Shown piece after piece: positions 1-64,000 of a stretch of 64,000 nt of DNA. This stretch comes from Sphingopyxis sp. GW247-27LB (GTDB lineage: Bacteria > Pseudomonadota > Alphaproteobacteria > Sphingomonadales > Sphingomonadaceae), in the NCBI RefSeq assembly GCF_002277025.1, contig NZ_NIWD01000015.1:62001-126000 (forward strand). The letters are read 5' to 3'. Positions within the stretch are counted from its first letter, which is position 1. Each line of letters begins with the position of its first letter. The notes beneath the pieces were generated by a model. The model searched no databases. It was not told the origin of the DNA and saw only the letters and a list, made by a program, of their open reading frames with translations. The translations under genes were made by a program, and so were the position numbers.

Positions 1-573
1 TTCGACCATCGGCTGGGCCAGCACCGCCTGCACGACGAAGGCGCCGAGGATCAGCGCGATGCCCGATCCGAGCGGCACGCCGATCGAATAGACCGCCATC
101 GCGCGCGCCAGCCGGTCGCGCGGGAAATAATCGCTCAGCATCGAATAGGCGGCGGGCGACAGCGTCGCCTCGCCTACTCCGACCCCGACGCGCGCAAGGA
201 AAAGCGTGGCATAGCTACCCGCGAAGCCGCATCCGGCGGTCATCACGCTCCACACCGCCACCCCGACGGCGATCAGGTTGCGACGGCTGTAGCGATCGGC
301 GATCCACGCGAGCGGCAGCCCGAGCAGCGTATAGAAGAGCGCGAAGGCGAGGCCGATGAGCAGGCTGACCTGGGTGTCGGAGATGTCGAGCGCGGCGCGA
401 ATCGGGGCGACGAGCAGCGTCAGGATCATGCGATCGACGAAGGACAGCGTATAGGCGAGAAGCAGGACGCCGACGACATACCAGCTATAGGCGGGACGCG
501 GCCAGGGCGGGTTTCCCCCGATTTCTCTGCCCTCGGAGCCCATGGCCTCCTTCTCGTCAACCGCGGTCGCCAT
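1..573 (-). CDS. MFS transporter, N-terminal part (gene continues off the left edge)
   Basis: The reverse strand reads as an open frame of 191 codons with no stop before the window edge. It encodes hydrophobic helices typical of the first half of a major facilitator, with the loop 2-3 signature as WIADRYSRR and a Spinster-like GVGVGEATLSP segment. It should be an inner-membrane proton-coupled permease; the substrate cannot be read from sequence. I place the start at ATG 573 because GGGAGAG lies about five bases upstream; an in-frame ATG at 543 is possible. The gene diverges from a TonB receptor gene, so outer-membrane and inner-membrane uptake of one substrate is a reasonable inference. The C-terminal half is missing. 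Confidence 0.85.
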   Translation of the reverse strand, partial: MATAVDEKEAMGSEGREIGGNPPWPRPAYSWYVVGVLLLAYTLSFVDRMILTLLVAPIRAALDISDTQVSLLIGLAFALFYTLLGLPLAWIADRYSRRNLIAVGVAVWSVMTAGCGFAGSYATLFLARVGVGVGEATLSPAAYSMLSDYFPRDRLARAMAVYSIGVPLGSGIALILGAFVVQAVLAQPMVE

Positions 574-608
574 CGTCTCTCCCATTCTCTTTTTCGGCGG
601 ACAGCCCC

Positions 609-637
609 TTGCGCGGGCCAGCCTCTCGCCATATACA
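609..637 (+). promoter_or_regulatory. Predicted sigma70-type promoter of the first TonB receptor gene
   Basis: A TTGCGC box (609-614) and a TATACA box (632-637) are separated by 17 bases in the intergenic stretch upstream of the receptor gene. The inverted repeat at 649-664 lies where the transcript would begin. The boxes match the consensus only partly. Confidence 0.45.
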
Positions 638-648
638 ATGCTTAATAT

Positions 649-664
649 ACTTAGAAAGCTAAGT
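649..664. promoter_or_regulatory. Operator-like inverted repeat ACTTAG-N4-CTAAGT
   Basis: Two perfect six-base arms are separated by AAAG. The site lies in the divergent promoter region of the MFS and TonB receptor genes, just downstream of the predicted -10 box. The same design (CTTAG-N4-CTAAG) recurs at 8586-8601 before the sulfatase operon. A MarR-family dimer is the obvious candidate ligand, because one is encoded in that operon, but binding is inferred. Confidence 0.6.
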
Positions 665-734
665 AAATATCTACCGGCGATCTTATGCGATCGCGGGCGC
701 CAAGCAACAAGAACAACAGTCTGGGAGAGTGAAA

Positions 735-2927
735 ATGGTCAGGAAAACACGCACGCCGTCCGTCCTCTTGCTGGCGGGTTCCGCCCTCGCCGCCATGCCC
801 GGCGTGGCGCTCGCCCAGAACGCGCCCGAAGACGCCGCCGACAGCGGCGACATCATCGTCACCGCGCAGCGCCAGGAGCAACGGCTTCAGGACGTCCCGG
901 TCTCGGTCACCGCCTTCGGTGCCGAGCAGCTTCGCGACAACAGCATCGAGACGGTGCAGGACATCGCGATCCGCACCCCCGGCCTTGCGGTCAGCGCGGT
1001 CGACCCGATCAACACCAACTTCTCGATGCGCGGCATCGGCAGCGCGCCGGGGATCAGCCAGAACGCCGGCGGCGACCCCTCGGTCGTCGTCTTCGTCGAT
1101 GGTGTCTATGCGGGGCGCGGCGGCACCCCCGACCTCGACGCGCTCGACCTCGAACGCGTCGAGGTGCTGCGCGGCCCCCAAGGCACGCTGTTCGGCAAGA
1201 ATGCGATCGGCGGCCTCGTCCAGTTCATCAGCCGCAAGCCGACCGACGAGGAAAGCTTCACGTTCGAGGGCACCTACGGCAATTACGATCGCGTCGGAGT
1301 GATCGCGCGCGGCAATATGCCGCTGACCGACAAGCTGTATCTGTCGGCCGGCCTCTCGCACAAGCAGCGCGACGGCTTCGAGTATAACGAAACGACGGGC
1401 AACCGCGTCAACGACCTCAACCTGACGACGGGCCGCGTGGCGCTCCGCTTCGTGCCGACCGATACGCTCGACATCATCCTGCGCGCCGACGTCTCGCACC
1501 AGGACCAGAAGGGCAATCCGCGTCACAATAATTGCGACACGAGTTTTCAGGGCGGCATCCACTGCGTCGGCATCAATCCCGATCCGCGCGTGGTGAACGC
1601 CTATATCGATGGCGAGGTGAAGCGGACGATCCAGACCTATTCGGGCGAGGTCAATCTCGAGCTGCCGTTCGGCACGCTGACCTCGCTCACCGCGCTGCGC
1701 AAGGTGAAGTTCAACTTCGTCACCCCCTTCTTCAGCAACCCGATCAACCCGCCCGCGCAGATCGAATCGACGAGCTTCGGCGAAGAGAACAACAGCCAGT
1801 TCAGCCAGGAACTGCGCCTGTCCTTCGACGCCTGGGGCGGCCGGCTGAAGGGCCAGACCGGCCTTTATTTCCTCAAGGAGAATAACGACCGCATCGAAGG
1901 GCAGATTCAGGATTTCCCGACCCCCGCGGGTTCGGGCACCGGCATCTATCCGCAGTCGGTCAACGCCCGCAGCTTCGCGGTCTTCGGCCAGGTCGATGTC
2001 GAGATCGTGCCGTCGCTGACCGCGACCCTCGGCGCGCGCATGACCTGGGAGCGCAAGAGCGGCCGCTTCGCCGGCTTCAAGGCCGACGACGGTCCGGGCC
2101 TGCCGCCGCCGCTGGGATCGCTCGACGGCTATGACGTGACCGGCAAGAAGAGCTGGAAGGCGTTCACCCCGCGCTTCGCGCTCAACTGGAAGGCGACCGA
2201 CGACGTGCTGCTCTATGCCTCGGTCGCGCGCGGCTACAAGAGCGGCGGCTTCCAGGGGCTGTCGGGCACCGCGGAGGGCGCCTCGACCCCCTATGATCCC
2301 GAATTCGCCTGGGGCTATGAGGTGGGCGCGAAGACCGACTGGTTCGACCGCCGCCTGCGGCTCAACATCGCGGCGTTCCGCACCGACTATTCGGACCTCC
2401 AGATCTCGCAGCTCATCCCGCTGTGCTGCGTCGTCGTCAGCAACGCGGCGAAGGCGCGGATCAAGGGCGTCGAGGTCGAGGCGGTCGTCCGGCCATTCGA
2501 GGGCTTCCAGATCGACGGCAGCTACGCCTGGCTCGACGCCAAGTTCACCGAATATTCGATCCCGGGCCAGAATTACACGGGCAACCGGCTCCCGCGCTCG
2601 CCGAAGAACAAGTTCAACATCGGCGGCCAGTATGAAACCCCGCTCGGCGACCTCTCGGCGAAGCTCAGGGTCGATTACAGCTGGGTCGACGACGCCTATT
2701 TCGAGGCGTCGAACATTCCGCAGCAGCTTTGGCCCGCGCACGAAAACCTCGACGCGCGCCTGTCGCTCTCGGGTCCCGATGATCGCTGGGAACTGTCGCT
2801 GTGGGGCAAGAATCTGACTGACGAGCTGACGCCGACCTATGTCACCTATTTCGGCGCCTTCCGCCAGATCCTGACCCCTTATGCGCCACCGCGCACCTAT
2901 GGCGCGACCATCGCGTTCAAGATCTGA
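735..2927 (+). CDS. TonB-dependent outer-membrane receptor
   Basis: A 730-residue receptor with a signal peptide (about residues 1-28, ending in ALAQ), a TonB-box-like segment (DIIVTAQR), a plug domain with the VEVLRGPQGTLFGKNAIGG motif, and a beta-barrel ending in an aromatic-hydrophobic strand (IAFKI). It should import a bulky substrate across the outer membrane using TonB-ExbBD energy. I prefer ATG 735 over GTG 729, because the GGGAGAG ribosome site at 723-729 would overlap the GTG. It belongs to the large sphingomonad group often linked to aromatic or plant-derived compounds; the ligand is unknown. The next gene follows after 59 bases and is probably co-transcribed. Confidence 0.93.
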   Translation: MVRKTRTPSVLLLAGSALAAMPGVALAQNAPEDAADSGDIIVTAQRQEQRLQDVPVSVTAFGAEQLRDNSIETVQDIAIRTPGLAVSAVDPINTNFSMRGIGSAPGISQNAGGDPSVVVFVDGVYAGRGGTPDLDALDLERVEVLRGPQGTLFGKNAIGGLVQFISRKPTDEESFTFEGTYGNYDRVGVIARGNMPLTDKLYLSAGLSHKQRDGFEYNETTGNRVNDLNLTTGRVALRFVPTDTLDIILRADVSHQDQKGNPRHNNCDTSFQGGIHCVGINPDPRVVNAYIDGEVKRTIQTYSGEVNLELPFGTLTSLTALRKVKFNFVTPFFSNPINPPAQIESTSFGEENNSQFSQELRLSFDAWGGRLKGQTGLYFLKENNDRIEGQIQDFPTPAGSGTGIYPQSVNARSFAVFGQVDVEIVPSLTATLGARMTWERKSGRFAGFKADDGPGLPPPLGSLDGYDVTGKKSWKAFTPRFALNWKATDDVLLYASVARGYKSGGFQGLSGTAEGASTPYDPEFAWGYEVGAKTDWFDRRLRLNIAAFRTDYSDLQISQLIPLCCVVVSNAAKARIKGVEVEAVVRPFEGFQIDGSYAWLDAKFTEYSIPGQNYTGNRLPRSPKNKFNIGGQYETPLGDLSAKLRVDYSWVDDAYFEASNIPQQLWPAHENLDARLSLSGPDDRWELSLWGKNLTDELTPTYVTYFGAFRQILTPYAPPRTYGATIAFKI

Positions 2928-2986
2928 CTTGCCGGCGGCGGGATCGACGCCCGCCGCCGCACTATCGGCACGACGGAGAGTCCAAC

Positions 2987-3457
2987 ATGATCGAGCCCGG
3001 TTTTCGCTATCTCTGTTCCTATCGCGCGGCTTTCACCGAGCCGCAGCAACAGATCGGCAAGGCGCATTTCGGCCGCCGGATGATCGCCGCGCTGACCGGA
3101 GGCGAGGTCGAGGGCGAACGCCTCCGCGGCCGCGTGATGCCGAGCGGCGGCGACTGGGCGACGATCGACGACAATGACACGCTTCGCCTCGACGCGCGGA
3201 TCACCTTCGAAACGCACGACGGCGCGCTGATCTATGTCTCCTACCGCGGCGTGCTACGGCCGCTGACCGTCGCGCACAAGCATGCCCGCAACGGCGGCCC
3301 GAAGACCGACGCCGAAAAACGCGAAATCTATTTCCGCACCACGCCGATGTTCGAGACGGGCGACGAGCGCTATCTGTGGCTCAACGATATCGTCGCGGTC
3401 GGGCTGGGCGCGAGCGTCGGCGGCGCGGTGCGCTACGACGTGTTCGAGATCACCTGA
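2987..3457 (+). CDS. DUF3237 family protein
   Basis: A 156-residue protein that I recognise as DUF3237, a small single-domain family common beside aromatic-compound genes in sphingomonads and without an assigned reaction. Family-like segments are GDWATIDDNDTLRLDAR near residues 55-70, YVSYRGV, and a C-terminal YLWLNDIVAVGLG. No signal peptide or membrane segment is visible, so it is probably cytoplasmic. A ribosome site (GGAGAG) lies upstream of ATG. It follows the TonB receptor gene on the same strand, and its last eight bases overlap the end of the convergent MarR gene. Confidence 0.85.
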   Translation: MIEPGFRYLCSYRAAFTEPQQQIGKAHFGRRMIAALTGGEVEGERLRGRVMPSGGDWATIDDNDTLRLDARITFETHDGALIYVSYRGVLRPLTVAHKHARNGGPKTDAEKREIYFRTTPMFETGDERYLWLNDIVAVGLGASVGGAVRYDVFEIT

Positions 3458-3959
3458 GCCCCCGCCACCGGCATCGGCCCGCTTCCCCGATATCGGGGTC
3501 TTCGCGCGCCAGATTCGCGATCATGCGTTGCATCAGGTCGCGCAGCGTCGCAGCCTCCTCGTCGGAAAAGCCGCGTGTCGCGAGCGACTGCACCTCTTCG
3601 GTCACCGGAAACAGGAGCCCCCGCAGCCGCCGGGCATGCGGCGTCAGGAACACCAATGTCTCGCGCCGATCGCGCGGGTTGACGCAGCGGCGCACCAACG
3701 AGGCCTCCTCAAGCCCGCGCAGCGCGACCGCGGTGGTCGCATCGCGCATCGCGAGCCGCCGGCTCAGTTCATGCTGGCTGATCCCGTCGCCGCGCCAGAG
3801 CTGGCGCAGGAAGGTCCACTGACCCGCCGAAATGCCGTGGTCGAGAGTGCGCGTTTCGCGGACCTGCGAAAAGGACCGGAATATCAGGCGGGCAAGATAG
3901 CCGAGGCTGTCCTCGAACGCCCAGTAATCGCCTTTCCGACCCGGTTGCGCCTTCGACAA
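3450..3959 (-). CDS. MarR-family transcriptional regulator (last gene of the sulfatase operon)
   Basis: A 169-residue winged-helix regulator. The core (about residues 45-115) shows ISAGQWTFLRQLW, a recognition region HELSRRLAMRDATTAVALRGLE, and the wing arginines of NPRDRRETLVFLT, all typical of MarR repressors that dimerise and release DNA on binding a phenolic or similar ligand. The only early start is TTG 3959, with a very strong GGGGGAAGGA ribosome site just before it. It lies nine bases after the FMN reductase gene, so it should be co-transcribed with the genes it probably regulates. The paired operator-like sites at 649-664 and 8586-8601 are the best candidate targets. Confidence 0.9.
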   Translation of the reverse strand: MSKAQPGRKGDYWAFEDSLGYLARLIFRSFSQVRETRTLDHGISAGQWTFLRQLWRGDGISQHELSRRLAMRDATTAVALRGLEEASLVRRCVNPRDRRETLVFLTPHARRLRGLLFPVTEEVQSLATRGFSDEEAATLRDLMQRMIANLAREDPDIGEAGRCRWRGLR

Positions 3960-3968
3960 TCCTTCCCC

Positions 3969-4541
3969 CTAACGCCGTGCCACGTCCGCCACCGACCGCA
4001 CCAGGTCGGCAAGCAACCCGCCCAGAAACGGATCCGAGAGCCGCCCTTCCTCGTCGAAGGCGCGATGAGCGTGCGGCACGCTGAGCTGTTCGGGCACGAC
4101 GAGCGCCTGCACCGTCGTCAAGATATGCCGAAGCTGCGACAGGCCGCGCATGCCGCCAAAGGGGCTCGACGACGCCGACACGAGGCCGAACGCCTTGCGG
4201 CGGAAGGCGATATAGGCCTGCGGCGCCTCTCCGGCGCTCGGGCAGGAAATCCAGTCGAGCGCGTTCTTCAGCATCGCCGTCACCGATCCGTTGTGCTCGG
4301 GGCTGGCGATGATCACCGCGCCGTGCCGCTCGAACATCGTCTTGAGCGCCAGCGCCTCGGGCACCTCGTCGACCGACAGCGTTTCGGCACCGAACAGCGG
4401 CAGCCGATAGTCGGAGAGCGACAGCCGCGTCGCGCCGAGCCCCAGGCTGCGCGCCGCTTGCGACGCGCAGCCGATCAGCTTTTCATTGAGCGAGCCGCTG
4501 CGGATTCCTCCGGCCAGCAGCAACAGGTCCGGCTGCGCCAT
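3969..4541 (-). CDS. NADPH-dependent FMN reductase family protein
   Basis: A 190-residue flavodoxin-fold protein. An N-terminal phosphate-binding loop (GGIRSGSLNEKL, residues 12-23) and the family motif SPEHNGS (near residue 80) mark the NADPH-dependent FMN reductase family. Such enzymes reduce free FMN or quinones with NAD(P)H in the cytoplasm. The operon also holds a sulfatase and a TonB receptor, and a group D flavin monooxygenase is encoded nearby (8663-9937). I infer that this enzyme could supply reduced flavin to that oxygenase, though a general quinone reductase role is possible. A clear GGGGAG site precedes ATG 4541. Confidence 0.88.
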   Translation of the reverse strand: MAQPDLLLLAGGIRSGSLNEKLIGCASQAARSLGLGATRLSLSDYRLPLFGAETLSVDEVPEALALKTMFERHGAVIIASPEHNGSVTAMLKNALDWISCPSAGEAPQAYIAFRRKAFGLVSASSSPFGGMRGLSQLRHILTTVQALVVPEQLSVPHAHRAFDEEGRLSDPFLGGLLADLVRSVADVARR

Positions 4542-4565
4542 CGTGGCTCCCCTGCTCCTCCGTCA

Positions 4566-6806
4566 TCAGAAATCGAGCGACAGCTGCACCGTCACCGTCC
4601 GCGGTGCCGCCACCATCGCCATGTGGCTGTCGCCGCCGAAGGTCGGCGTGCTGAACCCCTGGGTGGTCGTCACCTTGTCGGTCAGGTTGCGGCCGACGAG
4701 CGCGAGCTCCCACTTCCCGTCCTCGCGCCCCACCGCGAGGCGCGCATCATATTTGGTGAAGGCGGGCTGCGAGTTGAGCGGGTTCATGTCGGGCTGGAAG
4801 AAGGAGCGCGACTGATAATTGGCCGAGACGCGGGCGAGCGCATAGAGGCTGCTCGACACCGGATATTTGGCCTCGATAAAGCCGTTCGCGGTCCATTCGG
4901 GCGCGCGGACGAGCCGCGTTCCGGCAAGGTTGTTGGTCTGCGGCGTGCAGGTCGCGGGCGCATCGTAGAGGCAAGCGCCGCCCGGATAATCCTTGTAGTG
5001 CGCGTCGAGATAGCCAAGGCTGCCGCCGATCCGCCAATTGTCGCCGATCCCGATGTCGGTGTCGATCTCCACCCCCTGCGAAATCGCCGAGGCGGCGTTG
5101 CCGGTGATGAAGGCGGTACCGTTGTATTCGGACACCTGCAGATCGCTGAAATTGGTGCGGAACAGCGCGATGTTGAGCTGACCCTTGCCATCGAGGAAGC
5201 GGAACTTGCCGCCGATTTCCCATGACCTCGCGCGCTCGGAATCGAACTGGAAGGTCGCGAGGCCGTTCTGGATATTATAGAGAAGCAACGCATCGTTCGA
5301 CACGAAACCCCCGCCCTTGGTCCCTGTCGCGTAGCTCAGATAGACATAGGCGTCGGGCGTGAATTCATAACGGGCGCGGAGCGAATAATCCCACAGATTT
5401 TCCTTGCGCGTCTCGGTGAGGTCGTAGGGCAGATAGGTCGGCGGGAACACCCCGTCGCTGAACGAGCGCGCACGGCCCTCGCGCTTTTCGTGCGAATAGC
5501 GCAGGCTGCCGCTGAGCATGATCTGCTCGGTCACCGGCACCTCGAGCGAGACGAAGGGCGACCAGCTATTGCCCGACTGATCGAACTGGCGCGTCGACAG
5601 CCCGTTGAGCGGCAGCGCGACGCCCGCGCTCGCCGCGTCGAACAGCGAGGCCTGCTGGATGTGCAGATTCGTGTCGATATAGGTGAGCCCCGCGATGAAC
5701 GAGCCGCCATCGCCGATCTCGCGCTGCGCGCGCACTTCCTGGAACAGCGAGTTGGATTTTTCGGTGATGTCGGATTCGAGGAAGGTCAGCGGCCCGTCAT
5801 AGTCGGAGTTCACCCCGCCATCGAGTTCCTGCCACGCGGTGACCGAGGTGACGGTCCAGTCGCCGACGTCGAGGTTCATCGTCAGCTGCGCCATCGTCGT
5901 CTTGGTGTTGTCATATTCGGGATTGATCGTCCGCGCGGCGCGGCGGAACGAGGGATATTCGGGCACATCCTCGCCCGAGTTGCGCACCGCATTGCACAGC
6001 GCGCAGCTCGCGCTCCCGATATTGTTGAACACCGTCGTGCCGCCATCGATCCGGTTCGACGAATGCTCGACCTTGACCAGCGCCTCGAAATTGTCGGTGG
6101 GCTCCCACAAGAGCTGGCCGCGGATCGCCTCATATTGCGACCCGTTTTCCTTCCGGCCGGTAATCGTGTTCTCCATATAATCGCCGATCGACCCCGCGCG
6201 ACCGGTCAGCCGGACGCTGAGCGTGTCCGAGATCGGGCCCGACATCGCGCCTTCGAGGTTCCAGCCGCCGTGCTCGACCTCACCGCTCGCGCGGATGAAG
6301 CCTTCGAGCTCGCGCGTCGGACGCCGGGTGACGACGCTGATCGCGCCCGCATTGGTGTTCTTGCCGAACAGCGCTCCCTGCGGCCCGCGCACGACCTCGA
6401 CGCGCTGCACGTCGAGCAGCGGATTCTGGAACGCCCGCGACCGGCTCAGATAGACGCCGTCGATGAACAGGCCGACCGATTGCTCGAACGACAGATTGCC
6501 GGTGCCGGCGCCAAGCCCGCGCATCGTGATCGCGAAATTGCCGTTGGTGCGGTCGATCTGGAGGTTGGGGACATTATCCTGGACATCGTCGAACAGCAGG
6601 ATGCCCTGCTTCTCGATCTGGTCGCCGCTGACCACCGCAACCGAGATCGGCACCTCCTGCAGCGTCTGTTCGCGGCGCGTGGCGGTGACGATGATCGACT
6701 GATCGTCGCGCTCGCTCGCGCCATCGGACGCCGCCTCCTGCGCAAGCGCCGGCGTCCCCATCGCGAGCGCGACCGCGCTCCCGCAAAGCAATATCCCGAT
6801 TTTCAT
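4566..6806 (-). CDS. TonB-dependent outer-membrane receptor (sulfatase operon)
   Basis: A 746-residue receptor with a signal peptide (first 22 residues, ending ALAQ), a TonB-box-like SIIVTATRREQ segment, a plug with VEVVRGPQGALFGKNTNAG, and a barrel ending in LSLDF, whose terminal Phe is the usual BAM signal. It starts 24 bases after the sulfatase stop and is followed after 24 bases by the FMN reductase gene, so these genes form one leftward operon. A GGGAGAGG site supports ATG 6806. The linkage suggests that its cargo is the sulfatase substrate or product. It is only moderately similar to the receptor at 735-2927 (same family, different loops). Confidence 0.93.
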   Translation of the reverse strand: MKIGILLCGSAVALAMGTPALAQEAASDGASERDDQSIIVTATRREQTLQEVPISVAVVSGDQIEKQGILLFDDVQDNVPNLQIDRTNGNFAITMRGLGAGTGNLSFEQSVGLFIDGVYLSRSRAFQNPLLDVQRVEVVRGPQGALFGKNTNAGAISVVTRRPTRELEGFIRASGEVEHGGWNLEGAMSGPISDTLSVRLTGRAGSIGDYMENTITGRKENGSQYEAIRGQLLWEPTDNFEALVKVEHSSNRIDGGTTVFNNIGSASCALCNAVRNSGEDVPEYPSFRRAARTINPEYDNTKTTMAQLTMNLDVGDWTVTSVTAWQELDGGVNSDYDGPLTFLESDITEKSNSLFQEVRAQREIGDGGSFIAGLTYIDTNLHIQQASLFDAASAGVALPLNGLSTRQFDQSGNSWSPFVSLEVPVTEQIMLSGSLRYSHEKREGRARSFSDGVFPPTYLPYDLTETRKENLWDYSLRARYEFTPDAYVYLSYATGTKGGGFVSNDALLLYNIQNGLATFQFDSERARSWEIGGKFRFLDGKGQLNIALFRTNFSDLQVSEYNGTAFITGNAASAISQGVEIDTDIGIGDNWRIGGSLGYLDAHYKDYPGGACLYDAPATCTPQTNNLAGTRLVRAPEWTANGFIEAKYPVSSSLYALARVSANYQSRSFFQPDMNPLNSQPAFTKYDARLAVGREDGKWELALVGRNLTDKVTTTQGFSTPTFGGDSHMAMVAAPRTVTVQLSLDF

Positions 6807-6830
6807 AGTCCCTCTCCCAAGGTGAACGGG

Positions 6831-8555
6831 TCAGGCCAGGTGCAGCGTGCTATATTGTGCGGCCGGTCCCGGATATTCGGCGCCCTTGTCTTCACCGACC
6901 TCGGCTTCGATCAGCGCGTTGGTCTGGGCGTTCAGGCGTTCGATGAGCGATTTGTGGGCGTCCGGGCGCCAGGCGAGATTGTCGATCTCGTCGGGGTCGG
7001 CCACCGTGTCGTAGAGTTCGAGGTCGTTGTAGGCGACCAGGTCGTCCCAGCGCTTCGGAACATGATGCTGCGCGGGCGCGAAATAGCGCGCGAACTTGTA
7101 GCGGCCGTCGTGGACGCCGCGGTGCAGGCGGCGCAGCATCAGGTCGTTTTCGGGCAGCGGCTTGGTCTCAGTGACGCCGGGCGGCACGTCGGGGGCGTTC
7201 CATCCGTAGCGCACCGCATAGTTGAACAGGATACCCGCCTCGTCGCGGCTCGTCCGCGCGGCGGGCGAGGCGACCGCTGCCGACAGGTCGTGGCCCGCCA
7301 GCTTCGGCTGCATCGCGCGCCGCGCCGCGTCGTCGACGCCGGCGAACGCCAGCATGGTGGGCACGAGATCGACCGCGCTGCCCAGCGCATGGGTGGTGCG
7401 GCCCCCGGGGAGATCGGGATGCACGACGATCAGCGGCACGCCGACATCCTCCTTGTAGATGGTGCCGCCCTTCTGCCGCATCCCGTGCGCGCCCGCGCGC
7501 TCGCCATGGTCAGAGGTGAAGACGATGATCGTGTTATCGAGCTGTCCCGAGGCGGCGAGCGCGTCGAGCACCGTCTTCATGTGGCGGTCGGCGTCGCGGA
7601 TGCAGTTGAGATAATAGTTGAGATTGCGCATCCACACCGCTTCGTCGCCGTGCGGCATGCGGCCGTAGAAGGCGCCCTCGCTCGCGTTGATCGCGGCGTG
7701 CGCGCGCGGCTTTCGCGACAGGTCGTCGGCATAGAAGCTGCGCGGCAGCGGAAAGCCCCAGTCGCGGTCGTAAAGGGGGTCGCCGGGCGCCGGCAGCAGC
7801 GGCGAGACGAGATTGGGGCGCAGGCGCGTCGCCTCCCCTTCCCCCGTCGCATCATAGAACATGATGTCGTGCGGATTGACGAAGTTGACCGCCATGAACC
7901 AGGGCGCCTCGTCATCGTCGTCTGCAAAGGCGCGGAGCCGGGTCACCGCCTCGGCCGCGGTGACGCCGTCATTCATGAAGCCTTCCCACGACAGGCCGAC
8001 GCGCTCGCCGTCGAAATTATAGCTCGAAAAGCCGAAGGGTTCGAGAATGTCGCTGGTGTTCGGAAATATCCCGCCCGCGACGCCCCGGAAATTCAGCCCC
8101 GCGTTGAGGTTCGAGACGTGCCATTTGCCCTTGTAGACGGTGCGATAGCCTGCCTCGCGCAGCATCGTCCCGATCGTCGGAATATCGGGCTTGAGCTCGG
8201 GATGCGGCGGCGAATTGGGGTTCGCGTAGACGCCGGTATGCTGCGTGTGCAGCCCGGTGTAGATGCTCGAGCGCGAGGGGCCGCAGGGCGTCGTGTTGAC
8301 ATGGAAGCGGTCGAACGAGATGCCCCGCTCGCGCAGCCAGTCGTGCGCGGGGAGCGGTAGTCCCTCGGGAATGTCGGCGAGCGCGCGCTCCTGATCGTTG
8401 ACCATGAAGAGGATATTGGGCCGCCCGCCACGCCGCTTTCCGGGCGCCCGCGCCGGAGCCTCGACCCCGGCCGCCTTGGTGCCGTTGGCCGCCACCAGCG
8501 CCGCCGCGCCGCCGGCCAGCAAGGTCCGCCGATCGATCTCTGCTTTGTCGCGCAT
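6831..8555 (-). CDS. Tat-exported type I sulfatase
   Basis: A 574-residue arylsulfatase-family protein. Residues 8-14 (DRRTLLA) form a twin-arginine signal followed by a hydrophobic stretch, so export as a folded protein is expected. The catalytic motif CGPSR is at residues 91-95, with Cys91 the residue converted to formylglycine, followed by SSIYTG. Metal-site elements include PNILFMVNDQ near residue 46 and FTSDHGE downstream. It should hydrolyse a sulfate ester in the periplasm. I take ATG 8555, preceded by GGGAGGT; a longer frame would start upstream of the predicted promoter. No formylglycine-generating enzyme is encoded in the window. It heads the operon with a TonB receptor, an FMN reductase and a MarR gene. 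Confidence 0.92.
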   Translation of the reverse strand: MRDKAEIDRRTLLAGGAAALVAANGTKAAGVEAPARAPGKRRGGRPNILFMVNDQERALADIPEGLPLPAHDWLRERGISFDRFHVNTTPCGPSRSSIYTGLHTQHTGVYANPNSPPHPELKPDIPTIGTMLREAGYRTVYKGKWHVSNLNAGLNFRGVAGGIFPNTSDILEPFGFSSYNFDGERVGLSWEGFMNDGVTAAEAVTRLRAFADDDDEAPWFMAVNFVNPHDIMFYDATGEGEATRLRPNLVSPLLPAPGDPLYDRDWGFPLPRSFYADDLSRKPRAHAAINASEGAFYGRMPHGDEAVWMRNLNYYLNCIRDADRHMKTVLDALAASGQLDNTIIVFTSDHGERAGAHGMRQKGGTIYKEDVGVPLIVVHPDLPGGRTTHALGSAVDLVPTMLAFAGVDDAARRAMQPKLAGHDLSAAVASPAARTSRDEAGILFNYAVRYGWNAPDVPPGVTETKPLPENDLMLRRLHRGVHDGRYKFARYFAPAQHHVPKRWDDLVAYNDLELYDTVADPDEIDNLAWRPDAHKSLIERLNAQTNALIEAEVGEDKGAEYPGPAAQYSTLHLA

Positions 8556-8585
8556 CCCGTACCTCCCGACGCCGGTCAGCTTGTT

Positions 8586-8601
8586 TCTTAGTATGCTAAG
8601 A
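8586..8601. promoter_or_regulatory. Operator-like inverted repeat TCTTAG-N4-CTAAGA
   Basis: Perfect six-base arms around TATG, 31 bases upstream of the sulfatase start codon and immediately after the predicted -10 box. It shares the ten specified bases CTTAG-N4-CTAAG with 649-664. The placement fits repression by steric block at the transcription start. Confidence 0.6.
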
Positions 8602-8628
8602 TAATGCCCGCTTCCCAAATTTTGTCAA
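8601..8628 (-). promoter_or_regulatory. Predicted sigma70-type promoter of the sulfatase operon
   Basis: On the reverse strand a perfect TTGACA (-35, 8628-8623) is followed after 16 bases by CATTAT (-10, 8606-8601). The operator repeat begins right at the end of the -10 box. Confidence 0.55.
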
Positions 8629-8659
8629 GTTGCTTGCGCAAATTTTAGAAGCGGGCATT
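8603..8659 (-). repeat. 12-bp perfect inverted repeat between the monooxygenase and sulfatase genes
   Basis: Arms AATGCCCGCTTC (8603-8614) and GAAGCGGGCATT (8648-8659) are exact complements around a 33-base loop. It lies just past the stop codon of the leftward flavin monooxygenase gene and would fold at the 3' end of that transcript. No run of T follows, so a classical intrinsic terminator is not clear. The left arm overlaps the -10 region of the sulfatase promoter. Confidence 0.5.
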
Positions 8660-8662
8660 TTG

Positions 8663-9937
8663 TCAATAGATGGGGGTGTTGGGCGAAAGGCCGATCAGCG
8701 AGCGGCCGAGCAACTCGGTCGCGGCGTCGAAATCATAAACGACATGGCTCGCCATCACATTGACGTCGCGCAGCGCGCGCTGGAGCGGGCTGCTCGTCAT
8801 ATGCGCGCTCGACCCCGCCCCCTCGACGAGCAGGCGGATCGCGTCGCGGCACAGATCCATCGCGAGCGCGACCTGCGCGCGGAGCGCGATGCGGTCCTCG
8901 TTGCTGACCAACCCGCTCCCCGCCGCCTCGGTCAGCGCGACGTTGCGCCGCCCGACCTCGCGCAGGATCATCTCGGCCGTCTCGGTCTTTGCCGCCGCTT
9001 CGCCGAGCCGCATGTGCGCCGAGGCCTTCTCGTTCTGCTTGACCGTCGTGCCCAGCATCGTGCGCACCCCGATGCGCTCGCGGAAATGATCGACCGCCGA
9101 GCGCGCGACGCCCACCGCGCCGATCGCCGCGGTGATCGCGAGGAAGGGCGTCATCGGCATCCGGTAGATCGGATTGTGCGCGTGGATTGCCGCGCCGGGC
9201 GCGCAGCCCATGCGCATCTCGCCCATGTCCATCACCCGATGCTCGGGAACGAAGACGTCGTCGCAGCGGATGTCGTTGCTGCCCGTCCCGATCATCCCGT
9301 CGACATGCCAGGTGTCGAGAACCTCGATATCCTCCGCCGGGAGCGCGAGGAAAAGCTGCCGCGGCGGGTTTTCGCCCGGAATCATGCCGGTGATCATCAC
9401 CCAGTCGGCGTGCATGACGCCCGTGCCCCATTTCCAGCGGCCCGACAGGCGGTAGCCGCCCTCGACCGGCTGCGCGACGCCCGGCGGGTTGGTGGCGCCC
9501 GGCGCGATGATATAGGGAAAATCGCCGCCGAAGGTCTCGTCCTGCAGCTTTTCGGGAAATTGCGCGAGCATCCAGTTGTGCTCGACGCAGAAGGCGGTGA
9601 CCCAGCCGGTCGACCCGCAGCCTTCGGCGATCGGCAGCATCGCGTCGATGAAGCTGTCGATGTCGAATTCGAGCCCGCCGTAGCGCTTGGGCACGAAATG
9701 ATAGAAGACGCCGGTCTTGCGGATCGCGTCCCACACCGCATCGACGGGGCGGCGCAGCCGTTCGCATTCGAGCGCATGCTCGGCGACGAGCGGCTTGAGC
9801 GCGGTCGTCCGGCGCACCAGTTCCTCGGGCGTCAGCGCCTCGAGTTCCTCGCGCGACAGCCAGTCGCCTCCCTTCGGAATCCGGCGATCGGCGTAAGCCT
9901 CTTCCTCTGCCTTGCGCGTCTGAACGGCGATATTCAT
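8663..9937 (-). CDS. Group D flavin-dependent monooxygenase (acyl-CoA dehydrogenase fold, HsaA-like)
   Basis: A 424-residue protein of the acyl-CoA dehydrogenase superfamily. The pattern resembles oxygenase components of two-component aromatic hydroxylases (HsaA, HpaH C2-type) more than true dehydrogenases: a GCGSTGW segment near residue 105, SGRWKWGTG near residue 170, and WHVDGMIGTGSNDI near residue 215. Such enzymes use reduced FMN made by a separate reductase to hydroxylate phenols ortho to the hydroxyl. The nearby FMN reductase (3969-4541) is a candidate partner. ATG 9937 has a strong GGGAGGAAGGA site. The substrate is not readable, and a true dehydrogenase role cannot be excluded. The gene has its own promoter. 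Confidence 0.85.
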   Translation of the reverse strand: MNIAVQTRKAEEEAYADRRIPKGGDWLSREELEALTPEELVRRTTALKPLVAEHALECERLRRPVDAVWDAIRKTGVFYHFVPKRYGGLEFDIDSFIDAMLPIAEGCGSTGWVTAFCVEHNWMLAQFPEKLQDETFGGDFPYIIAPGATNPPGVAQPVEGGYRLSGRWKWGTGVMHADWVMITGMIPGENPPRQLFLALPAEDIEVLDTWHVDGMIGTGSNDIRCDDVFVPEHRVMDMGEMRMGCAPGAAIHAHNPIYRMPMTPFLAITAAIGAVGVARSAVDHFRERIGVRTMLGTTVKQNEKASAHMRLGEAAAKTETAEMILREVGRRNVALTEAAGSGLVSNEDRIALRAQVALAMDLCRDAIRLLVEGAGSSAHMTSSPLQRALRDVNVMASHVVYDFDAATELLGRSLIGLSPNTPIY

Positions 9938-9975
9938 GACATCCTTCCTCCCGGCGAGCCTGAATCGGCTGTTGC

Positions 9976-10007
9976 GGCCAGAATAGGCCAGGGAGGAATA
10001 TTGTCAA
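9976..10007 (-). promoter_or_regulatory. Predicted promoter of the flavin monooxygenase gene with GGCC-N6-GGCC flanking the -10
   Basis: On the reverse strand TTGACA (10007-10002) is followed after 16 bases by TATTCT (9985-9980). The -10 box is exactly bracketed by GGCC on each side (9976-9979 and 9986-9989), making a short inverted repeat that could be an operator. This differs from the CTTAG-N4-CTAAG sites. Confidence 0.5.
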
Positions 10008-10060
10008 GAAACTTAACTAAATGATGATGGCATGAAGGGAGAATATCCCCTAAACCTCCT

Positions 10061-10089
10061 CGTCACCCCGGACTTGATCCGGGGTGACG
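10061..10089. repeat. REP-like intergenic hairpin (12-bp stem)
   Basis: Arms CGTCACCCCGGA and TCCGGGGTGACG are perfect complements around a five-base loop (CTTGA). The sequence matches a dispersed intergenic hairpin seen in many alphaproteobacterial genomes. It lies between the end of the MarR gene (stop at 10128) and the monooxygenase promoter, so it may also end the leftward MarR transcript. Confidence 0.7.
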
Positions 10090-10127
10090 AAATAAGGAAA
10101 GTCACGCCCCTTCTTCAACCTGCGCCA

Positions 10128-10619
10128 TCACTCAATCGAAGCAAGCCTGCTAGCCGCCGCCTCGGAATCCGCCTCTTCCAGCGCCTCGGGCGGCACGCGC
10201 GGCGGATCGCCCCAGTCCATCCGCATCGCGTCGCGCAGACCATGATAGGCGGGCAGACCGATCCGCTCGACGAGCTTGAGTTCCAGATAATGCAGGGCCT
10301 TCGCGGCGGCACGGCGCGTGTCGTTCGCCTGTCCGGCGAAGCGGACGATCCGCGCGCGCCGGTCGTCGGGATCGGGCACGAGTTCGACGATGCCGCGCGC
10401 CTCGAGTTCGCTCAGCATCAGGCTGATCGCCTGGCGCGTCACGCCGAGATTGCGGGCAATGCGCGTCGCGCGATGCTCGCCCGCCGAGATGTTGGCGATC
10501 AGCATCGACTGCGCGCGGCTGACGTTCGGGATTCCTGCTTCCTTGAGCGCGGCCTGAAGCGCCTCGTCGAACCAATAGACGGCGCTCAGCAAATTCATCA
10601 TCAGATACGGGCTGTGCAT
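10128..10619 (-). CDS. MarR-family transcriptional regulator (second)
   Basis: A 163-residue winged-helix protein with NVSRAQSMLIANI, a recognition helix in ATRIARNLGVTRQAISLMLSELE, and the wing DPDDRRARIVRF, diagnostic for MarR-type dimers. I take ATG 10619 with a GAAGGTGG ribosome site; ATGs at 10664 and 10655 would give a longer N-terminus. It lies 78 bases after the PQQ dehydrogenase gene on the same strand and about 190 bases upstream of the flavin monooxygenase gene, so either could be its target. It is clearly distinct from the MarR protein encoded at 3450-3959. Confidence 0.87.
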   Translation of the reverse strand: MHSPYLMMNLLSAVYWFDEALQAALKEAGIPNVSRAQSMLIANISAGEHRATRIARNLGVTRQAISLMLSELEARGIVELVPDPDDRRARIVRFAGQANDTRRAAAKALHYLELKLVERIGLPAYHGLRDAMRMDWGDPPRVPPEALEEADSEAAASRLASIE

Positions 10620-10697
10620 CGAACCACCTTCGGACGCGCGTCGGGGCTCTGCCATAAACCGCATCGCGATGCGGGCGCAACCTGTGCGGCCCCGCCC

Positions 10698-13097
10698 CTA
10701 CGGAAGCGCGTAGGCGATCACCTCGTCGCCGATCGGCGTCTCCATGAAATGATGGCCACCGGCATAGATGACGAGATACTGCTTGCCGTTCGCTTCATAG
10801 ACCATCGGCGTCGCCTGCCCGCCCGCGGGCAGAACCCGCTGCCACAGCGTCTTCCCAGTCTTGAGGTCGATCGCGCGGATCAGATTGTCGGTCGCCGCCG
10901 CGATGAAGATCAGCCCGCTCTTGGTTACAACCGCACCCCCGTTATTGGGCGTGCCGATGGCGACCGGCAGCATCGAGGGGATGCCGAAGGGCCCATTGGC
11001 GCGCGCGGTGCCGAAGGGCCGGTCCCAGATGGTCTTGCCCGTCGCGAGGTCGATCGCGCGGATGCCGCCATAGGGCGGCTGCTTGCACAGCAGCCCGGTG
11101 AAGGGCAGCCGCCAGCCGGCGTTGACGTCGATCGCATAGGGCGTGCCCGCCTGCGGATCCCCTGCCCCTTCGGCGCCGCCGATCTCGCCGCGCGCCTGGT
11201 GCCGGGGGGCCCAGCCCTTCTTGTCGGCTTCGGCGCGGGGCACGAGGCGGACATAGTTGGGCATGTCGTTATAGTTGGCGACGATGACGCCGCGGACCGG
11301 GTCGACGGCGATGCCGCCCCAGTCGGTTCCGCCGTTATAGCCCGGATATTCGATCGAGCGTCGGTCGCTGGTCGGCGGGGTGAAGAAGCCCTTGTAGCTC
11401 GCCTTCCGGAACTGGATGCGGCAGATCATCTGGTCGATCGGCGACATGCCCCACATGTCGCGCTCGGTAAGGTCGGGTTTGCGCAGATCGTGCCAGAGCG
11501 AGACGATCTGCGTCTTCGCCCGTTCCTTGGGTTCGACCCCGCCGCCGGGAACCCGGATCGTGCCGACCGGGGTCAGCGGCTGCCCGGTCCGCCGGTCGAG
11601 GACATAGATGTCGCCCTGCTTCGAGGGGAGGACGAGCGCCGGAACCGCGCCGGCCGCGGTGGGGAAGTCGACGAGCGTCGCCTGCGCGCCGAAATCATAG
11701 TCCCAGACATCCTTCCTGACCGCCTGGAAGCGCCAGCGCGGCTTGCCGGTCGTGACGTCGAGCGCGACGAGCGAGGTCGCGTAGAAATCTTCCTGCGGGC
11801 GGCGCAGCGACGAATAATAGTCGGCCGCCGCATTGCCCATCGGCAGATAGACGAGCCCGAGCGCCTCGTCGCCCGATGCGATCGTCCACATGTTCGGCGT
11901 GCCCCGTGCCCAGGTCTCGCCCGGCGGCGGATAGCCGTTCCAGTCGGGGTGCATCATGTCCCATGCCCAGCGGAGCTTACCGGTGACCGCGTCGAAACCG
12001 CGGATCACGCCCGAGGGCGCCCAGCGATCCTGCCCGTCGAGCACCTGATGCCCGGTGACGACGACGCCGCGCACGATCGTCGGCGGCGAGTTGATCGAGA
12101 CATAGCCCGCCGGCGTCTCGCCCATCCCGATCTTGGTGTCGACCTGACCGTTCGACCCGAAATCGGCGCACGGCCGGCCGGTCGCCGCGTCGATCGCGAA
12201 AAGCCGCGCATCGAGCGTCCCGAAGATGATGCGCGCGGCGCACGCCTGCGCCGCGGGCGCGTTCGGCACCGCATAATAAGCGACCCCACGGCAGGCGGCG
12301 GTATAGGGAATGGCGGTGTCGGGCACGCCGGGATCGAAACGCCATTTGCGCTTTCCGGTCGCGGGGTCGAGCGCGAGGATGATGTTCTTCGGCGTGCAGA
12401 CATAAAGGCTGTCACCGACCTTCAGCGGCGTATTCTCGGCGCCATAGGTCTTGCGGATCTGCGGCGACGACGGAAGGTCGCCGGTGTGGATCAACCACGC
12501 CTGCTCGAGCTTGCCGACATTGGCCGGGGTGATCTGGTCGAGCGGCGAATAGCGCCGTGCGCTGTAGGTGCCGCCATAGGCGGGCCAGTCGCTTCCCGCC
12601 TGCATCAGCGCGGGATCGGTCATCGCGAGGCGCGCGGCGGGGAGCGATTGCAGCGGGCGCGGACTGTTGAGCCAGCCGAGCGTCACCCCCGCCACCACGA
12701 AGAGGAGTATCAACACCGCGCTGCTTCCGGCGGCGAGCCGCCAGCGGTGAGCGCGCGCGGAAAGCGACGCCATCGCGAAGAGCACCGCGACGAGCAGGAC
12801 GAGCGGTGCGACGACACGCGGCACCAGCGCCCAGCCGTTGCCGCCCACTTCCCACAGCGCCCAGATGAGCGTGAGGAAGAAGACCGCGACATAGATCCAG
12901 CCGCCGAGCAGCCGTCCGCGCATCAGCAGAAAACCCGCCGCGAGCATCGCCGCGCCCGCGAGCCAATAATAGGAGGATCCGCCGAGAGCGGCGAGCCAGA
13001 TGCCGCCGATCAGCAGCACGGCCGCGATCAGCGCGACGACGAACCCGACGGCGAGAGCAAGGAGCGGCGCCGGAAAAATCTCGCGCAATCTGGCCAT
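10698..13097 (-). CDS. Membrane-bound PQQ-dependent dehydrogenase (glucose/quinate/shikimate family)
   Basis: A 799-residue quinoprotein with the usual length of membrane glucose or quinate dehydrogenases. Residues 1-150 form about five transmembrane helices. The rest is an eight-bladed propeller starting near DWPAYGGTYSARRYSPL, with repeated tryptophan-docking motifs such as ALDPATGKRKWRF, AIDLATGKTIWDR and AIDLKTGKTLWQR. It should oxidise a sugar or cyclic polyol in the periplasm and pass electrons to ubiquinone. ATG 13097 has AAGGGGA at good spacing; ATG 13103 is also in frame but too close to it. No PQQ biosynthesis genes are in the window. The MarR gene follows on the same strand. Confidence 0.93.
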   Translation of the reverse strand: MARLREIFPAPLLALAVGFVVALIAAVLLIGGIWLAALGGSSYYWLAGAAMLAAGFLLMRGRLLGGWIYVAVFFLTLIWALWEVGGNGWALVPRVVAPLVLLVAVLFAMASLSARAHRWRLAAGSSAVLILLFVVAGVTLGWLNSPRPLQSLPAARLAMTDPALMQAGSDWPAYGGTYSARRYSPLDQITPANVGKLEQAWLIHTGDLPSSPQIRKTYGAENTPLKVGDSLYVCTPKNIILALDPATGKRKWRFDPGVPDTAIPYTAACRGVAYYAVPNAPAAQACAARIIFGTLDARLFAIDAATGRPCADFGSNGQVDTKIGMGETPAGYVSINSPPTIVRGVVVTGHQVLDGQDRWAPSGVIRGFDAVTGKLRWAWDMMHPDWNGYPPPGETWARGTPNMWTIASGDEALGLVYLPMGNAAADYYSSLRRPQEDFYATSLVALDVTTGKPRWRFQAVRKDVWDYDFGAQATLVDFPTAAGAVPALVLPSKQGDIYVLDRRTGQPLTPVGTIRVPGGGVEPKERAKTQIVSLWHDLRKPDLTERDMWGMSPIDQMICRIQFRKASYKGFFTPPTSDRRSIEYPGYNGGTDWGGIAVDPVRGVIVANYNDMPNYVRLVPRAEADKKGWAPRHQARGEIGGAEGAGDPQAGTPYAIDVNAGWRLPFTGLLCKQPPYGGIRAIDLATGKTIWDRPFGTARANGPFGIPSMLPVAIGTPNNGGAVVTKSGLIFIAAATDNLIRAIDLKTGKTLWQRVLPAGGQATPMVYEANGKQYLVIYAGGHHFMETPIGDEVIAYALP

Positions 13098-13127
13098 TAC
13101 CATTCCCCTTCTTCGGTTGAAAGAAAT

Positions 13128-13139
13128 GGTCCTTTGACC
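13128..13139. promoter_or_regulatory. Short inverted repeat GGTC-N4-GACC upstream of the PQQ dehydrogenase gene
   Basis: Perfect four-base arms around CTTT, about 31 bases upstream of the start codon, in the only promoter space of this gene. It could be an operator, but an arm this short can occur by chance. Confidence 0.25.
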
Positions 13140-13207
13140 GGATAATGCTCCGGCGCCTTAAAATGTTCCGCATTCCTGGCAGGCCGACCTCCGATCGACA
13201 CCGCCGA

Positions 13208-14212
13208 TCAGTAGAGATTGTCCTTATAATCCTTGTCGAGCCCCTTCTGCATGAATCCGGGAACCGAGACGAAAGCCGCCGCGACGCGCGCGCCGAGGCC
13301 CTTTGCCTTGTTGAGCCTGACGTGATCGGCGAACATCTTTGCCGGACGGATGTCCGCCGGCGCTTCGGCGGCGGGCCACAATTGCGCGCGTTCGAGCGCC
13401 GGACTGGCCCGCAATTCGATGCGCGGGGCTTCGATGTACGTCGCGAGCAGCGGCACCTTGCCCTGGACCGCGAAGCCGGCGAGCATCGCCTCGTCGGTCG
13501 TCAGGCTCGCGGTCCCCTGCACCAGTGCGACCTCGCTCGATCCGGGCACGAGCAGGACCGCCGCGATCCGCGGCTGGGTCAGGATGTTGCGGAACCCGTC
13601 GGCGCGCCGGTTGCCGGGGCGCTCGGCGAAGCAAAGGCGGTCCCGATCCATGCGCACCATCGCCCCCGCCGGATCGCCCTTCGGGCTGAGATCGGCGTTC
13701 CCTGCGGCATCGGCGGTCGCGAGCGCGACGAAGCGCGTCGCGGCGACGAAAGCCCGGGCATCAGCCGCGCGGGCCGCGGGGGGCTCCGCCTTCCAGAATT
13801 CGGAGCGGATCAGCGCCTTCGCGCAGTGGGCATAGCATTCCTCGACCGCGACGCTCAGCACGCCGCCGGCGCAATCGGCGACGCGGCCGTTGATCCGCAG
13901 CGTCTCGCCGATGCCGGGCACGAGGAACAGCGAGGAAATGCCGGCGCCGGGCCGGACGATGTGGGGATCGTCGAGGTTGTCCAGCGGCACCGCGAGGCGG
14001 TTTTCCTCCGCTTCGGCGAAACCCCGCGTTCCCCCGCCCAGCGTGATCGCCATGCCGCCCTCCGCATCGCAGCCCGCGAACATCAGCGGAGAGGCGGCGA
14101 GCCAGCGGCGCGCGCCGGCGTCGATATGGTCGATGACCTTCAGGTTCACCGCCGGGGGCGTCCGGCCGATGACCGCTTCGAGCGCGGCGACGGATTCGAT
14201 CAGTCCTGCCAT
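13208..14212 (-). CDS. Pyridoxamine 5'-phosphate oxidase-like FMN-binding protein
   Basis: A 334-residue protein containing a split-barrel flavin-binding domain of the pyridoxamine-phosphate-oxidase superfamily. Family-like segments are GISSLFLVPGIGETLRINGRV near residue 95, HCAKALIRSEFW near residue 135, and a second half with FVALATADAAGNADLSPKGDPAG. This is the two-part type often annotated as flavin-nucleotide-binding protein (COG3576). It is probably a cytoplasmic FMN oxidoreductase of unknown substrate. ATG 14212 has GGAGAGG eight bases upstream. It diverges from a small gene and a ferredoxin-NADP reductase gene, which suggests linked redox functions. Confidence 0.82.
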   Translation of the reverse strand: MAGLIESVAALEAVIGRTPPAVNLKVIDHIDAGARRWLAASPLMFAGCDAEGGMAITLGGGTRGFAEAEENRLAVPLDNLDDPHIVRPGAGISSLFLVPGIGETLRINGRVADCAGGVLSVAVEECYAHCAKALIRSEFWKAEPPAARAADARAFVAATRFVALATADAAGNADLSPKGDPAGAMVRMDRDRLCFAERPGNRRADGFRNILTQPRIAAVLLVPGSSEVALVQGTASLTTDEAMLAGFAVQGKVPLLATYIEAPRIELRASPALERAQLWPAAEAPADIRPAKMFADHVRLNKAKGLGARVAAAFVSVPGFMQKGLDKDYKDNLY

Positions 14213-14267
14213 GTCTTCATCCTCTCCGTCCCGAAATCGCTGCACAAGTCTAATGCCTCGATTTCAT

Positions 14268-14277
14268 ATTTGCAAAT
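14268..14277. promoter_or_regulatory. Palindrome ATTTGCAAAT in a divergent promoter region
   Basis: A perfect ten-base AT-rich palindrome in GC-rich DNA, between the pyridoxamine-oxidase-like gene and the rightward small gene. It overlaps the ATG proposed for the small gene, so either it is an operator or the true start of that gene lies further downstream. Confidence 0.35.
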
Positions 14278-14797
14278 GACTCGCATTAACATATTAAACT
14301 GCCGACCCCGTACCGCGGATCGGAAAGGCAAGACCATCTATCATCTCGTCGATCGCCCTATCGCCCTGCTCGGCAACAGCGGCCGTTTCCTGCTGTGGGC
14401 GATGCGCGGCTGGACCCACGCCGCCGAACGGCGAACCTGCCCGCCGCAGGCGCTGCGCCGCGGCTTCGCGAGCATGGACGCGCTGGCCGCGCTTCCCCAT
14501 TTCCATGTCGCGATGGCGCTGCTCAACGCCGGCGGAATCGAGCGCCTCGCGCTCGCTCCCGTCGGCTGCCCGCGAATCGGCGAGGACGAGGCGATCCTGA
14601 TCGGGCTGTGGCACGACGTCGCCTCGGATCGCGGGTCGCGCGCGCGATCGACGCTGGCGTTGATCGTCGAGCCCCGATCGGTCGCACCCATCGCCGCCGC
14701 CATGACCGAGGCGTCGGCCGAACTGACCGCTGCGGGCCTCGAACTCGCCCATCTCTCCCTCCAGACCACCAGACATCAGGACAATCGATCATCATGA
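14276..14797 (+). CDS. Unknown protein translationally coupled to the ferredoxin-NADP reductase gene
   Basis: I do not recognise this family. From ATG 14276 it would be 173 residues, but no ribosome site precedes that codon, so the real start may be downstream, for example at ATG 14401. The central part has MRGWTHAAERRTCPPQ and ALPHFHVAMALLNAGG; the rest is Ala-rich and helical, without a signal peptide. It is supported as real by strongly GC-biased third positions and by its stop overlapping the next start as ATGA. Being coupled to a flavoprotein reductase gene, it may be a partner or regulator of that enzyme, but this is inference. Confidence 0.65.
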   Translation: MTRINILNCRPRTADRKGKTIYHLVDRPIALLGNSGRFLLWAMRGWTHAAERRTCPPQALRRGFASMDALAALPHFHVAMALLNAGGIERLALAPVGCPRIGEDEAILIGLWHDVASDRGSRARSTLALIVEPRSVAPIAAAMTEASAELTAAGLELAHLSLQTTRHQDNRSS

Positions 14798-15609
14798 GCG
14801 ACCGTATCGCCGCCGCCTCCCGCCTTGCGCCTTCCGCCTCGCTGACCGTCGAGGAGGTGCTCCGCGTGCGCCACTGGAACGAGAATCTGTTCAGCTTCTC
14901 GATCAGCCGCCCGCCCTCCTTCCGCTTCCGCTCGGGCGAGTTCGTGATGATCGGCCTGCCCGGCGAGGGACGCCCGCTGCTCCGCGCCTATTCGATCGCC
15001 AGCCCCGCCTATGCCGACGAACTCGAATTCCTCTCGATCAAGGTCCCCGACGGTCCGCTAACCTCGCGGCTGCAGAGGATCGCGCCGGGCGACCCCATCT
15101 ATCTCGGGCGCAAGCCGACCGGCACGCTCGTCGCCGACGCGCTGCTGCCGGGCAAGCGGCTGTTCCTGCTGTCGACCGGGACCGGTCTCGCCCCCTTCCT
15201 CAGCCTCGCGCGCGATCCCGACATCTACGACCGCTTCGGCCAGATCCTGCTCGTCCACTGCGGGCGCAAGGTCAGCGATCTCGCCTTTCGCGAAGAGCTC
15301 GAAAGCCAGCTCGCCGGCGACCCGCTGGTGCAGGATCAGGCGCTCCTCCAGTTCCACTATCTCCCGACCGTCACCCGCGAAGCCTTTCGCACCGAAGGGC
15401 GGATCGGCGCGCTGATCGAAAGCGGGCGGCTGTTCGGCCACCCGCTCGCCGGGCCCGACCATTTCGACCCGGCGATCGACCGCATCATGATGTGCGGCAG
15501 CATGGCGATGATCCGCGACCTCCAAGGCGAATTCGAACGGCGCGGCTTCCAGGAGGGCTCCAACGCCGCGCCGGGCGATTTCGTCATCGAACGCGCCTTC
15601 GTGGGCTAG
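14794..15609 (+). CDS. fpr: Ferredoxin-NADP(+) reductase
   Basis: A 271-residue flavoprotein of the bacterial FPR subclass. The FAD-binding barrel carries RAYSIASPAY (residues 68-77). The NADP domain has STGTGLAPFLS near residue 130, and CGS near residue 230. It ends in FVERAFVG-like order (VIERAFVG), as is typical for this subclass. It moves electrons between NADPH and ferredoxin or flavodoxin in the cytoplasm and supports Fe-S enzymes and oxidative stress defence. Its ATG overlaps the stop of the preceding small gene by four bases. It ends one base before the convergent UPF0016 gene. Confidence 0.92.
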   Translation: MSDRIAAASRLAPSASLTVEEVLRVRHWNENLFSFSISRPPSFRFRSGEFVMIGLPGEGRPLLRAYSIASPAYADELEFLSIKVPDGPLTSRLQRIAPGDPIYLGRKPTGTLVADALLPGKRLFLLSTGTGLAPFLSLARDPDIYDRFGQILLVHCGRKVSDLAFREELESQLAGDPLVQDQALLQFHYLPTVTREAFRTEGRIGALIESGRLFGHPLAGPDHFDPAIDRIMMCGSMAMIRDLQGEFERRGFQEGSNAAPGDFVIERAFVG

Positions 15610-15610
15610 G

Positions 15611-16180
15611 TCAGATCAACCCCGCGGTCTGCGCGAGCACCCAGAGCCCGATCACCAGGAACAGCGCCGCGGCGATCATCCGCACCTTCGCGAGATCGAC
15701 CCGTTTGAGCAGTTCGTTCCCGAGGAAGATCGCGGGCACATTGGCGATCATCATGCCGAGCGTGGTCCCGGTCGTGACCGCGAGGACGCTGTGATATTGC
15801 GCGCCGAGCGCGATCGTCGCCACCTGCGTCTTGTCGCCCATCTCGACGAGAAAAAAGGCGACCAGCGTCGTCAGGAAAGCGCCGAAGCGCGGCTTGGGCG
15901 CTTCTTCGTCGTTGAGCTTGTCGGGAACGAGTGTCCACGCCGCCATCGCGAGGAACGAGGCGGCGATCGCGTAGCGGAAGATGTCACTGTCGAGGAAAGC
16001 GGCCGCCTGCGACCCGAGCAGCGCGGCGAGCGCGTGGTTGGCAAGCGTCGCGACCAATATGCCGAGGATGATCGGGACCGGACGGTTGAAGCGCGTCGCG
16101 AGCAATATCGCGAGCAGCTGCGTCTTGTCGCCGATCTCGGCGAGGGCGACGACCGCGGTCGACGTCAATATGGCTTCCAT
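15611..16180 (-). CDS. UPF0016/GDT1 family manganese exporter (MntX-like)
   Basis: A 189-residue inner-membrane protein with about six helices. It has the two hallmark repeats AEIGDKTQ (residue 14 on) and VEMGDKTQ (residue 115 on) of the UPF0016/GDT1/TMEM165 family, which exports Mn2+ (or Ca2+) in exchange for protons. The regulatory leader upstream carries a yybP-ykoY manganese riboswitch, which independently supports a manganese role. I take ATG 16180 with GGAG eight bases before it; a longer frame would translate into the riboswitch. It protects cells from manganese excess. Confidence 0.92.
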   Translation of the reverse strand: MEAILTSTAVVALAEIGDKTQLLAILLATRFNRPVPIILGILVATLANHALAALLGSQAAAFLDSDIFRYAIAASFLAMAAWTLVPDKLNDEEAPKPRFGAFLTTLVAFFLVEMGDKTQVATIALGAQYHSVLAVTTGTTLGMMIANVPAIFLGNELLKRVDLAKVRMIAAALFLVIGLWVLAQTAGLI

Positions 16181-16192
16181 GAGCAGACTCCG

Positions 16193-16243
16193 GGGCCGGG
16201 CGGCAGCGCGATTCCAACGGTCATCGAACCCGCCGCCCGGCCC
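16193..16243 (-). promoter_or_regulatory. Expression-platform hairpin between the riboswitch and the exporter start
   Basis: A perfect 12-bp inverted repeat (GCCGCCCGGCCC at 16232-16243 and GGGCCGGGCGGC at 16193-16204). In the leftward RNA its 3' arm ends about five bases before the GGAG ribosome site of the exporter. No T-run follows, so translational control or a Rho-type mechanism is more likely than intrinsic termination. Confidence 0.6.
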
Positions 16244-16255
16244 GGACGGAGGATC

Positions 16256-16372
16256 GATGCCATTGGTCTCGCCCAAGCGGTGACCCGCTTCCACCGCACC
16301 ACGGCCTCTCGACCGAGCATGTTGACGCGGCGGCCCGCCCCGAAACGGGCGGCTGGCTACTCCCCAGATGAC
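16256..16372 (-). ncRNA. yybP-ykoY (manganese-sensing) riboswitch
   Basis: Reading leftward, the leader holds the conserved GGGGAGTAGCC block (16365-16355), then GTCAACATGCTCGG (16326-16313), and closes with GAGACCAATGGCATC (16270-16256). CATCTGG before the first block can pair with CCAATG at the end to form P1 with a bulge. These blocks and their order are those of the yybP-ykoY aptamer, whose ligand is Mn2+. Its position upstream of a UPF0016 exporter gene is the classic arrangement. Exact ends need covariance modelling. Confidence 0.85.
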
Positions 16373-16422
16373 GGGGATGCGTTAGACGGCGGGTCGCCCC
16401 AAGGCAAGCCCGGCGAACGGGA

Positions 16423-16644
16423 TTATTCGGTGCCGGGCTCGGGTGGTTCGCTGAGCGCGGGAGGGTCGGCCGGATCCGCGCCCGCCGCCTTGGCCGCGCG
16501 GTCGGCCTCGGCGATGTCGGCGTCCATCGCCTTCGCGCGCGCCTCGATCTCCTTCGCCGCCTTGTCGTAGCGCGTGTCGAAATCGGGTTCGTCCTTGCAC
16601 GCGCCGAGCAGCAGCAGCGGAAGCAGGAGAGCCGCCGCGCGCAT
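16423..16644 (-). CDS. Small lipoprotein downstream of tamB
   Basis: A 73-residue protein with a short lipoprotein signal (LLLLPLLLLGAC-like, lipobox LGAC with Cys16) followed by a charged, probably helical segment rich in Ala, Lys, Asp and Glu and a proline-rich acidic tail. It should be lipid-anchored in the envelope. Its ATG overlaps the tamB stop as TGATG, so it is translationally coupled to the tamA-tamB operon. I do not know a named family; a helper or stabiliser of the Tam machinery is a guess from position only. Confidence 0.75.
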   Translation of the reverse strand: MRAAALLLPLLLLGACKDEPDFDTRYDKAAKEIEARAKAMDADIAEADRAAKAAGADPADPPALSEPPEPGTE

Positions 16645-19600
16645 CAATAATCCTTGCGATAGCGGATCGAGAGGTTCGACTGGCCCGATCCGCCCGCCTG
16701 GCTGAGCAAGGACAGCGCGCGCGACAAGCTGATCTCGAGCTGGGTCGCGGTATAGCCGCGCGCGTCGGTGATCACCTCGAGATAGATGTCGTCCGAAATA
16801 TACTGCCCCGCCGCGAGCGCGGTGCCGCGGCCCTGCGTGTCGTCGGGCCCCAGGATGCGCAGCCGGTCGATGCCGGTCGCCGACTGGAGCGCGCCCAGGG
16901 GGCTGAGCCCCCCGCCCCCGCCGCGCAGCGCATTGAGCGACGAAGCGAGCTGCACCGCCTGCAGCGGCGACAGCGTCGTGATCGAATCGCCGAACAGGAT
17001 GCGCGAGACGATTTCGTCCTGCGGCAGGCCGGGCACGCTCGAGAAGGCGATCTGCGGGTTCATCGCGCGGCCGGAGACCGAGACGTTGACCGTCACCTCC
17101 TCGATCGTGTCGCTCGCGAGCAGGCGGATCGAGGGGTCATAGGCATCGCCGGTCGGGAAGGTCACCTTGCCGTCCTCGAGGTCGAACGAGCGCCCGGCGA
17201 AGCCGAGCGTCCCGCGGACGAGGTCGATCTCGCCGGTCACGCGCGGCGCCTCGGTCGTGCCCTTCAGCGTGACGTCGGCCTGCCATTCGGACTCGAGCCC
17301 CATGCCGCTGACATAGATCTGGTCGGGCGCGCGCAGGCGGATGTCGAGGCGGATGAGGTCGAACAGGCTGCCGCCGACCGCCGCCAGCCCGTCGCCGCTG
17401 ATCCGCTGGCGTCCCGCCGGCGGCTTGCGCCGGACGCCGGTGAGCACCGGCACCTGCGCCGCGCCTTCGCGCACGATGCGATAGCGCGTTTCGGGAAGCC
17501 GCAGGCTGCCCGAGAGCAGCGCGGCCTGCCCCGCGACCTTTTCGAGCGTCAGATTGCCCGTGGCGCGCGCGCCGATATTGTCGCTGCGCGCGAGCCGCGC
17601 ATTGTCGAGCGTCGCCGCGATGTTCATCGGATAGCCGTCGGCGGCGGCAAGGCTGACATAGCCGTTCGCCTTGATCGTCCCGTCGCCCGCGGTCGCGGTG
17701 AGCTGTTCGATCTCGAGCCGGTTGCCGGTGAAGCGGCCGTTCGTCACGATATTGGTGAGCCGCGTTCCATAAGTCAGATTCTCATAGGTCATGCCGTTGC
17801 CGCGCACGACGCCGTTGAGACAGGGGTCGGCGACGCGGCAGCTGAAATCGGCGGCGACCGCGATCGGCCCCGACACGCGCTGCTCGCCGGTGCCGACGAA
17901 GGAGAAGAGCGTTTCGGCGGGGCCGTTGTAGCGGATGCCGCCCGACAGCGGTGCCGCGTTGAGGCGCGTCGTCCACGACCCCGCGCCGGGCCCGAGTGGG
18001 CGGAGCGAGGCCTGCAGGCGCCCGATCACGCTGCCGCGCTTGCGGATCACCGCGCGCGCCTCGCCGCCGTCGGTGAGCAGCTTGCCCGCGAAATTGATGT
18101 CGACCGGCTCGCTGACCGTCGCCGCGGTGGTGCGGGTGAAATTGTCGATCGTCAGCCGCGCGTCGGCGCGCGGAAAGGCGTCGGCGCTCGCCTGCTCGAA
18201 GTCGAGGCTGCCGGTCGCGCGGCCGCCGAGCCCCATGTCGGGATAGACCGCGTTGAGCAGCGCCATGTTGACGCGGTCGAGCCGGCTCTGGAGCATGATC
18301 CCGTCGCCGAACCGCCCCGCGAGGCGCGCGCTGCTGCCGCGACCGAGATCGACCGTCGTCGGCAGCAGCTCATAGCCGTCGGCGCCGGGGATGATCCGCG
18401 CCGGCGAGGTCGTCTTGAACGAGATGCCCGTCGCGCGGCCCTGCACCGAAGCGCGCCAGAGCTCGGGCTGGAGGTCGGCGTTCACCGCGACGCGGAACGG
18501 CACGCCGCTCACCCCCTCGACCAGCGCCTGCGCCTTGCCGCGCCCGTCCTGATAATCGACCTTCACGCGCCCGACCGCGATGTCGACCTCGCGGATGCGC
18601 GTCGAGGCGAGCTGGATGTCGGCGATCACGCGCGGCCGGTCATAGAGGGTGACATCGGCATCGACGACCGCCGACCCGATCTGGAGCTGCGCGGGACCGG
18701 GCAGTGTGACATTGTTGGCCCGCACGTTGATCGCCGCCGCCTGATATTGTCCGTCGGCGCTGAGGCGAACGAGCCCGCCGAGCCCCTGCCCCGTCGCGTC
18801 GAGCCTCCCGACGAAGGGCCCCGCCTGGCTCTGGACCAGCCGCCCCTGCATCACGATGCCCGATAGATCGGCGCGCTCGACGTCGATCGTCAGCGGCCCG
18901 CTCGCGGTGAGCAGCACGACGTCGGCGGAGAGCGGACCGTAATCGGTGTCGCCCGTCGCGGCGAGCCGATAGCCGTTCGGCGCGCCATTGATCCGCGCCT
19001 CGAGATTGGCGAGCCCGATGCCGAGTCCCGGCCGCTCGGCGCGCAGCACCGCGCGCGGATCGCTGATCGTCCCCGCGACCTCGACGCCGAGCGGGCCATA
19101 GTCGGTCGAATGCGCGCGCGCGGCGAGCCGGATGCGGCCGTCGGGCGCATAGCTCCCCTGCCCGCCGGTGACGCGAAGCAGTGGCGCGCTGAGCCGGAGG
19201 TTCGAGAAGCGGACGATGCCGTCGGTGCCATAGCGCACGTCGGCGCTCGTCACCGCATTGCCGCCGAGCAGGTCGCGCACCCCCGAGTTGAAAAGCTGCG
19301 TCGAGCGCGCGCGAACCCGCCCGGCGATCGCCCAGCCGCCTCGCGGCTCGGTCTTCAGATCCATCTTCGTGTCGATGTTGAACAGGCCGACGCTCTCGAT
19401 CCGGTAATTGTTGACGCGCCCGTCGATCGCGCCGGTGTAGAAGCCCTTGCCCAGATCGGCGACGATGATCGCCTTGGCGTCGATGCGCGGCGAGCGCAGG
19501 CGCAAATTGTCGCTGAGGATGCGGCCGTCGGCATAGGCGAGATCGCCGTCGAGCCGCACCGCGGTCAGCGTGCCGCCCGCAACCGTATCGAGCCCGCGAA

Positions 19601-20870
19601 TACGCGCCGCGCGGCCCGCCACGGGGATCAGGATCTGGTCGGCATCGACGCGCGCCTTGCCCGAAAGGCTCAGCGCCTCGACGACGATGTCGTTGACCGC
19701 GAGCGTGCTCGCGTTCGCCTGATATTCGGCCGTCGGAAGTCCGAACGCGCCGTTGAGCTTGGCGCTCGCGCGCACGCCGTTGCCGCGCACCGCAGGAGCG
19801 ACGGCGCCTGGGCGCAGCAACACGAAAGCGAGCTGGAGATCCTCGTAGCGGTTGGTGCCGAGATCGACGCCGCCGCTGATCCCGAGCCGGAACGCCTCGG
19901 ATGAGATGCGCCCGTCGAGATCGGCCTTGCGCTCGGCAAGGCGCGCCTTGAGGTCGATGTCGGTCTGCGGCCCGAGCAGCGCCGCGGTCGCGCCGGTGAG
20001 CAGCCGCGACGGCTGCGCCTGCCCCTTGACCGCGAAATTTCCGTCGCGCGCGGTCAATGCGAGCCGCGCCAGCGGGCTCGTGCCGAGGTTCGCGGTGAGA
20101 TTGCCGTTCCAGGCCGTCCAGTCGCCGCGCCCGTCGAGCTTCGCGGTCAGCGGCTCCTTGAAGCCGCCCATCGCCGCGAGCACGCCGCCTTCGGGCGCGC
20201 GCAGGTCGAGCGTCATCGCAAGCCGGTTCTTCTCGGGCACCGCGTCGAGCAGCAGCTTCAGCGTATCGCCCTTGGCGTTCGCGCCGATCGTTTCGGCATC
20301 GGCGGTCACCTGCGCGCGGCGGTCGGCGATCGCGATCTTGCCGTTGAGGCGCGCTTCCTGGCGCTCGCCGGCAACGGCGGGGGCAAAGACGATCCGGTCG
20401 ACCTGCAGCTTCGCGACGTCGATGTCGATATCGGGCAGCAGCGGCTCGCCGGTGTCGGGGACCGGCTTCAATTCGGGCAGGCGCTGGACGTTGATCAGCT
20501 TGGACGTCGCCGATCGGACATCGACATGGTTCGACAGAAAGGCGAAGGGGCGCCAGTCTATGCGCAACTCGGGCGAGGTCAGGAAACGCCCCTTGGGGTC
20601 GGACAGCGAAAAATCGCGGACGATCATCTCGCCGTACAGCGACCCGTCGAGCCGGCCGATGCCGATCTTCATCCCGTTTTCGAATTCATATTTCTCGATC
20701 TGGGTGACGACGAAGCGCCGCCCGGCATCGCTGTTGAGCCCGATCAGGAACAGCGCGACGAGCGCGACCAGCCCGAGCAGCGTGATGCCGACCCAGCGCG
20801 CGATGCGGCGCGGCCAGGGATTGACGGCGAGGGCGCCGTCCTCGGCCTCGAAGGGCGCGTCGTCCGCCAT
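16644..20870 (-). CDS. tamB: Translocation and assembly module inner-membrane component TamB
   Basis: A 1408-residue AsmA-like/DUF490 protein. It has one N-terminal transmembrane helix (about residues 25-48), a long periplasmic body of repetitive beta strands that forms a hydrophobic groove, and the conserved C-terminal TamB domain ending in LSIRYRKDY. TamB spans the periplasm and works with the Omp85 protein TamA in moving phospholipid and helping outer-membrane protein assembly. The length is normal for alphaproteobacteria. Its ATG overlaps the tamA stop by one base (TGATG), confirming the operon. Confidence 0.94.
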   Translation of the reverse strand: MADDAPFEAEDGALAVNPWPRRIARWVGITLLGLVALVALFLIGLNSDAGRRFVVTQIEKYEFENGMKIGIGRLDGSLYGEMIVRDFSLSDPKGRFLTSPELRIDWRPFAFLSNHVDVRSATSKLINVQRLPELKPVPDTGEPLLPDIDIDVAKLQVDRIVFAPAVAGERQEARLNGKIAIADRRAQVTADAETIGANAKGDTLKLLLDAVPEKNRLAMTLDLRAPEGGVLAAMGGFKEPLTAKLDGRGDWTAWNGNLTANLGTSPLARLALTARDGNFAVKGQAQPSRLLTGATAALLGPQTDIDLKARLAERKADLDGRISSEAFRLGISGGVDLGTNRYEDLQLAFVLLRPGAVAPAVRGNGVRASAKLNGAFGLPTAEYQANASTLAVNDIVVEALSLSGKARVDADQILIPVAGRAARIRGLDTVAGGTLTAVRLDGDLAYADGRILSDNLRLRSPRIDAKAIIVADLGKGFYTGAIDGRVNNYRIESVGLFNIDTKMDLKTEPRGGWAIAGRVRARSTQLFNSGVRDLLGGNAVTSADVRYGTDGIVRFSNLRLSAPLLRVTGGQGSYAPDGRIRLAARAHSTDYGPLGVEVAGTISDPRAVLRAERPGLGIGLANLEARINGAPNGYRLAATGDTDYGPLSADVVLLTASGPLTIDVERADLSGIVMQGRLVQSQAGPFVGRLDATGQGLGGLVRLSADGQYQAAAINVRANNVTLPGPAQLQIGSAVVDADVTLYDRPRVIADIQLASTRIREVDIAVGRVKVDYQDGRGKAQALVEGVSGVPFRVAVNADLQPELWRASVQGRATGISFKTTSPARIIPGADGYELLPTTVDLGRGSSARLAGRFGDGIMLQSRLDRVNMALLNAVYPDMGLGGRATGSLDFEQASADAFPRADARLTIDNFTRTTAATVSEPVDINFAGKLLTDGGEARAVIRKRGSVIGRLQASLRPLGPGAGSWTTRLNAAPLSGGIRYNGPAETLFSFVGTGEQRVSGPIAVAADFSCRVADPCLNGVVRGNGMTYENLTYGTRLTNIVTNGRFTGNRLEIEQLTATAGDGTIKANGYVSLAAADGYPMNIAATLDNARLARSDNIGARATGNLTLEKVAGQAALLSGSLRLPETRYRIVREGAAQVPVLTGVRRKPPAGRQRISGDGLAAVGGSLFDLIRLDIRLRAPDQIYVSGMGLESEWQADVTLKGTTEAPRVTGEIDLVRGTLGFAGRSFDLEDGKVTFPTGDAYDPSIRLLASDTIEEVTVNVSVSGRAMNPQIAFSSVPGLPQDEIVSRILFGDSITTLSPLQAVQLASSLNALRGGGGGLSPLGALQSATGIDRLRILGPDDTQGRGTALAAGQYISDDIYLEVITDARGYTATQLEISLSRALSLLSQAGGSGQSNLSIRYRKDY

Positions 20871-23257
20871 CAGAAGGCCTGCCCGATCGAGACATAGACG
20901 CTGATCTTCGCCTCGCCGGGCTGGCGGTCGATCGGCGTCGCGACGTCGAGGCGCATCGGGCCGAAATTGGTGTAGTAGCGCGCGCCGATCCCCGCGCCGA
21001 AGCGCAGGTCGGAGAAGGTCGGGGTCGAACCGCGATAGACCTGGCCCGCATCGACGAAGCCGACGACGCCGAAATTGCCGAAGCGATAGCGCGCCTCGAC
21101 CGCCGCCTCGTTGATGCTGCGCCCGCCGATCGGGTCGAGATTGGGATCCTTGGGCCCAAGTTGCTGATAGCCGAAGCCGCGCACCGAACCGCCGCCGCCG
21201 GCATAGAATCGCCGCGACGGCGCCAGCCGCTCGCGCGACGCGCCGAGGATCGACCCGACGCGGACGCGCCCCGCCAGCACGATACTGTCGGTGACGGGAT
21301 AATAGCCGCTGACGTCGAGCCGGGTGCGCGCATAGGGGGTGAATTTGCCGCTCAGCGAGCCTTCGGGCTGGACGAGCGCGGTGATCCGGAACCCCTTGGT
21401 CGGATCGAGCAGGCTGTCGGTGCGGTCCATCCCGACCTGACCCGTCAACCCGAGGATATAATAAAGATCGCGGTCGCGCACCCCGCGCGTGAAGTCGTAA
21501 TCATCCTCGCTCGTCGCGATCATTTCGACGCCATAGGCATAGGTGAATTTCTTCTGCCAGATCGGCGTCGAATCATAGCTGACGCGCGCGGCGAGGCGGC
21601 CGGTCAGCGCCTCGAAGGCGTTGTAGTTGCTGCGCGACGCCTCGGCCACCAGTTCGAAGGTGCGGTCGCGCTTGCCCGCGTTCGAGCGGCGGAAGGTCGC
21701 GCCGACTCCCTGCTCCTGCGTGCCCGCGACGCCGCGGATGATCAGCGCGCCTTCGGGGGGGAACAGGTTGCGGTGGGTCCAGCTCCCTTCGAGCCGGATG
21801 CCTTCGCCGGTGCCATAGCCGGCGCTCGCGGCGATCGTGCGCGGCGGGCCGGCGTCCTGCGTCACCAGCATCGTGACATATTCGGTGTCGTCGCCGGCGC
21901 TTTCCCCGGTCTTCTGCGGCTCGACCGCGACGGTCGAAAACAGCCCCGTCGCGACGAGCGCCTGGCGCAGGTCGTCGACCTTGCGGCTGTCGTAGAGCTC
22001 GCCGCGCTTGAAGCGCGACAGGACTTCGGCATGCTCGACGTCGAAGGCCAGGTCGCCGGTCGTCTCGAACCCGCCAAAGCGCGCGCGCGGGCCGATATCG
22101 ACGGGCAGCGTGTAATCGCCGCCGCCGGTCGCGCCGTCGAGCAATATGTCGCGCTGGCCGATCTTGGCGAAGGGATAGCCCTCTTCGGGCAGCTTGAGCG
22201 CGATCGCCGCCTCGGCGCCCTGCACGCGCTCGGCGACGATCGGCTCGCCGACGCTGAGCGGAAAATTGTCTTCGATCAGTTTCGGCGGGACGGTCGGCTG
22301 CGCGTCGATGGCGATACTCGAGAAGGTGTAGCGCTGGCCCGGCGTCACGTCGATGATCGCGATGATGGGACCGCGCCGCCGTCGCGACCCGCTCTCGCTG
22401 CCCGTTGCCGGGGCGGCGTCCTCGACGCGCGGCGTCCGGTCGATCCGCGTTTCGACCTTGGCGTCATAATAGCCTTCGGATGCCAGGATGCGCTGCATCA
22501 GCTCGGCATCGGCCGACAGCCGTGCGCGGACCATCGCCCCGTTTTCGGCCTTGCCGTCGCCGTCGTAAAGCGCCGAAAGGTCGCCGAACAGATCGGCTAG
22601 GTCGACGTCGGTGGTCGCATCCGCTCCTTCGAGGCCGTTGACCTGGACCGTATATTCGATGGTCCGATGCGCGTCGGCATCCTCGGGCTCGGCGAACTCG
22701 ACCGGCTCGACGTTGAAATTTTCGAGCGCCGGGAGCGGCGCGGCGAGCTCGCTGTCGGTGATCGGCGCGTCGCCGATCGGTTCGGCGGCATCGCCGTCGG
22801 CAAGCGCGGGGACGGGGGCGCCATCGACCGTCGGCGGCTGCGCGCCTTCGGCGTGGCCATCGGTGCCGGCCTTCGCATCCGCGGCACGGGCGGCCGCCTG
22901 GCGCCGCTCGAACTCGGCGATCGATTCGAGCGGACGGTCGAGTTCGGGGTCGTCCTCGGCGCTGATCGACGGGATCGCATCCTTGAACTCGTCGTCGCCG
23001 ATGATCGGCGCGACCTCGGGCAGTTGCACGTCGGGCGGCGGCGGGGTGGGCACGGCGATGCCTTCCTGCGCGTCCGCGGCGGGCTTTTCCTCCTGGCTTT
23101 CGGCGGCAGGCGGCGGCGTCGGGGGTGGCGTCGTCTGCAGCGCCAGCGCGGGCCCCGCCCAGCCGATCGCGAAAAGCGAGGCGGACAGAATCAGCCGAGG
23201 GTGCGGGCGCCACGCCCGCCCGCGTTTCAATAAGCGAGGATTTTCAGAATTTTGCAT
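20870..23257 (-). CDS. tamA: Translocation and assembly module outer-membrane component TamA (Omp85 family)
   Basis: A 795-residue protein. It has a signal peptide (RLILSASLFAIGWAGPALA, near residues 20-39), then an unusual Pro/Glu/Ala-rich region of about 180 residues, POTRA-like domains, and a 16-strand Omp85 barrel with GSVRGFGYQQLGP and a final Phe (VSIGQAF). It is the outer-membrane partner of TamB. I choose ATG 23257 because it places the signal peptide correctly, although no strong ribosome site precedes it; frames open further upstream. The long low-complexity linker is larger than in E. coli TamA. Confidence 0.92.
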   Translation of the reverse strand: MQNSENPRLLKRGRAWRPHPRLILSASLFAIGWAGPALALQTTPPPTPPPAAESQEEKPAADAQEGIAVPTPPPPDVQLPEVAPIIGDDEFKDAIPSISAEDDPELDRPLESIAEFERRQAAARAADAKAGTDGHAEGAQPPTVDGAPVPALADGDAAEPIGDAPITDSELAAPLPALENFNVEPVEFAEPEDADAHRTIEYTVQVNGLEGADATTDVDLADLFGDLSALYDGDGKAENGAMVRARLSADAELMQRILASEGYYDAKVETRIDRTPRVEDAAPATGSESGSRRRRGPIIAIIDVTPGQRYTFSSIAIDAQPTVPPKLIEDNFPLSVGEPIVAERVQGAEAAIALKLPEEGYPFAKIGQRDILLDGATGGGDYTLPVDIGPRARFGGFETTGDLAFDVEHAEVLSRFKRGELYDSRKVDDLRQALVATGLFSTVAVEPQKTGESAGDDTEYVTMLVTQDAGPPRTIAASAGYGTGEGIRLEGSWTHRNLFPPEGALIIRGVAGTQEQGVGATFRRSNAGKRDRTFELVAEASRSNYNAFEALTGRLAARVSYDSTPIWQKKFTYAYGVEMIATSEDDYDFTRGVRDRDLYYILGLTGQVGMDRTDSLLDPTKGFRITALVQPEGSLSGKFTPYARTRLDVSGYYPVTDSIVLAGRVRVGSILGASRERLAPSRRFYAGGGGSVRGFGYQQLGPKDPNLDPIGGRSINEAAVEARYRFGNFGVVGFVDAGQVYRGSTPTFSDLRFGAGIGARYYTNFGPMRLDVATPIDRQPGEAKISVYVSIGQAF

Positions 23258-23407
23258 CTGTGAACAGCCGATGCGCACTTGTGGCTTGCGCCGCGGCGGC
23301 GTGCAAGGCGATTTTGCCGGGGAAGGGTCGCACGAAACCGGCATTTGCGATGAAATCCCCCTGACAGGACCGTGCAATCACTCAAGGGGGCAACGAGCCG
23401 GTCGGCG

Positions 23408-24871
23408 TCAGGTTCCGCAGAAGGTCGTGTAGGGGCCGAAGTCGTCGGGGGCGGGACCGGCGAACTCCTCCCAGCCGGGGCGCTCGACATAGGGGTGCTG
23501 CACGACGTCGAGCAGCCGGAGCCACGGCGCCATGTCGCCCGCCTCGGCCGCGGCGAGCGCCGCCTCGACCTGATGGTTGCGCGGGATATAGAGCGGGTTC
23601 ACCGCGTCCATCGCCGCCGCGCGCTCGATCGGCCCCACGGGTTCGCTTTCGAGCCGCGCCCACCAGCCGGCGATCCACGGCGCCATCGCGTCGGGCTGGG
23701 GCAGCAGCGCGTCCATCGGCGCCCCGTCGCCGCGCAGCAGCATGGCGAGCGCGCGGAAGAATCCGGTGAAATCGACGCCATGGCGCTCGAGTTCGACGAA
23801 CAGGCTGTCGATCAGTTCGGAATCGGCCTGGTCGGCCTTCGCGAGCCCGAGTTTCGCGCCCATCCGCGCGAACCAGGCGAGCCGGAAGCGGTCGGGAACC
23901 CCCTCGACCAGTTCCTTCGCGCCCTCGACCCCGGCGGGATCGACCGCATGGATCGCGGGCAGCAGCGCCTCGGCAAGGCGCGCCATGTTCCAGTGCATGA
24001 TCTGTGGCTGGCGGCCATAGGAATAGCGGCCGTTGGCGTCGATCGAACTGAACACGGTGTTGACCGAAAAACGGTCCATGAAGGCACAGGGGCCATAGTC
24101 GATCGTCTCGCCGCTGATCGCGACATTGTCGGTATTCATCACCCCGTGGATGAAGCCCACGCCCGCCCAATGCGCGATCAGCGCGCATTGCAGGCCGATC
24201 ACCCGGTCGAGCAGCGCGAGATGTGGATTGGGCGCGTCGGCCAGCTCAGGAAAGTGACGCCGGATCGCATAGTCGGAAAGCTGGACAACATGCTCGGCGC
24301 CGAAATGCGCCGCGAAGAACTGAAAGGTCCCGACCCGGATATGGCTGCTCGCGACGCGCGTCAGCACCGCGCCCGGATGCGCGCGCTCGCGTTGGACGCG
24401 ATCGCCGGTCGCGACCGCCGCGAGCGAACGCGTCGTCGGCACCCCCAGCGCCGCCATCGCCTCGGACACCAGATATTCGCGCAGCACGGGGCCGATCGCC
24501 GCCTTGCCGTCGCCGTTGCGCGAAAAGGCGGTCGGCCCCGAACCCTTGAGCTGGATATCGAAGCGCGCGCCATCAGGCGCGACGACCTCTCCCAGCAGCA
24601 GCGCGCGGCCATCGCCGAGCTGCGGCGAGAAATGGCCGAATTGATGTCCCGCATAGGCAAGCGCGAGCGGATCGGCGCCCGCGGGCAGCTCGGCACCCGA
24701 GAATAGGCGCGCCAATTCCGCATTGTCTGTGCCCGCGACGTCGAGCCCCAGTCGCACGGCGAGCGCATGGTTGAACATCAGCATTCGCGGCGCGGAGGGC
24801 GGCGCGGCCTCGGCCGGCGCGTAGAAGCCTTCCATCGTCGAATGGAAACTATTGTCGAAGGCGATGTTCAT
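23408..24871 (-). CDS. selO: Protein adenylyltransferase SelO (YdiU family)
   Basis: A 487-residue pseudokinase-fold enzyme that transfers AMP from ATP to hydroxyl side chains of proteins involved in redox balance. Recognisable parts are YAGHQFGHFSPQLGDGRALLLGEV, QLKGSGPTAFSR near residue 105, the VLREYLVSEAMAALG segment, and GVMNTDN/FMDRF in the catalytic half. It ends in FCGT, so a Cys stands at the third-last position where the eukaryotic homologue carries selenocysteine. ATG 24871 gives the usual length. It is oriented with tamA but separated by 150 bases. Confidence 0.93.
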   Translation of the reverse strand: MNIAFDNSFHSTMEGFYAPAEAAPPSAPRMLMFNHALAVRLGLDVAGTDNAELARLFSGAELPAGADPLALAYAGHQFGHFSPQLGDGRALLLGEVVAPDGARFDIQLKGSGPTAFSRNGDGKAAIGPVLREYLVSEAMAALGVPTTRSLAAVATGDRVQRERAHPGAVLTRVASSHIRVGTFQFFAAHFGAEHVVQLSDYAIRRHFPELADAPNPHLALLDRVIGLQCALIAHWAGVGFIHGVMNTDNVAISGETIDYGPCAFMDRFSVNTVFSSIDANGRYSYGRQPQIMHWNMARLAEALLPAIHAVDPAGVEGAKELVEGVPDRFRLAWFARMGAKLGLAKADQADSELIDSLFVELERHGVDFTGFFRALAMLLRGDGAPMDALLPQPDAMAPWIAGWWARLESEPVGPIERAAAMDAVNPLYIPRNHQVEAALAAAEAGDMAPWLRLLDVVQHPYVERPGWEEFAGPAPDDFGPYTTFCGT

Positions 24872-24973
24872 GCGCGGCGGGCTCCCGGTTCGGCGCCTAT
24901 GTCGAGCCTCGCCCCCGCGATTGCAAGTTTGGCGATTGCGGCCGCCGCCTGCTTTTGCTAGCGGCCCGCCTCG

Positions 24974-25140
24974 TGACCTCGGGTTGCCCTTCATCGGGCA
25001 TGAAAAGGGAAGTCCGGTATCCAATCCGGCGCTGCCCCCGCAACTGTAACCGGCGAGGTGGATGCGACTATGCCACTGGGGCCCTGCTCCGGGAAGGCCG
25101 CGATCCACCGATGACCCGGAAGCCAGGAGACCTGCCAGGG
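24974..25140 (+). ncRNA. Cobalamin (AdoCbl-type) riboswitch
   Basis: Conserved blocks appear in the correct order: GGGAAGTCCGGT (25007-25018), CCGGCGCTGCCCCCGCAACTG (from 25026), GCCACTG (25072-25078), CGGGAAGGC, and a perfect B12 box AGCCAGGAGACCTGCC (25121-25136). It precedes btuB, the expected target for repression by vitamin B12. Ends are approximate. Confidence 0.95.
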
Positions 25141-25182
25141 CGTCGCCGTTATCTGCGCGCGGGCGGGGTGCACCGGGAGCAG

Positions 25183-25196
25183 GCGAGGATCCTCGC
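25183..25196 (+). promoter_or_regulatory. Palindrome GCGAGGATCCTCGC between riboswitch and btuB
   Basis: A perfect 14-base palindrome 34 bases upstream of btuB and about 43 bases after the B12 box. It may be part of the expression platform, competing with the ribosome site GGAGG at 25219-25223, but the loop is too short for a stable simple hairpin without opening the centre. Confidence 0.35.
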
Positions 25197-25230
25197 GTGA
25201 CGGCAAGACCGTGACGCTTGGAGGACCCGC

Positions 25231-27210
25231 ATGAAGACCATTACCCGCCGAACCACCCTGTCGCTGCTCGCGCTCGCCGCAGCATCGCCCGCTCTCGCCG
25301 ACGAAGCGCCGCTGGACGATCAGTCGATCACCGTGATCGGCGCGCCGCTCGCGCTTGCCGAAAGCAACGCGTCGGTGTCGGTCATCGACAAGGAAGCGAT
25401 CGACCGCGCCCAGAATGGCGCCGCCGCCGACCTGATCGCGCGCCTGCCCGGGGTCAATGTAACGCAGAATGGTGCGCTGGGCGGGGTGGCGAGCCTGCGC
25501 ATCCGCGGCGCCGAGGATTCGCAGACGCTCGTCGTCATCGACGGCGTCCGCGTCGGCGATCCCTCGTCGCCGGGCGGCGGCTTCGACTTCGCCAATCTGA
25601 TGCTCGGCAGCATCGACCGGATCGAGGTGCTGCGGGGCGCGAACAGCCTGCCGTGGGGCAGCCAGGCGATCGGCGGGGTTGTGTCGATCACCACCACCGA
25701 CCCGGAGCTCGCGGCGGACGGCGGCACTTCGGGCCGGATCGGCGCCGAATATGGCGCGCGCGACACGGTGCGGGTGAACGGCCAGCTGCGCACGGCCGCG
25801 CTCGGCGCGTCGCAGTTCGGGATCGGCGGCGGCTATGTCCGTACCGACGGCTTCAGCAACGCCGCGGCCGGAACCGAGCGCGACGGCTATCGCCAATATT
25901 CGGTGAACCTGACCAACCGAACCGAGATCGGCAGCACGCTCGTCTTCCGCGCTTTCGGCCTCTACGCCGACAGCCGCGTCGATCTCGACGGCTTCCCGCC
26001 GCCGACCTACAGCTTCGGCGACACCAACGAGTTTCAGAAGACGCGGGAACATTATGCCGCCGCGACGCTCGAGCACCGTCCCGGCGGCAACGACAGCAGG
26101 GGCGGCTTCGCGCACCGGCTGCAATTCGGGTTCGCCGATGTCAACCGCGACAATTTCAACCCCGATTTCGGGGACGACCCGACCTTCCGCGCCCGCGGCC
26201 GCAGCGAACGGCTGAGCTACAGAATCGACTGGGGCCTCGGCGATGTGTTCGGCAGCGGGACCGGCGACAGCCTGCGCCTGCTCGCGGGCGCCGAGCGCGA
26301 ATGGACGCGCTCGCTGACCGACGACGGCTTCGCGCCCGACCAGGGCCGGACAGCCACCACGGGCGGCTGGGCGATGCTGGTCGCGCGGCCGACCGATACA
26401 TTCTCGCTGACCGCCGGCGTGCGCCGCGACGATCACCGCGACTTCGGCGGCGCGACGAGCTTTGCCGCCGACGTCGGGCAAAAGCTCGGCGACCATGTCA
26501 CGCTGCGCGCGAGTTACCGCGAAGGCTTCAAGGCTCCGACCTTGTTCCAGCTTTCGGCCTCGGCCGGCGCCTATGGCAACCCCGACTTGCTCCCGGAACG
26601 CGCGAAATCCTATGAGGTCGGCGTCCGGCTGGGCGACGCGCGGCGGTTCGTCGACATCGCCTGGTATCGCCGCGACAGCCGTAATCTCATCGACTTCGTG
26701 TCCTGCCCGCCGGGCCCCGATCCCCTGCCCGCGATCTGCGCGACCGGGAACCGCCCGTTCGGCACCTATGACAATATCAATCGCGCCCGGGCGCAGGGCG
26801 TCGAGGTCGAGGCGGGTGCGCAGCTCAGCGACAGTTTCGCGATCCGCGCCAACTACAGCCTGACGGTCGCCACCGACCGCACCCCCGGCTCGCCGCTCGA
26901 ACATAATCGCCTCGCGCGGCGCCCCCGGCATCTCGCGAACGCCGAGCTCGCCTGGACGCCCGCCGGCGCGCTCGAAGGCGCCGACCTGTCGGTCGCGGTG
27001 CGCTATGCGGGCAAGAGCTTCGATGATCGGGCGAACAATGTGCCCCTCGACGATTATGTCCTGGTCGACCTGCGCGCTTCCTATCCGCTCGTCGCGGGGA
27101 TCGACCTCTTCGGCCGCATCGAGAATCTGTTCGACGAACAGTATCAAACCGTCGCGACCTACAACACGGCAGGCCGCTCGGCCTATGTCGGGGTGCGCTG
27201 GGGCTTCTGA
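25231..27210 (+). CDS. btuB: TonB-dependent vitamin B12 receptor
   Basis: A 659-residue outer-membrane receptor. It has a signal peptide (first 23 residues, ending ALAD), a TonB box region (DQSITVIGA), a plug with RIRGAEDSQTLVVIDGVRV and IEVLRGANSLPWGSQAIGG, and a barrel ending in VGVRWGF with the terminal Phe. The cobalamin riboswitch directly upstream and the downstream btuF-btuC-btuD genes identify cobalamin or a corrinoid as the ligand. GGAGG lies eight bases before ATG. Expression should fall when intracellular B12 is high. Confidence 0.95.
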   Translation: MKTITRRTTLSLLALAAASPALADEAPLDDQSITVIGAPLALAESNASVSVIDKEAIDRAQNGAAADLIARLPGVNVTQNGALGGVASLRIRGAEDSQTLVVIDGVRVGDPSSPGGGFDFANLMLGSIDRIEVLRGANSLPWGSQAIGGVVSITTTDPELAADGGTSGRIGAEYGARDTVRVNGQLRTAALGASQFGIGGGYVRTDGFSNAAAGTERDGYRQYSVNLTNRTEIGSTLVFRAFGLYADSRVDLDGFPPPTYSFGDTNEFQKTREHYAAATLEHRPGGNDSRGGFAHRLQFGFADVNRDNFNPDFGDDPTFRARGRSERLSYRIDWGLGDVFGSGTGDSLRLLAGAEREWTRSLTDDGFAPDQGRTATTGGWAMLVARPTDTFSLTAGVRRDDHRDFGGATSFAADVGQKLGDHVTLRASYREGFKAPTLFQLSASAGAYGNPDLLPERAKSYEVGVRLGDARRFVDIAWYRRDSRNLIDFVSCPPGPDPLPAICATGNRPFGTYDNINRARAQGVEVEAGAQLSDSFAIRANYSLTVATDRTPGSPLEHNRLARRPRHLANAELAWTPAGALEGADLSVAVRYAGKSFDDRANNVPLDDYVLVDLRASYPLVAGIDLFGRIENLFDEQYQTVATYNTAGRSAYVGVRWGF

Positions 27211-28016
27211 TGCGGCGGGCGGCGGCCTTGGCGGTGCTGGCGGTCCTTACGGGCTGCCAGGACCGCGCGCCGCTGCCCGCGCTGCACGGCATCGCGAGCA
27301 TCGACTTCTGCGCCGACCAGATGGTGCTCGGATTGCTGCCGAAAAGCCGAATCCGCGCGGTGTCGTTCGAGGCCGATAGCGATGTCAGCTTCGCGGTACC
27401 CCGCGCCAAGGGGCTCGCGCGCCTGCGGCCGCAGCTCGAGGATATCGTCGCGCTGCGGCCCGCGGTGGTGGTGCGCAGCTATGGCGGCGACGGACGGCTC
27501 GACCGGCAGCTTGCCGCGATGGGAATCAAAATCGTGCAGCTCGGCTTCCCGGCCTCGCTCGCCGACGCCCGCGCCGACATGCTGCGCGTCGGGGGAGAAC
27601 TGGGCGCCGACGCGGAGGCGCGCGCCTTGGTCGCGGGCTTCGATCGCGAACTGGCGGAGGCGCGCCGCGCCCCGGCCAAAGGCACCGCGCTCTACATCAC
27701 CCCCGGCGATGTCACCACGGGCCCGGGATCGCTGGTTGCCGAGGTGATGGGCGCCGCGGGCTATTCGCCCTATCGCGCCGCGCCGGGCTGGGGCAGCCTG
27801 CCGGTCGAGGATATGGTGCGGCGGCCGCCCGATGCGGTTTTTCGCGCCTTTTTCGACAGCCCGCGCTACCGGCAGGATTATTGGACATCCTCGCGCCACC
27901 CGGTCGTCGCCCGCGCGACGCATGGGGCGCGCGATGTCGAGGTGCCGGGCGCGTGGCTCGCGTGCGGCAATTGGCTGATGGGGCACGCCGTGACCGAATT
28001 GGCGAAAGCGCGATGA
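27210..28016 (+). CDS. btuF: Cobalamin ABC transporter substrate-binding lipoprotein
   Basis: A 268-residue class III periplasmic binding protein with a lipobox (LTGC, Cys16), an N-lobe starting IASIDFCADQMVLGLLP, a long linking helix around residues 120-145, and a C-lobe with WGSLPVEDMVRRPPD. It hands cobalamin from the periplasm to the BtuCD permease. Its ATG overlaps the last base of the btuB stop, and its stop overlaps btuC by four bases, so translation is coupled. Context makes cobalamin far more likely than a siderophore or heme. Confidence 0.9.
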   Translation: MRRAAALAVLAVLTGCQDRAPLPALHGIASIDFCADQMVLGLLPKSRIRAVSFEADSDVSFAVPRAKGLARLRPQLEDIVALRPAVVVRSYGGDGRLDRQLAAMGIKIVQLGFPASLADARADMLRVGGELGADAEARALVAGFDRELAEARRAPAKGTALYITPGDVTTGPGSLVAEVMGAAGYSPYRAAPGWGSLPVEDMVRRPPDAVFRAFFDSPRYRQDYWTSSRHPVVARATHGARDVEVPGAWLACGNWLMGHAVTELAKAR

Positions 28017-28996
28017 TCCGGGTCAACGCCATATTGGCGGCGCTGCTGCTGCTCGCCGCGATGCTCGCAGCCATGGCGGGCGCGCACGGTCTTTCGCCCG
28101 CGCTGCTTACCGACTGGCTCGGCGGACGCGATCCCGCGGCGGCGATCATCCTGTTCGACATCCGCTTGCCGCGCATCCTCGCTGCCGCCGCGGTCGGCGC
28201 GGCGCTCGGCCTCTGCGGCGCGGGCTTGCAAGCGCTGACGCGCAACCCGCTCGCCGAGCCCGGCATCCTCGGCGTTTCGGCGGCGGCGACGCTGGGCGCG
28301 ACGCTGACGCTCTATTTCGGGCTCGCCGCGGCCTGGTCCTGGGCCCTGCCGCTGGGCGCGATCGGCGGCGCGGGGTTGGTGACGGCGCTGCTCGCCTCGG
28401 CAGCGGTTCGGACGCGCGGCATGGCGACGCTGATCCTGATCGGGGTCGGCCTGTCGAGCCTCGCGGGCGCGGCGATGGCGCTGATCCTCAATTTCGCACC
28501 CAATCCCTTCTCGCTCTCCGATCTCGTCAACTGGACGCTGGGGTCGGTCGCCAACCGCTCGCTCGCGGATCTTGGCCTCACCGCCCCGTTCATGGCGGCA
28601 GGCGCGGTGCTGCTGCTCACCCAGCGTCGAAGCCTGTCGCTGCTCGCGATCGGCGAGGAGGCGGCGAGCGCGCACGGGCTCGATTTCCGGCGGACCCAGA
28701 TCGCGGTCGTCGTCGGCACCGGGCTCGCGACCGGCGCGTCGGTCGCGCTCGCGGGCGCCGTGGGCTTCGTCGGCATCGTCGCGCCGCATGTCGTGCGGCC
28801 CTGGGTCGGGCATGATCCGGGGCGCACGCTCGTCCCCGCGGCGCTCGCCGGCGCGACGATGCTGATCGTCGCCGACATGCTCGTCCGCCTGCTGCCGACC
28901 GATACCGAGCTCCGTCTTGGCGTCGTCGCCGCGCTTGCCGGCGCGCCGATCTTCCTCCTGATCGCGCTGCGCCGGGGGAATGTCCGCCATGACTGA
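28013..28996 (+). CDS. btuC: Cobalamin ABC transporter permease
   Basis: A 327-residue FecCD/BtuC-family permease with about ten transmembrane helices. Family segments are GLCGAGLQALTRNPLAEPGILGVSAAA (near residues 64-90) and the cytoplasmic coupling region VGFVGIVAPHVVRPWVG (near residues 245-261). It overlaps btuF (ATGA) and runs into btuD. As part of the BtuCDF importer it moves cobalamin across the inner membrane. Confidence 0.93.
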   Translation: MIRVNAILAALLLLAAMLAAMAGAHGLSPALLTDWLGGRDPAAAIILFDIRLPRILAAAAVGAALGLCGAGLQALTRNPLAEPGILGVSAAATLGATLTLYFGLAAAWSWALPLGAIGGAGLVTALLASAAVRTRGMATLILIGVGLSSLAGAAMALILNFAPNPFSLSDLVNWTLGSVANRSLADLGLTAPFMAAGAVLLLTQRRSLSLLAIGEEAASAHGLDFRRTQIAVVVGTGLATGASVALAGAVGFVGIVAPHVVRPWVGHDPGRTLVPAALAGATMLIVADMLVRLLPTDTELRLGVVAALAGAPIFLLIALRRGNVRHD

Positions 28997-29762
28997 GCTC
29001 GCAGCCACCGGGCTCACGCTTGCGGGCCGGCTCGCCGATGCCGATTTCCGCCTTTCGCCGGGCGAGCTGGTCGTCATCGTCGGCCCCAATGGTTCGGGAA
29101 AGAGCAGCCTGATGCGGCTGCTCGCGGGACAAGGACATCCCGACTCCGGGTCGGTTCGCCTCGATGGAAACGAGATCGCGGGTTTCGACCCGCGCGCGCG
29201 CGCGCGCCGCATCGCCTATCTGCCCCAGCGCGCCGAAGTCGCCTGGCCGATCGCCGTCGCCGACATGGTCGCGCTCGGTCGCTTCGCGTTCGGCGGCGCC
29301 GAAGTAACGCGCGGGGCCGGCGACGCGGGGCAATGGCTCGACGAAGTCGGCTGCGCCCCTCTCGCCCGCCGTTCGACCGCGACCCTCTCGGGCGGCGAAC
29401 TCGCACTCGTCGCGCTCGCGCGCGCTTTCGCCGCCGAAACCCCGCTGCTACTGCTCGACGAGCCCACCGCCGCACTCGACCCGCGCCGTCAGATCGACGT
29501 CATGACGCGCCTCCTCGCCCGCAGCCGCGCCGGTCAGGGCATCGCCGTCATCCTCCACGACCTCAACCTCGCGGCGCAGTTCGCCGACCGGATCCTGTGG
29601 ATGCGGGACACCCGGATCGTGGCCGAGAGCACCTCTGACGCCGTCGCAGTCGCGGCGAATGCCGCCGCGATATTCGAGGTGTCGGTTCGCATCGAATCCG
29701 GCAGCGACGGCCGCGTACAAACGCTGGCAGTTCAGCAGGATCGCCCCTCTCGGTCAGAATAA
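28989..29762 (+). CDS. btuD: Cobalamin ABC transporter ATP-binding protein
   Basis: A 257-residue ABC ATPase with Walker A GPNGSGKSS, a Q-loop in YLPQRAEV, signature LSGGE, Walker B LLLLDEP, and the switch His in ILHDLNLAAQFADR. It powers the BtuC channel. ATG 28989 has GGGGGA about nine bases upstream; ATG 28980 is in frame but sits on that site. It overlaps btuC by eight bases. It ends the riboswitch-controlled operon. Confidence 0.92.
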   Translation: MTELAATGLTLAGRLADADFRLSPGELVVIVGPNGSGKSSLMRLLAGQGHPDSGSVRLDGNEIAGFDPRARARRIAYLPQRAEVAWPIAVADMVALGRFAFGGAEVTRGAGDAGQWLDEVGCAPLARRSTATLSGGELALVALARAFAAETPLLLLDEPTAALDPRRQIDVMTRLLARSRAGQGIAVILHDLNLAAQFADRILWMRDTRIVAESTSDAVAVAANAAAIFEVSVRIESGSDGRVQTLAVQQDRPSRSE

Positions 29763-29793
29763 TCGCGCTCCAAACATTGCCGAATTACGCAAG

Positions 29794-29819
29794 TTCCATG
29801 TCGTCGATATGACCTGGAA
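29794..29819. repeat. Imperfect inverted repeat downstream of btuD
   Basis: Nine-base arms TTCCATGTC and GACCTGGAA match at eight of nine positions around an eight-base loop. It lies in the 141-base gap between btuD and the next gene. It may be a weak terminator or an operator; no T-run follows. Confidence 0.3.
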
Positions 29820-29903
29820 TGCGCAACTTTCCGAAGATTTGATAGGTTGATCAGCCCGATACCCGGTGTTAGCACCCCGCCTAAGGGAATTGGGGAGTCC
29901 GTG

Positions 29904-30680
29904 ATGCTACAGGCCGAGTTGAAGGAATTGACTGATCGTTGCAGTGAGGCCATTCGAACTGCGGCTCCAGGGTCGGAATATTTCGACGCGCCTTTCAAGC
30001 ATGTCGTTCTCGATGATTTTCTTCCGCGCGAACTCGCGGACCAATGCCTGAACGCCTTCCCTCCGGTCGATTCCGACGGATGGGACGAGGCCAACGACAG
30101 CGATATCGAAGTGAAGCGGCGATCGAACTGGACGTCGGAGTTTGATATTCCCGAGCATATCGTCGACGCGGTGCGTATCATGAATTCGGCGCCGATCCTT
30201 CGCGCGATGGCCGAACGGTTCGAGATTCCGAAGATCGTTCCCGACCCCTATTTCGCCGGCGGCGGGCTCAACGTCACGGTATCGGGCGGGCTGCTCGACG
30301 TTCATGTCGATGGCAATTATCACGACGCGACCGGCCTCAACCGCCGGCTCAACGCGCTCATCTATCTCAACCCCGACTGGCAGCCCGGGTGGGGTGGCGA
30401 ACTCGGCCTTTACGACGATAAGGGCCAGGAATGCCTGAAGCGCATCGCGCCTGTGCACAATCGGCTGGTGATCTTCGACACCCATGACCACAGTTTCCAC
30501 GGCCTGCCCGATCCGCTCAACTTTCCGGCCGGCGCGGCGCGGCGATCGATCATTCTCTATTATTACACCAAGGAAGCCCGTCCCGAATCGCAGACCGTCG
30601 TCACCGAACCGCATAGCGCGCTGTGGGTGAAGCGCGGACTGATGGACAAGCGCGGGAACAAGACTCGGCAATATACCTGA
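29904..30680 (+). CDS. 2-oxoglutarate/Fe(II) oxygenase (prolyl-hydroxylase-like)
   Basis: A 258-residue double-stranded beta-helix oxygenase. The metal triad is visible as His134-x-Asp136 (VHVDG) and His199 (DHSFHG), and Arg213/214 (ARRSIILYY) is placed to bind 2-oxoglutarate. It should hydroxylate a substrate in the cytoplasm with O2 and 2-oxoglutarate. GGGGAG precedes ATG 29904. It is the first gene of the polysaccharide region and is followed by a TylF-type methyltransferase gene 48 bases later, so the two may modify the same sugar or lipid-linked glycan. The substrate could also be a protein or small molecule. Confidence 0.88.
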   Translation: MLQAELKELTDRCSEAIRTAAPGSEYFDAPFKHVVLDDFLPRELADQCLNAFPPVDSDGWDEANDSDIEVKRRSNWTSEFDIPEHIVDAVRIMNSAPILRAMAERFEIPKIVPDPYFAGGGLNVTVSGGLLDVHVDGNYHDATGLNRRLNALIYLNPDWQPGWGGELGLYDDKGQECLKRIAPVHNRLVIFDTHDHSFHGLPDPLNFPAGAARRSIILYYYTKEARPESQTVVTEPHSALWVKRGLMDKRGNKTRQYT

Positions 30681-30728
30681 GAAGCACCGCCCCTTTCAGT
30701 CTCTCCATTCCAATTCGAGGATCAGTGC

Positions 30729-31529
30729 ATGTCGTTGCTTGAACGTTCGTTTCACCTTGCCCACTATATCTTTCCCGAAGGGGGCTCGTGCCTTGAGTTC
30801 GGCGTTTTTCGGGGCGGGACCTTCGCCTACCAGGCCGATCAGATCAACAAACACTACCCCAAATCGCGGCTGATCGGTTTCGACAGCTGGCAGGGCTTGC
30901 CGGAGGAAACGCCGGGCATCTGGATCCCGGAGCGTCACGCCAAGGGCGAATATGCCGCGCCAAAGGATGAAGTGCTGCGCAAACTCGCCGAGGCCAATCT
31001 GTCGATCGACGATCCGCGCCTGCGTCTGGTCGACGGATTCTATTCGGACAGCCTGACGCCCGACGTGCGAAGCAGCATCGATTCGCTGATCTTCGTCAAT
31101 ATCGACGTCGATATCTACAGCTCGACGATCGAATTGCTCGACTTCATCGAGCCGCTGCTGCGTCCGGGCGTGATCCTCTATTGGGACGACTGGAAGGACC
31201 CGCGCGACAGCCATGACAAGCCGTGGGGCGAACATGCCGCGTGGGACGACTGGCGGGCGAAACATCCGGGAATCGAAGTCGCGACGGTCGGCACGAACGA
31301 GTATCTGCAGCAGGTGATGGTCGTCACCGCCGCACACGGCGCCACCCTTGCCGCCCCCCTCCCCAGCTTGGCTGAGATCGAAAAGAGGGCGGCTGAACTC
31401 GAGCGCAACCCGCCCGAATTGCGCAAGCGCAAGGCAGGGGAATCGGCGCTCACTTCGGTGAAGATCTGGGTCAATTCGATTCCGGTCATCGGCCCGGCGA
31501 TCCGCCGCGCCTATCGGGCGCTCGGCTGA
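30729..31529 (+). CDS. TylF/macrocin O-methyltransferase family protein
   Basis: A 266-residue class I SAM methyltransferase of the TylF family. The SAM-binding start is CLEFGVFRGGTFAYQAD near residue 20, followed by LIGFDSWQGLPEE. The metal- and acceptor-site segment is FVNIDVDIYSST, then ILYWDDW. TylF-type enzymes usually methylate sugar hydroxyls with Mg2+. A GAGGATCAGTGC leader precedes ATG. With the preceding oxygenase it is a candidate sugar-decorating pair for the surface polysaccharide. Confidence 0.87.
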   Translation: MSLLERSFHLAHYIFPEGGSCLEFGVFRGGTFAYQADQINKHYPKSRLIGFDSWQGLPEETPGIWIPERHAKGEYAAPKDEVLRKLAEANLSIDDPRLRLVDGFYSDSLTPDVRSSIDSLIFVNIDVDIYSSTIELLDFIEPLLRPGVILYWDDWKDPRDSHDKPWGEHAAWDDWRAKHPGIEVATVGTNEYLQQVMVVTAAHGATLAAPLPSLAEIEKRAAELERNPPELRKRKAGESALTSVKIWVNSIPVIGPAIRRAYRALG

Positions 31530-31540
31530 CCGCGAAGGAA

Positions 31541-32821
31541 TCAGGTCCGGATCGCGGCAAGCCAGGTCCGGACCGGTTCGATATAGCGGCCGTAATCGAA
31601 CAGTTGCGACTGCGCGCACCAGGATTTCATGTCGGCGATCGCCCGGTCGTCCATCGCGAAAACTTCGGCAATCCGGGCGCCAGCTGCCGCAAGGTCGGCG
31701 GTATCGAGCGCGAAACCCGACCGCCCTTCCTCGATAAAGCCCGCAACGCTCGGCATCGCGTTGGTGATCACCGGCGTCCCGAAGGCAATCGATTCAGAGA
31801 ATTTACCGGGAAATCCCGCCAATGTCGTACGGGTGCGGCTGCGGAAAAAGATCGAGAAATGCGCGGCGGTCAGTTCGGACAGCAGTTCGGCGCGCGGACG
31901 ACGCCCGTGAAAATGATACATGCCGTCGAGCCGTGCGAGCAGCGGCTCGTGCTCGGGAAACAGCGCAAGATATTGGTCTCGGTCGAGACCATAGAGATTG
32001 AGGTCGAACTTCGCGCCGCGCATATGCGTCGCATCGAGCGCCTCGAATACCCAGTCGAGCCGGTCTTTCAGTCCGTCGGTCGAGTTTCGCACCTGCGCCG
32101 GATCAAAACCGCTGCCCGCAAAGAATAATTTCGTAACGCCCCCTGTGCGTTTTACCATCAGGTCCGCGGGCGCGAGCACGGGCGGATCCATCAGCGTCGG
32201 AATCTCGACGATCGGCTGTCCCGCGCGGCGATAATAGTCGGATATGAAGGGCGATGTCGTGATCAGCGCATCCATGCGCTTGTTCACGAAGCGCATGCGG
32301 AGCGGAATATCGAGGTTGCGGATCAGGCTGGCGACGCCGCGCGTCCGTGACGGCGCGTACCATTCGGTGCAGTCCGCCGCAGCCCAGGCTCCATGCGAAT
32401 GCGCCAACGCGGCGATCCGCGCCTGCGCGACCGCGGGATGATTATAGCAAATGACGCCGACCAGGTCGGTGACGCCGGCCCGACGCAGCACCTCCGCCGC
32501 CGGGCCGGGCGAGCTGATCCGATGCAGCCATGCCTTCATCCCCGCGGGATAAGGCACTTCGAACCCTATCATCCCTTCGTCCCCGGCGTCGACCGGCTGC
32601 GGCGCGCCGCCGGGCCACGATCGCTGATGGGTGACGCCCAGCAGCAGGACCCGGTAGCCGAGGGCGCGAAATATCTTCGCATTGGCCGTCACGCGCTGCG
32701 CCGCCGCATTGCGGTCGGGCAGTTCGAACCCGCCGACGTAGAGGATGGTCCCCAGCGTCGCCTTCGCGGAGTTCTGCTCGCCATTTCCCGGGAATTCGCT
32801 GATGCTCGATGCGTTCAACAT
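31541..32821 (-). CDS. Glycosyltransferase (GT4-like), paralogue of the gene at 41152-42381
   Basis: A 426-residue GT-B-fold protein. After a short N-terminal extension it carries LYVGGFELPDRNAAAQRV, a segment repeated almost exactly in the protein at 41152-42381. The C-terminal donor-site half has TLAGFPGKFSESIAFGTPVI, where GT4 enzymes keep an E-x7-E motif. It should transfer a nucleotide-activated sugar to a lipid-linked oligosaccharide on the cytoplasmic face. It is leftward, unlike its neighbours, and has its own promoter space. ATG 32821 has AGGA at good spacing. Confidence 0.85.
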   Translation of the reverse strand: MLNASSISEFPGNGEQNSAKATLGTILYVGGFELPDRNAAAQRVTANAKIFRALGYRVLLLGVTHQRSWPGGAPQPVDAGDEGMIGFEVPYPAGMKAWLHRISSPGPAAEVLRRAGVTDLVGVICYNHPAVAQARIAALAHSHGAWAAADCTEWYAPSRTRGVASLIRNLDIPLRMRFVNKRMDALITTSPFISDYYRRAGQPIVEIPTLMDPPVLAPADLMVKRTGGVTKLFFAGSGFDPAQVRNSTDGLKDRLDWVFEALDATHMRGAKFDLNLYGLDRDQYLALFPEHEPLLARLDGMYHFHGRRPRAELLSELTAAHFSIFFRSRTRTTLAGFPGKFSESIAFGTPVITNAMPSVAGFIEEGRSGFALDTADLAAAGARIAEVFAMDDRAIADMKSWCAQSQLFDYGRYIEPVRTWLAAIRT

Positions 32822-33254
32822 GACAATCCTAACAGGCACCGATCATCGCGATCGAAGGCGAAACGGGATGCTGTCGCCGCCGCGGTGATACGGGGCCCGC
32901 GCCGATCCGGTCAAGACGCGCGCGCCGCTGTGCGCTCAATCACAGCGCCGCGACCGATTTCTTCTACGCAAGCCATGGCAAGGGAGGGTCCAGAGATTTT
33001 TTTGCCCAGCCGTACAACCCTCGGGATCAATTTGCGTCTCGGCGAGTTGTACTGGCCGCAGGGAGTTTCTTACAGCATGGGGCGGTCACTGATACGCATT
33101 GAACAATCTTGCGGCCCCGTTTATGGAACCGACGACGTTCGTCGCATGCTTCGGCCGATCGAACGCCGGGTCGCCGCAGGGAAACACCCCTGTAATCTGC
33201 TGTTTCAACCCTTGCTGCGCGCGGCGAGGGTCATAGAAAGCGGTTGGCGATAGA
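32822..33254. other. 433-base intergenic leader between divergent polysaccharide genes
   Basis: The stretch holds the divergent promoters of the glycosyltransferase (leftward) and the CapD-like gene (rightward). Visible elements are a T7 run after AGAGA (near 32995), an inverted repeat GTACAAC (33012-33018) / GTTGTAC (33046-33052), and a possible promoter TTGAAC (33099) -17- TATGGA (33122). A 92-codon frame from 32975 ends one base before the CapD-like start, but its codon use is not gene-like. The length suggests a regulated leader. Confidence 0.4.
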
Positions 33255-35201
33255 ATGATAATGACGAATGATGACCGTTGGCGCGACCTGCGCGCACAGA
33301 TGCTGGCCTTCGTGGTCGATCGGCCGCGCATCCAACGCCAGCTCGCGGCCGTGGCGATCGATGCCTTTCTCTGCATCGCCGCCGTGTGGATCGCCTTTTC
33401 GCTTCGCCTCGGCGTTTGGGAGCTCCTGTCGCCGCCGATCGTGACCTTTGCGGCCGTGGCGTTGCTCTGCTGGTACCCCATCGCTTGGAAGACCGGCGTC
33501 TATCGCTCGCTGATCCGCTTTTCCGGCGCGCGGACGATCGCCGATCTGGCGGTCGCATGCGCGATCCTGTCGGTGCCCCTCTTCGTCGTTTGCGTCGGTT
33601 TCCGCCTCCCCTCGGTTCCGCGAACCCTCTGCGTTCTGCACCCCATCATTTTCCTTCTGCTGCTGGGGGCGAGCCGTATCGCGATCCGGTTCGTACTGCT
33701 CGACCTTTTCAAGGTCGTATCGGTGGACGTGCGCCGGGTGCTCGTTTACGGCGCCGGCCGCGCAGGGCAGCAACTCGCGCTGTCGCTCCGACACGAACCG
33801 CAAGTGTTGCTGGTCGGTTTCGTCGATGACGATCTGCGGCTCGACGGCCAGCGCCTCGACGGCGTGCCGGTCTTCGGCGCCAATCGCCTGGAGGAGATAC
33901 TCGCCGATACCGACATCGACGAGGTGCTGCTCGCAATCCCCAGCGCATCCCGTGCCCGTCGGCGCGAAATCATCGAAACGTTGCAGGACGAGGAAGTCTT
34001 CGTCCGCTCGCTCCCCAATCTGACCGGCATCATCGAGGGGTCGGTCACGGTCAACGATCTGCGCGAAATCCAGATCGAAGAGCTGCTCGGCCGCGAAACC
34101 GTCGCGGCGAACGAGTTGCTGATGAGCAAGACGACCGCCGGAAAGATCGTCCTCGTCTCGGGCGCCGGCGGTTCCATCGGCAGCGAGTTGTGCCGCCAGA
34201 TCGTCCGGTGCCGACCGGCGCGCCTCGTCCTTCTCGAACAATCCGAATATGCGCTTTACGCGATCGAGCAGGAACTGACCGAGCTTATGCGCGAGCTCGA
34301 GGTCGAGGTGCCACTCGTCCTCGAACTGGCGAGCGCGTCGGAGCGCTCGTCGATGAACCGCATCTATCATCATCATCGGCCGGAGACGGTGTTCCACGCG
34401 GCCGCTTACAAGCATGTGCCGCTGGTCGAGGCGAACCCCATCTCGGGCCTTCGCAACAACATCATGAGCACGCTCCACAGCGTTGCCGCCGCAGAGGCGG
34501 TGGGCGTCGCCAACTTCATCCTGATCAGCACCGACAAGGCCGTGCGCCCGACCAACGTCATGGGCGCCTCGAAGCGCGTGTGCGAGCTGATCCTGCAGGC
34601 GCGCGCCGAACGGCCCGACGTGAAGACGGTCTTCAGCATGGTCCGTTTTGGCAATGTTCTGGGATCGAGCGGCTCGGTCGTCCCGCGCTTCAAGGCGCAG
34701 ATCGAGGCCGGCGGTCCCGTCACGCTGACCCACCGCGAGATCACGCGATATTTCATGACCATCCCCGAAGCCGCGCAGCTCGTGATCCAGGCGAGCGCGA
34801 TGGCGAAGGGCGGCGAAGTATTCGTGCTCGACATGGGCCAACCCGTGAAAATCTTCGACCTCGCGACCAGCATGATCCACCTGTCGGGGCTGAGCGTGCG
34901 CTCGGCCGAGAATCCCGATGGGGATATTCAGATTGTCGAGACGGGGCTTCGTCCCGGCGAGAAGCTCTATGAGGAGCTGCTGATCGGCGATAATCCAGAA
35001 GAAACCAAGCATCCGCGGATCATGCGCGCGCGCGAAGGACTCTGGCATTGGGACGATCTCGACCGCGAATTGCAGGAATTGGACGCAACTATCCGCGTCA
35101 GCGGCGACAGCGCCGCGGCGGTGGCGATCGTCACCCGGCTGGTTCCCGAATTCGTCCCCGATGCGGGGTGGGCCGAGCGACTGAATGCCGGTAACGGCTA
35201 G
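33255..35201 (+). CDS. Membrane UDP-sugar 4,6-dehydratase (CapD/WbpM/PglF family)
   Basis: A 648-residue protein. It has four N-terminal transmembrane helices (about residues 25-150), a Rossmann CoA-binding-like domain (VLVYGAGRAGQQLA near residue 157), and a SDR dehydratase domain (VLVSGAGGSIGSELC near residue 300, with MxxxK in VMGASK near residue 438). Enzymes of this length convert UDP-GlcNAc to UDP-2-acetamido-4-keto-6-deoxy-D-glucose, the precursor of QuiNAc, FucNAc, bacillosamine and related sugars. It is followed by a reductase-phosphoglycosyltransferase fusion that could use its product. ATG 33255 lacks a strong ribosome site; ATG 33261 is an alternative. Confidence 0.92.
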   Translation: MIMTNDDRWRDLRAQMLAFVVDRPRIQRQLAAVAIDAFLCIAAVWIAFSLRLGVWELLSPPIVTFAAVALLCWYPIAWKTGVYRSLIRFSGARTIADLAVACAILSVPLFVVCVGFRLPSVPRTLCVLHPIIFLLLLGASRIAIRFVLLDLFKVVSVDVRRVLVYGAGRAGQQLALSLRHEPQVLLVGFVDDDLRLDGQRLDGVPVFGANRLEEILADTDIDEVLLAIPSASRARRREIIETLQDEEVFVRSLPNLTGIIEGSVTVNDLREIQIEELLGRETVAANELLMSKTTAGKIVLVSGAGGSIGSELCRQIVRCRPARLVLLEQSEYALYAIEQELTELMRELEVEVPLVLELASASERSSMNRIYHHHRPETVFHAAAYKHVPLVEANPISGLRNNIMSTLHSVAAAEAVGVANFILISTDKAVRPTNVMGASKRVCELILQARAERPDVKTVFSMVRFGNVLGSSGSVVPRFKAQIEAGGPVTLTHREITRYFMTIPEAAQLVIQASAMAKGGEVFVLDMGQPVKIFDLATSMIHLSGLSVRSAENPDGDIQIVETGLRPGEKLYEELLIGDNPEETKHPRIMRAREGLWHWDDLDRELQELDATIRVSGDSAAAVAIVTRLVPEFVPDAGWAERLNAGNG

Positions 35202-35299
35202 CGATCCGAAGCCGATATTCACGTTGACACCATTCCGCCCTGCTGGTTGGTCGCGCGCGACCCCAAGCAACGCCGCGACCACATATCTGAAACGACCCC

Positions 35300-36538
35300 A
35301 TGACTTCTGAGCGATCCCATCACTATGACTTCATCGTGACCGGCGCATCGGGCAACGTGGGCCGCCACCTCGTTCCCCTGCTCGCAAGCCGCGGCAGCCG
35401 GATCCTGGCGGTGGGCCGCGATGCCGCGCCGCTGCGGGCACGCTATGCCGGCATCGCCGGCGTCGATGCCGCCAGCTACGACGAGCTCGCGGGCCAGCCG
35501 GCGTGCGACACCTTGGTTCATCTCGCGGTTCGCAACAACAACCAGCCGGGATCGCTCGACGACTTCACGCGCGTCAACGTCGATTTCGCCACGGAAATCT
35601 GCGGCGAGTTCAACCGCATGGGCGGACGGCGTTTCGTCAATATCTCGTCGATCCAGTCGCTCGACGACGACAATGCCTCCCCCTATGCGGTGAGCAAGGA
35701 TCTGGCGCGGCGCCGGATCGCCGAGCTGGTCGGCGACCGGCTCGACGATGTTCACATCGGCTATTTCCACGATGCGCGCTATTTCGGGGAAAGGCTGGCC
35801 TTCCTGAACCGCCTTGGAGCCTTCGGCGGCGCCCTCTTCGGCCTGTTCAAGACGCTGAAGCCCGCCACCTCGGCCAAGAGCCTCGCCGATTATGTTGCGG
35901 GTCCCGCCCGCGCGTTGCCGACCCCCGCCATCCTGACCGACGACCTGTCGCGATCATGGGTCTATCGCTCGGCGACGCGCGCGCTCGACATCGCGGTCGC
36001 GCTCGGCATCCTGGTCGTGCTGTTTCCCATCCTCGTCGTCCTGTGGGCGCTGATCCGGCTCGACAGCCCGGGTCCGGCCATCTTCGCGCAGACGCGCGTG
36101 GGCAAGGGACAGGTCCCCTTCACCCTCTACAAGTTCCGCACGATGAAGCGCGACACCGTCGCCGCCGGGACGCACGAGGTAAGCGTCAGCGCGGTGACCA
36201 AGATCGGCAAGTTCCTGCGCGGCACCAAGCTCGATGAATTGCCGCAGGCGATCAATCTGCTGCGCGGCGAAATGACGCTCGTCGGCCCCCGTCCGTGCCT
36301 GCCGGTGCAGGAGGAGCTCGTGAACGCGCGCGCGGCGCTCGGCGTCTATGCGATGAAACCGGGCATCACCGGTTATGCGCAGATCCGCGAGATCGACATG
36401 AGCCGTCCGCAAGAACTGGCGAACAGCGATCATATCTACATGAAACTGCAATCGCTGACGCTCAACTTCAAGATCATCCTGCTGACCGCCTTCGGCCGCG
36501 GCGGGGGCGACCGGGTCGCGGCGCCCGGGCAACCGTAG
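35300..36538 (+). CDS. SDR reductase/epimerase fused to a monotopic phosphoglycosyltransferase
   Basis: A 412-residue two-domain protein. Residues 10-215 form an extended-SDR-like domain with TGASGNVG (14-21), NISS (114-117) and YAVSK (Tyr129, Lys133), so the catalytic residues are present. Residues 225-405 are a PglC-type phosphoglycosyltransferase: a re-entrant hydrophobic helix, KFRTMK (278-283), the catalytic pair in KLDELPQ (Asp312, Glu313), and GPRP (329-332). The second half should transfer a sugar-1-phosphate from UDP-sugar to undecaprenyl phosphate and start the repeat unit. The first half probably reduces the 4-keto sugar made by the upstream CapD-like enzyme. The fusion has no frameshift or stop between domains. 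Confidence 0.9.
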   Translation: MTSERSHHYDFIVTGASGNVGRHLVPLLASRGSRILAVGRDAAPLRARYAGIAGVDAASYDELAGQPACDTLVHLAVRNNNQPGSLDDFTRVNVDFATEICGEFNRMGGRRFVNISSIQSLDDDNASPYAVSKDLARRRIAELVGDRLDDVHIGYFHDARYFGERLAFLNRLGAFGGALFGLFKTLKPATSAKSLADYVAGPARALPTPAILTDDLSRSWVYRSATRALDIAVALGILVVLFPILVVLWALIRLDSPGPAIFAQTRVGKGQVPFTLYKFRTMKRDTVAAGTHEVSVSAVTKIGKFLRGTKLDELPQAINLLRGEMTLVGPRPCLPVQEELVNARAALGVYAMKPGITGYAQIREIDMSRPQELANSDHIYMKLQSLTLNFKIILLTAFGRGGGDRVAAPGQP

Positions 36539-36554
36539 GAACAACAGGGATTTC

Positions 36555-37703
36555 ATGCAGGACAGGCAAAAGAGCATCCTATTTTTCGTCGGCGACGCGG
36601 GCTTCTTCGTCTCGCACCGGCTGAACCTCGTCGCGGGGGCGCTGCGGGACGGCTACCGCGTCACCGTCGCCTGCCCCCGTTCGGCAGCGGTGGACACGAT
36701 CCGCGCGAACGGCGCGGACTGGGTCGAATGGAAGGTCGATCGCGGCGGCACGGCGATCTTCGGGGAATTGCTGTCACTGCTGCGCGCCTTTTCGATCGTC
36801 CGGCGCGTCGCCCCGACGGTGATCCACGCGATCTCGATCAAATGTATTCTCCATGCCGGCCTTGCGTCGAAATTCCTGCGCGTCCCGATCGTCGGAGCGG
36901 TTTCGGGCCTCGGCTATGTCTACATCGGCGACGGCGGCGGCATGAAGGGCGTGCTGCGCCGCGTGATCAATGCGGTCATGAACTTCGGACTCAACCGGCG
37001 CGACGTCAGCTTCATTTTCCAGAATGGAGACGATGCGCGAATGATCGAATTCGCCGGGCTCGACCGGGTGTCGGTCCACCGCATCGGCGGATCGGGCGTC
37101 GACCTGAACCGGATCACGATGCAACCGCATCCACCGGGCCCCGAAACGCGCGTCGGCCTTCCCGCGCGGCTGCTGCGGGTGAAGGGCGTTTATGAATTCG
37201 TCGAGGCCGCGCGCGAACTTCGCGGACGGCGCGGACGCGACGCCAAATTCCTGCTGATCGGCGATCCCGATCTTTCCAACCCTTCGTCGATCACGCCCGC
37301 CGAGATCGAAGCCTGGACCGCCGAGGGGGTGGTCGAATGGGTGCCGCACACCCCCGATGTCGCCTCCGTCCTCGCGACGCTGCACATCGTCGCCCTGCCC
37401 GCCGACCGCGAGGGGTTTCCGAAGACGCTGATCGACGCGGCCGCCGCCGGCCGCGCGGCGGTGACCAGCGACGTGCCGGGATGCCGCGATGCGATCGCGG
37501 AGGGCGTGACGGGCCTGCTATGCCCGGTGCGCAATGCCCTCGCCCTCGCCGACACGCTCGACCGGCTGATCGTGGACCGCGATCTGTGCGTTCGCATGGG
37601 CATCGCGGCGCGCGCCTATGCCGAAGAGAATTTCGACATCGACGATGTCACGCGGCGCCATATCGAAATCTATCGCGAACGCATCGACGCCGCCGCGGCC
37701 TGA
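36555..37703 (+). CDS. Glycosyltransferase family 4 protein (PglA-like)
   Basis: A 382-residue GT-B enzyme. The N-half begins ILFFVGDAGFFVSHRLNL and has the acceptor-region GAVSGLGYVYIG; the donor half has ARLLRVKGVYEFVEAA and the GT4 motif region PADREGFPKTLIDAAAAGRA, where Glu residues bind the nucleotide sugar. PglA-like enzymes add the second sugar to undecaprenyl-PP-linked QuiNAc or bacillosamine. It lies 16 bases after the phosphoglycosyltransferase gene, in agreement with acting second. It converges with the MurJ-like gene, leaving 16 bases between the stops. Confidence 0.88.
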   Translation: MQDRQKSILFFVGDAGFFVSHRLNLVAGALRDGYRVTVACPRSAAVDTIRANGADWVEWKVDRGGTAIFGELLSLLRAFSIVRRVAPTVIHAISIKCILHAGLASKFLRVPIVGAVSGLGYVYIGDGGGMKGVLRRVINAVMNFGLNRRDVSFIFQNGDDARMIEFAGLDRVSVHRIGGSGVDLNRITMQPHPPGPETRVGLPARLLRVKGVYEFVEAARELRGRRGRDAKFLLIGDPDLSNPSSITPAEIEAWTAEGVVEWVPHTPDVASVLATLHIVALPADREGFPKTLIDAAAAGRAAVTSDVPGCRDAIAEGVTGLLCPVRNALALADTLDRLIVDRDLCVRMGIAARAYAEENFDIDDVTRRHIEIYRERIDAAAA

Positions 37704-37719
37704 GGCGCGGCAGCGCCCT

Positions 37720-39264
37720 TCAGGCCACCGGCATCGACGGATCGATCCCCTCTTCGGGCTTCGCGTGCGCGCCGCGCAAATGCGAATAGAGGGTCGCGGG
37801 GGTCACCCCGCCCAGCCAGAGCAGGCCGATCAGCAGCGGGACATAGACCGCCATCGTCAAGGCCCCCGCCGCGATCAGGCGCGGGAACAGCGGCCAGCCA
37901 GCGATCAGGTCATAGCCCAGGGCCGTGGCGCCGAATGCCGCGGCGCCGGCAAGGATCGCGGCGACGAAATAAGCGGCCAGATGGCGCGTCAGCAATCGCC
38001 GTTTCCACACCAGTAGCACCCCGATCTGCCCGATGCAGAAGGATAGCGCGCCGATCGACGCGCCGGCCGCGATCCCCTCTATCCCATAGGTTCGCGACAG
38101 CCAGAGGCTGCTGACCAGATTGATCGCGGTCGCGGCGATCCCGATCAGGAGCGGCGCCATCGTCTTTTGATAGGAGAAGAATACGCGGTTCAGCAATTCG
38201 CGCACCGCGGCAAAGATGATCCCGAAGCCGAGGATCCCGAACAGCGCCGCCGTGGCGTGCACATCGTCCCATTCAAAGGCGCCGCGGTGATAGATCAGCG
38301 CGACGACGTCGGTGCGCAGCGCCAGCGCCGCCGCCGCCGCCGGCGCCGTGGTGACCAGGATCAGCCCGATCGCGCGCGTCAGCGTCTGCGCGTTCGCCGC
38401 GTCATCGTCGCGCGCGGCATTGTGCGCGAGGTCGGGAAAGAACATGTAGGCGACCAGCCACGAGAAGGTGCCCGAGATCAGCAGCGTCAGCCGGTTGGCG
38501 TAATTGAGATGCGAAATCGCCCCCGCGCCGAAATCGGACGCGATCGCGGTGCCGATGAACAGGTTGAACTGGTCGAGGATCACCGCGAAGATCATCGGCG
38601 CCGACAAGAGCGACAGCCGCCGCCACGTCTCGGGGCGGACCGCCCAGCCCCATTGGCTATCATAAATCCGGCGCGTCTGACCGCGCTGGATCACCGCTTG
38701 GACCAGATAGGCACCGACCGCGCCGACGATAGCGATCGTCACATCGTTCATGAAATAGGCGGCAACGATCGCCCCGACCGCGATCAGATTGTTGATTACG
38801 GGTACAGCGAGCGGCGGGATGAAATAACGGTTCGCCTGTTGCAAGGCGCTCTGGACGCCGACGTAACCGGTAAGCAGAAAGCCCAGCGCCATGATGCGCG
38901 TGAGTTTGACCGCCAGATCATGCGTATAGGCGTCGATGGATGGCGCTACGATCGACACGAGGGGTCCGGCCAAGGCCCAGCAGAGGGCCGTCAGCAGAAT
39001 GGCGACATAGGCATAATAGCGGATCGCCTCGTTGACGAATTGCTGCCCCGCCCCCCGATCTGCCATCACCCGAACATACATCGGGGCGAAAACCGATCCG
39101 ATCGTCCCGTAGATCGCGAGCCAGATCACTCCCGGCAATTGATTGGCGATGAAGTAGGCGTCCGTAACCGGACTGACGCCAAAGAGCGATGCGAAGACGA
39201 CATCCTTGACCAGCGCAGCGATTTTTCCGGCGATAGTCAGCAGGATCAGGATGACAACGGTCAT
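37720..39264 (-). CDS. MurJ/MviN-like lipid-linked oligosaccharide flippase
   Basis: A 514-residue polytopic protein of the MOP superfamily with about 14 helices. It opens with [29 protein letters not shown], a MurJ-type helix 1-2 region, and shows [16 protein letters not shown] in the second half. In a polysaccharide locus with a Wzy-like polymerase and no other Wzx, it most likely flips the lipid-linked repeat unit across the inner membrane. A role in peptidoglycan lipid II flipping is less likely from context. Its ATG overlaps the stop of the polymerase gene (ATGA). Confidence 0.85.
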
Positions 39265-40631
39265 ATGGCGCGCGGCGCCACCCGTCGTCGCGCGGGCTCC
39301 GCCCACGAAATCCCCGTCCTGTTGTAACGGCGCCCGATCGACAGATAGAGGGTCGTAATCACGATCATGGTGAACAGCCCGCCCGGCGAATGGAGCAGCT
39401 GGTTGTTCGCCGGCATGAAGAATGCGCCCATCGTCAACTGGGCGAACAGCAGAATGGCGAAAGGATTTTCAAAGCGGATCGCCGCGCGCCATGCACGGGC
39501 GTAGACATATGCGAAAAAGCCGAACAGCACGACCGTGCCGGGAAAGGTGAAGTCGGTCGCGAAATGGGTGAAGACCGTATGCCATTTCGATTCACCCCAC
39601 CCCGTCGTTACCCCAACCTGATGGACGAGCGTGTTGGGCCATTCCCACTCCACCCCGAGCACGCGGTTGGCGAGGACCGAAATCGAATAGGAAAAGCCCT
39701 GAAAATAAGTCCAATGCCAAGGCATATCGAGAGCCAACCCGAGCCCGTAATAGCCCTGGGAAAGATAGCTGAGGAACATCGATAAATTCAGCCCGTAATC
39801 CTGCCCGAATATGGCGAAGATGGGATGGCTGGTGTCGATGAAAACACGGTCCAGAACCCGCTGATTCACGTTGGCGACGTCGACTCCCAGCGCGCTGTAG
39901 CGCTGGCCCAGCACCGCTACGAAGGCCAGCAGGCCCACAATGCCCAGTCCGACGATGCTGACCACCCATTTCAGCTGGATCGGCTTACGGCGCACCCCAT
40001 ATTTCAGCGCGGCAACAGTAAGCAAATAGATCAGGATGTCGCCGAGCTGCTTCTGCTTTCCGGAACCGAGAACATAGAAAAGCAGACTTACGATTGCAAA
40101 TGCAGCAACCAAAAATCTCCGAACGTTTCCGAATACAGAGAAATAATAAAATCCCAAGATTAAGGCAATGAAATTGAAAGGAAGGGAGAAGGAATATATA
40201 ATAAATACTATAGAGTAGTTTCCAGTATTTCGCTCATATCCTTCATAGCCCGCCATATAGGCATCGCCGATGGCGGAAAAATCGGTGTTCAACTGGCCAG
40301 AAGACGCCGCACTGGCGATGGACGCGATCAGCGAGAGCAGCGAGATGGCCAACGAGAGATCGAAAAGCTGGCGAACGAAAATGCTGCTTCCTGGTCGGTT
40401 CTTATACGGCATCGGCAATTGGGTCGCAGCGCCGTACAGATAGCCGAAGGTGATCGCCACCATCACGGCCGTCATGAACAGGACCGTCTTGCCGATCGGG
40501 AACATGTAATATTTCGTCGGCCCCCACACCGCGAGCGCGAGCGTGACCGCAAGATAGATCAGGAAAAATTTCAGCGGCGCGTAGGTCGCGAAGAGCGCCG
40601 CCGGCCGCCGGGCAGGTCTCGCCATATTCAC
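39261..40631 (-). CDS. Wzy-like repeat-unit polymerase (polytopic membrane protein)
   Basis: A protein of about 456 residues with roughly 11 hydrophobic helices, long periplasmic loops (around [12 protein letters not shown] and [13 protein letters not shown]) and no enzymatic signature, typical of oligosaccharide repeat-unit polymerases. It should join flipped repeat units on the periplasmic side. The start is GTG 40631, overlapping the previous stop as GTGA, or ATG 40625. The part near 40020-40260 is strikingly AT-rich compared with the window, as is usual for horizontally exchanged polymerase genes. The family call rests on topology and position. Confidence 0.75.
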
Positions 40632-41170
40632 TGCATCGTCTCTTTGAACATATGCTTGTAGGCCGCGAGCTTTTCGTCGCCGAGCAGGTGACCGATCCCA
40701 AGCGACTTCTTATGGGCACCCTCGAGATACTCTTCGGTCGTCTTGAGTATCCTGGCCGGATTTCCGCCAACTATCGAGCCGTCCGGCACATCCTTGGTAA
40801 CGACGGCATTCGCGGCGACCACACAGTTTTCGCCAATCGTCACGCCCTTCAGAATCAAGGCTCCCGCGCCGATGAAGCAATTGGATTTGACGACGATCGG
40901 GGCGGCCAGATCAAGCGTGGGGAACTGCCGCCTGAAAGGAAGCACGCCACCGTCGTGACAGATGAACTGGGCGCCAAGGCTGATGAACACATTGTCGTGC
41001 AAGGTGACGAGAAAGGGTTCGGAACTGAACATGTCGTAGCTGCTGCCGTAAATGGCAACCTTGCCCTTCACGTTCACGCCGATCATCTTGGCATAGGCAA
41101 CGGGGCGCAGTCTGGCATAAATGTAATAAAAGGGCCAAACGATCATTTTTCTCAGGCGATAGAAGGACAT
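40628..41170 (-). CDS. Hexapeptide-repeat O-acetyltransferase (WcaF/maa-like)
   Basis: A 180-residue left-handed beta-helix transferase. The hexapeptide pattern runs from about residue 30, with the core IVVKSNCFIGAGALILKGVTIG and VVAANAVVTKDVPDGSIVGGNPA, typical for sugar O-acetyltransferases that use acetyl-CoA and a catalytic His (here probably in the TLHDN or ICHDGG segment). It should acetylate a sugar of the repeat unit. ATG 41170 has AAGGGGAA. It overlaps the upstream glycosyltransferase gene by 19 bases and the polymerase by four. Confidence 0.86.
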   Translation of the reverse strand: MSFYRLRKMIVWPFYYIYARLRPVAYAKMIGVNVKGKVAIYGSSYDMFSSEPFLVTLHDNVFISLGAQFICHDGGVLPFRRQFPTLDLAAPIVVKSNCFIGAGALILKGVTIGENCVVAANAVVTKDVPDGSIVGGNPARILKTTEEYLEGAHKKSLGIGHLLGDEKLAAYKHMFKETMQ

Positions 41171-42381
41171 GCGTTCCCCTTTCCAATGACGGCCGAGAGG
41201 AAATCGGATACCGGCGCCTTGAACGCCTGGGCGGTAAAGGCCCCGTAATTCCTGCAATATCGCTTCATCGCTATCACCGCCTGAGGATCCATCGCCAGGA
41301 CGTCGCACAGCGCCTTTACTGCGCCCTCGCGGTCGTCGGGGTCAAGACTGAACCCCGTGCGCCCCTCGACATGATAGGCGCGCACGCTGGGCAGCGCGTT
41401 GATGATCACCGGCGTGCCATAGGTGACGGCCTCGGAATATTTCGACGGAAAGCCGGCGAGCGTGACGCGGCTTTCGTGCCGCAGCACGAAAGCGAAGGCC
41501 GAAGCCTGAAGGCGGCGCAAAAGCTCCGCGCGCGGCTGACGGCCCATGAAGATCACGCGCTCCCCCATCCGATCGAGCAGCGCGGCATGACCCGGAAAGA
41601 CCGAAAGATAGCGCTCGCGATCGACCCCGGCGATGCGCAGCACGAAATCGCGTCCGCGCGCCGCCGCGCCGTCCAGCAGTTCCAATATCCAGTCGATGCG
41701 GTCATGGACGTCCTCGGCACGCGTCCCCTCGGCAAAGCCCGACGCGACCGCGAACAGCGGCATCGGTGTCTGAACCGCCTCGGCGACCGGCACCTCACCC
41801 TCGGGCTTTTCCATCAAGGTCGGAATCTCGACGATCGGCAGCCCGGTCGAACGATAAAAATCGGTCATATAGGGCGAGGTCGTCACGATGCCGTCGATGC
41901 GCCGGTTCACCCAGTGCATGCGCAGCGGCACATCGAGATTCTTGACGATGTTCGACGGGCTCGTCCACGGGCGCGTGCCGTACCATTCGGTGCAGTCGGC
42001 GAGGATCGCGGCACCCCAGCGGCGCGCGAGCCGCGCGACCTTCATCTGCGCGACCGCGGGATAATTATAGCAGATCACCGCCGCGACATCCTCGGGGCGA
42101 AGCGCGCCGCGCTCGGCAAGGCGGCGCAGCGGCCAGTCGGCGCCGATCATGTCGAACCACTGACCGCGGCTCCTGGGATAACCGATCTCCCATGCCTGGG
42201 CGTCGATGTCCCCCGGGTCCGCCGGATGGACAGCCCGGTCATAGGCGCGCGCGCGGCTCGCCCCGACGAGTATGACGCGATAGCCGAGCGAGCGGAGCAC
42301 GCGCGCATTGTTGCGCACGCGCTGCGCCGCGGCGTTGCGGTCGGGAAGCTCGAAGCCGCCGATATAGACGATCGTCTTCAC
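41152..42381 (-). CDS. Glycosyltransferase (GT4-like), paralogue of the gene at 31541-32821
   Basis: A 409-residue GT-B-fold enzyme. It begins IVYIGGFELPDRNAAAQRV and shares with the protein at 31541-32821 the segments ADCTEWY, NLDVPLRM, PIVEIPTLM and TLAGFPSKYSEAVTYGTPVI, so the two arose by duplication or share an acceptor. The C-half donor site carries the Glu pair expected in GT4 enzymes. It should add one sugar of the repeat unit. It lies 15 bases downstream of the 2-epimerase gene and overlaps the acetyltransferase gene. Confidence 0.87.
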   Translation of the reverse strand: MKTIVYIGGFELPDRNAAAQRVRNNARVLRSLGYRVILVGASRARAYDRAVHPADPGDIDAQAWEIGYPRSRGQWFDMIGADWPLRRLAERGALRPEDVAAVICYNYPAVAQMKVARLARRWGAAILADCTEWYGTRPWTSPSNIVKNLDVPLRMHWVNRRIDGIVTTSPYMTDFYRSTGLPIVEIPTLMEKPEGEVPVAEAVQTPMPLFAVASGFAEGTRAEDVHDRIDWILELLDGAAARGRDFVLRIAGVDRERYLSVFPGHAALLDRMGERVIFMGRQPRAELLRRLQASAFAFVLRHESRVTLAGFPSKYSEAVTYGTPVIINALPSVRAYHVEGRTGFSLDPDDREGAVKALCDVLAMDPQAVIAMKRYCRNYGAFTAQAFKAPVSDFLSAVIGKGNACPSIA

Positions 42382-42396
42382 GCGCCGCGCTCCGCC

Positions 42397-43524
42397 TCAG
42401 CCCTTTTTCCACACGGTGCGATTGACGTAGCCGGTGTAGCTCATGACCGCGCGCAGGATCTTTCGCGACACGTTGGGTACATTGTAATCGGCCACCACCT
42501 CGAACTGCCGTTCCTCCGCGTTGTGCTGCGCGGTGACGACGCGGATCGAATCGAGGATGTCGTCGCGCTTCAGGCCGGTCATGATCAGCGTGCCGACGTC
42601 CATCCCCTCGGGCCGCTCGTGCGCGTTGCGCAGCGTGATCGCGGGAAGGTTGAGCAGGCTCGCCTCTTCGGAGATGGTGCCGCTGTCCGACAGGACGCAG
42701 AACGCAGATTTCTGCAGCTTCACATAGTCGAAGAAACCCATCGGCGCCTGATAGCGCACGCGCGGATCGACCGGCGCATTGGCCAGATCGGCGATGCGCT
42801 TCTGCGTGCGCGGATGGGTCGACACGATCACCGGCATGTCGAACTCCTCGGCCGCGGCCGACAGGCCCTGCATCAGCTGCTCCAGGTTGCGCGGATCGTC
42901 GACATTCTCCTCGCGGTGGACGCTCGCGATGAAATATTTTCCGGCCTCCAGCCCCTCGCGCGCCAGCACGTCCGACGCGTCGATCTCGGCGGCGAAATGG
43001 TCGAGCACCTCGCGCATATGACTGCCCGACTTGATGATCGTCTCGGGGCGGATGCCCTCGGCGATCAGGTAGCGGCGGCCATGCTCGGTCAGCACGAAAT
43101 TGATGTCGCTCAAATGGTCGAGCACCTTGCGGTTGAGTTCCTCGGGGACGCGCTGGTCGAAGCAGCGGTTGCCCGCCTCCATGTGGAATACCGGGATCTG
43201 GCGGCGCTTCGCGGGGATCACCGCGAGGCAGCTGTTGGTATCGCCATAGAGGAGCACCGCGTCGGGCTTTTCGAGCTCGAGCACGTCGTCGACCTTCGAG
43301 ATCACCTCGGCGATCGTCTTCGCGGCGTTGGCGCCTGCGGCGTTCAGGAAGTGGTCGGGCTTGCGGATGCCCAGATTGTCGAAGAAAACCTGGTTGAGCT
43401 CATAGTCGTAATTCTGGCCGGTGTGGACCAGCACATGGTTCACATGCGCCTCGAACTCTGCGATCACGCGGCACATCTTGATGATTTCGGGGCGCGTCCC
43501 GACGATCGTCATCACCTTCATCAT
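42397..43524 (-). CDS. UDP-N-acetyl sugar 2-epimerase (FnlC/WbjD/WbvD-like)
   Basis: A 375-residue non-hydrolysing 2-epimerase of the WecB superfamily: TIVGTRPEIIKM at the N-terminus, HTGQNYDYELNQVFF, HMEAGNRCFDQRVPEE, SVHREENVDD, SDSGTISEEA. The sequences HTGQNYD and GNRCFDQRVPEE are those of the FnlC/Cap5G branch, which inverts C2 of UDP-2-acetamido-2,6-dideoxy-L-hexoses, rather than of WecB. It lies immediately after the RmlD-like gene (one base between) and completes the L-sugar pathway begun by the gene at 44450-45484. Confidence 0.9.
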   Translation of the reverse strand: MMKVMTIVGTRPEIIKMCRVIAEFEAHVNHVLVHTGQNYDYELNQVFFDNLGIRKPDHFLNAAGANAAKTIAEVISKVDDVLELEKPDAVLLYGDTNSCLAVIPAKRRQIPVFHMEAGNRCFDQRVPEELNRKVLDHLSDINFVLTEHGRRYLIAEGIRPETIIKSGSHMREVLDHFAAEIDASDVLAREGLEAGKYFIASVHREENVDDPRNLEQLMQGLSAAAEEFDMPVIVSTHPRTQKRIADLANAPVDPRVRYQAPMGFFDYVKLQKSAFCVLSDSGTISEEASLLNLPAITLRNAHERPEGMDVGTLIMTGLKRDDILDSIRVVTAQHNAEERQFEVVADYNVPNVSRKILRAVMSYTGYVNRTVWKKG

Positions 43525-43525
43525 A

Positions 43526-44401
43526 TTATCGGCTTTCGATCCTGCTGCGCTTCATGGTCTCGACCAGGTCGGGCCACGAAGGCGGGGTGTATCCGGTGGC
43601 CGCGCGGAAGCGGTCCGAGTTGAGCGAGCGGTCGATGACCAGCGAGGCATCGGGCTCGATCGCGATGTCATGGCCATAGGCGGCGCCGACGAGGCGCAGC
43701 AGGTCATATTTGGCGATCGGGTCGACCGAGACATGGTAGAGGCCGGTCAGTTCGGGGCGCGGCAGCACGAAGTCGCGCACGACGCGCGCCAGCTCGACCG
43801 TCGGCAGGCCCGAGAAGATCGCCTTGGTGAAGCCCTTGATCCCCTGCTTCTGCGCCAGGAACCATTCGACCAGCCCGTTCGCCGACGCGAGTTCGTGCCC
43901 GATGATCGACGTGCGCAGCGTCACCGCGTTCGGCGCCGCGACCTCGCCCAGATATTTGCTGAGCCCATAGACGTCGGTGGCGTCGGCCTTATCGGTTTCC
44001 AGATAGCCACCTTTCGCGCCCGAAAAGACGCAGTCGGTGCTGACATGGACCAACCGCGCGCCCGCGATCTCGGCGAGCTTTTGCAGCCGGTGCGGCAGCA
44101 GCGTGTTGATCGGCACCGCCGACGTCACCGCATTGCCGCTCGCGAGCTGCTTGATCAGCCCGACCGCGTTGATCACGACATCGGGCCGCGCTTCGGCAAA
44201 GACGCGCGCCAGGCTATCGCTGCTCTCGGCATCCAGGCCGACAACGAAGCTCGCTTCGCCGGCGATCTTTTCGAGCCGCGGACTGACCGAACGCACCGCA
44301 CCGATCGCCGCATAGCCCTCCGACTGCGCGAAGGTCCGCAGCATCGCGGTACCCAGCATCCCGCTGGCGCCCAGCACCAGGACCCGAACTGGTTCAGCCA
44401 A
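43526..44401 (-). CDS. RmlD-like NDP-sugar 4-reductase (WbvR-type)
   Basis: A 291-residue SDR of the dTDP-4-dehydrorhamnose reductase family: VLVLGASGMLGTAM (residues 7-20), VSTDCVFSGAKGGY near residue 118, and YGLSK as the YxxxK catalytic pair. It lacks the C-terminal cupin found in FnlB/Cap5F of the UDP-L-FucNAc pathway and has the size of WbvR of Vibrio cholerae O37, which makes UDP-L-RhaNAc. It probably reduces the 4-keto-L sugar made by the neighbouring dehydratase. The start is TTG 44401, supported by GAAGGAGA eight bases upstream; no ATG is near. Confidence 0.87.
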   Translation of the reverse strand: MAEPVRVLVLGASGMLGTAMLRTFAQSEGYAAIGAVRSVSPRLEKIAGEASFVVGLDAESSDSLARVFAEARPDVVINAVGLIKQLASGNAVTSAVPINTLLPHRLQKLAEIAGARLVHVSTDCVFSGAKGGYLETDKADATDVYGLSKYLGEVAAPNAVTLRTSIIGHELASANGLVEWFLAQKQGIKGFTKAIFSGLPTVELARVVRDFVLPRPELTGLYHVSVDPIAKYDLLRLVGAAYGHDIAIEPDASLVIDRSLNSDRFRAATGYTPPSWPDLVETMKRSRIESR

Positions 44402-44449
44402 GAACCGTCTCCTTCAACCCGTTCGCCCCGGATCGCCCGAGGCCGAAAT

Positions 44450-45484
44450 TCAACCGCGCGGCCAGCCCTCGAGCTCCGCCTGCACCTCGGGAAGGCTGAG
44501 CAGCAGCCGCTTCACTCCTTCGACGTCGAGCCGCTCGGTGTTGTGCGAATGATAGTCGTCCATCGTCGCGGTCGTCGTCTCGCCCTCGCTGAAATAGGCG
44601 GCATAGTTGAGATCGCGGTCGTCGAGCCGCAGTCGCCAATAATCGCCCATATCCTCCGCGGTGCCCAGTTCCTGTGCGCTCGCGAGCGTTTCGTAGAGCT
44701 TCTCGGCGTGGCGCCAGCCGATCGCCTGCACCGGATGGTCGGGCGACCCGAACATCTCGACCAGCGCGGTCGCAAGATCGGCGATCGTCGACGCCGCAGC
44801 CTTCTTGATGAACAGATCGCCCTGCCGTGCGTGCAGGAAGGCGAAACGCACCAGCGCGACGCTGTCGCGCAGCGGCATCAGAAAGCGCGTCATATTGGGC
44901 TCGGTCACCGTGATCGGCTGGCCGTTCTTGATCTGGCGGATGAAGAGCGGGATCACCGATCCGCGCGAGCACATGACGTTGCCATAGCGCACGCAGCTGA
45001 TCGTCGTGGCGGCATTGGCGCCGATTTCGCGCGAGGCGGCCTGCGCCATCTTCTCCATCATCGCCTTCGACATGCCCATCGCGTTGATCGGCTGCACCGC
45101 CTTGTCGGTCGACAGGCAGACGAGGCTGCCGACGTCATGCTCGATCGACGCACGAATGACATTCTCCGATCCGACGATGTTGGTCCGCACCGCCTCCATC
45201 GGAAAGAATTCGCAGCTCGGCACCTGCTTGAGCGCGGCGGCATGGAAGACCGCGTCGACGCCCTTCACCGCACGCGAGACGCTCTCACGGTCGCGGACGT
45301 CGCCGACGAAGAAGCGCGCGCGCGTATCGCCAAGAATATTGCGCAGCGCATCCTGCTTCTCCTCGTCGCGGCTGAGGATGCGAACCTCTTCGATATCGCC
45401 GGCGAGCAGTTCGTTCACCATCGTCTTGCCGAACGAACCGGTGCCGCCGGTGATCAGGACGCGCTTAATCTCTCTTGCGCTCAT
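44450..45484 (-). CDS. UDP-GlcNAc 4,6-dehydratase, 5-epimerising (FnlA/WbjB/CapE family)
   Basis: A 344-residue soluble SDR with VLITGGTGSFGKTM (residues 9-22), HAAALKQVPSCEFFPMEA near residue 95, and MGMSK in place of YxxxK, as is typical for inverting dehydratases. It converts UDP-GlcNAc to UDP-2-acetamido-2,6-dideoxy-beta-L-arabino-4-hexulose, the entry point of UDP-L-FucNAc, UDP-L-RhaNAc and UDP-L-QuiNAc. It is followed by a 4-reductase and a 2-epimerase gene in pathway order. GGGAAGG precedes ATG 45484. Confidence 0.92.
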   Translation of the reverse strand: MSAREIKRVLITGGTGSFGKTMVNELLAGDIEEVRILSRDEEKQDALRNILGDTRARFFVGDVRDRESVSRAVKGVDAVFHAAALKQVPSCEFFPMEAVRTNIVGSENVIRASIEHDVGSLVCLSTDKAVQPINAMGMSKAMMEKMAQAASREIGANAATTISCVRYGNVMCSRGSVIPLFIRQIKNGQPITVTEPNMTRFLMPLRDSVALVRFAFLHARQGDLFIKKAAASTIADLATALVEMFGSPDHPVQAIGWRHAEKLYETLASAQELGTAEDMGDYWRLRLDDRDLNYAAYFSEGETTTATMDDYHSHNTERLDVEGVKRLLLSLPEVQAELEGWPRG

Positions 45485-45512
45485 CGTCGAAAAACCTTCC
45501 CAACAGCTACTG

Positions 45513-45528
45513 GAAGACCCGTGTCTTC
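45513..45528. repeat. Inverted repeat GAAGAC-N4-GTCTTC between two sugar operon segments
   Basis: Perfect six-base arms around CCGT in the 74-base gap between the UDP-sugar dehydrogenase and the dehydratase genes, the widest gap inside the leftward set. It may be an operator, a processing site or a weak terminator; no T-run follows on either strand. Confidence 0.35.
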
Positions 45529-45558
45529 AAAGGCGTGGCGACCGCAAACGCGCCGCAG

Positions 45559-46866
45559 TTACAGGCGTATTGCGTTCGCCTCCCGCGGCAGGACGTTCTT
45601 GAGGTCATAAACGACGTGATCGGCTTTGACGCACCCTGCGACAAGCCCCTCGGCGTCCTCGCGAAACTCGTCGTGCGCCACCGCGATCATCACGCCGTCA
45701 TAGGCACCGGCTTGCGGCCGATCGACCAGCGCCAACCCATATTCGTGCTGCGCCTCGGCCGCATCGGCCCAGGGGTCGTAGATATCGACCGCGACGCCAT
45801 AGGATTGCAGCTCGGCGATCACGTCGACCACGCGCGTATTGCGAAGGTCGGGGCAGTTTTCCTTGAAGGTCAGTCCCATCACCAGGACGCGCGCGCCATT
45901 GACCTGAATCCGCTGCTTCAGCATCGCCTTGACGAGTTGCTCGGCGACATAGGCGCCCATTCCATCGTTGAGGCGGCGGCCCGCGAGGATGATCTCCGGC
46001 CGGTAGCCGATCGCCTCCGCCTTGTGCGTCAGATAATAGGGATCGACCCCGATGCAGTGCCCGCCGACGAGGCCGGGGCGGAAGGGCAGAAAGTTCCACT
46101 TCGTCCCCGCTGCCTTCAGCACCGCCTCGGTATCGATGCCCATGCGGTTGAAAATGATCGCGAGTTCGTTGATCAGCGCGATGTTGAGGTCACGCTGGGT
46201 GTTCTCGATCACCTTCGCCGCCTCGGCGACGCGGATCGATTCCGCCTTGTATGTGCCCGCGGTGATGATCGAGGCATAGAGGCTGTCGACGAGCGACGCG
46301 ACCTCGGGCGTCGAACCCGACGTCACCTTACGGATCGACGGCAGGCGATGCTCCTTGTCGCCCGGATTGATGCGCTCGGGACTGTAGCCGCAAAAGAAAT
46401 CGCGATTGTAGGTGAGCCCCGACAGCCGTTCGAGCACGGGGACGCAATCCTCCTCGGTCGCGCCGGGATAGACGGTCGATTCATAAACGACGATATCGCC
46501 GCGCTTCAGCACCTTGCCGACGGTTTCCGACGCCTTGATCAGCGGCGTCAGGTCGGGGCGGCGATGCGCGTCGATGGGGGTCGGCACCGTCACGATATAG
46601 AGATTACAGCCGGCGATGTCGGCGGGATCGGTCGAGAAGCCAAGCTGCTTCGCCGCCGCCAGTTCCTCGGCGTCGGTCTCGAGCGTCGTATCCTCGCCGC
46701 GGCGCAGTGCATCGATGCGCGGCTGGTTGATGTCGAAGCCCACGACATCGCGGATGCGGCCGAACTCGACCGCGAGCGGCAACCCGACATAGCCGAGGCC
46801 GACGACCGCAATCTTGAGGTCCTCCAGCGCGGGGGGCACCGCCCGATCTGCGTTGTCCAGGCTCAT
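45559..46866 (-). CDS. UDP-N-acetylhexosamine 6-dehydrogenase (TviB/WbpO family)
   Basis: A 435-residue enzyme of the UDP-glucose/GDP-mannose dehydrogenase superfamily: [18 protein letters not shown] (residues 19-36), [26 protein letters not shown], and the catalytic Cys in [12 protein letters not shown]. The ERINPGD and [13 protein letters not shown] segments fit TviB/WbpO/CapL, which oxidise UDP-GlcNAc or UDP-GalNAc at C6 to the uronic acid using two NAD+. With the epimerase encoded upstream it could give UDP-GalNAcA or GlcNAcA. Its start overlaps the epimerase stop by four bases. Confidence 0.9.
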
Positions 46867-47879
46867 TTCCCCTTATACTCCCGGAACCAGGCAACGAAGT
46901 TGGCAACGCCTTCGCGAAAATCGGTCGCAGGCCGATAGCCGGTCAGCCGTTCGAGCAGCGAGGCATCGGCCCAGGTAACCGGGACGTCGCCCGCCTGCAT
47001 CGGCATGTAATTGCGGATCGCCTCGAGCCCCAGACTCGTCTCGATCGCCTCGATGAAGTCGAGCAGGCGCACCTTGTCGTTGTTGCCGATGTTGACGATG
47101 CGGAACGGCGCGACCGGGCTCAGCGAATCCCCCTCGACGATATCGGCGCGCGAGGCCGGGCGCTCCGGCACGGCGTCGATCAGCAGGCGGATCGCACGGA
47201 CGAGGTCGTCGACATAGGTGAAGTCGCGGTACATGTCGCCGTGGTTGTAAATGTCGATCGGCCGGCCATCGAGCATCGCGTCGACGAATTTGTAGAGCGC
47301 CAGGTCGGGGCGTCCCCAGGGGCCGTAAACGGTGAAGAAACGGAACATCGTCGTCGGCAGATTCCACAGATGGGCATAGGAATGCGCCATCGCTTCATTC
47401 GCCTTCTTTGTGGCCGAATAGATCGTGATCTGTGTGTCGGCCTTGTCGGTTTCCCGAAACGGCATATCCTCGTTGACCCCGTAAACCGACGAGGTCGATG
47501 CCATCAAAAGATGCGCAACGGACAAGCGCCTGGCCGCTTCCATCACGTTGAAAGTCCCCACGACATTGCTGTCGATGAAGGCGCGCGGGTTTTCGAGGCT
47601 GTAGCGCACACCCGCCTGCGCGGCGAGGTGGACGATGACATCGGGCTGGAAGGCATCGATCGTCGTGTCGAGCAGCGCCTGATCCTCGAGCATCCCCTCG
47701 GTCGCGGAGAAATTCGGATTCTGGAGCAGGTGCTGGTGGCGCGCCTGCTTCAGCCGGACGTCGTAATAATCGGTCATGCCGTCATAGCCGGCGACCGTGA
47801 AGCCTTCGGCGAGCAGCAGCTTCGCCAGATGAAAACCGATGAAGCCGGCGGTACCGGTCACGAATATCTTGCGCTGCAC
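46863..47879 (-). CDS. NAD-dependent UDP-sugar 4-epimerase (UDP-glucuronate epimerase-like)
   Basis: A 338-residue extended [22 protein letters not shown] at the N-terminus, the TSSVYG serine region, [12 protein letters not shown] with YxxxK, and [19 protein letters not shown], a signature of the UDP-glucuronate 4-epimerase group. It probably epimerises a UDP-uronic sugar at C4. I choose GTG 47879, which has GAGGACC seven bases upstream; the TTG at 47903 would overlap the previous gene. It is co-translated with the dehydrogenase gene and follows the unknown envelope gene after ten bases. Confidence 0.88.
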
Positions 47880-47889
47880 GAAAAGGTCC

Positions 47890-49167
47890 TCAGTTGGGGG
47901 CAATGCCGTTCACTCCTTCAGCGGCAGGAACGGGGCGAGCATTCGCCCCTCCTCCGCCGGCGGGTGCCAGCGAGATGTTGCGGAAATATGCATCGACGCC
48001 CGCGGAATCGTCGAGCAGGGCGACGTCGATCGACAGCCAGTACCAGCGGCACGCGCTCTCGGGAATCGCGAACGGCGCGGCATGCTTGCCCGTCGCGAGC
48101 GATATGGGTTGGATTTTTGCGATTTTCATCCCCGGCTCGGCGCAGGTGACTCGCGCCATCAGGGTAGCTGGATCGATCGGCATCGACGCCGACAACGACC
48201 AGCCCAGCCTATAGTTCCCCGGCGACAACGAAACGAGTTGGCGCGCCGCAAAGCCGCGCGCGCCGCCGATCGCGGACACGAGAAGGTTCTTGTCCTTTTC
48301 GTCGATCGACGCGCCCAGCGTCCCCGATACGGCAAGCTGCCAGTCGAACGGCGGCAATTGCGGCTGCCGTTCGAAGTCCCCGTCCGACAACAGGTTGCCG
48401 GAGTTCCGTTCGCGCGCGAGACCCAACCCCTTGTACAAGGCATGGGCGGCGTCGAACTGGCCACGGTTCGTCAGGCCGATCGACAAATAGCGATCCCACC
48501 GGCTGATCGTGGCTTGCCGCCACGGTGCCCGTGCGACCGCCGCGCGCAATTTGGCCGCATTGAGAAGGCTGGCGGGGCGCTGGATGACTTGCTGCCAGTA
48601 GGCGTCGGACCAGCTTGGCGCGGGACCGATGACCGGAGTCAATGCGGCGACGGCCCCTTCCCTCGCCGTCGCATCGGCCATCGCGCCGACATAGGCCGCG
48701 CGCAAATCATTGTTTGTCAGCAACGAACGCGACAGCCAGCGGAAGAAGGCCGTGTCGTCACCACGCAGCGCGGCCGTCCTGATCTGTTCTTCGTTGATCA
48801 GCGAATTACGCCGCGTCAATTCTCCTGTCCGCGCGAGCAGCGATTGGCGCGCCTTGCCTTCGGGCATCGTCGGAATGATCAGGCTGAGCGCCGTCGACGA
48901 CAGCGGCTCGGCGCGATAGGCGGCGCGCGCCAGAGCGACCTCACTCTTCGTCGCGGCCGCCTTCGGATCCTTGAGGGTCCGGATACCATAAGTCATCATG
49001 GCGGAATTGGCGCGCGCGGTGCCGGTCGGCGGAAAACCCACGGCATAGGCAGCCGCAGGGGCCTTCACCTCGTTCGAGGTGACATAGGTCGACACGCCTA
49101 CACAAACGGCGAGTACGCTCGCCACCAGCCATCCCGCTGTACGATATGGTTTCACCGTTCGTCCCAA
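47890..49167 (-). CDS. Unknown envelope protein of the polysaccharide locus with C-terminal carbohydrate-binding-like domain
   Basis: I do not recognise a named family. The 425-residue protein has an N-terminal transmembrane segment or uncleaved signal (residues 10-30), an Ala/Arg-rich helical region (about 50-240) resembling degenerate TPR repeats, and a C-terminal beta-rich part (from about 255) starting NLLSDGDFERQPQLPPFDWQ, a phrase typical of jelly-roll carbohydrate-binding modules. It should face the periplasm. It lies 24 bases after the wzc gene and ten before the epimerase gene, so a role in polymer binding, chain-length control or export is plausible. Confidence 0.8.
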   Translation of the reverse strand: MGRTVKPYRTAGWLVASVLAVCVGVSTYVTSNEVKAPAAAYAVGFPPTGTARANSAMMTYGIRTLKDPKAAATKSEVALARAAYRAEPLSSTALSLIIPTMPEGKARQSLLARTGELTRRNSLINEEQIRTAALRGDDTAFFRWLSRSLLTNNDLRAAYVGAMADATAREGAVAALTPVIGPAPSWSDAYWQQVIQRPASLLNAAKLRAAVARAPWRQATISRWDRYLSIGLTNRGQFDAAHALYKGLGLARERNSGNLLSDGDFERQPQLPPFDWQLAVSGTLGASIDEKDKNLLVSAIGGARGFAARQLVSLSPGNYRLGWSLSASMPIDPATLMARVTCAEPGMKIAKIQPISLATGKHAAPFAIPESACRWYWLSIDVALLDDSAGVDAYFRNISLAPAGGGGANARPVPAAEGVNGIAPN

Positions 49168-49191
49168 ACGCTCAGTCGACGCACGCCCGCG

Positions 49192-51363
49192 TCAGGTCTT
49201 TTTCTCGTCGCCGTAGCTATAGCCGTAGCCGTAGCCATAGCCGTAGCCGTAAACCTGATTACGCGCGCCGACATTGGTGACGATCGCGCCGAACAGCTTG
49301 GCGCCCGACATGCGCAGGCGCGTCAGCGCCGTCGAAATCGCCCGGTTCTTGGTCGCATTGGCCTCGATAGTGAACACGACGCCTTCGACGCGGCGCGCGA
49401 TCAGCGGCGCGTCGGCCAAGCCGAGGAGCGGCGGCGAGTCGATCAGCACATGATCGTAGCGCGCCAGCAATGTGCTGATCAGCATCGGCAGGCGATCGCT
49501 GCCCAGCAATTCGGCGGCGTTCGGCGGCATCTGGCCCGCCGTGATGACCGAAAACCCGAATTTGGGGAGTTCGACGATCATGCCGTTCAGATCCTCGTCC
49601 CCCGACAGATAATGGCTGAGCCCGCGCTTGTTGGGCATGTCGAGATAGCGGTTGAGCGACGGGTTGCGGACGTCGGCGTCGATCAGGATCACCGACTTGC
49701 CCGTCGCCGCGAGTACCGTGGCGAGGCTGAGCGACGAGTTGCTCTTGCCTTCCTTCGGCCGCGACGAGGTCAGCATGATCGAGCGCGGCGCGCCATGTTC
49801 GGTCAGGAACGTCAGGTTCGTCATCAACGAGAAATAGGCTTCGTAAATCGCCGATTTCTTGTCGAGGATCGCGTCCGCGACATTCTGATCGAGCACTTCG
49901 GGGATCGTGCCGAGCAGCGGTAGACCGAAGCGTCCCACGACGTCCTGCGGATCGCGAACCGAGCTGTCCATCTTTTCGAGCAGGAACACGAGAGCGGCGG
50001 CGATCACCGTCCCGGCCAGCAACGCCAGCAGCAGATTGGTGAACAGCGAAGGGCTCGACGGCTTGTCGGCGACCTTGGCGTGGTCGACGACCGCAATATT
50101 GTTCGTGCCCACGCCCGACGCGCCGATTTCCTTGTAGCGTTGCAGCAACCCGTCATAGAGTTGGCGGTTCGAATCCACCTCGCGCTGCAGGATCGCCATC
50201 TGAATCGATTCGCGCTGCTGGGTGTTGTAATCGCGGGTCAGGCGATCGAGTTCGCCTTCGAGGTCGCGCTCGCGCTTGACCGCGGCATTATAGGCTTCGC
50301 GATTGCCCTGCGTTGAACGCGCGGTTTCAGTGGCGATGCTGCGGTCAAGATTGTCAACCTGAGCGCGCAGCGACACGACGGCGGGATAATCCTCTTCGAA
50401 TATGGTGCGCAGGCGGGCAAGCTCGGCGGCCGCCTCGGCGCGCTTTTGCCGCATATTGCCGATCGCGGGCGCGTTGATCTGGGCCACGCCCGTCTGCGTA
50501 TTGGACAGCTCGGCTTCGGCGGCAATGCGCAGTTGCCGCGCTTCGGCCAGCGCCTTGCTGACGGCCTCGATATCCGACCCCACCAACGTCTGCGTCTTCG
50601 TCTGTCCGTTGGGGTCGGTTTCCGACGAAATGGTCACGATGCCCTTACCCATCGTGTAATTGATGAGCGCGCGCTCGGAGGTTTCGAGATTCTGGCGCAG
50701 CGTCGTCAGGCGCGCCTCGAGATATTTGCGCGCGTCCGACGTCGCCGCGAACCGGCGATCGATGCTGGCTTGCACGAACTGCGTGACCCACAGGTCCGCG
50801 AGCTTCGCCGACAATTGCGGCGACGGAGTAGCGAAACCGACATCGACGAGGCTCGAGGTCCGAACCGGCGCCACCTGCAACTGTTCGAGCAGGATTTCGG
50901 CGGCTCGCTTGCTGAGGTCGCGGCGCTGCGCGCTCGTCATGCCAGCTTCGGGCGTATCGAGCTTGAAAGCGGCGGTGAACGCCTTGTCCGCGGTCAGATT
51001 GCCCGCCCGCACAACGCGGTCGGCCAGCGACCGCGACTGCAACAGCGAATATTGCGTGTTGTAAAAGGCGATCTCGTTGACCGGCGCGCTGTCGCGTTCG
51101 CCTTCGACCGACGTCGCGACAGGCGCGTCGGGCAGAATCTCGATCCGCGCGGTCGACGTATATTGCGGCGTGGCGAGGAAGGTCGCGAGCAGCCCCAGGA
51201 GAAGGCAGGCCGCGACAACACCGATCACCCAGTTGCGATGGTTGACGATGGCGGCGAAGACCCGTTCGAGGATCGGCAGCCCGCCGTCATCGTCATAGGC
51301 CGCATAGTGGTCTACGCCGTCGAGCGATGACAGGGAATCGCGCGTGGTGGCCAAATCATTCAT
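49192..51363 (-). CDS. wzc: Polysaccharide co-polymerase / BY-type tyrosine autokinase
   Basis: A 723-residue fusion of a Wzz/GumC co-polymerase and a CpsD-like kinase. Membrane helices are near residues 44-64 and 442-462, with a long coiled-coil periplasmic part (about 220-410). The kinase has Walker A SSRPKEGKS (533-541), Walker A' VILIDAD (558-564) and Walker B VLIDSPP (639-645). The tail carries seven alternating tyrosines (705-717). It controls polymer chain length and export through cyclic autophosphorylation, with Wza outside. The gene starts 19 bases after wza. Confidence 0.94.
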   Translation of the reverse strand: MNDLATTRDSLSSLDGVDHYAAYDDDGGLPILERVFAAIVNHRNWVIGVVAACLLLGLLATFLATPQYTSTARIEILPDAPVATSVEGERDSAPVNEIAFYNTQYSLLQSRSLADRVVRAGNLTADKAFTAAFKLDTPEAGMTSAQRRDLSKRAAEILLEQLQVAPVRTSSLVDVGFATPSPQLSAKLADLWVTQFVQASIDRRFAATSDARKYLEARLTTLRQNLETSERALINYTMGKGIVTISSETDPNGQTKTQTLVGSDIEAVSKALAEARQLRIAAEAELSNTQTGVAQINAPAIGNMRQKRAEAAAELARLRTIFEEDYPAVVSLRAQVDNLDRSIATETARSTQGNREAYNAAVKRERDLEGELDRLTRDYNTQQRESIQMAILQREVDSNRQLYDGLLQRYKEIGASGVGTNNIAVVDHAKVADKPSSPSLFTNLLLALLAGTVIAAALVFLLEKMDSSVRDPQDVVGRFGLPLLGTIPEVLDQNVADAILDKKSAIYEAYFSLMTNLTFLTEHGAPRSIMLTSSRPKEGKSNSSLSLATVLAATGKSVILIDADVRNPSLNRYLDMPNKRGLSHYLSGDEDLNGMIVELPKFGFSVITAGQMPPNAAELLGSDRLPMLISTLLARYDHVLIDSPPLLGLADAPLIARRVEGVVFTIEANATKNRAISTALTRLRMSGAKLFGAIVTNVGARNQVYGYGYGYGYGYSYGDEKKT
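49211..49252 (-). repeat. Hexanucleotide repeat coding the tyrosine tail of the kinase
   Basis: About seven copies of a TAGCCG-type hexamer (with two variants, TAGCTA and TAGCCA) code for alternating Gly-Tyr at the C-terminus. Gain or loss of whole units would stay in frame and change the number of phosphorylatable tyrosines. Confidence 0.75.
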
Positions 51364-51382
51364 GTTGCGATCCGTTCTCGAC

Positions 51383-52120
51383 TTAAACTTCGCGGGCCAG
51401 CAGGATTATCGGCGACAGCAGCGCGGGGAATGTCTGGAGAATATCCTTGAACATGCGCCGCTGCGGAGAGTCACCGACGATCACGATATCATTCGGGAAA
51501 ATCTCCGGATCGGCGTAGTTGCCGCGGCGGATACCCTCAAGATTGTAGATGCCGACATATTTCTTGTTGCCGACATCGCGAAAGACAACGACGTCCTCCA
51601 GCTTGGCGAATTCGGTCGTGCCGCCCGCCAGCGCAACCGCGCGCATCAGCGTCATCCGGCCAACAACCGGATAGGACCCCGCCTTGTTGACCTGACCATC
51701 GACCGTGACCGACATCGACTGGATGGCGAGCTGGCTCGTCGGCGACTTGAAATTGACCGTGACCTGGGGGTCGCGCACGTAACGGCCGATCAGCTTGCTG
51801 CGGATCTCGCTCGCGATGATGTCGGGGGTCTTGCCTGCCGCGGCGACGGTTCCGACCAGCGGGAAAGCGAAATTGCCTTCGCCATCGGTCATGATGTCGC
51901 GCTGCATGTCTTCGACGCCGAACACCTCGACGCGCAATTCGGTGAAGGGTCCGACGAAGGACGTCCGGCTCGAATGCACGACGTCGGCGGCCTCGGGCTT
52001 CGGCAGTTCGGCGAGCTTGGTCACCGGACTGTTCGGGACGCTCGCGACCGGAGGCGCATTCTTGACGCATCCGGCAAGAGCCATGACGCCCAGGGCGAAG
52101 ATGATGCGGATTTGGGTCAT
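51383..52120 (-). CDS. wza: Polysaccharide export outer-membrane lipoprotein (Wza-like)
   Basis: A 245-residue lipoprotein (lipobox LAGC, Cys18) with a polysaccharide export sequence domain (YxxxD-like VEVFGVEDMQRDIMTDGEGNFAFPLVG near residue 65) and SLBB-like repeats (VDGQVNKAGSYPVVGRMTLMRAVALAGG near residue 140). It ends in a region (RRMFKDILQTFPALLSPIILLA) that may form the membrane helix of the channel. It is shorter than E. coli Wza (about 380 residues), as in other sphingomonads. It carries the polymer through the outer membrane with the kinase above. Confidence 0.92.
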   Translation of the reverse strand: MTQIRIIFALGVMALAGCVKNAPPVASVPNSPVTKLAELPKPEAADVVHSSRTSFVGPFTELRVEVFGVEDMQRDIMTDGEGNFAFPLVGTVAAAGKTPDIIASEIRSKLIGRYVRDPQVTVNFKSPTSQLAIQSMSVTVDGQVNKAGSYPVVGRMTLMRAVALAGGTTEFAKLEDVVVFRDVGNKKYVGIYNLEGIRRGNYADPEIFPNDIVIVGDSPQRRMFKDILQTFPALLSPIILLAREV

Positions 52121-52189
52121 GAGACTGATAGGATATCCAGATGCTTCGAGGACAGGGACGCTATAAAGGCTTGGGGCATGCTCGCAAGT

Positions 52190-53617
52190 TTAATCCCGCC
52201 GCGCATGCGCCGGCGCCGGGCAACAGAGCAATGTTATCAACATGATGGCCATGGCCTGCAACGAGGGCACGCGAAGCGGGTAATCGACGAGGCTCGCCGC
52301 CGCGAGAATGACGACCACCATGAGCACGGGCAGCCGCAGATCGCCGCGGTGACCCTTGACCAGATTGCGCAGACCGAGTGCCAGGAACCGGCGGGCGAAC
52401 CAGACGATGGCCGCGATCAGGATCAGAGCCATCGGCAGCCCGCCCGAGAGCAGAATCTCCGCCCAGTCATTATGGGCGTGATTGAAATAGGAAGGGCTGA
52501 GCAAAGCGTCGGGCTCGAACATCTTGTAGACGTCCGGGAAAGAGCCGATCCCGCTCCCGGCCACCCAATATTTTTCGATCATCGAGAGCACGGTGGGCCA
52601 CGCCTGGACGCGCATATCGTCACCCACGCCTTGATCCGCCATCCGGCTGAGCGCGGTCGTCCGGTCCGAGAGCCAGATCGCGGTTCCGAGCAACATCGCG
52701 AGCAGGATCGGCGGCGAATAGACGAGATAGCGCCAGATTCCCGGCGCACCGGAGGGAGCCGTGGCCCCGCGCCGACCCGCAGGCTTCGCATGCCAGGCCG
52801 AAACGACCATCGCATAGCCGACCGCGAACGCCACAACGCCGGCAACGAACCCCGCGCGCGAACCGATCAGCGCAGTCAGCGCGGTAAAGGTCAGCCCGGC
52901 GAAGATGAGCGCGAGTTGCATCGGCCGGTTTTGCCGGTTGCGCATCCGCTCGTCGCGGAGCAGCATCGCGGCGATGATCGTGGCACAGGCGAGAAACACC
53001 GCTTCGTGATTGCGGTTGGCGAACAGGCCGACCATCGCATCGGAATTGGTGATCCGGTAGAGATAGGCCGCGCTCCCCGCCCCCGACAGCAGTTGGAAGA
53101 AGCCCAGCAGCGCGCTTGCCGCGGCGACCCCGATGATCGCCAGCATAAATCGCGGATAATCCTCGGGATCGAGGCGTGCCGCCAGAAAGAGCGCGGCGAA
53201 GGGGACCGACATGGCAAGCAGCCCGTTCCACGTCTGCGACGGCGCCAGCGAGATCGGCCTCCAAAGGTCGGGCTGGCCCAGCAGGCCATCGATCGCCACG
53301 ATGGTTTCGCGCCCCGGAAGCGCGTGCCAGATCGCCGGCGGCAGCGGCACCAGCTGAATCGCCATCCACAATGTCAGCAGGACGAGCAGCAGAACGGGGG
53401 TGCGGATGCGCCGCCAATCGTCCGCGGTCAATCGCATCGCTGCCCAGAAAGCCGTGAGAACTGCCACCGCGCGCAGCAGAGGCAGCGAGTTCAGATCACC
53501 GCGCGCGCCACCACCCACCAAGAAAGCGAAGATCAGGAAAAGTATAGGAGCCGAGGTCGACAAGGCCGAACCAAAAGACAATTTCGGGATAGGAGTTGCC
53601 ACCGCGTGTCTATTCAT
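52190..53617 (-). CDS. O-antigen ligase/polymerase-like membrane protein (Wzy_C family)
   Basis: A 475-residue polytopic protein with about 12 helices and the Wzy_C/WaaL periplasmic region: ALSPSYFNHAHNDWAEILLSGG near residue 375 and VLSMIEKYWVAGSGIGSFPDVY near residue 345. The His in NHAHND is the conserved one of ligases and polymerases. It may polymerise repeat units or ligate the chain. It heads the leftward export set, 69 bases before wza. Since a second Wzy-like protein is encoded at 39261-40631, one of the two may have the ligase role. Confidence 0.87.
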   Translation of the reverse strand: MNRHAVATPIPKLSFGSALSTSAPILFLIFAFLVGGGARGDLNSLPLLRAVAVLTAFWAAMRLTADDWRRIRTPVLLLVLLTLWMAIQLVPLPPAIWHALPGRETIVAIDGLLGQPDLWRPISLAPSQTWNGLLAMSVPFAALFLAARLDPEDYPRFMLAIIGVAAASALLGFFQLLSGAGSAAYLYRITNSDAMVGLFANRNHEAVFLACATIIAAMLLRDERMRNRQNRPMQLALIFAGLTFTALTALIGSRAGFVAGVVAFAVGYAMVVSAWHAKPAGRRGATAPSGAPGIWRYLVYSPPILLAMLLGTAIWLSDRTTALSRMADQGVGDDMRVQAWPTVLSMIEKYWVAGSGIGSFPDVYKMFEPDALLSPSYFNHAHNDWAEILLSGGLPMALILIAAIVWFARRFLALGLRNLVKGHRGDLRLPVLMVVVILAAASLVDYPLRVPSLQAMAIMLITLLCCPAPAHARRD

Positions 53618-53782
53618 GATCGTCTTTTCTTGTCTTCAGTAACACGGGGCCCAGCTTCGCTCGACTGCGCGGCGGGGGCTTAGACGCTCGCTTCAGGGGT
53701 GACAAGCGCGATAAGGCGGACTGCACCAAAGCGCCGGTGAGATTGGATTTGCCTGGAAATCCGCCGCCCCGGCCCGCCACCA

Positions 53783-54568
53783 TCATGCCGCGGCGCGTTC
53801 CAGCTTCTCGCGCGCGAAAAGGAACCAGCGCTGGTCGCCCTCGAGCGCGAGCGCCGCCAGGATCCCGCTGCGAAACGCCCCGACGTCGACGCCGATCCGG
53901 TTCGCCTGCTCGTCGGGCTCGGCGGTGATGCTGTGGCCGTGGACGATCATCTTGCCATGGTCGGCGAGGTTGTCGAGGAAATCGTCGCGGATCCAGCGCA
54001 GGTCGGACAGTGCCTGCTGCTCGAGCGGCACGCCCGGCCGGATTCCGGCATGCACGAAGGCATAATCGCCGATCTCGATGACATCCTCGCCCATTCCCAG
54101 GAAGGCGACATGTTCGGCCGGGACCAGCCGCGGCAGCCGTTCGGCGACTTCCTCGAAGCTCGCTTCGGCGAGGCCCGCGTCATCATTCCAATAGCTGGCG
54201 ACCGTGGCGTCGCCGCCGATCCGCATGAAATAGCGCAGCCGCCGAACGTCGCCGGTCAGCGCGGCGAGAAAGCATTCCTCGTGATTGCCGATGAGAAGCC
54301 GGGTATCGGGAAATTCCTCGCGCAGCCGCATCGCGCGCTCGATGACCTCGGCCGATTGCGGGCCACGATCGACGAGATCGCCGAGCAGGACGATGCTGAT
54401 CTGCGCGGGACCGCGCGCGGCATTGTCAGCGCGGATCAGGTCGAGCATCTCGGCGAAGAGGTCGTCGCGACCGTGAATGTCGCCGATCGCATAGACGCGC
54501 TGCCCCGCGGGGACCGAAAAGCCACTGCGCGCCGGCTGGGCTGGCTTGCCTTTACGCTTCCAGAACAT
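53783..54568 (-). CDS. PPP-family metallophosphatase (serine/threonine phosphatase-like)
   Basis: A 261-residue calcineurin-type phosphatase with the ordered metal motifs GDIHG (residues 29-33), GDLVDRG (near 63), GNHEE (near 93), and HAG / HGH further on. These bind two metal ions, and the family includes bacterial PPP phosphatases and ApaH-like hydrolases. The length and motifs fit a Ser/Thr phosphatase or diadenosine hydrolase. It lies beside the export genes and could counter kinase signals, but the BY kinase uses tyrosine and is normally opposed by Wzb, which is absent here. ATG 54568 gives the usual N-terminus. Confidence 0.88.
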   Translation of the reverse strand: MFWKRKGKPAQPARSGFSVPAGQRVYAIGDIHGRDDLFAEMLDLIRADNAARGPAQISIVLLGDLVDRGPQSAEVIERAMRLREEFPDTRLLIGNHEECFLAALTGDVRRLRYFMRIGGDATVASYWNDDAGLAEASFEEVAERLPRLVPAEHVAFLGMGEDVIEIGDYAFVHAGIRPGVPLEQQALSDLRWIRDDFLDNLADHGKMIVHGHSITAEPDEQANRIGVDVGAFRSGILAALALEGDQRWFLFAREKLERAAA

Positions 54569-54805
54569 GAACAAATAAACCGATCTTACGTATTTCAATC
54601 CGGACAAATGGCCGAAAACAAAGGCCTCGAGAGCGATATCGCCCCCTACCCCCCCAAATCCGCCGTGGCAATATACGCGGAAGGCGTCCAAGCGTTGCAA
54701 GGCCCCCGCTCACAGGGGGCAATTTTCCGTCGACCGGTAAAATTTAAGGGTGTCGCAAGCATTTGCGCTTAATCCGTCATTAGCTACAAGTGCTGGATAA
54801 TACAT
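54569..54805. promoter_or_regulatory. Divergent promoter region between the phosphatase gene and wecB
   Basis: A 237-base gap that is more AT-rich than its surroundings. It must hold both promoters. A TTGCGC box near 54765 with TACAAG 16 bases later, and GATAAT just before the wecB start, are possible rightward elements; none is close to consensus. No other gene or strong repeat is visible. Confidence 0.4.
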
Positions 54806-55921
54806 ATGAAAATCATGACGGTTTTCGGGACACGCCCGGAAGCGATCAAAATGTTTCCCGTCATCCACGCGCTGCGACGTCAGGATGGCGTAGATGCGCG
54901 CGTCTGCGTGACCGCGCAGCATCGCGAGATGCTCGATCAGGTCCTGCACATCGCGCGTATCGCTCCCGACATCGATCTCGACGTCATGCGGGCGAACCAG
55001 ACACTCGACGCGCTGCTGGCACGGCTGGTGACCGGGCTCGGCGAAACCTTCGACGCCGAAAGGCCCGACCGCATCCTCGTCCACGGCGATACGCTGACGA
55101 CGATGGCGGCGACGCTCGCCGCCTATTTCCGCAAGATTCCCGTCGGCCATGTCGAGGCGGGATTGCGCAGCGGGAACATCTATCACCCCTGGCCGGAGGA
55201 AGTGAACCGCAAGGTCACCGGCGCCGTCGCCGATCTGCACTTCGCGCCTACCGACACCGCCGCCGCCGCGCTGAGGGCCGAGAATGTTGCCGCCGACCGC
55301 ATTCATGTCACCGGCAACACCGTGATCGACGCGCTGCTTGCCACCAAGGCGCGCATCGACGAGGAGCCCGCGCTCGCCGCGGGGCTAGACCCGCTGATCG
55401 CGCGCTTTGCCGGCAAACGGATCATCGCGGTCACCTCGCACCGGCGCGAGAATTTCGGGGACGGCATGAAGGCGATCGCCGAAGCCATCGCGGCGATCGC
55501 GGCGCGAAGCGACGTCGCGGTCGTCTTTCCCGTCCATCCCAATCCGCACGTGCGCAGCGCGATGGAGCCGATCCTCGGCGCCCTCACCAACGTCGCGCTG
55601 ATCGACCCGCTCGACTATCCGCATTTCGTGCGCCTGCTCGCCGAATGCGACCTCGTGCTGACCGACAGCGGCGGCGTGCAGGAGGAAGCGCCGTCGCTCG
55701 GCAAGCCCGTGCTCGTGATGCGCGAGACGACCGAGCGGCCCGAAGGCATCGCCGCCGGGACCGCCCGGCTGGTCGGCACCGACAGGGACCATATCGTTTC
55801 CGAAATCTTCAGCCTTTTGGATGATGGTGCCGCCTACAACGCCATGGCCCGCGCCCATAATCCGTTCGGCGACGGGACCGCAGGCGTCCAGATTGCGGAG
55901 ATTGTCGCGCGTGGCCGTTGA
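54806..55921 (+). CDS. wecB: UDP-N-acetylglucosamine 2-epimerase (non-hydrolysing)
   Basis: A 371-residue WecB: TVFGTRPEAIKMFPVI at the N-terminus, VTAQHREMLDQVL, HGDTLTTMAATLAAYF, HVEAGLRSGNIYHPWPEE, SHRRENFGD and LTDSGGVQEEAPSLGKPVL. It interconverts UDP-GlcNAc and UDP-ManNAc in the cytoplasm. The next gene overlaps it by 11 bases and encodes the dehydrogenase using its product, so the pair makes UDP-ManNAcA. It differs clearly from the FnlC-like epimerase at 42397-43524 in active-site phrases. Confidence 0.94.
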   Translation: MKIMTVFGTRPEAIKMFPVIHALRRQDGVDARVCVTAQHREMLDQVLHIARIAPDIDLDVMRANQTLDALLARLVTGLGETFDAERPDRILVHGDTLTTMAATLAAYFRKIPVGHVEAGLRSGNIYHPWPEEVNRKVTGAVADLHFAPTDTAAAALRAENVAADRIHVTGNTVIDALLATKARIDEEPALAAGLDPLIARFAGKRIIAVTSHRRENFGDGMKAIAEAIAAIAARSDVAVVFPVHPNPHVRSAMEPILGALTNVALIDPLDYPHFVRLLAECDLVLTDSGGVQEEAPSLGKPVLVMRETTERPEGIAAGTARLVGTDRDHIVSEIFSLLDDGAAYNAMARAHNPFGDGTAGVQIAEIVARGR

Positions 55922-57206
55922 TATCGAACAGAAAGTTACCGTCGTTGGCCTCGGCTATATCGGCCTGCCGACCGCGGCGTTGATCGCCCGCTCGGGCTGC
56001 AAGGTCACCGGTATCGACGTCAGCGCGAAGGTCGTCGAAACCGTCAACAACGGCAAGGTGCATATCGAGGAGGTCGACCTCGACGGGCTGGTGCAGGGCG
56101 TCGTCGCACGCGGCACGCTTGTCGCCTCGACCGCGATGGTCGCCGCCGACAGCTTCGTCATCGCGGTGCCGACGCCGCACGACGCCGAGCATCGCCCCGA
56201 CATCAGCTTCGTCCTCGACGCCGCACGCGCCATCGCGCCGGTGCTGGAGGCGGGCAACCTCGTCATCCTCGAATCGACCTCGCCGGTGGGCACGACCGAG
56301 AAGGTCGCCGAACTGATCGCCGACCTGCGCCCCGACCTCCGCGTGCCCGGCCGCTGCAGCGGCGCGGCGGACATTTTCATCGCCTATTGCCCCGAGCGCG
56401 TGTTGCCGGGACGCATCCTCGTCGAACTGGTCGACAACGATCGCTGCATCGGCGGCATCACCCCGCGCTGCGCGCGCCGCGCGATGACTTTCTATCGCCA
56501 GTTCGTGCGGGGCGCCTGCGTCACGACGACGGCGCGCGCCGCCGAAATGGTGAAGCTGGTCGAGAACAGCTACCGCGACGTCAACATCGCCTTCGCCAAC
56601 GAACTCTCGATGATGGCCGAAGCGCTAGGGGTCGACGTGTGGGAGGTGATCCGCCTCGCCAACCGCCACCCGCGCGTGAATATCCTCCAGCCGGGGCCCG
56701 GCGTCGGCGGCCATTGCATCGCGGTCGACCCCTGGTTTCTCGTCCACGGCGCGCCCGAACACAGCCGGCTGATCCGCACCGCGCGCGAGGTGAATATCGC
56801 CAAGACCGCGCATGTCATCGGGGCAGCGGAAATGCTGGTATCGCAGCACCCCAAGGCGCGCGTCGCGTGCCTGGGTCTCGCTTTCAAGCCCAACATCGAC
56901 GATTTTCGCGAAAGCCCCGCGGTCGAGGTCGCCGCCGCTCTGGCGCGACGCTTCGGCTCGCAGATCGACATCGTCGAGCCCTATGCGCGCGGTCTGCCGA
57001 TGGAATTCGCGGGCACCGGCGCGCGGCTGATCGACCTCGACAGCGCGCTTGCCGAATGCGAATTGCTGATCGTCCTCGTCGACCACGACCTGTTCAAATC
57101 GATCCCGCTCGAGGAGCGCGCCGACAAGATCGTCTACGACACGCGCGGGTTGTGGCTCGACCAGCCGAGCGGCGGGCACGGCAATCGCCTCCACCGGGCA
57201 GCCTGA
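55911..57206 (+). CDS. wecC: UDP-N-acetyl-D-mannosamine dehydrogenase
   Basis: A 431-residue UDP-sugar 6-dehydrogenase: VTVVGLGYIGLPTAALIA, AVPTPHD, ESTSPVGTTEK, YCPERVLPGRIL, and the catalytic Cys in GVGGHCIAVDPWFLV. The PERVLPG and PWFLV phrases are typical of WecC. It makes UDP-ManNAcA with two NAD+. The start is GTG 55911 with GGAG ten bases upstream, overlapping wecB by 11 bases. The sugar is used in many capsules and in enterobacterial common antigen; here it probably feeds the nearby locus. Confidence 0.93.
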   Translation: MAVDIEQKVTVVGLGYIGLPTAALIARSGCKVTGIDVSAKVVETVNNGKVHIEEVDLDGLVQGVVARGTLVASTAMVAADSFVIAVPTPHDAEHRPDISFVLDAARAIAPVLEAGNLVILESTSPVGTTEKVAELIADLRPDLRVPGRCSGAADIFIAYCPERVLPGRILVELVDNDRCIGGITPRCARRAMTFYRQFVRGACVTTTARAAEMVKLVENSYRDVNIAFANELSMMAEALGVDVWEVIRLANRHPRVNILQPGPGVGGHCIAVDPWFLVHGAPEHSRLIRTAREVNIAKTAHVIGAAEMLVSQHPKARVACLGLAFKPNIDDFRESPAVEVAAALARRFGSQIDIVEPYARGLPMEFAGTGARLIDLDSALAECELLIVLVDHDLFKSIPLEERADKIVYDTRGLWLDQPSGGHGNRLHRAA

Positions 57207-57252
57207 CCCTATATCGCTTGACCCGCGACGGCATGACTCTGATCATGGCTCC

Positions 57253-58059
57253 ATGTTGACGCGTCTCGAAACGATCGTCGTCGAAAAGCCGTGGGGCCGC
57301 ACCGATATCCCGCGCGATTTCGGCGACTTCGCGGGCCGGCGGATCGGCGAGATCTGGTTCGCGAACCCGGCGGGCGACGCGGCGCCGATTCTCGTCAAAT
57401 TCCTCTTCACCTCCCAGCGGCTGTCGATCCAGGTCCACCCGGACGACGCAGCCGCGCGCCTCGCAGGCTATCCGCGCGGCAAAGAGGAATGCTGGCTGAT
57501 CCTGTCAGCCGACCCCGGCGCCGAACTCGGCGTCGGGCTCACCGCCGAAATGACGCGCGAGGCGCTCCGCGCCGCAGCGCTCGACGGGAGCATCGTCGAG
57601 CAGATCGACTGGCGCGCGGCGAAGGCGAACGACTTCGTCTACAACCCCGCCGGCACGATCCACGCGATCGGCGGCGGGCTGACGGTCGTCGAGGTGCAGC
57701 AGAATATCGATTGCACCTACCGCCTCTACGATTATGGCCGCCCGCGCGAGTTGCACCTTAACGAGGCGCTAAAGGTGGCGACGCTTGGCCCGGTCCACGA
57801 TCCGCGCGACACTGTCGTTGACCCACACGCGAACCGCATGCTGGTAGAGGGACCCTATTTTCATCTCGCCTACCTCACGGGGCCGGTCGATCCGGCCCTC
57901 GCCCTGACGGCGCGAGGCGAACTGACCTTCGTGCCGCTGTCGGCGGGGTGCCGCGCAGCGGGCGAAGCCGTCGCGCTCGGCGAGGCGGTGCTGATCGACG
58001 ACCCGGCAACAATCGAGATCGATACGGACGGCCGCGCGCTCCTCGCCTGGCCCGCCTGA
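57253..58059 (+). CDS. manA: Class I mannose-6-phosphate isomerase
   Basis: A 268-residue short-form phosphomannose isomerase. Zinc ligands are visible as Gln and His in IQVHPDD (near residue 60), Glu in GKEECW (near 77) and His in GTIHAIGGG (near 137). It interconverts fructose-6-P and mannose-6-P and supplies GDP-mannose synthesis for glycans. It starts 47 bases after wecC and is probably in the same operon. Confidence 0.9.
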   Translation: MLTRLETIVVEKPWGRTDIPRDFGDFAGRRIGEIWFANPAGDAAPILVKFLFTSQRLSIQVHPDDAAARLAGYPRGKEECWLILSADPGAELGVGLTAEMTREALRAAALDGSIVEQIDWRAAKANDFVYNPAGTIHAIGGGLTVVEVQQNIDCTYRLYDYGRPRELHLNEALKVATLGPVHDPRDTVVDPHANRMLVEGPYFHLAYLTGPVDPALALTARGELTFVPLSAGCRAAGEAVALGEAVLIDDPATIEIDTDGRALLAWPA

Positions 58060-58070
58060 TCTCCCCTCCC

Positions 58071-58101
58071 CTTGCGGCCCCGCCGTGCATCTCCCATATC
58101 G
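58071..58101 (+). promoter_or_regulatory. Possible heat-shock (RpoH) promoter of hslVU
   Basis: CTTG at 58071-58074, an 18-base spacer, and CCCATATCG at 58093-58101 match the alphaproteobacterial RpoH pattern (CTTG, then CYTATNT). HslVU is a classic heat-shock target. Transcription from it would begin almost at the hslV start codon at 58108. Confidence 0.5.
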
Positions 58102-58107
58102 CGCGGC

Positions 58108-58674
58108 ATGAGCGAACCCACCGCGCACCGTGCCGCGCCCTGGCACGGAACCACCATCCTTTCCGCCCGCACGCCCGAAAAGGTCGTCATCATCGGTGAC
58201 GGCCAGGTGTCGATGGGCCAGACGGTGATGAAGCCCAATGCGAAGAAGGTCCGCCGCCTTCACGACGGCAGCGTCATCGGCGGCTTCGCCGGCGCGACCG
58301 CCGACGCCTTCACGCTGTTCGAGCGGCTCGAGAGCAAGCTCGAACGGCATAATGGCCAGCTCTTGCGCGCCGCGGTCGAGCTCGCCAAGGACTGGCGCAC
58401 CGACAAATATCTGCGCAACCTCGAAGCGATGATGATCGTCGCCGACAAGGAGGTGACGCTGGTCATCACCGGTAACGGCGACGTCCTCGAACCCAAGGGC
58501 GGGATCGCCGCGATCGGATCGGGCGGCAATTTCGCGCTCTCGGCGGCGCGTGCGCTCGTCGATTATGAAAAAGACCCAGCGGTGCTGGCACGAAAGGCGA
58601 TGGAGGTCGCGGCCGATATCTGCGTCTATACCAACGACCAGTTCACTCAAGAAATCATCGAAATCCAGGCCTGA
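58108..58674 (+). CDS. hslV: ATP-dependent protease proteolytic subunit HslV
   Basis: A 188-residue proteasome-like peptidase. The mature enzyme should begin at Thr15 in [11 protein letters not shown], the catalytic N-terminal threonine exposed by cleaving a 14-residue propeptide. Further family segments are [31 protein letters not shown] and [15 protein letters not shown]. It forms a double hexamer with HslU to degrade misfolded and regulatory proteins. No ribosome site is visible before ATG 58108. hslU begins five bases after its stop. Confidence 0.95.
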
Positions 58675-58678
58675 CCCC

Positions 58679-59980
58679 ATGAACAAAGATCTGACTCCCA
58701 AGGCGATCGTCGCCGCATTGGACACGCACATCATCGGCCAGGACGCCGCGAAGCGCGCGGTCGCGGTCGCGCTCCGCAACCGCTGGCGCCGCCAGCAGCT
58801 CGCGCCTGACCTGCGCGACGAGGTAAGCCCGAAGAATATCCTGATGATCGGCCCGACGGGCTGCGGCAAGACCGAGATTTCGCGCCGTCTTGCGAAGCTC
58901 GCCGATGCGCCCTTCATCAAGGTCGAGGCGACCAAGTTCACCGAGGTCGGTTATGTCGGCCGCGACGTCGAGCAGATCGCGCGCGACCTGGTCGAGGAAG
59001 CGGTGCGGCTCGAAAAGGACCGCCGCCGCGAGGCGGTGCGCGCGGCCGCCGAGGAAGCCGCGATGGAACGGCTGCTCGACGCGCTGACCGGCAAGGGCGC
59101 GAGCGAGGCGACGCGCCAGAGTTTCCGCCAGCGCATCCGCGAAGGGCATCTCGACGACAGCGAGGTCGAGATCGAGGTCGCCGACGCCCCGAGCATGAAC
59201 TTCGAACTGCCCGGCCAGCCGGGCCAGATGAGCATGATCAACCTCTCCGACATGCTCGGCAAGGCGATGGGCGGCCCGCCCAAGAAACGCCGCAAGCTGA
59301 CGGTGCTCGAAGCCGCGACCCGGCTGATCGAGGAGGAGCAGGACAAGCGCCTCGACCAGGACGATGTCGCGCGCGTCGCGCTCGCCGACGCCGAGGCGAA
59401 CGGCATCGTCTTCCTCGACGAGATCGATAAAATTGCCGTCAGCGACGTGCGCGGCGGCTCGGTGAGCCGCGAGGGTGTGCAGCGCGACCTGCTGCCGCTG
59501 ATCGAAGGCACGACGGTCGCGACCAAATATGGCCCGATGAAGACCGACCACGTCCTCTTCATCGCCTCGGGCGCCTTCCATGTCGCCAAGCCCTCCGACC
59601 TGCTCCCCGAGTTGCAGGGCCGTCTGCCGATCCGCGTCGAACTGGGCGCACTCAGCGAGGCGGATTTCGTCCGCATTCTTTCCGAGACCAAGGCGGGGCT
59701 TCCCGAACAATATGCCGCGCTGATCGGCACCGAGGGGGTGACGCTCTCCTTCACCGACGACGCGATCGCGCGCGTCGCGAAGCTCGCCGCCGAGGTCAAT
59801 GAGAAGGTGGAGAATATCGGCGCCCGCCGCCTCCAGACGATCATGGAGCGGCTGGTCGAGGAAGTGAGCTTCGGCGCCGAGGACATGGGCGGCACGACGC
59901 TGACGGTCGACGCCGCTTATGTCGACCGCCAGCTCGCCGACGTCGTGGGGGACACCGACCTCAGCAAATATGTGCTCTGA
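58679..59980 (+). CDS. hslU: ATP-dependent protease ATPase subunit HslU
   Basis: A 433-residue AAA+ unfoldase: [20 protein letters not shown] at the N-terminus, the GYVG pore loop, Walker [10 protein letters not shown], an intermediate I-domain between about residues 110 and 240, Walker [10 protein letters not shown], and a conserved C-terminus ending DLSKYVL that inserts into HslV. It unfolds substrates and passes them to HslV. It is co-transcribed with hslV. Confidence 0.96.
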
Positions 59981-60054
59981 GGGCGGCCGCAGCCGGCAAG
60001 ACCGGGCTGGCACCTTTTCGGTCCGCTATTTGCCGAACTTCATTTGACTTTGCT

Positions 60055-60067
60055 GCATCGTCGATGC
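60055..60067. repeat. Inverted repeat GCATCG-T-CGATGC upstream of the RodZ-like gene
   Basis: Perfect six-base arms around one T, 59 bases before the start codon and just after a TTGACT box (60044-60049). It may be a regulatory site in the 145-base gap between hslU and the next gene. Confidence 0.35.
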
Positions 60068-60125
60068 GAGAACGTGCCCCGACACGGCCGACATGGGGTC
60101 GCAAACGGCTGGCACGGAGACAGTA

Positions 60126-60971
60126 ATGGCAGACGAAGAGGGCGCCGAGCAGGGCGAACTGGCGATTACGCGCACCGGTGACCGGCTGCGGCTGGCGCGC
60201 GAAGCCGCGGGGCTGTCGCTCGCCGACGTCGCCACCCGCACGCGGATCACCCAGCGCCATCTGGAAGCGATCGAGAAATCCGATTTTTCCGAGCTTCCCG
60301 GACGCACCTATGTCACCGGTTTCGCGCGGGCCTATGCGCGCGCGGTCGACCTGCCCGAAGCCGAGATCGGCGCCGCGGTGCGCCGCGAGCTCGAAGACGA
60401 TGAATATGCGGCGCGACCCGCTTATGAGGCCTATGAGCCCACCGATCCCGCGCGGCTGCCCACGGCCAGGCTGACCTGGACGCTGGTGATCGTCACGGCG
60501 CTGCTGGCGTCGGCCTATGGCGTCTGGCGTTTCCTGTCGATCGAACCCGATGAAGCGCTGATCGCGGCGCAAAATGCCGACGCCGAGGCGTCCGAAGCAC
60601 CCGCGACCGACGCGCCAGCCCCCAGGACCGGCGCCGCGGGTACCGCGCAGGTGGCCGAAAACGCGCCGGTCGTGCTCACCGGCCTTTCCGAGGTGTGGAT
60701 CGGCTTCGACGACGCCACCGGCAAGACCGAGAATTGGCGAACGCTCGATGCGGGTGAAGTCTATCAGGTTCCGCCCGCCTATATCGAGCAGTTCACGCTA
60801 CGCACAAGCATCCCGCAGGCCTTGAAGGTTACCGTCGGTGGCCGCGATGTCGGCGCCATCGGGCCCGCCGACACGCTGGTCAAGGGGGTTTCCCTGAAGC
60901 CCTCCGACCTTGTCGCGCGCGCGGAGGGAAGCAGCGGCGGCGCACCCGCCGTCCCCGCCCCCAAGCGCTAA
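60126..60971 (+). CDS. RodZ-like helix-turn-helix membrane protein
   Basis: A 281-residue protein with an N-terminal Cro/C1-type HTH (about residues 17-80, with LRLAREAAGLSLADVATRTRI), one transmembrane helix (about 118-138, TLVIVTALLASAYGVW), an Ala/Pro linker and a C-terminal DUF4115 beta domain (VWIGFDDATGK, then PPAYIEQFTLRTSIPQALKV). RodZ links MreB filaments to the cell wall machinery and sets cell shape. The DNA-binding fold is used for MreB contact. ATG 60126 is chosen for the standard N-terminus. Confidence 0.87.
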   Translation: MADEEGAEQGELAITRTGDRLRLAREAAGLSLADVATRTRITQRHLEAIEKSDFSELPGRTYVTGFARAYARAVDLPEAEIGAAVRRELEDDEYAARPAYEAYEPTDPARLPTARLTWTLVIVTALLASAYGVWRFLSIEPDEALIAAQNADAEASEAPATDAPAPRTGAAGTAQVAENAPVVLTGLSEVWIGFDDATGKTENWRTLDAGEVYQVPPAYIEQFTLRTSIPQALKVTVGGRDVGAIGPADTLVKGVSLKPSDLVARAEGSSGGAPAVPAPKR

Positions 60972-61085
60972 AACACGCCTCGTCCGGCCCGCCGCAGGCG
61001 GCAACGCGCCGAAATGGGTTTGCGCTGCCGTCCTTTGCCGCGTTATGGATGGGAAAATGGTTAACCTGTGGGGGCTGATCGAAAG

Positions 61086-62018
61086 ATGATGATGCGGAAA
61101 ATCCTGTACCTCGGCGCGGCCAGCGCCGCGCTGACCATGATGGCGCCGGGCGCTGCGGCGCAGGACGGGGCGATCGACAAGCGTGTCGAACGGCTGGAAA
61201 AGGAAATGCGCGCGGTCCAGCGCAGCGTGTTTCCCGGCGGCAGCCCCGCCTTTTTCGAGGGCGAGATCGCGCCCGACAACACCCCCGGCGAACGGGTGAA
61301 GAGCACGGCGCCGGTGATCGACCTGACCGCGCGCGTCGATGCGCTCGAGGCGCAGCTCCAGACGCTGACCGGCCAGACCGAGCAGAACGCCTTTCAGCTT
61401 CGCGAACTCGAAAAGCAGTTCACCGCCTATAAGGCGGAAATGGACAAGCGCTTCGCGGCGCCCGAACCCGCCGAGGCGACCACAGCCGCGGCCAGCCTCG
61501 CCCCGGCGGTGCGGCCGACGACGGGCGCGGCGGCGACGCCTCCGAAGAAGACCGAGGACAAGCCCGCGGCGAGCAGCGCCGACGCGGCGCGGCTCGCGCT
61601 GGTCAAGAAGGTGGAGATTCCCGCGACGGGCAACGAGGCCGCCGATGGCTATACCTATGGCTATCGTCTGTGGGACGCGAAACTCTATCCCGAAGCCGAG
61701 GCGCAGCTCAAGCAGGTCGTCGCCAAATGGCCCAAGAACAGCTATGCGAGCTATGCGCAGAACCTGCTCGGCCGCGCCTATCTCGACGAAGGCAAGCCGA
61801 GCCTTGCCGCGGTCGCCTTCTATAATAATTACAAGGCCCAGCCCAGCGGCCCGCGCGCGCCGCACAGCCTGATGTACATGGGCGTCGCGCTGACCAAGCT
61901 CGGCCGCAAGAGCGATGCTTGCAAGGCGTTCCGCGAGCTCGACGAAGTCTATGGCGACAAGGCGCCCCAGGATGTCCGCGACGATGCCGCCGCCGCAAAA
62001 GCAAAAGCAGGCTGCTGA
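61086..62018 (+). CDS. cpoB: Cell division coordinator CpoB / Tol-Pal system protein YbgF
   Basis: A 310-residue periplasmic protein: signal peptide (ending AAAQDG near residue 26), an N-terminal coiled-coil trimerisation segment (KRVERLEKEMRAVQRSVF and a second coiled coil near 85-125), an Ala/Pro linker, and C-terminal TPR repeats (YTYGYRLWDAKLYPEAEAQL). CpoB couples Tol-Pal outer-membrane constriction to peptidoglycan synthesis at division. Three ATGs in a row (61086, 61089, 61092) make the exact start uncertain. Its 3' end overlaps tilS by 35 bases. Confidence 0.9.
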   Translation: MMMRKILYLGAASAALTMMAPGAAAQDGAIDKRVERLEKEMRAVQRSVFPGGSPAFFEGEIAPDNTPGERVKSTAPVIDLTARVDALEAQLQTLTGQTEQNAFQLRELEKQFTAYKAEMDKRFAAPEPAEATTAAASLAPAVRPTTGAAATPPKKTEDKPAASSADAARLALVKKVEIPATGNEAADGYTYGYRLWDAKLYPEAEAQLKQVVAKWPKNSYASYAQNLLGRAYLDEGKPSLAAVAFYNNYKAQPSGPRAPHSLMYMGVALTKLGRKSDACKAFRELDEVYGDKAPQDVRDDAAAAKAKAGC

Positions 62019-62970
62019 TCCCGGCAGCGTCGAGCGGTTCGCCGCCGACCTGACCGCGCTCGCCGGGCCCGACTGGCACGACAAGCGCTACGGCGTCGCC
62101 GTGTCGGGCGGCCCCGACAGCATGGCGCTGCTCTGGCTCGTCGCGTCGCTGCTGCCCGGCCAGGTGTGGGCGGCGACGGTCGATCACAAGCTGCGCCGCG
62201 GCTCGGCGGACGAGGCGCGCATGGTCGCAGGTTATTGCGCGCGCGAGCATGTTCCGCACGCGATCCTTCACCCCGCCGCCCCGATCGCCGGATCGCTGCA
62301 GGCCGCGGCGCGGACCGAGCGTTACCGGCTGCTCGAACAGTGGCGCGAGGCGCAGGCCCTCGACCATATCCTGACCGCGCATCATGCCGACGACCAGCTC
62401 GAAACGATGATCATGCGCCTCAACCGCAGCAGCGGTGTCGGCGGCCTGGCGGGCGTTCGCGCCTCGAACGGCGCGGTGTTGCGGCCGCTGCTCCACTGGC
62501 GGCGCGACGAACTCGCGGGTCTCGCGCTCGACGCCGACCTGCCCATTGCCCAGGACCCGTCGAACGCCGACATCCGCTTCGACCGCGCTCGGCTGCGGCA
62601 TGCGTTGCAGGCGCAGCTGTTTCTCGATCCGCAGGCGGCCGCCCGATCGGCACAATGGCTGGGAGAGGCCGACGCCGCGCTCGACTGGGCGGTCGGGGCC
62701 GCGATCGCGACCTGGCCCGACGCCGACGACCCGTCGGTGATCCGCGACCGCGACTATCCCGACGAAATTTTCCGCCGCATCGTCGAGCGGCGATTACGCG
62801 CGAACGACCCACGGCTCGGCTTGCGGGGAGATACGCTCGGCGGCGTCATCGCGGCGATGCGCGCGGGACGCCGGGCGATGGTCGGTGAACTGCTGATCGA
62901 CGCCGTAAAAGGCTCCGGGAAAGATTTCTGGCGCATTTTGGCCGCGCCCCGCCGAAAAGCGCGTCTCTGA
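61984..62970 (+). CDS. tilS: tRNA(Ile)-lysidine synthase
   Basis: A 328-residue PP-loop ATPase with SGGPDS (residues 44-49), the DHKLRRGS motif near residue 72, and AHHADDQLETMIMRL near residue 125. It attaches lysine to C34 of the AUA-reading tRNA(Ile), which changes its codon and charging identity; it is essential. ATG 61984 lies inside cpoB in another frame, so the two are overlapping genes. It is followed by ftsH, a common bacterial order. Confidence 0.94.
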   Translation: MPPPQKQKQAADPGSVERFAADLTALAGPDWHDKRYGVAVSGGPDSMALLWLVASLLPGQVWAATVDHKLRRGSADEARMVAGYCAREHVPHAILHPAAPIAGSLQAAARTERYRLLEQWREAQALDHILTAHHADDQLETMIMRLNRSSGVGGLAGVRASNGAVLRPLLHWRRDELAGLALDADLPIAQDPSNADIRFDRARLRHALQAQLFLDPQAAARSAQWLGEADAALDWAVGAAIATWPDADDPSVIRDRDYPDEIFRRIVERRLRANDPRLGLRGDTLGGVIAAMRAGRRAMVGELLIDAVKGSGKDFWRILAAPRRKARL

Positions 62971-62984
62971 GACATATTGGCTCA

Positions 62985-63012
62985 TTGTCATTTAACCCGA
63001 ACTTCCTATCTT
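62985..63012 (+). promoter_or_regulatory. Predicted promoter of ftsH
   Basis: TTGTCA (62985-62990) and TATCTT (63007-63012) are 16 bases apart, about 50 bases before the ftsH start codon. This would give ftsH its own transcript, beside read-through from tilS. Confidence 0.45.
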
Positions 63013-63058
63013 GAGCCCAAGAGTCGCGGCGTTTCGTGACGATCTGGAAAGATTCCGC

Positions 63059-64000
63059 ATGCAGGACGACAAGGAACCGCAGGGCAACCCCTGGATGAAG
63101 AGCGTGATGATCTGGAGCGGCATATTGCTCGCCATGCTCCTCGTCGCCTCGATGTTCGGCGGTGCGACACAGCCCGCGGGCAACACCCTCGCCTATTCCG
63201 AATTCCGGCAAAAGGTCGAGGAAGGCAGCGTCAAATCGGTCGTCCTGTCCGAGGACCGCGTGACCGGCGAACTGTCGAACGGCGACCGCTTCACCGCCAA
63301 CCTCGTCCGCGATTCCGAACTTCTGAAGCTGCTCAACGACCATGGCGTCAAATATGACGGCAAGCCGACCGAGACCGGCAATATCTGGGTCTATCTGCTG
63401 ATTCAGTCGCTGCCCTTCCTGCTGATCATTGGCATCGCCTTCTTCGTCTTCCGCCAGGTGCAGAAGAACAACGGATCGGGCGCGATGGGCTTCGGCAAGA
63501 GCCGCGCCAAGATGCTGACCGAAAAGCAGGGCCGCGTGACCTTCGACGACGTCGCCGGCATCGACGAGGCACGCGAGGAGCTGGAGGAAATCGTCGAATT
63601 CCTCAAGGATCCGACCAAATTCTCGAAGCTCGGCGGCCAGATTCCCAAGGGCGCGCTGCTCGTCGGCTCACCCGGCACCGGCAAGACCCTGCTCGCTCGC
63701 GCGATCGCGGGCGAAGCCGGCGTCCCCTTCTTCACCATTTCGGGCTCGGACTTCGTCGAGATGTTCGTCGGCGTCGGTGCGTCGCGCGTGCGCGACATGT
63801 TCGAGCAGGCGAAGCGCAACGCGCCGTGCATCGTCTTCATCGACGAAATCGACGCGGTCGGCCGCCACCGCGGCGCCGGGCTGGGCAACGGCAATGACGA
63901 ACGCGAGCAGACGCTGAACCAGCTCCTCGTCGAGATGGACGGCTTTGAGGCCAATGAAGGCATCATCATCGTCGCGGCGACCAACCGCCCCGACGTGCTC
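63059..64000 (+). CDS. ftsH: ATP-dependent zinc metalloprotease FtsH, N-terminal part (runs off the right edge)
   Basis: 314 codons are in the window. The protein starts with a short cytoplasmic tail, a transmembrane helix (about residues 15-35), a periplasmic domain, a second helix (about 107-130), and the AAA+ domain with Walker A GSPGTGKT, Walker [13 protein letters not shown] and the [15 protein letters not shown] pore region. The zinc HEXXH protease domain is beyond the edge. FtsH degrades membrane proteins and sigma32. GGAAAG lies before ATG 63059. Confidence 0.96.

What the first reader, a model, noticed from the sequence alone, without database searches (positions are those of the whole stretch)
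33255..36538. Reductase fused to a phosphoglycosyltransferase next to its likely dehydratase
The SDR half (TGASGNVG, YAVSK) and the PglC-type half (DE pair at 312-313) form one 412-residue chain, directly after a CapD/WbpM dehydratase gene. In Rhizobium etli, as I recall, the 4-keto sugar phosphate is first moved to the lipid carrier by WreU and only then reduced by WreQ. A fusion of both activities would fit channelling of the keto sugar to D-QuiNAc or D-FucNAc on the lipid.
Basis: partly seen in the sequence, partly recalled or inferred. Interest (0 to 1): 0.65.

Follow-up and report, generated by a model that had tools for sequence, protein, structure and literature searches.

The report
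Shortened reductase fused to sugar-lipid transferase
A bacterial gene joins a cut-down sugar reductase to the enzyme that loads the first sugar onto a membrane lipid, next to the gene that makes the keto sugar both would handle; it is a rare, compact version of a pairing already known as neighbouring genes and as a longer fusion.

Summary
In detail: window 35300-36538 encodes one 412-residue chain, SDR half plus monotopic phosphoglycosyltransferase (PGT), 98 nt after a WbpM/CapD-type dehydratase. It is no singleton: counting the window I found 19 fusions of this design in alphaproteobacteria. It is rare: 9 of 396 genomes of the order, 8 of 80 of the genus, own included.

New point: the SDR half is truncated. 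It matches WbpV-type reductases over profile columns 2-233 of 326, yet keeps its glycine motif (19 of 19) and Ser/Thr-Tyr-Lys (18 of 19), with dN/dS well below 1. Relatives have a full-length SDR gene beside the PGT or a full-length fusion, which RefSeq already names [quoted passage not shown].

[quoted passage not shown] the fusion transfers it to the lipid and reduces it to QuiNAc or FucNAc. Reduction after transfer is inferred, not shown. One member lost Tyr and Lys but kept the SDR half, so a structural role is not excluded. New variant of a known kind.

The parts
33255..35201 (+). WbpM/CapD/PglF-type (long, membrane-anchored) nucleotide-sugar 4,6-dehydratase, 648 aa; STDKA at 425, NVMGASK at 434-440 (Met in the usual Tyr place)
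   Evidence: Pfam PF13727 and PF02719 E 2.3e-117; motifs; 48% identity over 637 columns to the R. etli p42b dehydratase
35300..36538 (+). the fusion gene, 412 aa
35300..35944 (+). SDR half, residues 1-215: WbpV-type Rossmann domain without its C-terminal ~90 residues
   Evidence: hhalign probability 99.88, template columns 2-233 of 326; Pfam
35339..35362 (+). TGASGNVG nucleotide-binding motif, residues 14-21
   Evidence: the three glycines in 19 of 19 members
35648..35650 (+). catalytic Ser/Thr position, S117
   Evidence: S or T in 19 of 19; catalytic role recalled from SDR knowledge
35684..35698 (+). YAVSK (YxxxK), residues 129-133
   Evidence: Y and K in 18 of 19; L024 has Q and E
35954..36538 (+). 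monotopic PGT half, residues 219-412; membrane helix region 220-255
   Evidence: Bac_transf 227-397; PglC structure 8e37 Z 17.9, rmsd 3.1, 173 aligned, model 218-400; helices 220-240 and 242-255
36233..36238 (+). D312-E313 pair of the PGT
   Evidence: 18 of 18 members whose PGT half is complete in the alignment; catalytic role recalled
36555..37703 (+). GT4 glycosyltransferase, next gene; likely adds the second sugar (inferred)
   Evidence: Pfam; a relative follows the fusion in 6 of the 18 others: G035, G004, G012, L023, L028 and, at 31% identity, L103

Best explanation
The fusion is the initiating enzyme of a Wzx/Wzy-type polysaccharide. [quoted passage not shown] the PGT half moves the sugar phosphate onto undecaprenyl phosphate; the SDR half, on the cytoplasmic side at the membrane, reduces the 4-keto group with NADPH, giving Und-PP-D-QuiNAc or Und-PP-D-FucNAc for the next gene's glycosyltransferase. 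Shown here: the gene, domains, conserved catalytic residues, truncation, neighbours. Inferred: the reaction, NADPH (from the Arg after beta-2), and that reduction follows transfer (from the loss of the SDR's C-terminal part, which in UDP-sugar SDRs helps hold the nucleotide, as recalled, and from the R. etli precedent).
For: Domains and motifs. Homology of the SDR halves to WbpV-type full-length SDRs, probability 99.88, E 2.4e-32 in that pairwise comparison. Ser/Thr-Tyr-Lys in 18 of 19; Arg after beta-2 in 18 of 19. Purifying selection on the SDR half: dN/dS 0.10-0.24 in the ten closer of 13 pairs, PGT half 0.06-0.21, dS near saturation. Dehydratase gene next upstream on the same strand in 9 of 19 (window, G004, G012, G003, G184, L024, L028, L039, L103), and within about 11 kb on the same contig in 11 of 12 other fusion genomes searched whole. 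Unfused relatives with SDR, PGT and dehydratase together: Devosia plasmid (SDR and PGT overlap by 4 nt), G002 of the same genus; 8 of 8 loci fetched from the phylum search have SDR then PGT as separate genes on one strand, 7 of 8 with a dehydratase in the 6 kb shown. P. aeruginosa plasmid pHOU1-1 has an SDR, a gene annotated 'glycosyltransferase family 4' (which I take, from recall, for a WbpL-type polytopic PGT) and a long dehydratase in a row. B. cereus Preq, a 4-reductase of unrelated sequence, needs NADPH (PMC4514872 passages).
Against: L024 (Sphingopyxis panaciterrae) lost Tyr, Lys and the Arg after beta-2, yet keeps the SDR half (dN/dS to the window 0.14) and a dehydratase 89% identical to the window's, so the half can matter without this chemistry. 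Five of 19 members lack a loop that the others have. The dehydratase is common in the genus anyway: 58 of 80 genomes, 8 of 8 with the fusion against 50 of 72 without (Fisher p 0.099). 7 of 19 fusion loci show no long dehydratase in the stretch fetched. Another reductase elsewhere in the genome is not excluded, nor are the six weak DegT-family hits as aminotransferases. Full-length 4-reductases such as Preq act on the UDP-linked sugar (PMC4514872), so the order is not forced. I found no assay of an enzyme of this design.
Confidence: 0.6

Rival explanations
1. [quoted passage not shown]
For: Preq makes UDP-QuiNAc, and the paper states that R. etli has the same two activities (PMC4514872 passages). 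Same domains and neighbours fit.
Against: The C-terminal part of the SDR, which helps hold the nucleotide in UDP-sugar SDRs (recalled), is missing in 19 of 19. In a wreQ mutant QuiNAc is replaced by 4-keto derivatives (PMC4514872), so transfer does not wait for reduction there.
Confidence: 0.22
2. The SDR half is no longer an enzyme but a sensor or scaffold (nucleotide-binding or dimer-forming), like the DUF of large PGTs for which a regulatory role through UMP was proposed.
For: Truncation; L024 without Tyr and Lys but under constraint; regulatory DUF in WbaP (PMC10942596 passages).
Against: Ser/Thr-Tyr-Lys kept in 18 of 19 although SDR-half identity is only 31-36% in the three distant pairs measured; a mere binder would not need the triad. 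Unfused neighbours are full-length SDRs.
Confidence: 0.2
3. The SDR half is a 4-epimerase on the lipid-linked sugar (like Gnu, which acts on GlcNAc-PP-Und; recalled).
For: Same superfamily; SDRs acting on polyprenyl-PP sugars are known (recalled).
Against: Arg after beta-2 in 18 of 19 points to NADP(H) rather than tightly bound NAD (rule recalled); dehydratase next door.
Confidence: 0.08

Closest known systems
'hybrid nucleoside-diphosphate sugar epimerase/sugar transferase' (RefSeq product name), Deinococcus ficus pDFI2 WP_027462200.1; same architecture in L035, a Desulfuromonadaceae MAG
   Same: SDR at the N-terminus, monotopic PGT at the C-terminus
   Different: 522 and 518 aa with an SDR of full length; here 412 aa, SDR without its last ~90 residues
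WbpV/WreQ-type 4-reductases (P. aeruginosa O6, R. etli; names and reaction from PMC4514872 passages)
   Same: SDR-half homology to a profile of WbpV-like SDRs; dehydratase partner
   Different: Separate, full-length proteins; the P. aeruginosa pHOU1-1 SDR used here has 318 aa and my calling it WbpV-like rests on context. The WreQ sequence itself was not compared
WreU and WreV candidates on R. etli CFN 42 p42b (277-843 and 967-3018; gene names recalled)
   Same: PGT half 41% identical over 174 columns, dehydratase 48% over 637
   Different: The p42b PGT is a stand-alone 188-aa protein with no SDR gene in the 15 kb shown (the stretch before the record's start was not seen); other side of a 100/100 branch in the PGT tree
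Bifunctional monotopic PGTs (Bi-PGTs)
   Same: Functional domain fused to the PGT core, as defined in PMC10942596 (passages)
   Different: The survey that lists the fusion partners (O'Toole 2021; recalled) is not held, so whether this variant was listed is open
Large PGTs (WbaP, WcaJ)
   Same: PGT core; top row of the structural list is WbaP, Z 20.6 but rmsd 13.1
   Different: No CoA_binding_3 match in the fusion and no helix bundle before the PGT in the model

Membership tests
Monotopic PGT (Bac_transf) | Bac_transf domain over the curated cut-off | tested here: met
   163.3 bits, cut-off 27
Monotopic PGT (Bac_transf) | Asp-Glu catalytic pair | tested here: met
   D312-E313, 18 of 18 members; role recalled
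Monotopic PGT (Bac_transf) | Transfer of sugar phosphate to polyprenyl phosphate | not testable with these tools
   needs an assay
Extended SDR, WbpV/WreQ type | TGxxGxxG, Ser/Thr, YxxxK | tested here: met
   glycines 19 of 19, Ser/Thr 19 of 19, Tyr and Lys 18 of 19
Extended SDR, WbpV/WreQ type | Full-length chain with C-terminal substrate domain | tested here: not met
   alignment ends at template column 233 of 326
Extended SDR, WbpV/WreQ type | 4-keto reduction of 6-deoxy-HexNAc | not testable with these tools
   needs an assay
Bifunctional PGT (Bi-PGT) | Functional domain fused to either end of the PGT core | tested here: met
   SDR domain fused, its activity untested; definition from PMC10942596
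RefSeq 'hybrid epimerase/sugar transferase' | SDR plus PGT in one chain | tested here: met
   but the Sulfitobacter member of the window's design is named only 'sugar transferase'
Large PGT (WbaP/WcaJ) | N-terminal helix bundle and CoA_binding_3 domain | tested here: not met
   no CoA_binding_3 match at E 0.01 in the 412-aa chain; the dehydratase has one
WreU orthologue | PGT in the clade of the p42b PGT | tested here: not met
   separated by a branch supported 100/100 in the 40-row tree; that the p42b gene is WreU is recalled

The most novel reading that the evidence does not exclude
A composite reductase: the SDR half lost the part that closes over a UDP-sugar, and the PGT half takes its place, so that the keto sugar is reduced only once it is on (or being put on) the lipid carrier. 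Transfer and reduction would be one channelled step with no free UDP-QuiNAc. Slight structural hint: many solved extended SDRs align to the model with an end point at residues 378-385, inside the PGT half; only end points are given and some classical SDRs end there too, so this may be one chance helix.
Probability: 0.33. Interest if true: 0.7.

Novelty: new variant of a known kind. Interest (0 to 1): 0.48.

Why it matters
Whether keto sugars are reduced before or after loading on the lipid carrier decides which lipid-linked starter a cell makes. A reductase that keeps its catalytic triad but has shed its C-terminal part, held to the transferase in one chain, makes that order testable in one protein. 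L024, which lost Tyr and Lys in nature, is a ready-made comparison: its polysaccharide should start with the unreduced keto sugar if the SDR half is the only reductase.

Tried and rejected
Artefact or frame error: rejected, same fusion in 18 other genomes or records. A unique protein: rejected. PGT made separately from an inner start: unlikely; the only ATG/GTG/TTG in codons 196-235 is TTG206. Dehydratase enrichment at genome level: not significant (p 0.099). Single origin of the fusion: PGT trees leave the backbone open; one clade for the 19 fused rows is not rejected (p-AU 0.459), which does not prove it. L024 SDR half decaying fast: not seen (SDR branch 0.53, as for L023). A second dedicated WbpV-type reductase in the own genome: inconclusive; best 101 bits on contig C14, and the 12 other fusion genomes searched have best hits of 82-121 bits, so perhaps a housekeeping SDR; the 401-bit hit in G002 is a row of the query itself. 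Census figures are lower bounds: the limits (E 1e-60, 1e-55) miss distant fusions such as L039, and in the order and class searches only up to 4 candidates per genome were scored. My thought that G1056 and G1140 are full-length fusions was dropped: separate ORFs. Viral contigs: 7 relatives, all matching from query residue 217 or later, so PGT half only. Foldseek and VIA list no fused SDR-PGT structure among the rows shown; absence shows nothing. Ten literature searches, the cap, listed no title that I could recognise as describing this truncated variant; apart from passages of three papers I saw listings only, and most subscription papers are missing.

L031 is taken as the PGT half of L039 (same MAG, both at contig ends; inferred). 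L029 was used without its first two residues. In the dN/dS test 3 of 13 pairs were too distant to use.
Full report
Observation. ORF 35300-36538 on the + strand is one 412-residue chain. Pfam finds Epimerase at 12-126 and Bac_transf at 227-397. The gene upstream is a long dehydratase with CoA_binding_3 and Polysacc_synt_2 domains and Met in the usual Tyr place of YxxxK (NVMGASK), as recalled for WbpM-type enzymes. It ends 98 nt before the fusion; a GT4 gene starts 16 nt after it.

Genome context. The window lies in a genome of 4.79 Mb. Its genus group holds the records of Sphingopyxis jiangsuensis and S. panaciterrae (contig length or position agree), so the genus is probably Sphingopyxis. The surroundings are a polysaccharide cluster: a MurJ-family flippase, a match below cut-off to an oligosaccharide polymerase, an acetyltransferase and several GTs; a set like UDP-L-FucNAc synthesis, a UDP-sugar dehydrogenase and epimerase, a Wzc-like chain-length protein, an export protein, an O-antigen-ligase-like protein, and a UDP-GlcNAc 2-epimerase plus dehydrogenase pair. 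None of the 30 ORFs scanned with Pfam in the window matched DegT.

Relatives. Full-length matches came from genomes near the window, named genome contigs and one plasmid, Sulfitobacter pontiacus. With the order search I count 19 fusions of the window's design: the window, G035, G004, G012, G021, G003, L023 to L029, L103, G413, G184, G264, G394 and L039, which a contig end cuts. They lie in Sphingomonadales and in Aliihoeflea, a Rhizobiaceae MAG, Brevirhabdus and Sulfitobacter. Frequency, own genome included: 9 of 396 genomes of the order at E 1e-60, 8 of 80 of the genus at the same limit, and 1 of 385, the own one, in a class-wide sample at E 1e-55. These are lower bounds.

The truncation. In the alignment of 15 fusions, 14 jump from the end of the SDR core (ILTDD in the window) to the PGT; only L035 carries extra residues there. 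A profile of the 19 SDR halves aligns to a profile of seven full-length SDRs at 99.88% probability over template columns 2-233 of 326 and then stops. I chose the full-length set: L035, a P. aeruginosa plasmid SDR (47% identical to L035's), D. ficus, Devosia, G002, L030 and L047. Pfam likewise covers half of Epimerase in the window half (2-124 of 240) and most of it in the four full-length SDRs scanned, L035, Devosia, G002 and L030.

Is the short SDR kept for catalysis? The glycines are in 19 of 19, Ser or Thr at S117 in 19 of 19, Tyr129 and Lys133 in 18 of 19, Arg after beta-2 in 18 of 19. A basic residue at window R165 is in the 14 members that keep that loop, where four of five full-length SDRs in that alignment have Asn; five members lack the loop. 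The exception for Tyr, Lys and Arg is L024, with Gln and Glu for Tyr and Lys and an intact PGT motif. dN/dS in the SDR half is 0.10-0.24 in the ten closer pairs and 0.06-0.21 in the PGT half; three further pairs were too distant to use (0.52 and 0.54 for one, saturated for two). dS is near saturation, so these are rough. L024 against the window gives 0.14. So the half is kept wherever tested, and its chemistry probably in 18 of 19.

Where it came from. In Devosia neptuniae p_unnamed1 the order is dehydratase, full-length SDR, PGT, the last two overlapping by 4 nt. In G002 of the window's genus, SDR, PGT and dehydratase follow one another. The 8 loci fetched after the phylum search all have SDR then PGT as separate genes, 7 of 8 with a dehydratase in the 6 kb shown; they are six top hits and two that I suspected of being fusions, out of 64 of 398 genomes with a match, so not a random sample. 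SDR and PGT are also one chain of full length in L035 and in D. ficus, the latter named 'hybrid nucleoside-diphosphate sugar epimerase/sugar transferase'. In the PGT trees the fused rows fall with unfused PGTs in a group with an open backbone; holding the 19 fused rows together costs 0.67 log units, p-AU 0.459. A single fusion with loss of the SDR tail is possible but not proven.

Structure. With 26 sequences AlphaFold2 gives mean pLDDT 88.4 and pTM 0.83. The PGT half matches PglC (Z 17.9, rmsd 3.1, 173 aligned), and many SDRs align at Z about 16-17. Extended SDRs often have an end point at 378-385, inside the PGT half, but so do some classical ones, and the tool warns that ranges give end points only; I treat this as a hint.

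Mechanism. The dehydratase product can be aminated or reduced (established sugar pathways). I see no convincing DegT aminotransferase: six hits on other contigs, each covering 66-128 of 360 positions, over Pfam's cut-off of 19.8 but at most 37.1 bits. Reduction is therefore likely, and the SDR half is the candidate next to the dehydratase. A second reductase elsewhere is not excluded. Order: the missing C-terminal part helps to hold the nucleotide in UDP-sugar SDRs (recalled, e.g. GalE), so its loss fits a lipid-linked substrate. In an R. etli wreQ mutant QuiNAc is replaced by 4-keto derivatives (PMC4514872 passages), which shows that keto sugar can be loaded unreduced.

Dehydratase link. Next upstream on the same strand in 9 of 19. 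In G035 a 617-aa dehydratase ORF ends about 1 kb upstream, and an ORF nearer the fusion ends with what matches the last 37 residues of the window's dehydratase, so an insertion may have split the gene. Near but on the other strand in G394 and G413; not seen in the stretch fetched for L023, L025, L026, L027, L029, G021 and G264. In the 12 other fusion genomes searched whole, 12 of 12 have a long one, 11 within about 11 kb on the same contig, G021 on another contig. As 58 of 80 genomes of the genus have one anyway, presence alone says little; closeness is the evidence.

Verdict. Observation confirmed. Interpretation partly supported and sharpened: a rare, compact variant of a known SDR-PGT pairing, with a truncated SDR whose catalytic residues are mostly kept. 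The kind is known; the truncated form I did not find described in ten searches of an open-licence library. Papers: PMC10942596, PMC4514872 and PMC11340318 seen as passages, the last without bearing on the fusion; all others as search listings only; O'Toole 2021 and the R. etli order-of-steps work recalled.

Noticed in passing
window 42397-45484 (-): Three genes that look like UDP-L-FucNAc synthesis (2-epimerase, RmlD-type reductase, Polysacc_synt_2 with its C-terminal domain). P. aeruginosa pHOU1-1 and D. ficus pDFI2 have a similarly annotated set beside their SDR.
   Followed up: partly
window 37720-39306 (-): The flippase of the polysaccharide cluster scores as MurJ (Pfam E 2.7e-59; NCBIfam 212.5 bits, just under the 235.55 cut-off).
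   Followed up: no
L024 6001-7215: The Sphingopyxis panaciterrae fusion lost Tyr, Lys and the Arg after beta-2 of the SDR half while the PGT motif and the dehydratase next door are kept: possibly a natural reductase-dead form.
   Followed up: partly
L026 3723-5666: A 647-aa ORF upstream of the Aliihoeflea fusion whose residues 273-639 match the window's GT4; another domain seems fused in front.
   Followed up: no
window 54806-57206 (+): UDP-GlcNAc 2-epimerase and UDP-sugar dehydrogenase in a row, as for ManNAcA synthesis.
   Followed up: no
L004 2-1390 (L122 6404-9298): In G035 the dehydratase next to the fusion looks split near its 3' end: one ORF matches up to residue 614, another further on matches residues 612-648.
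   Followed up: no
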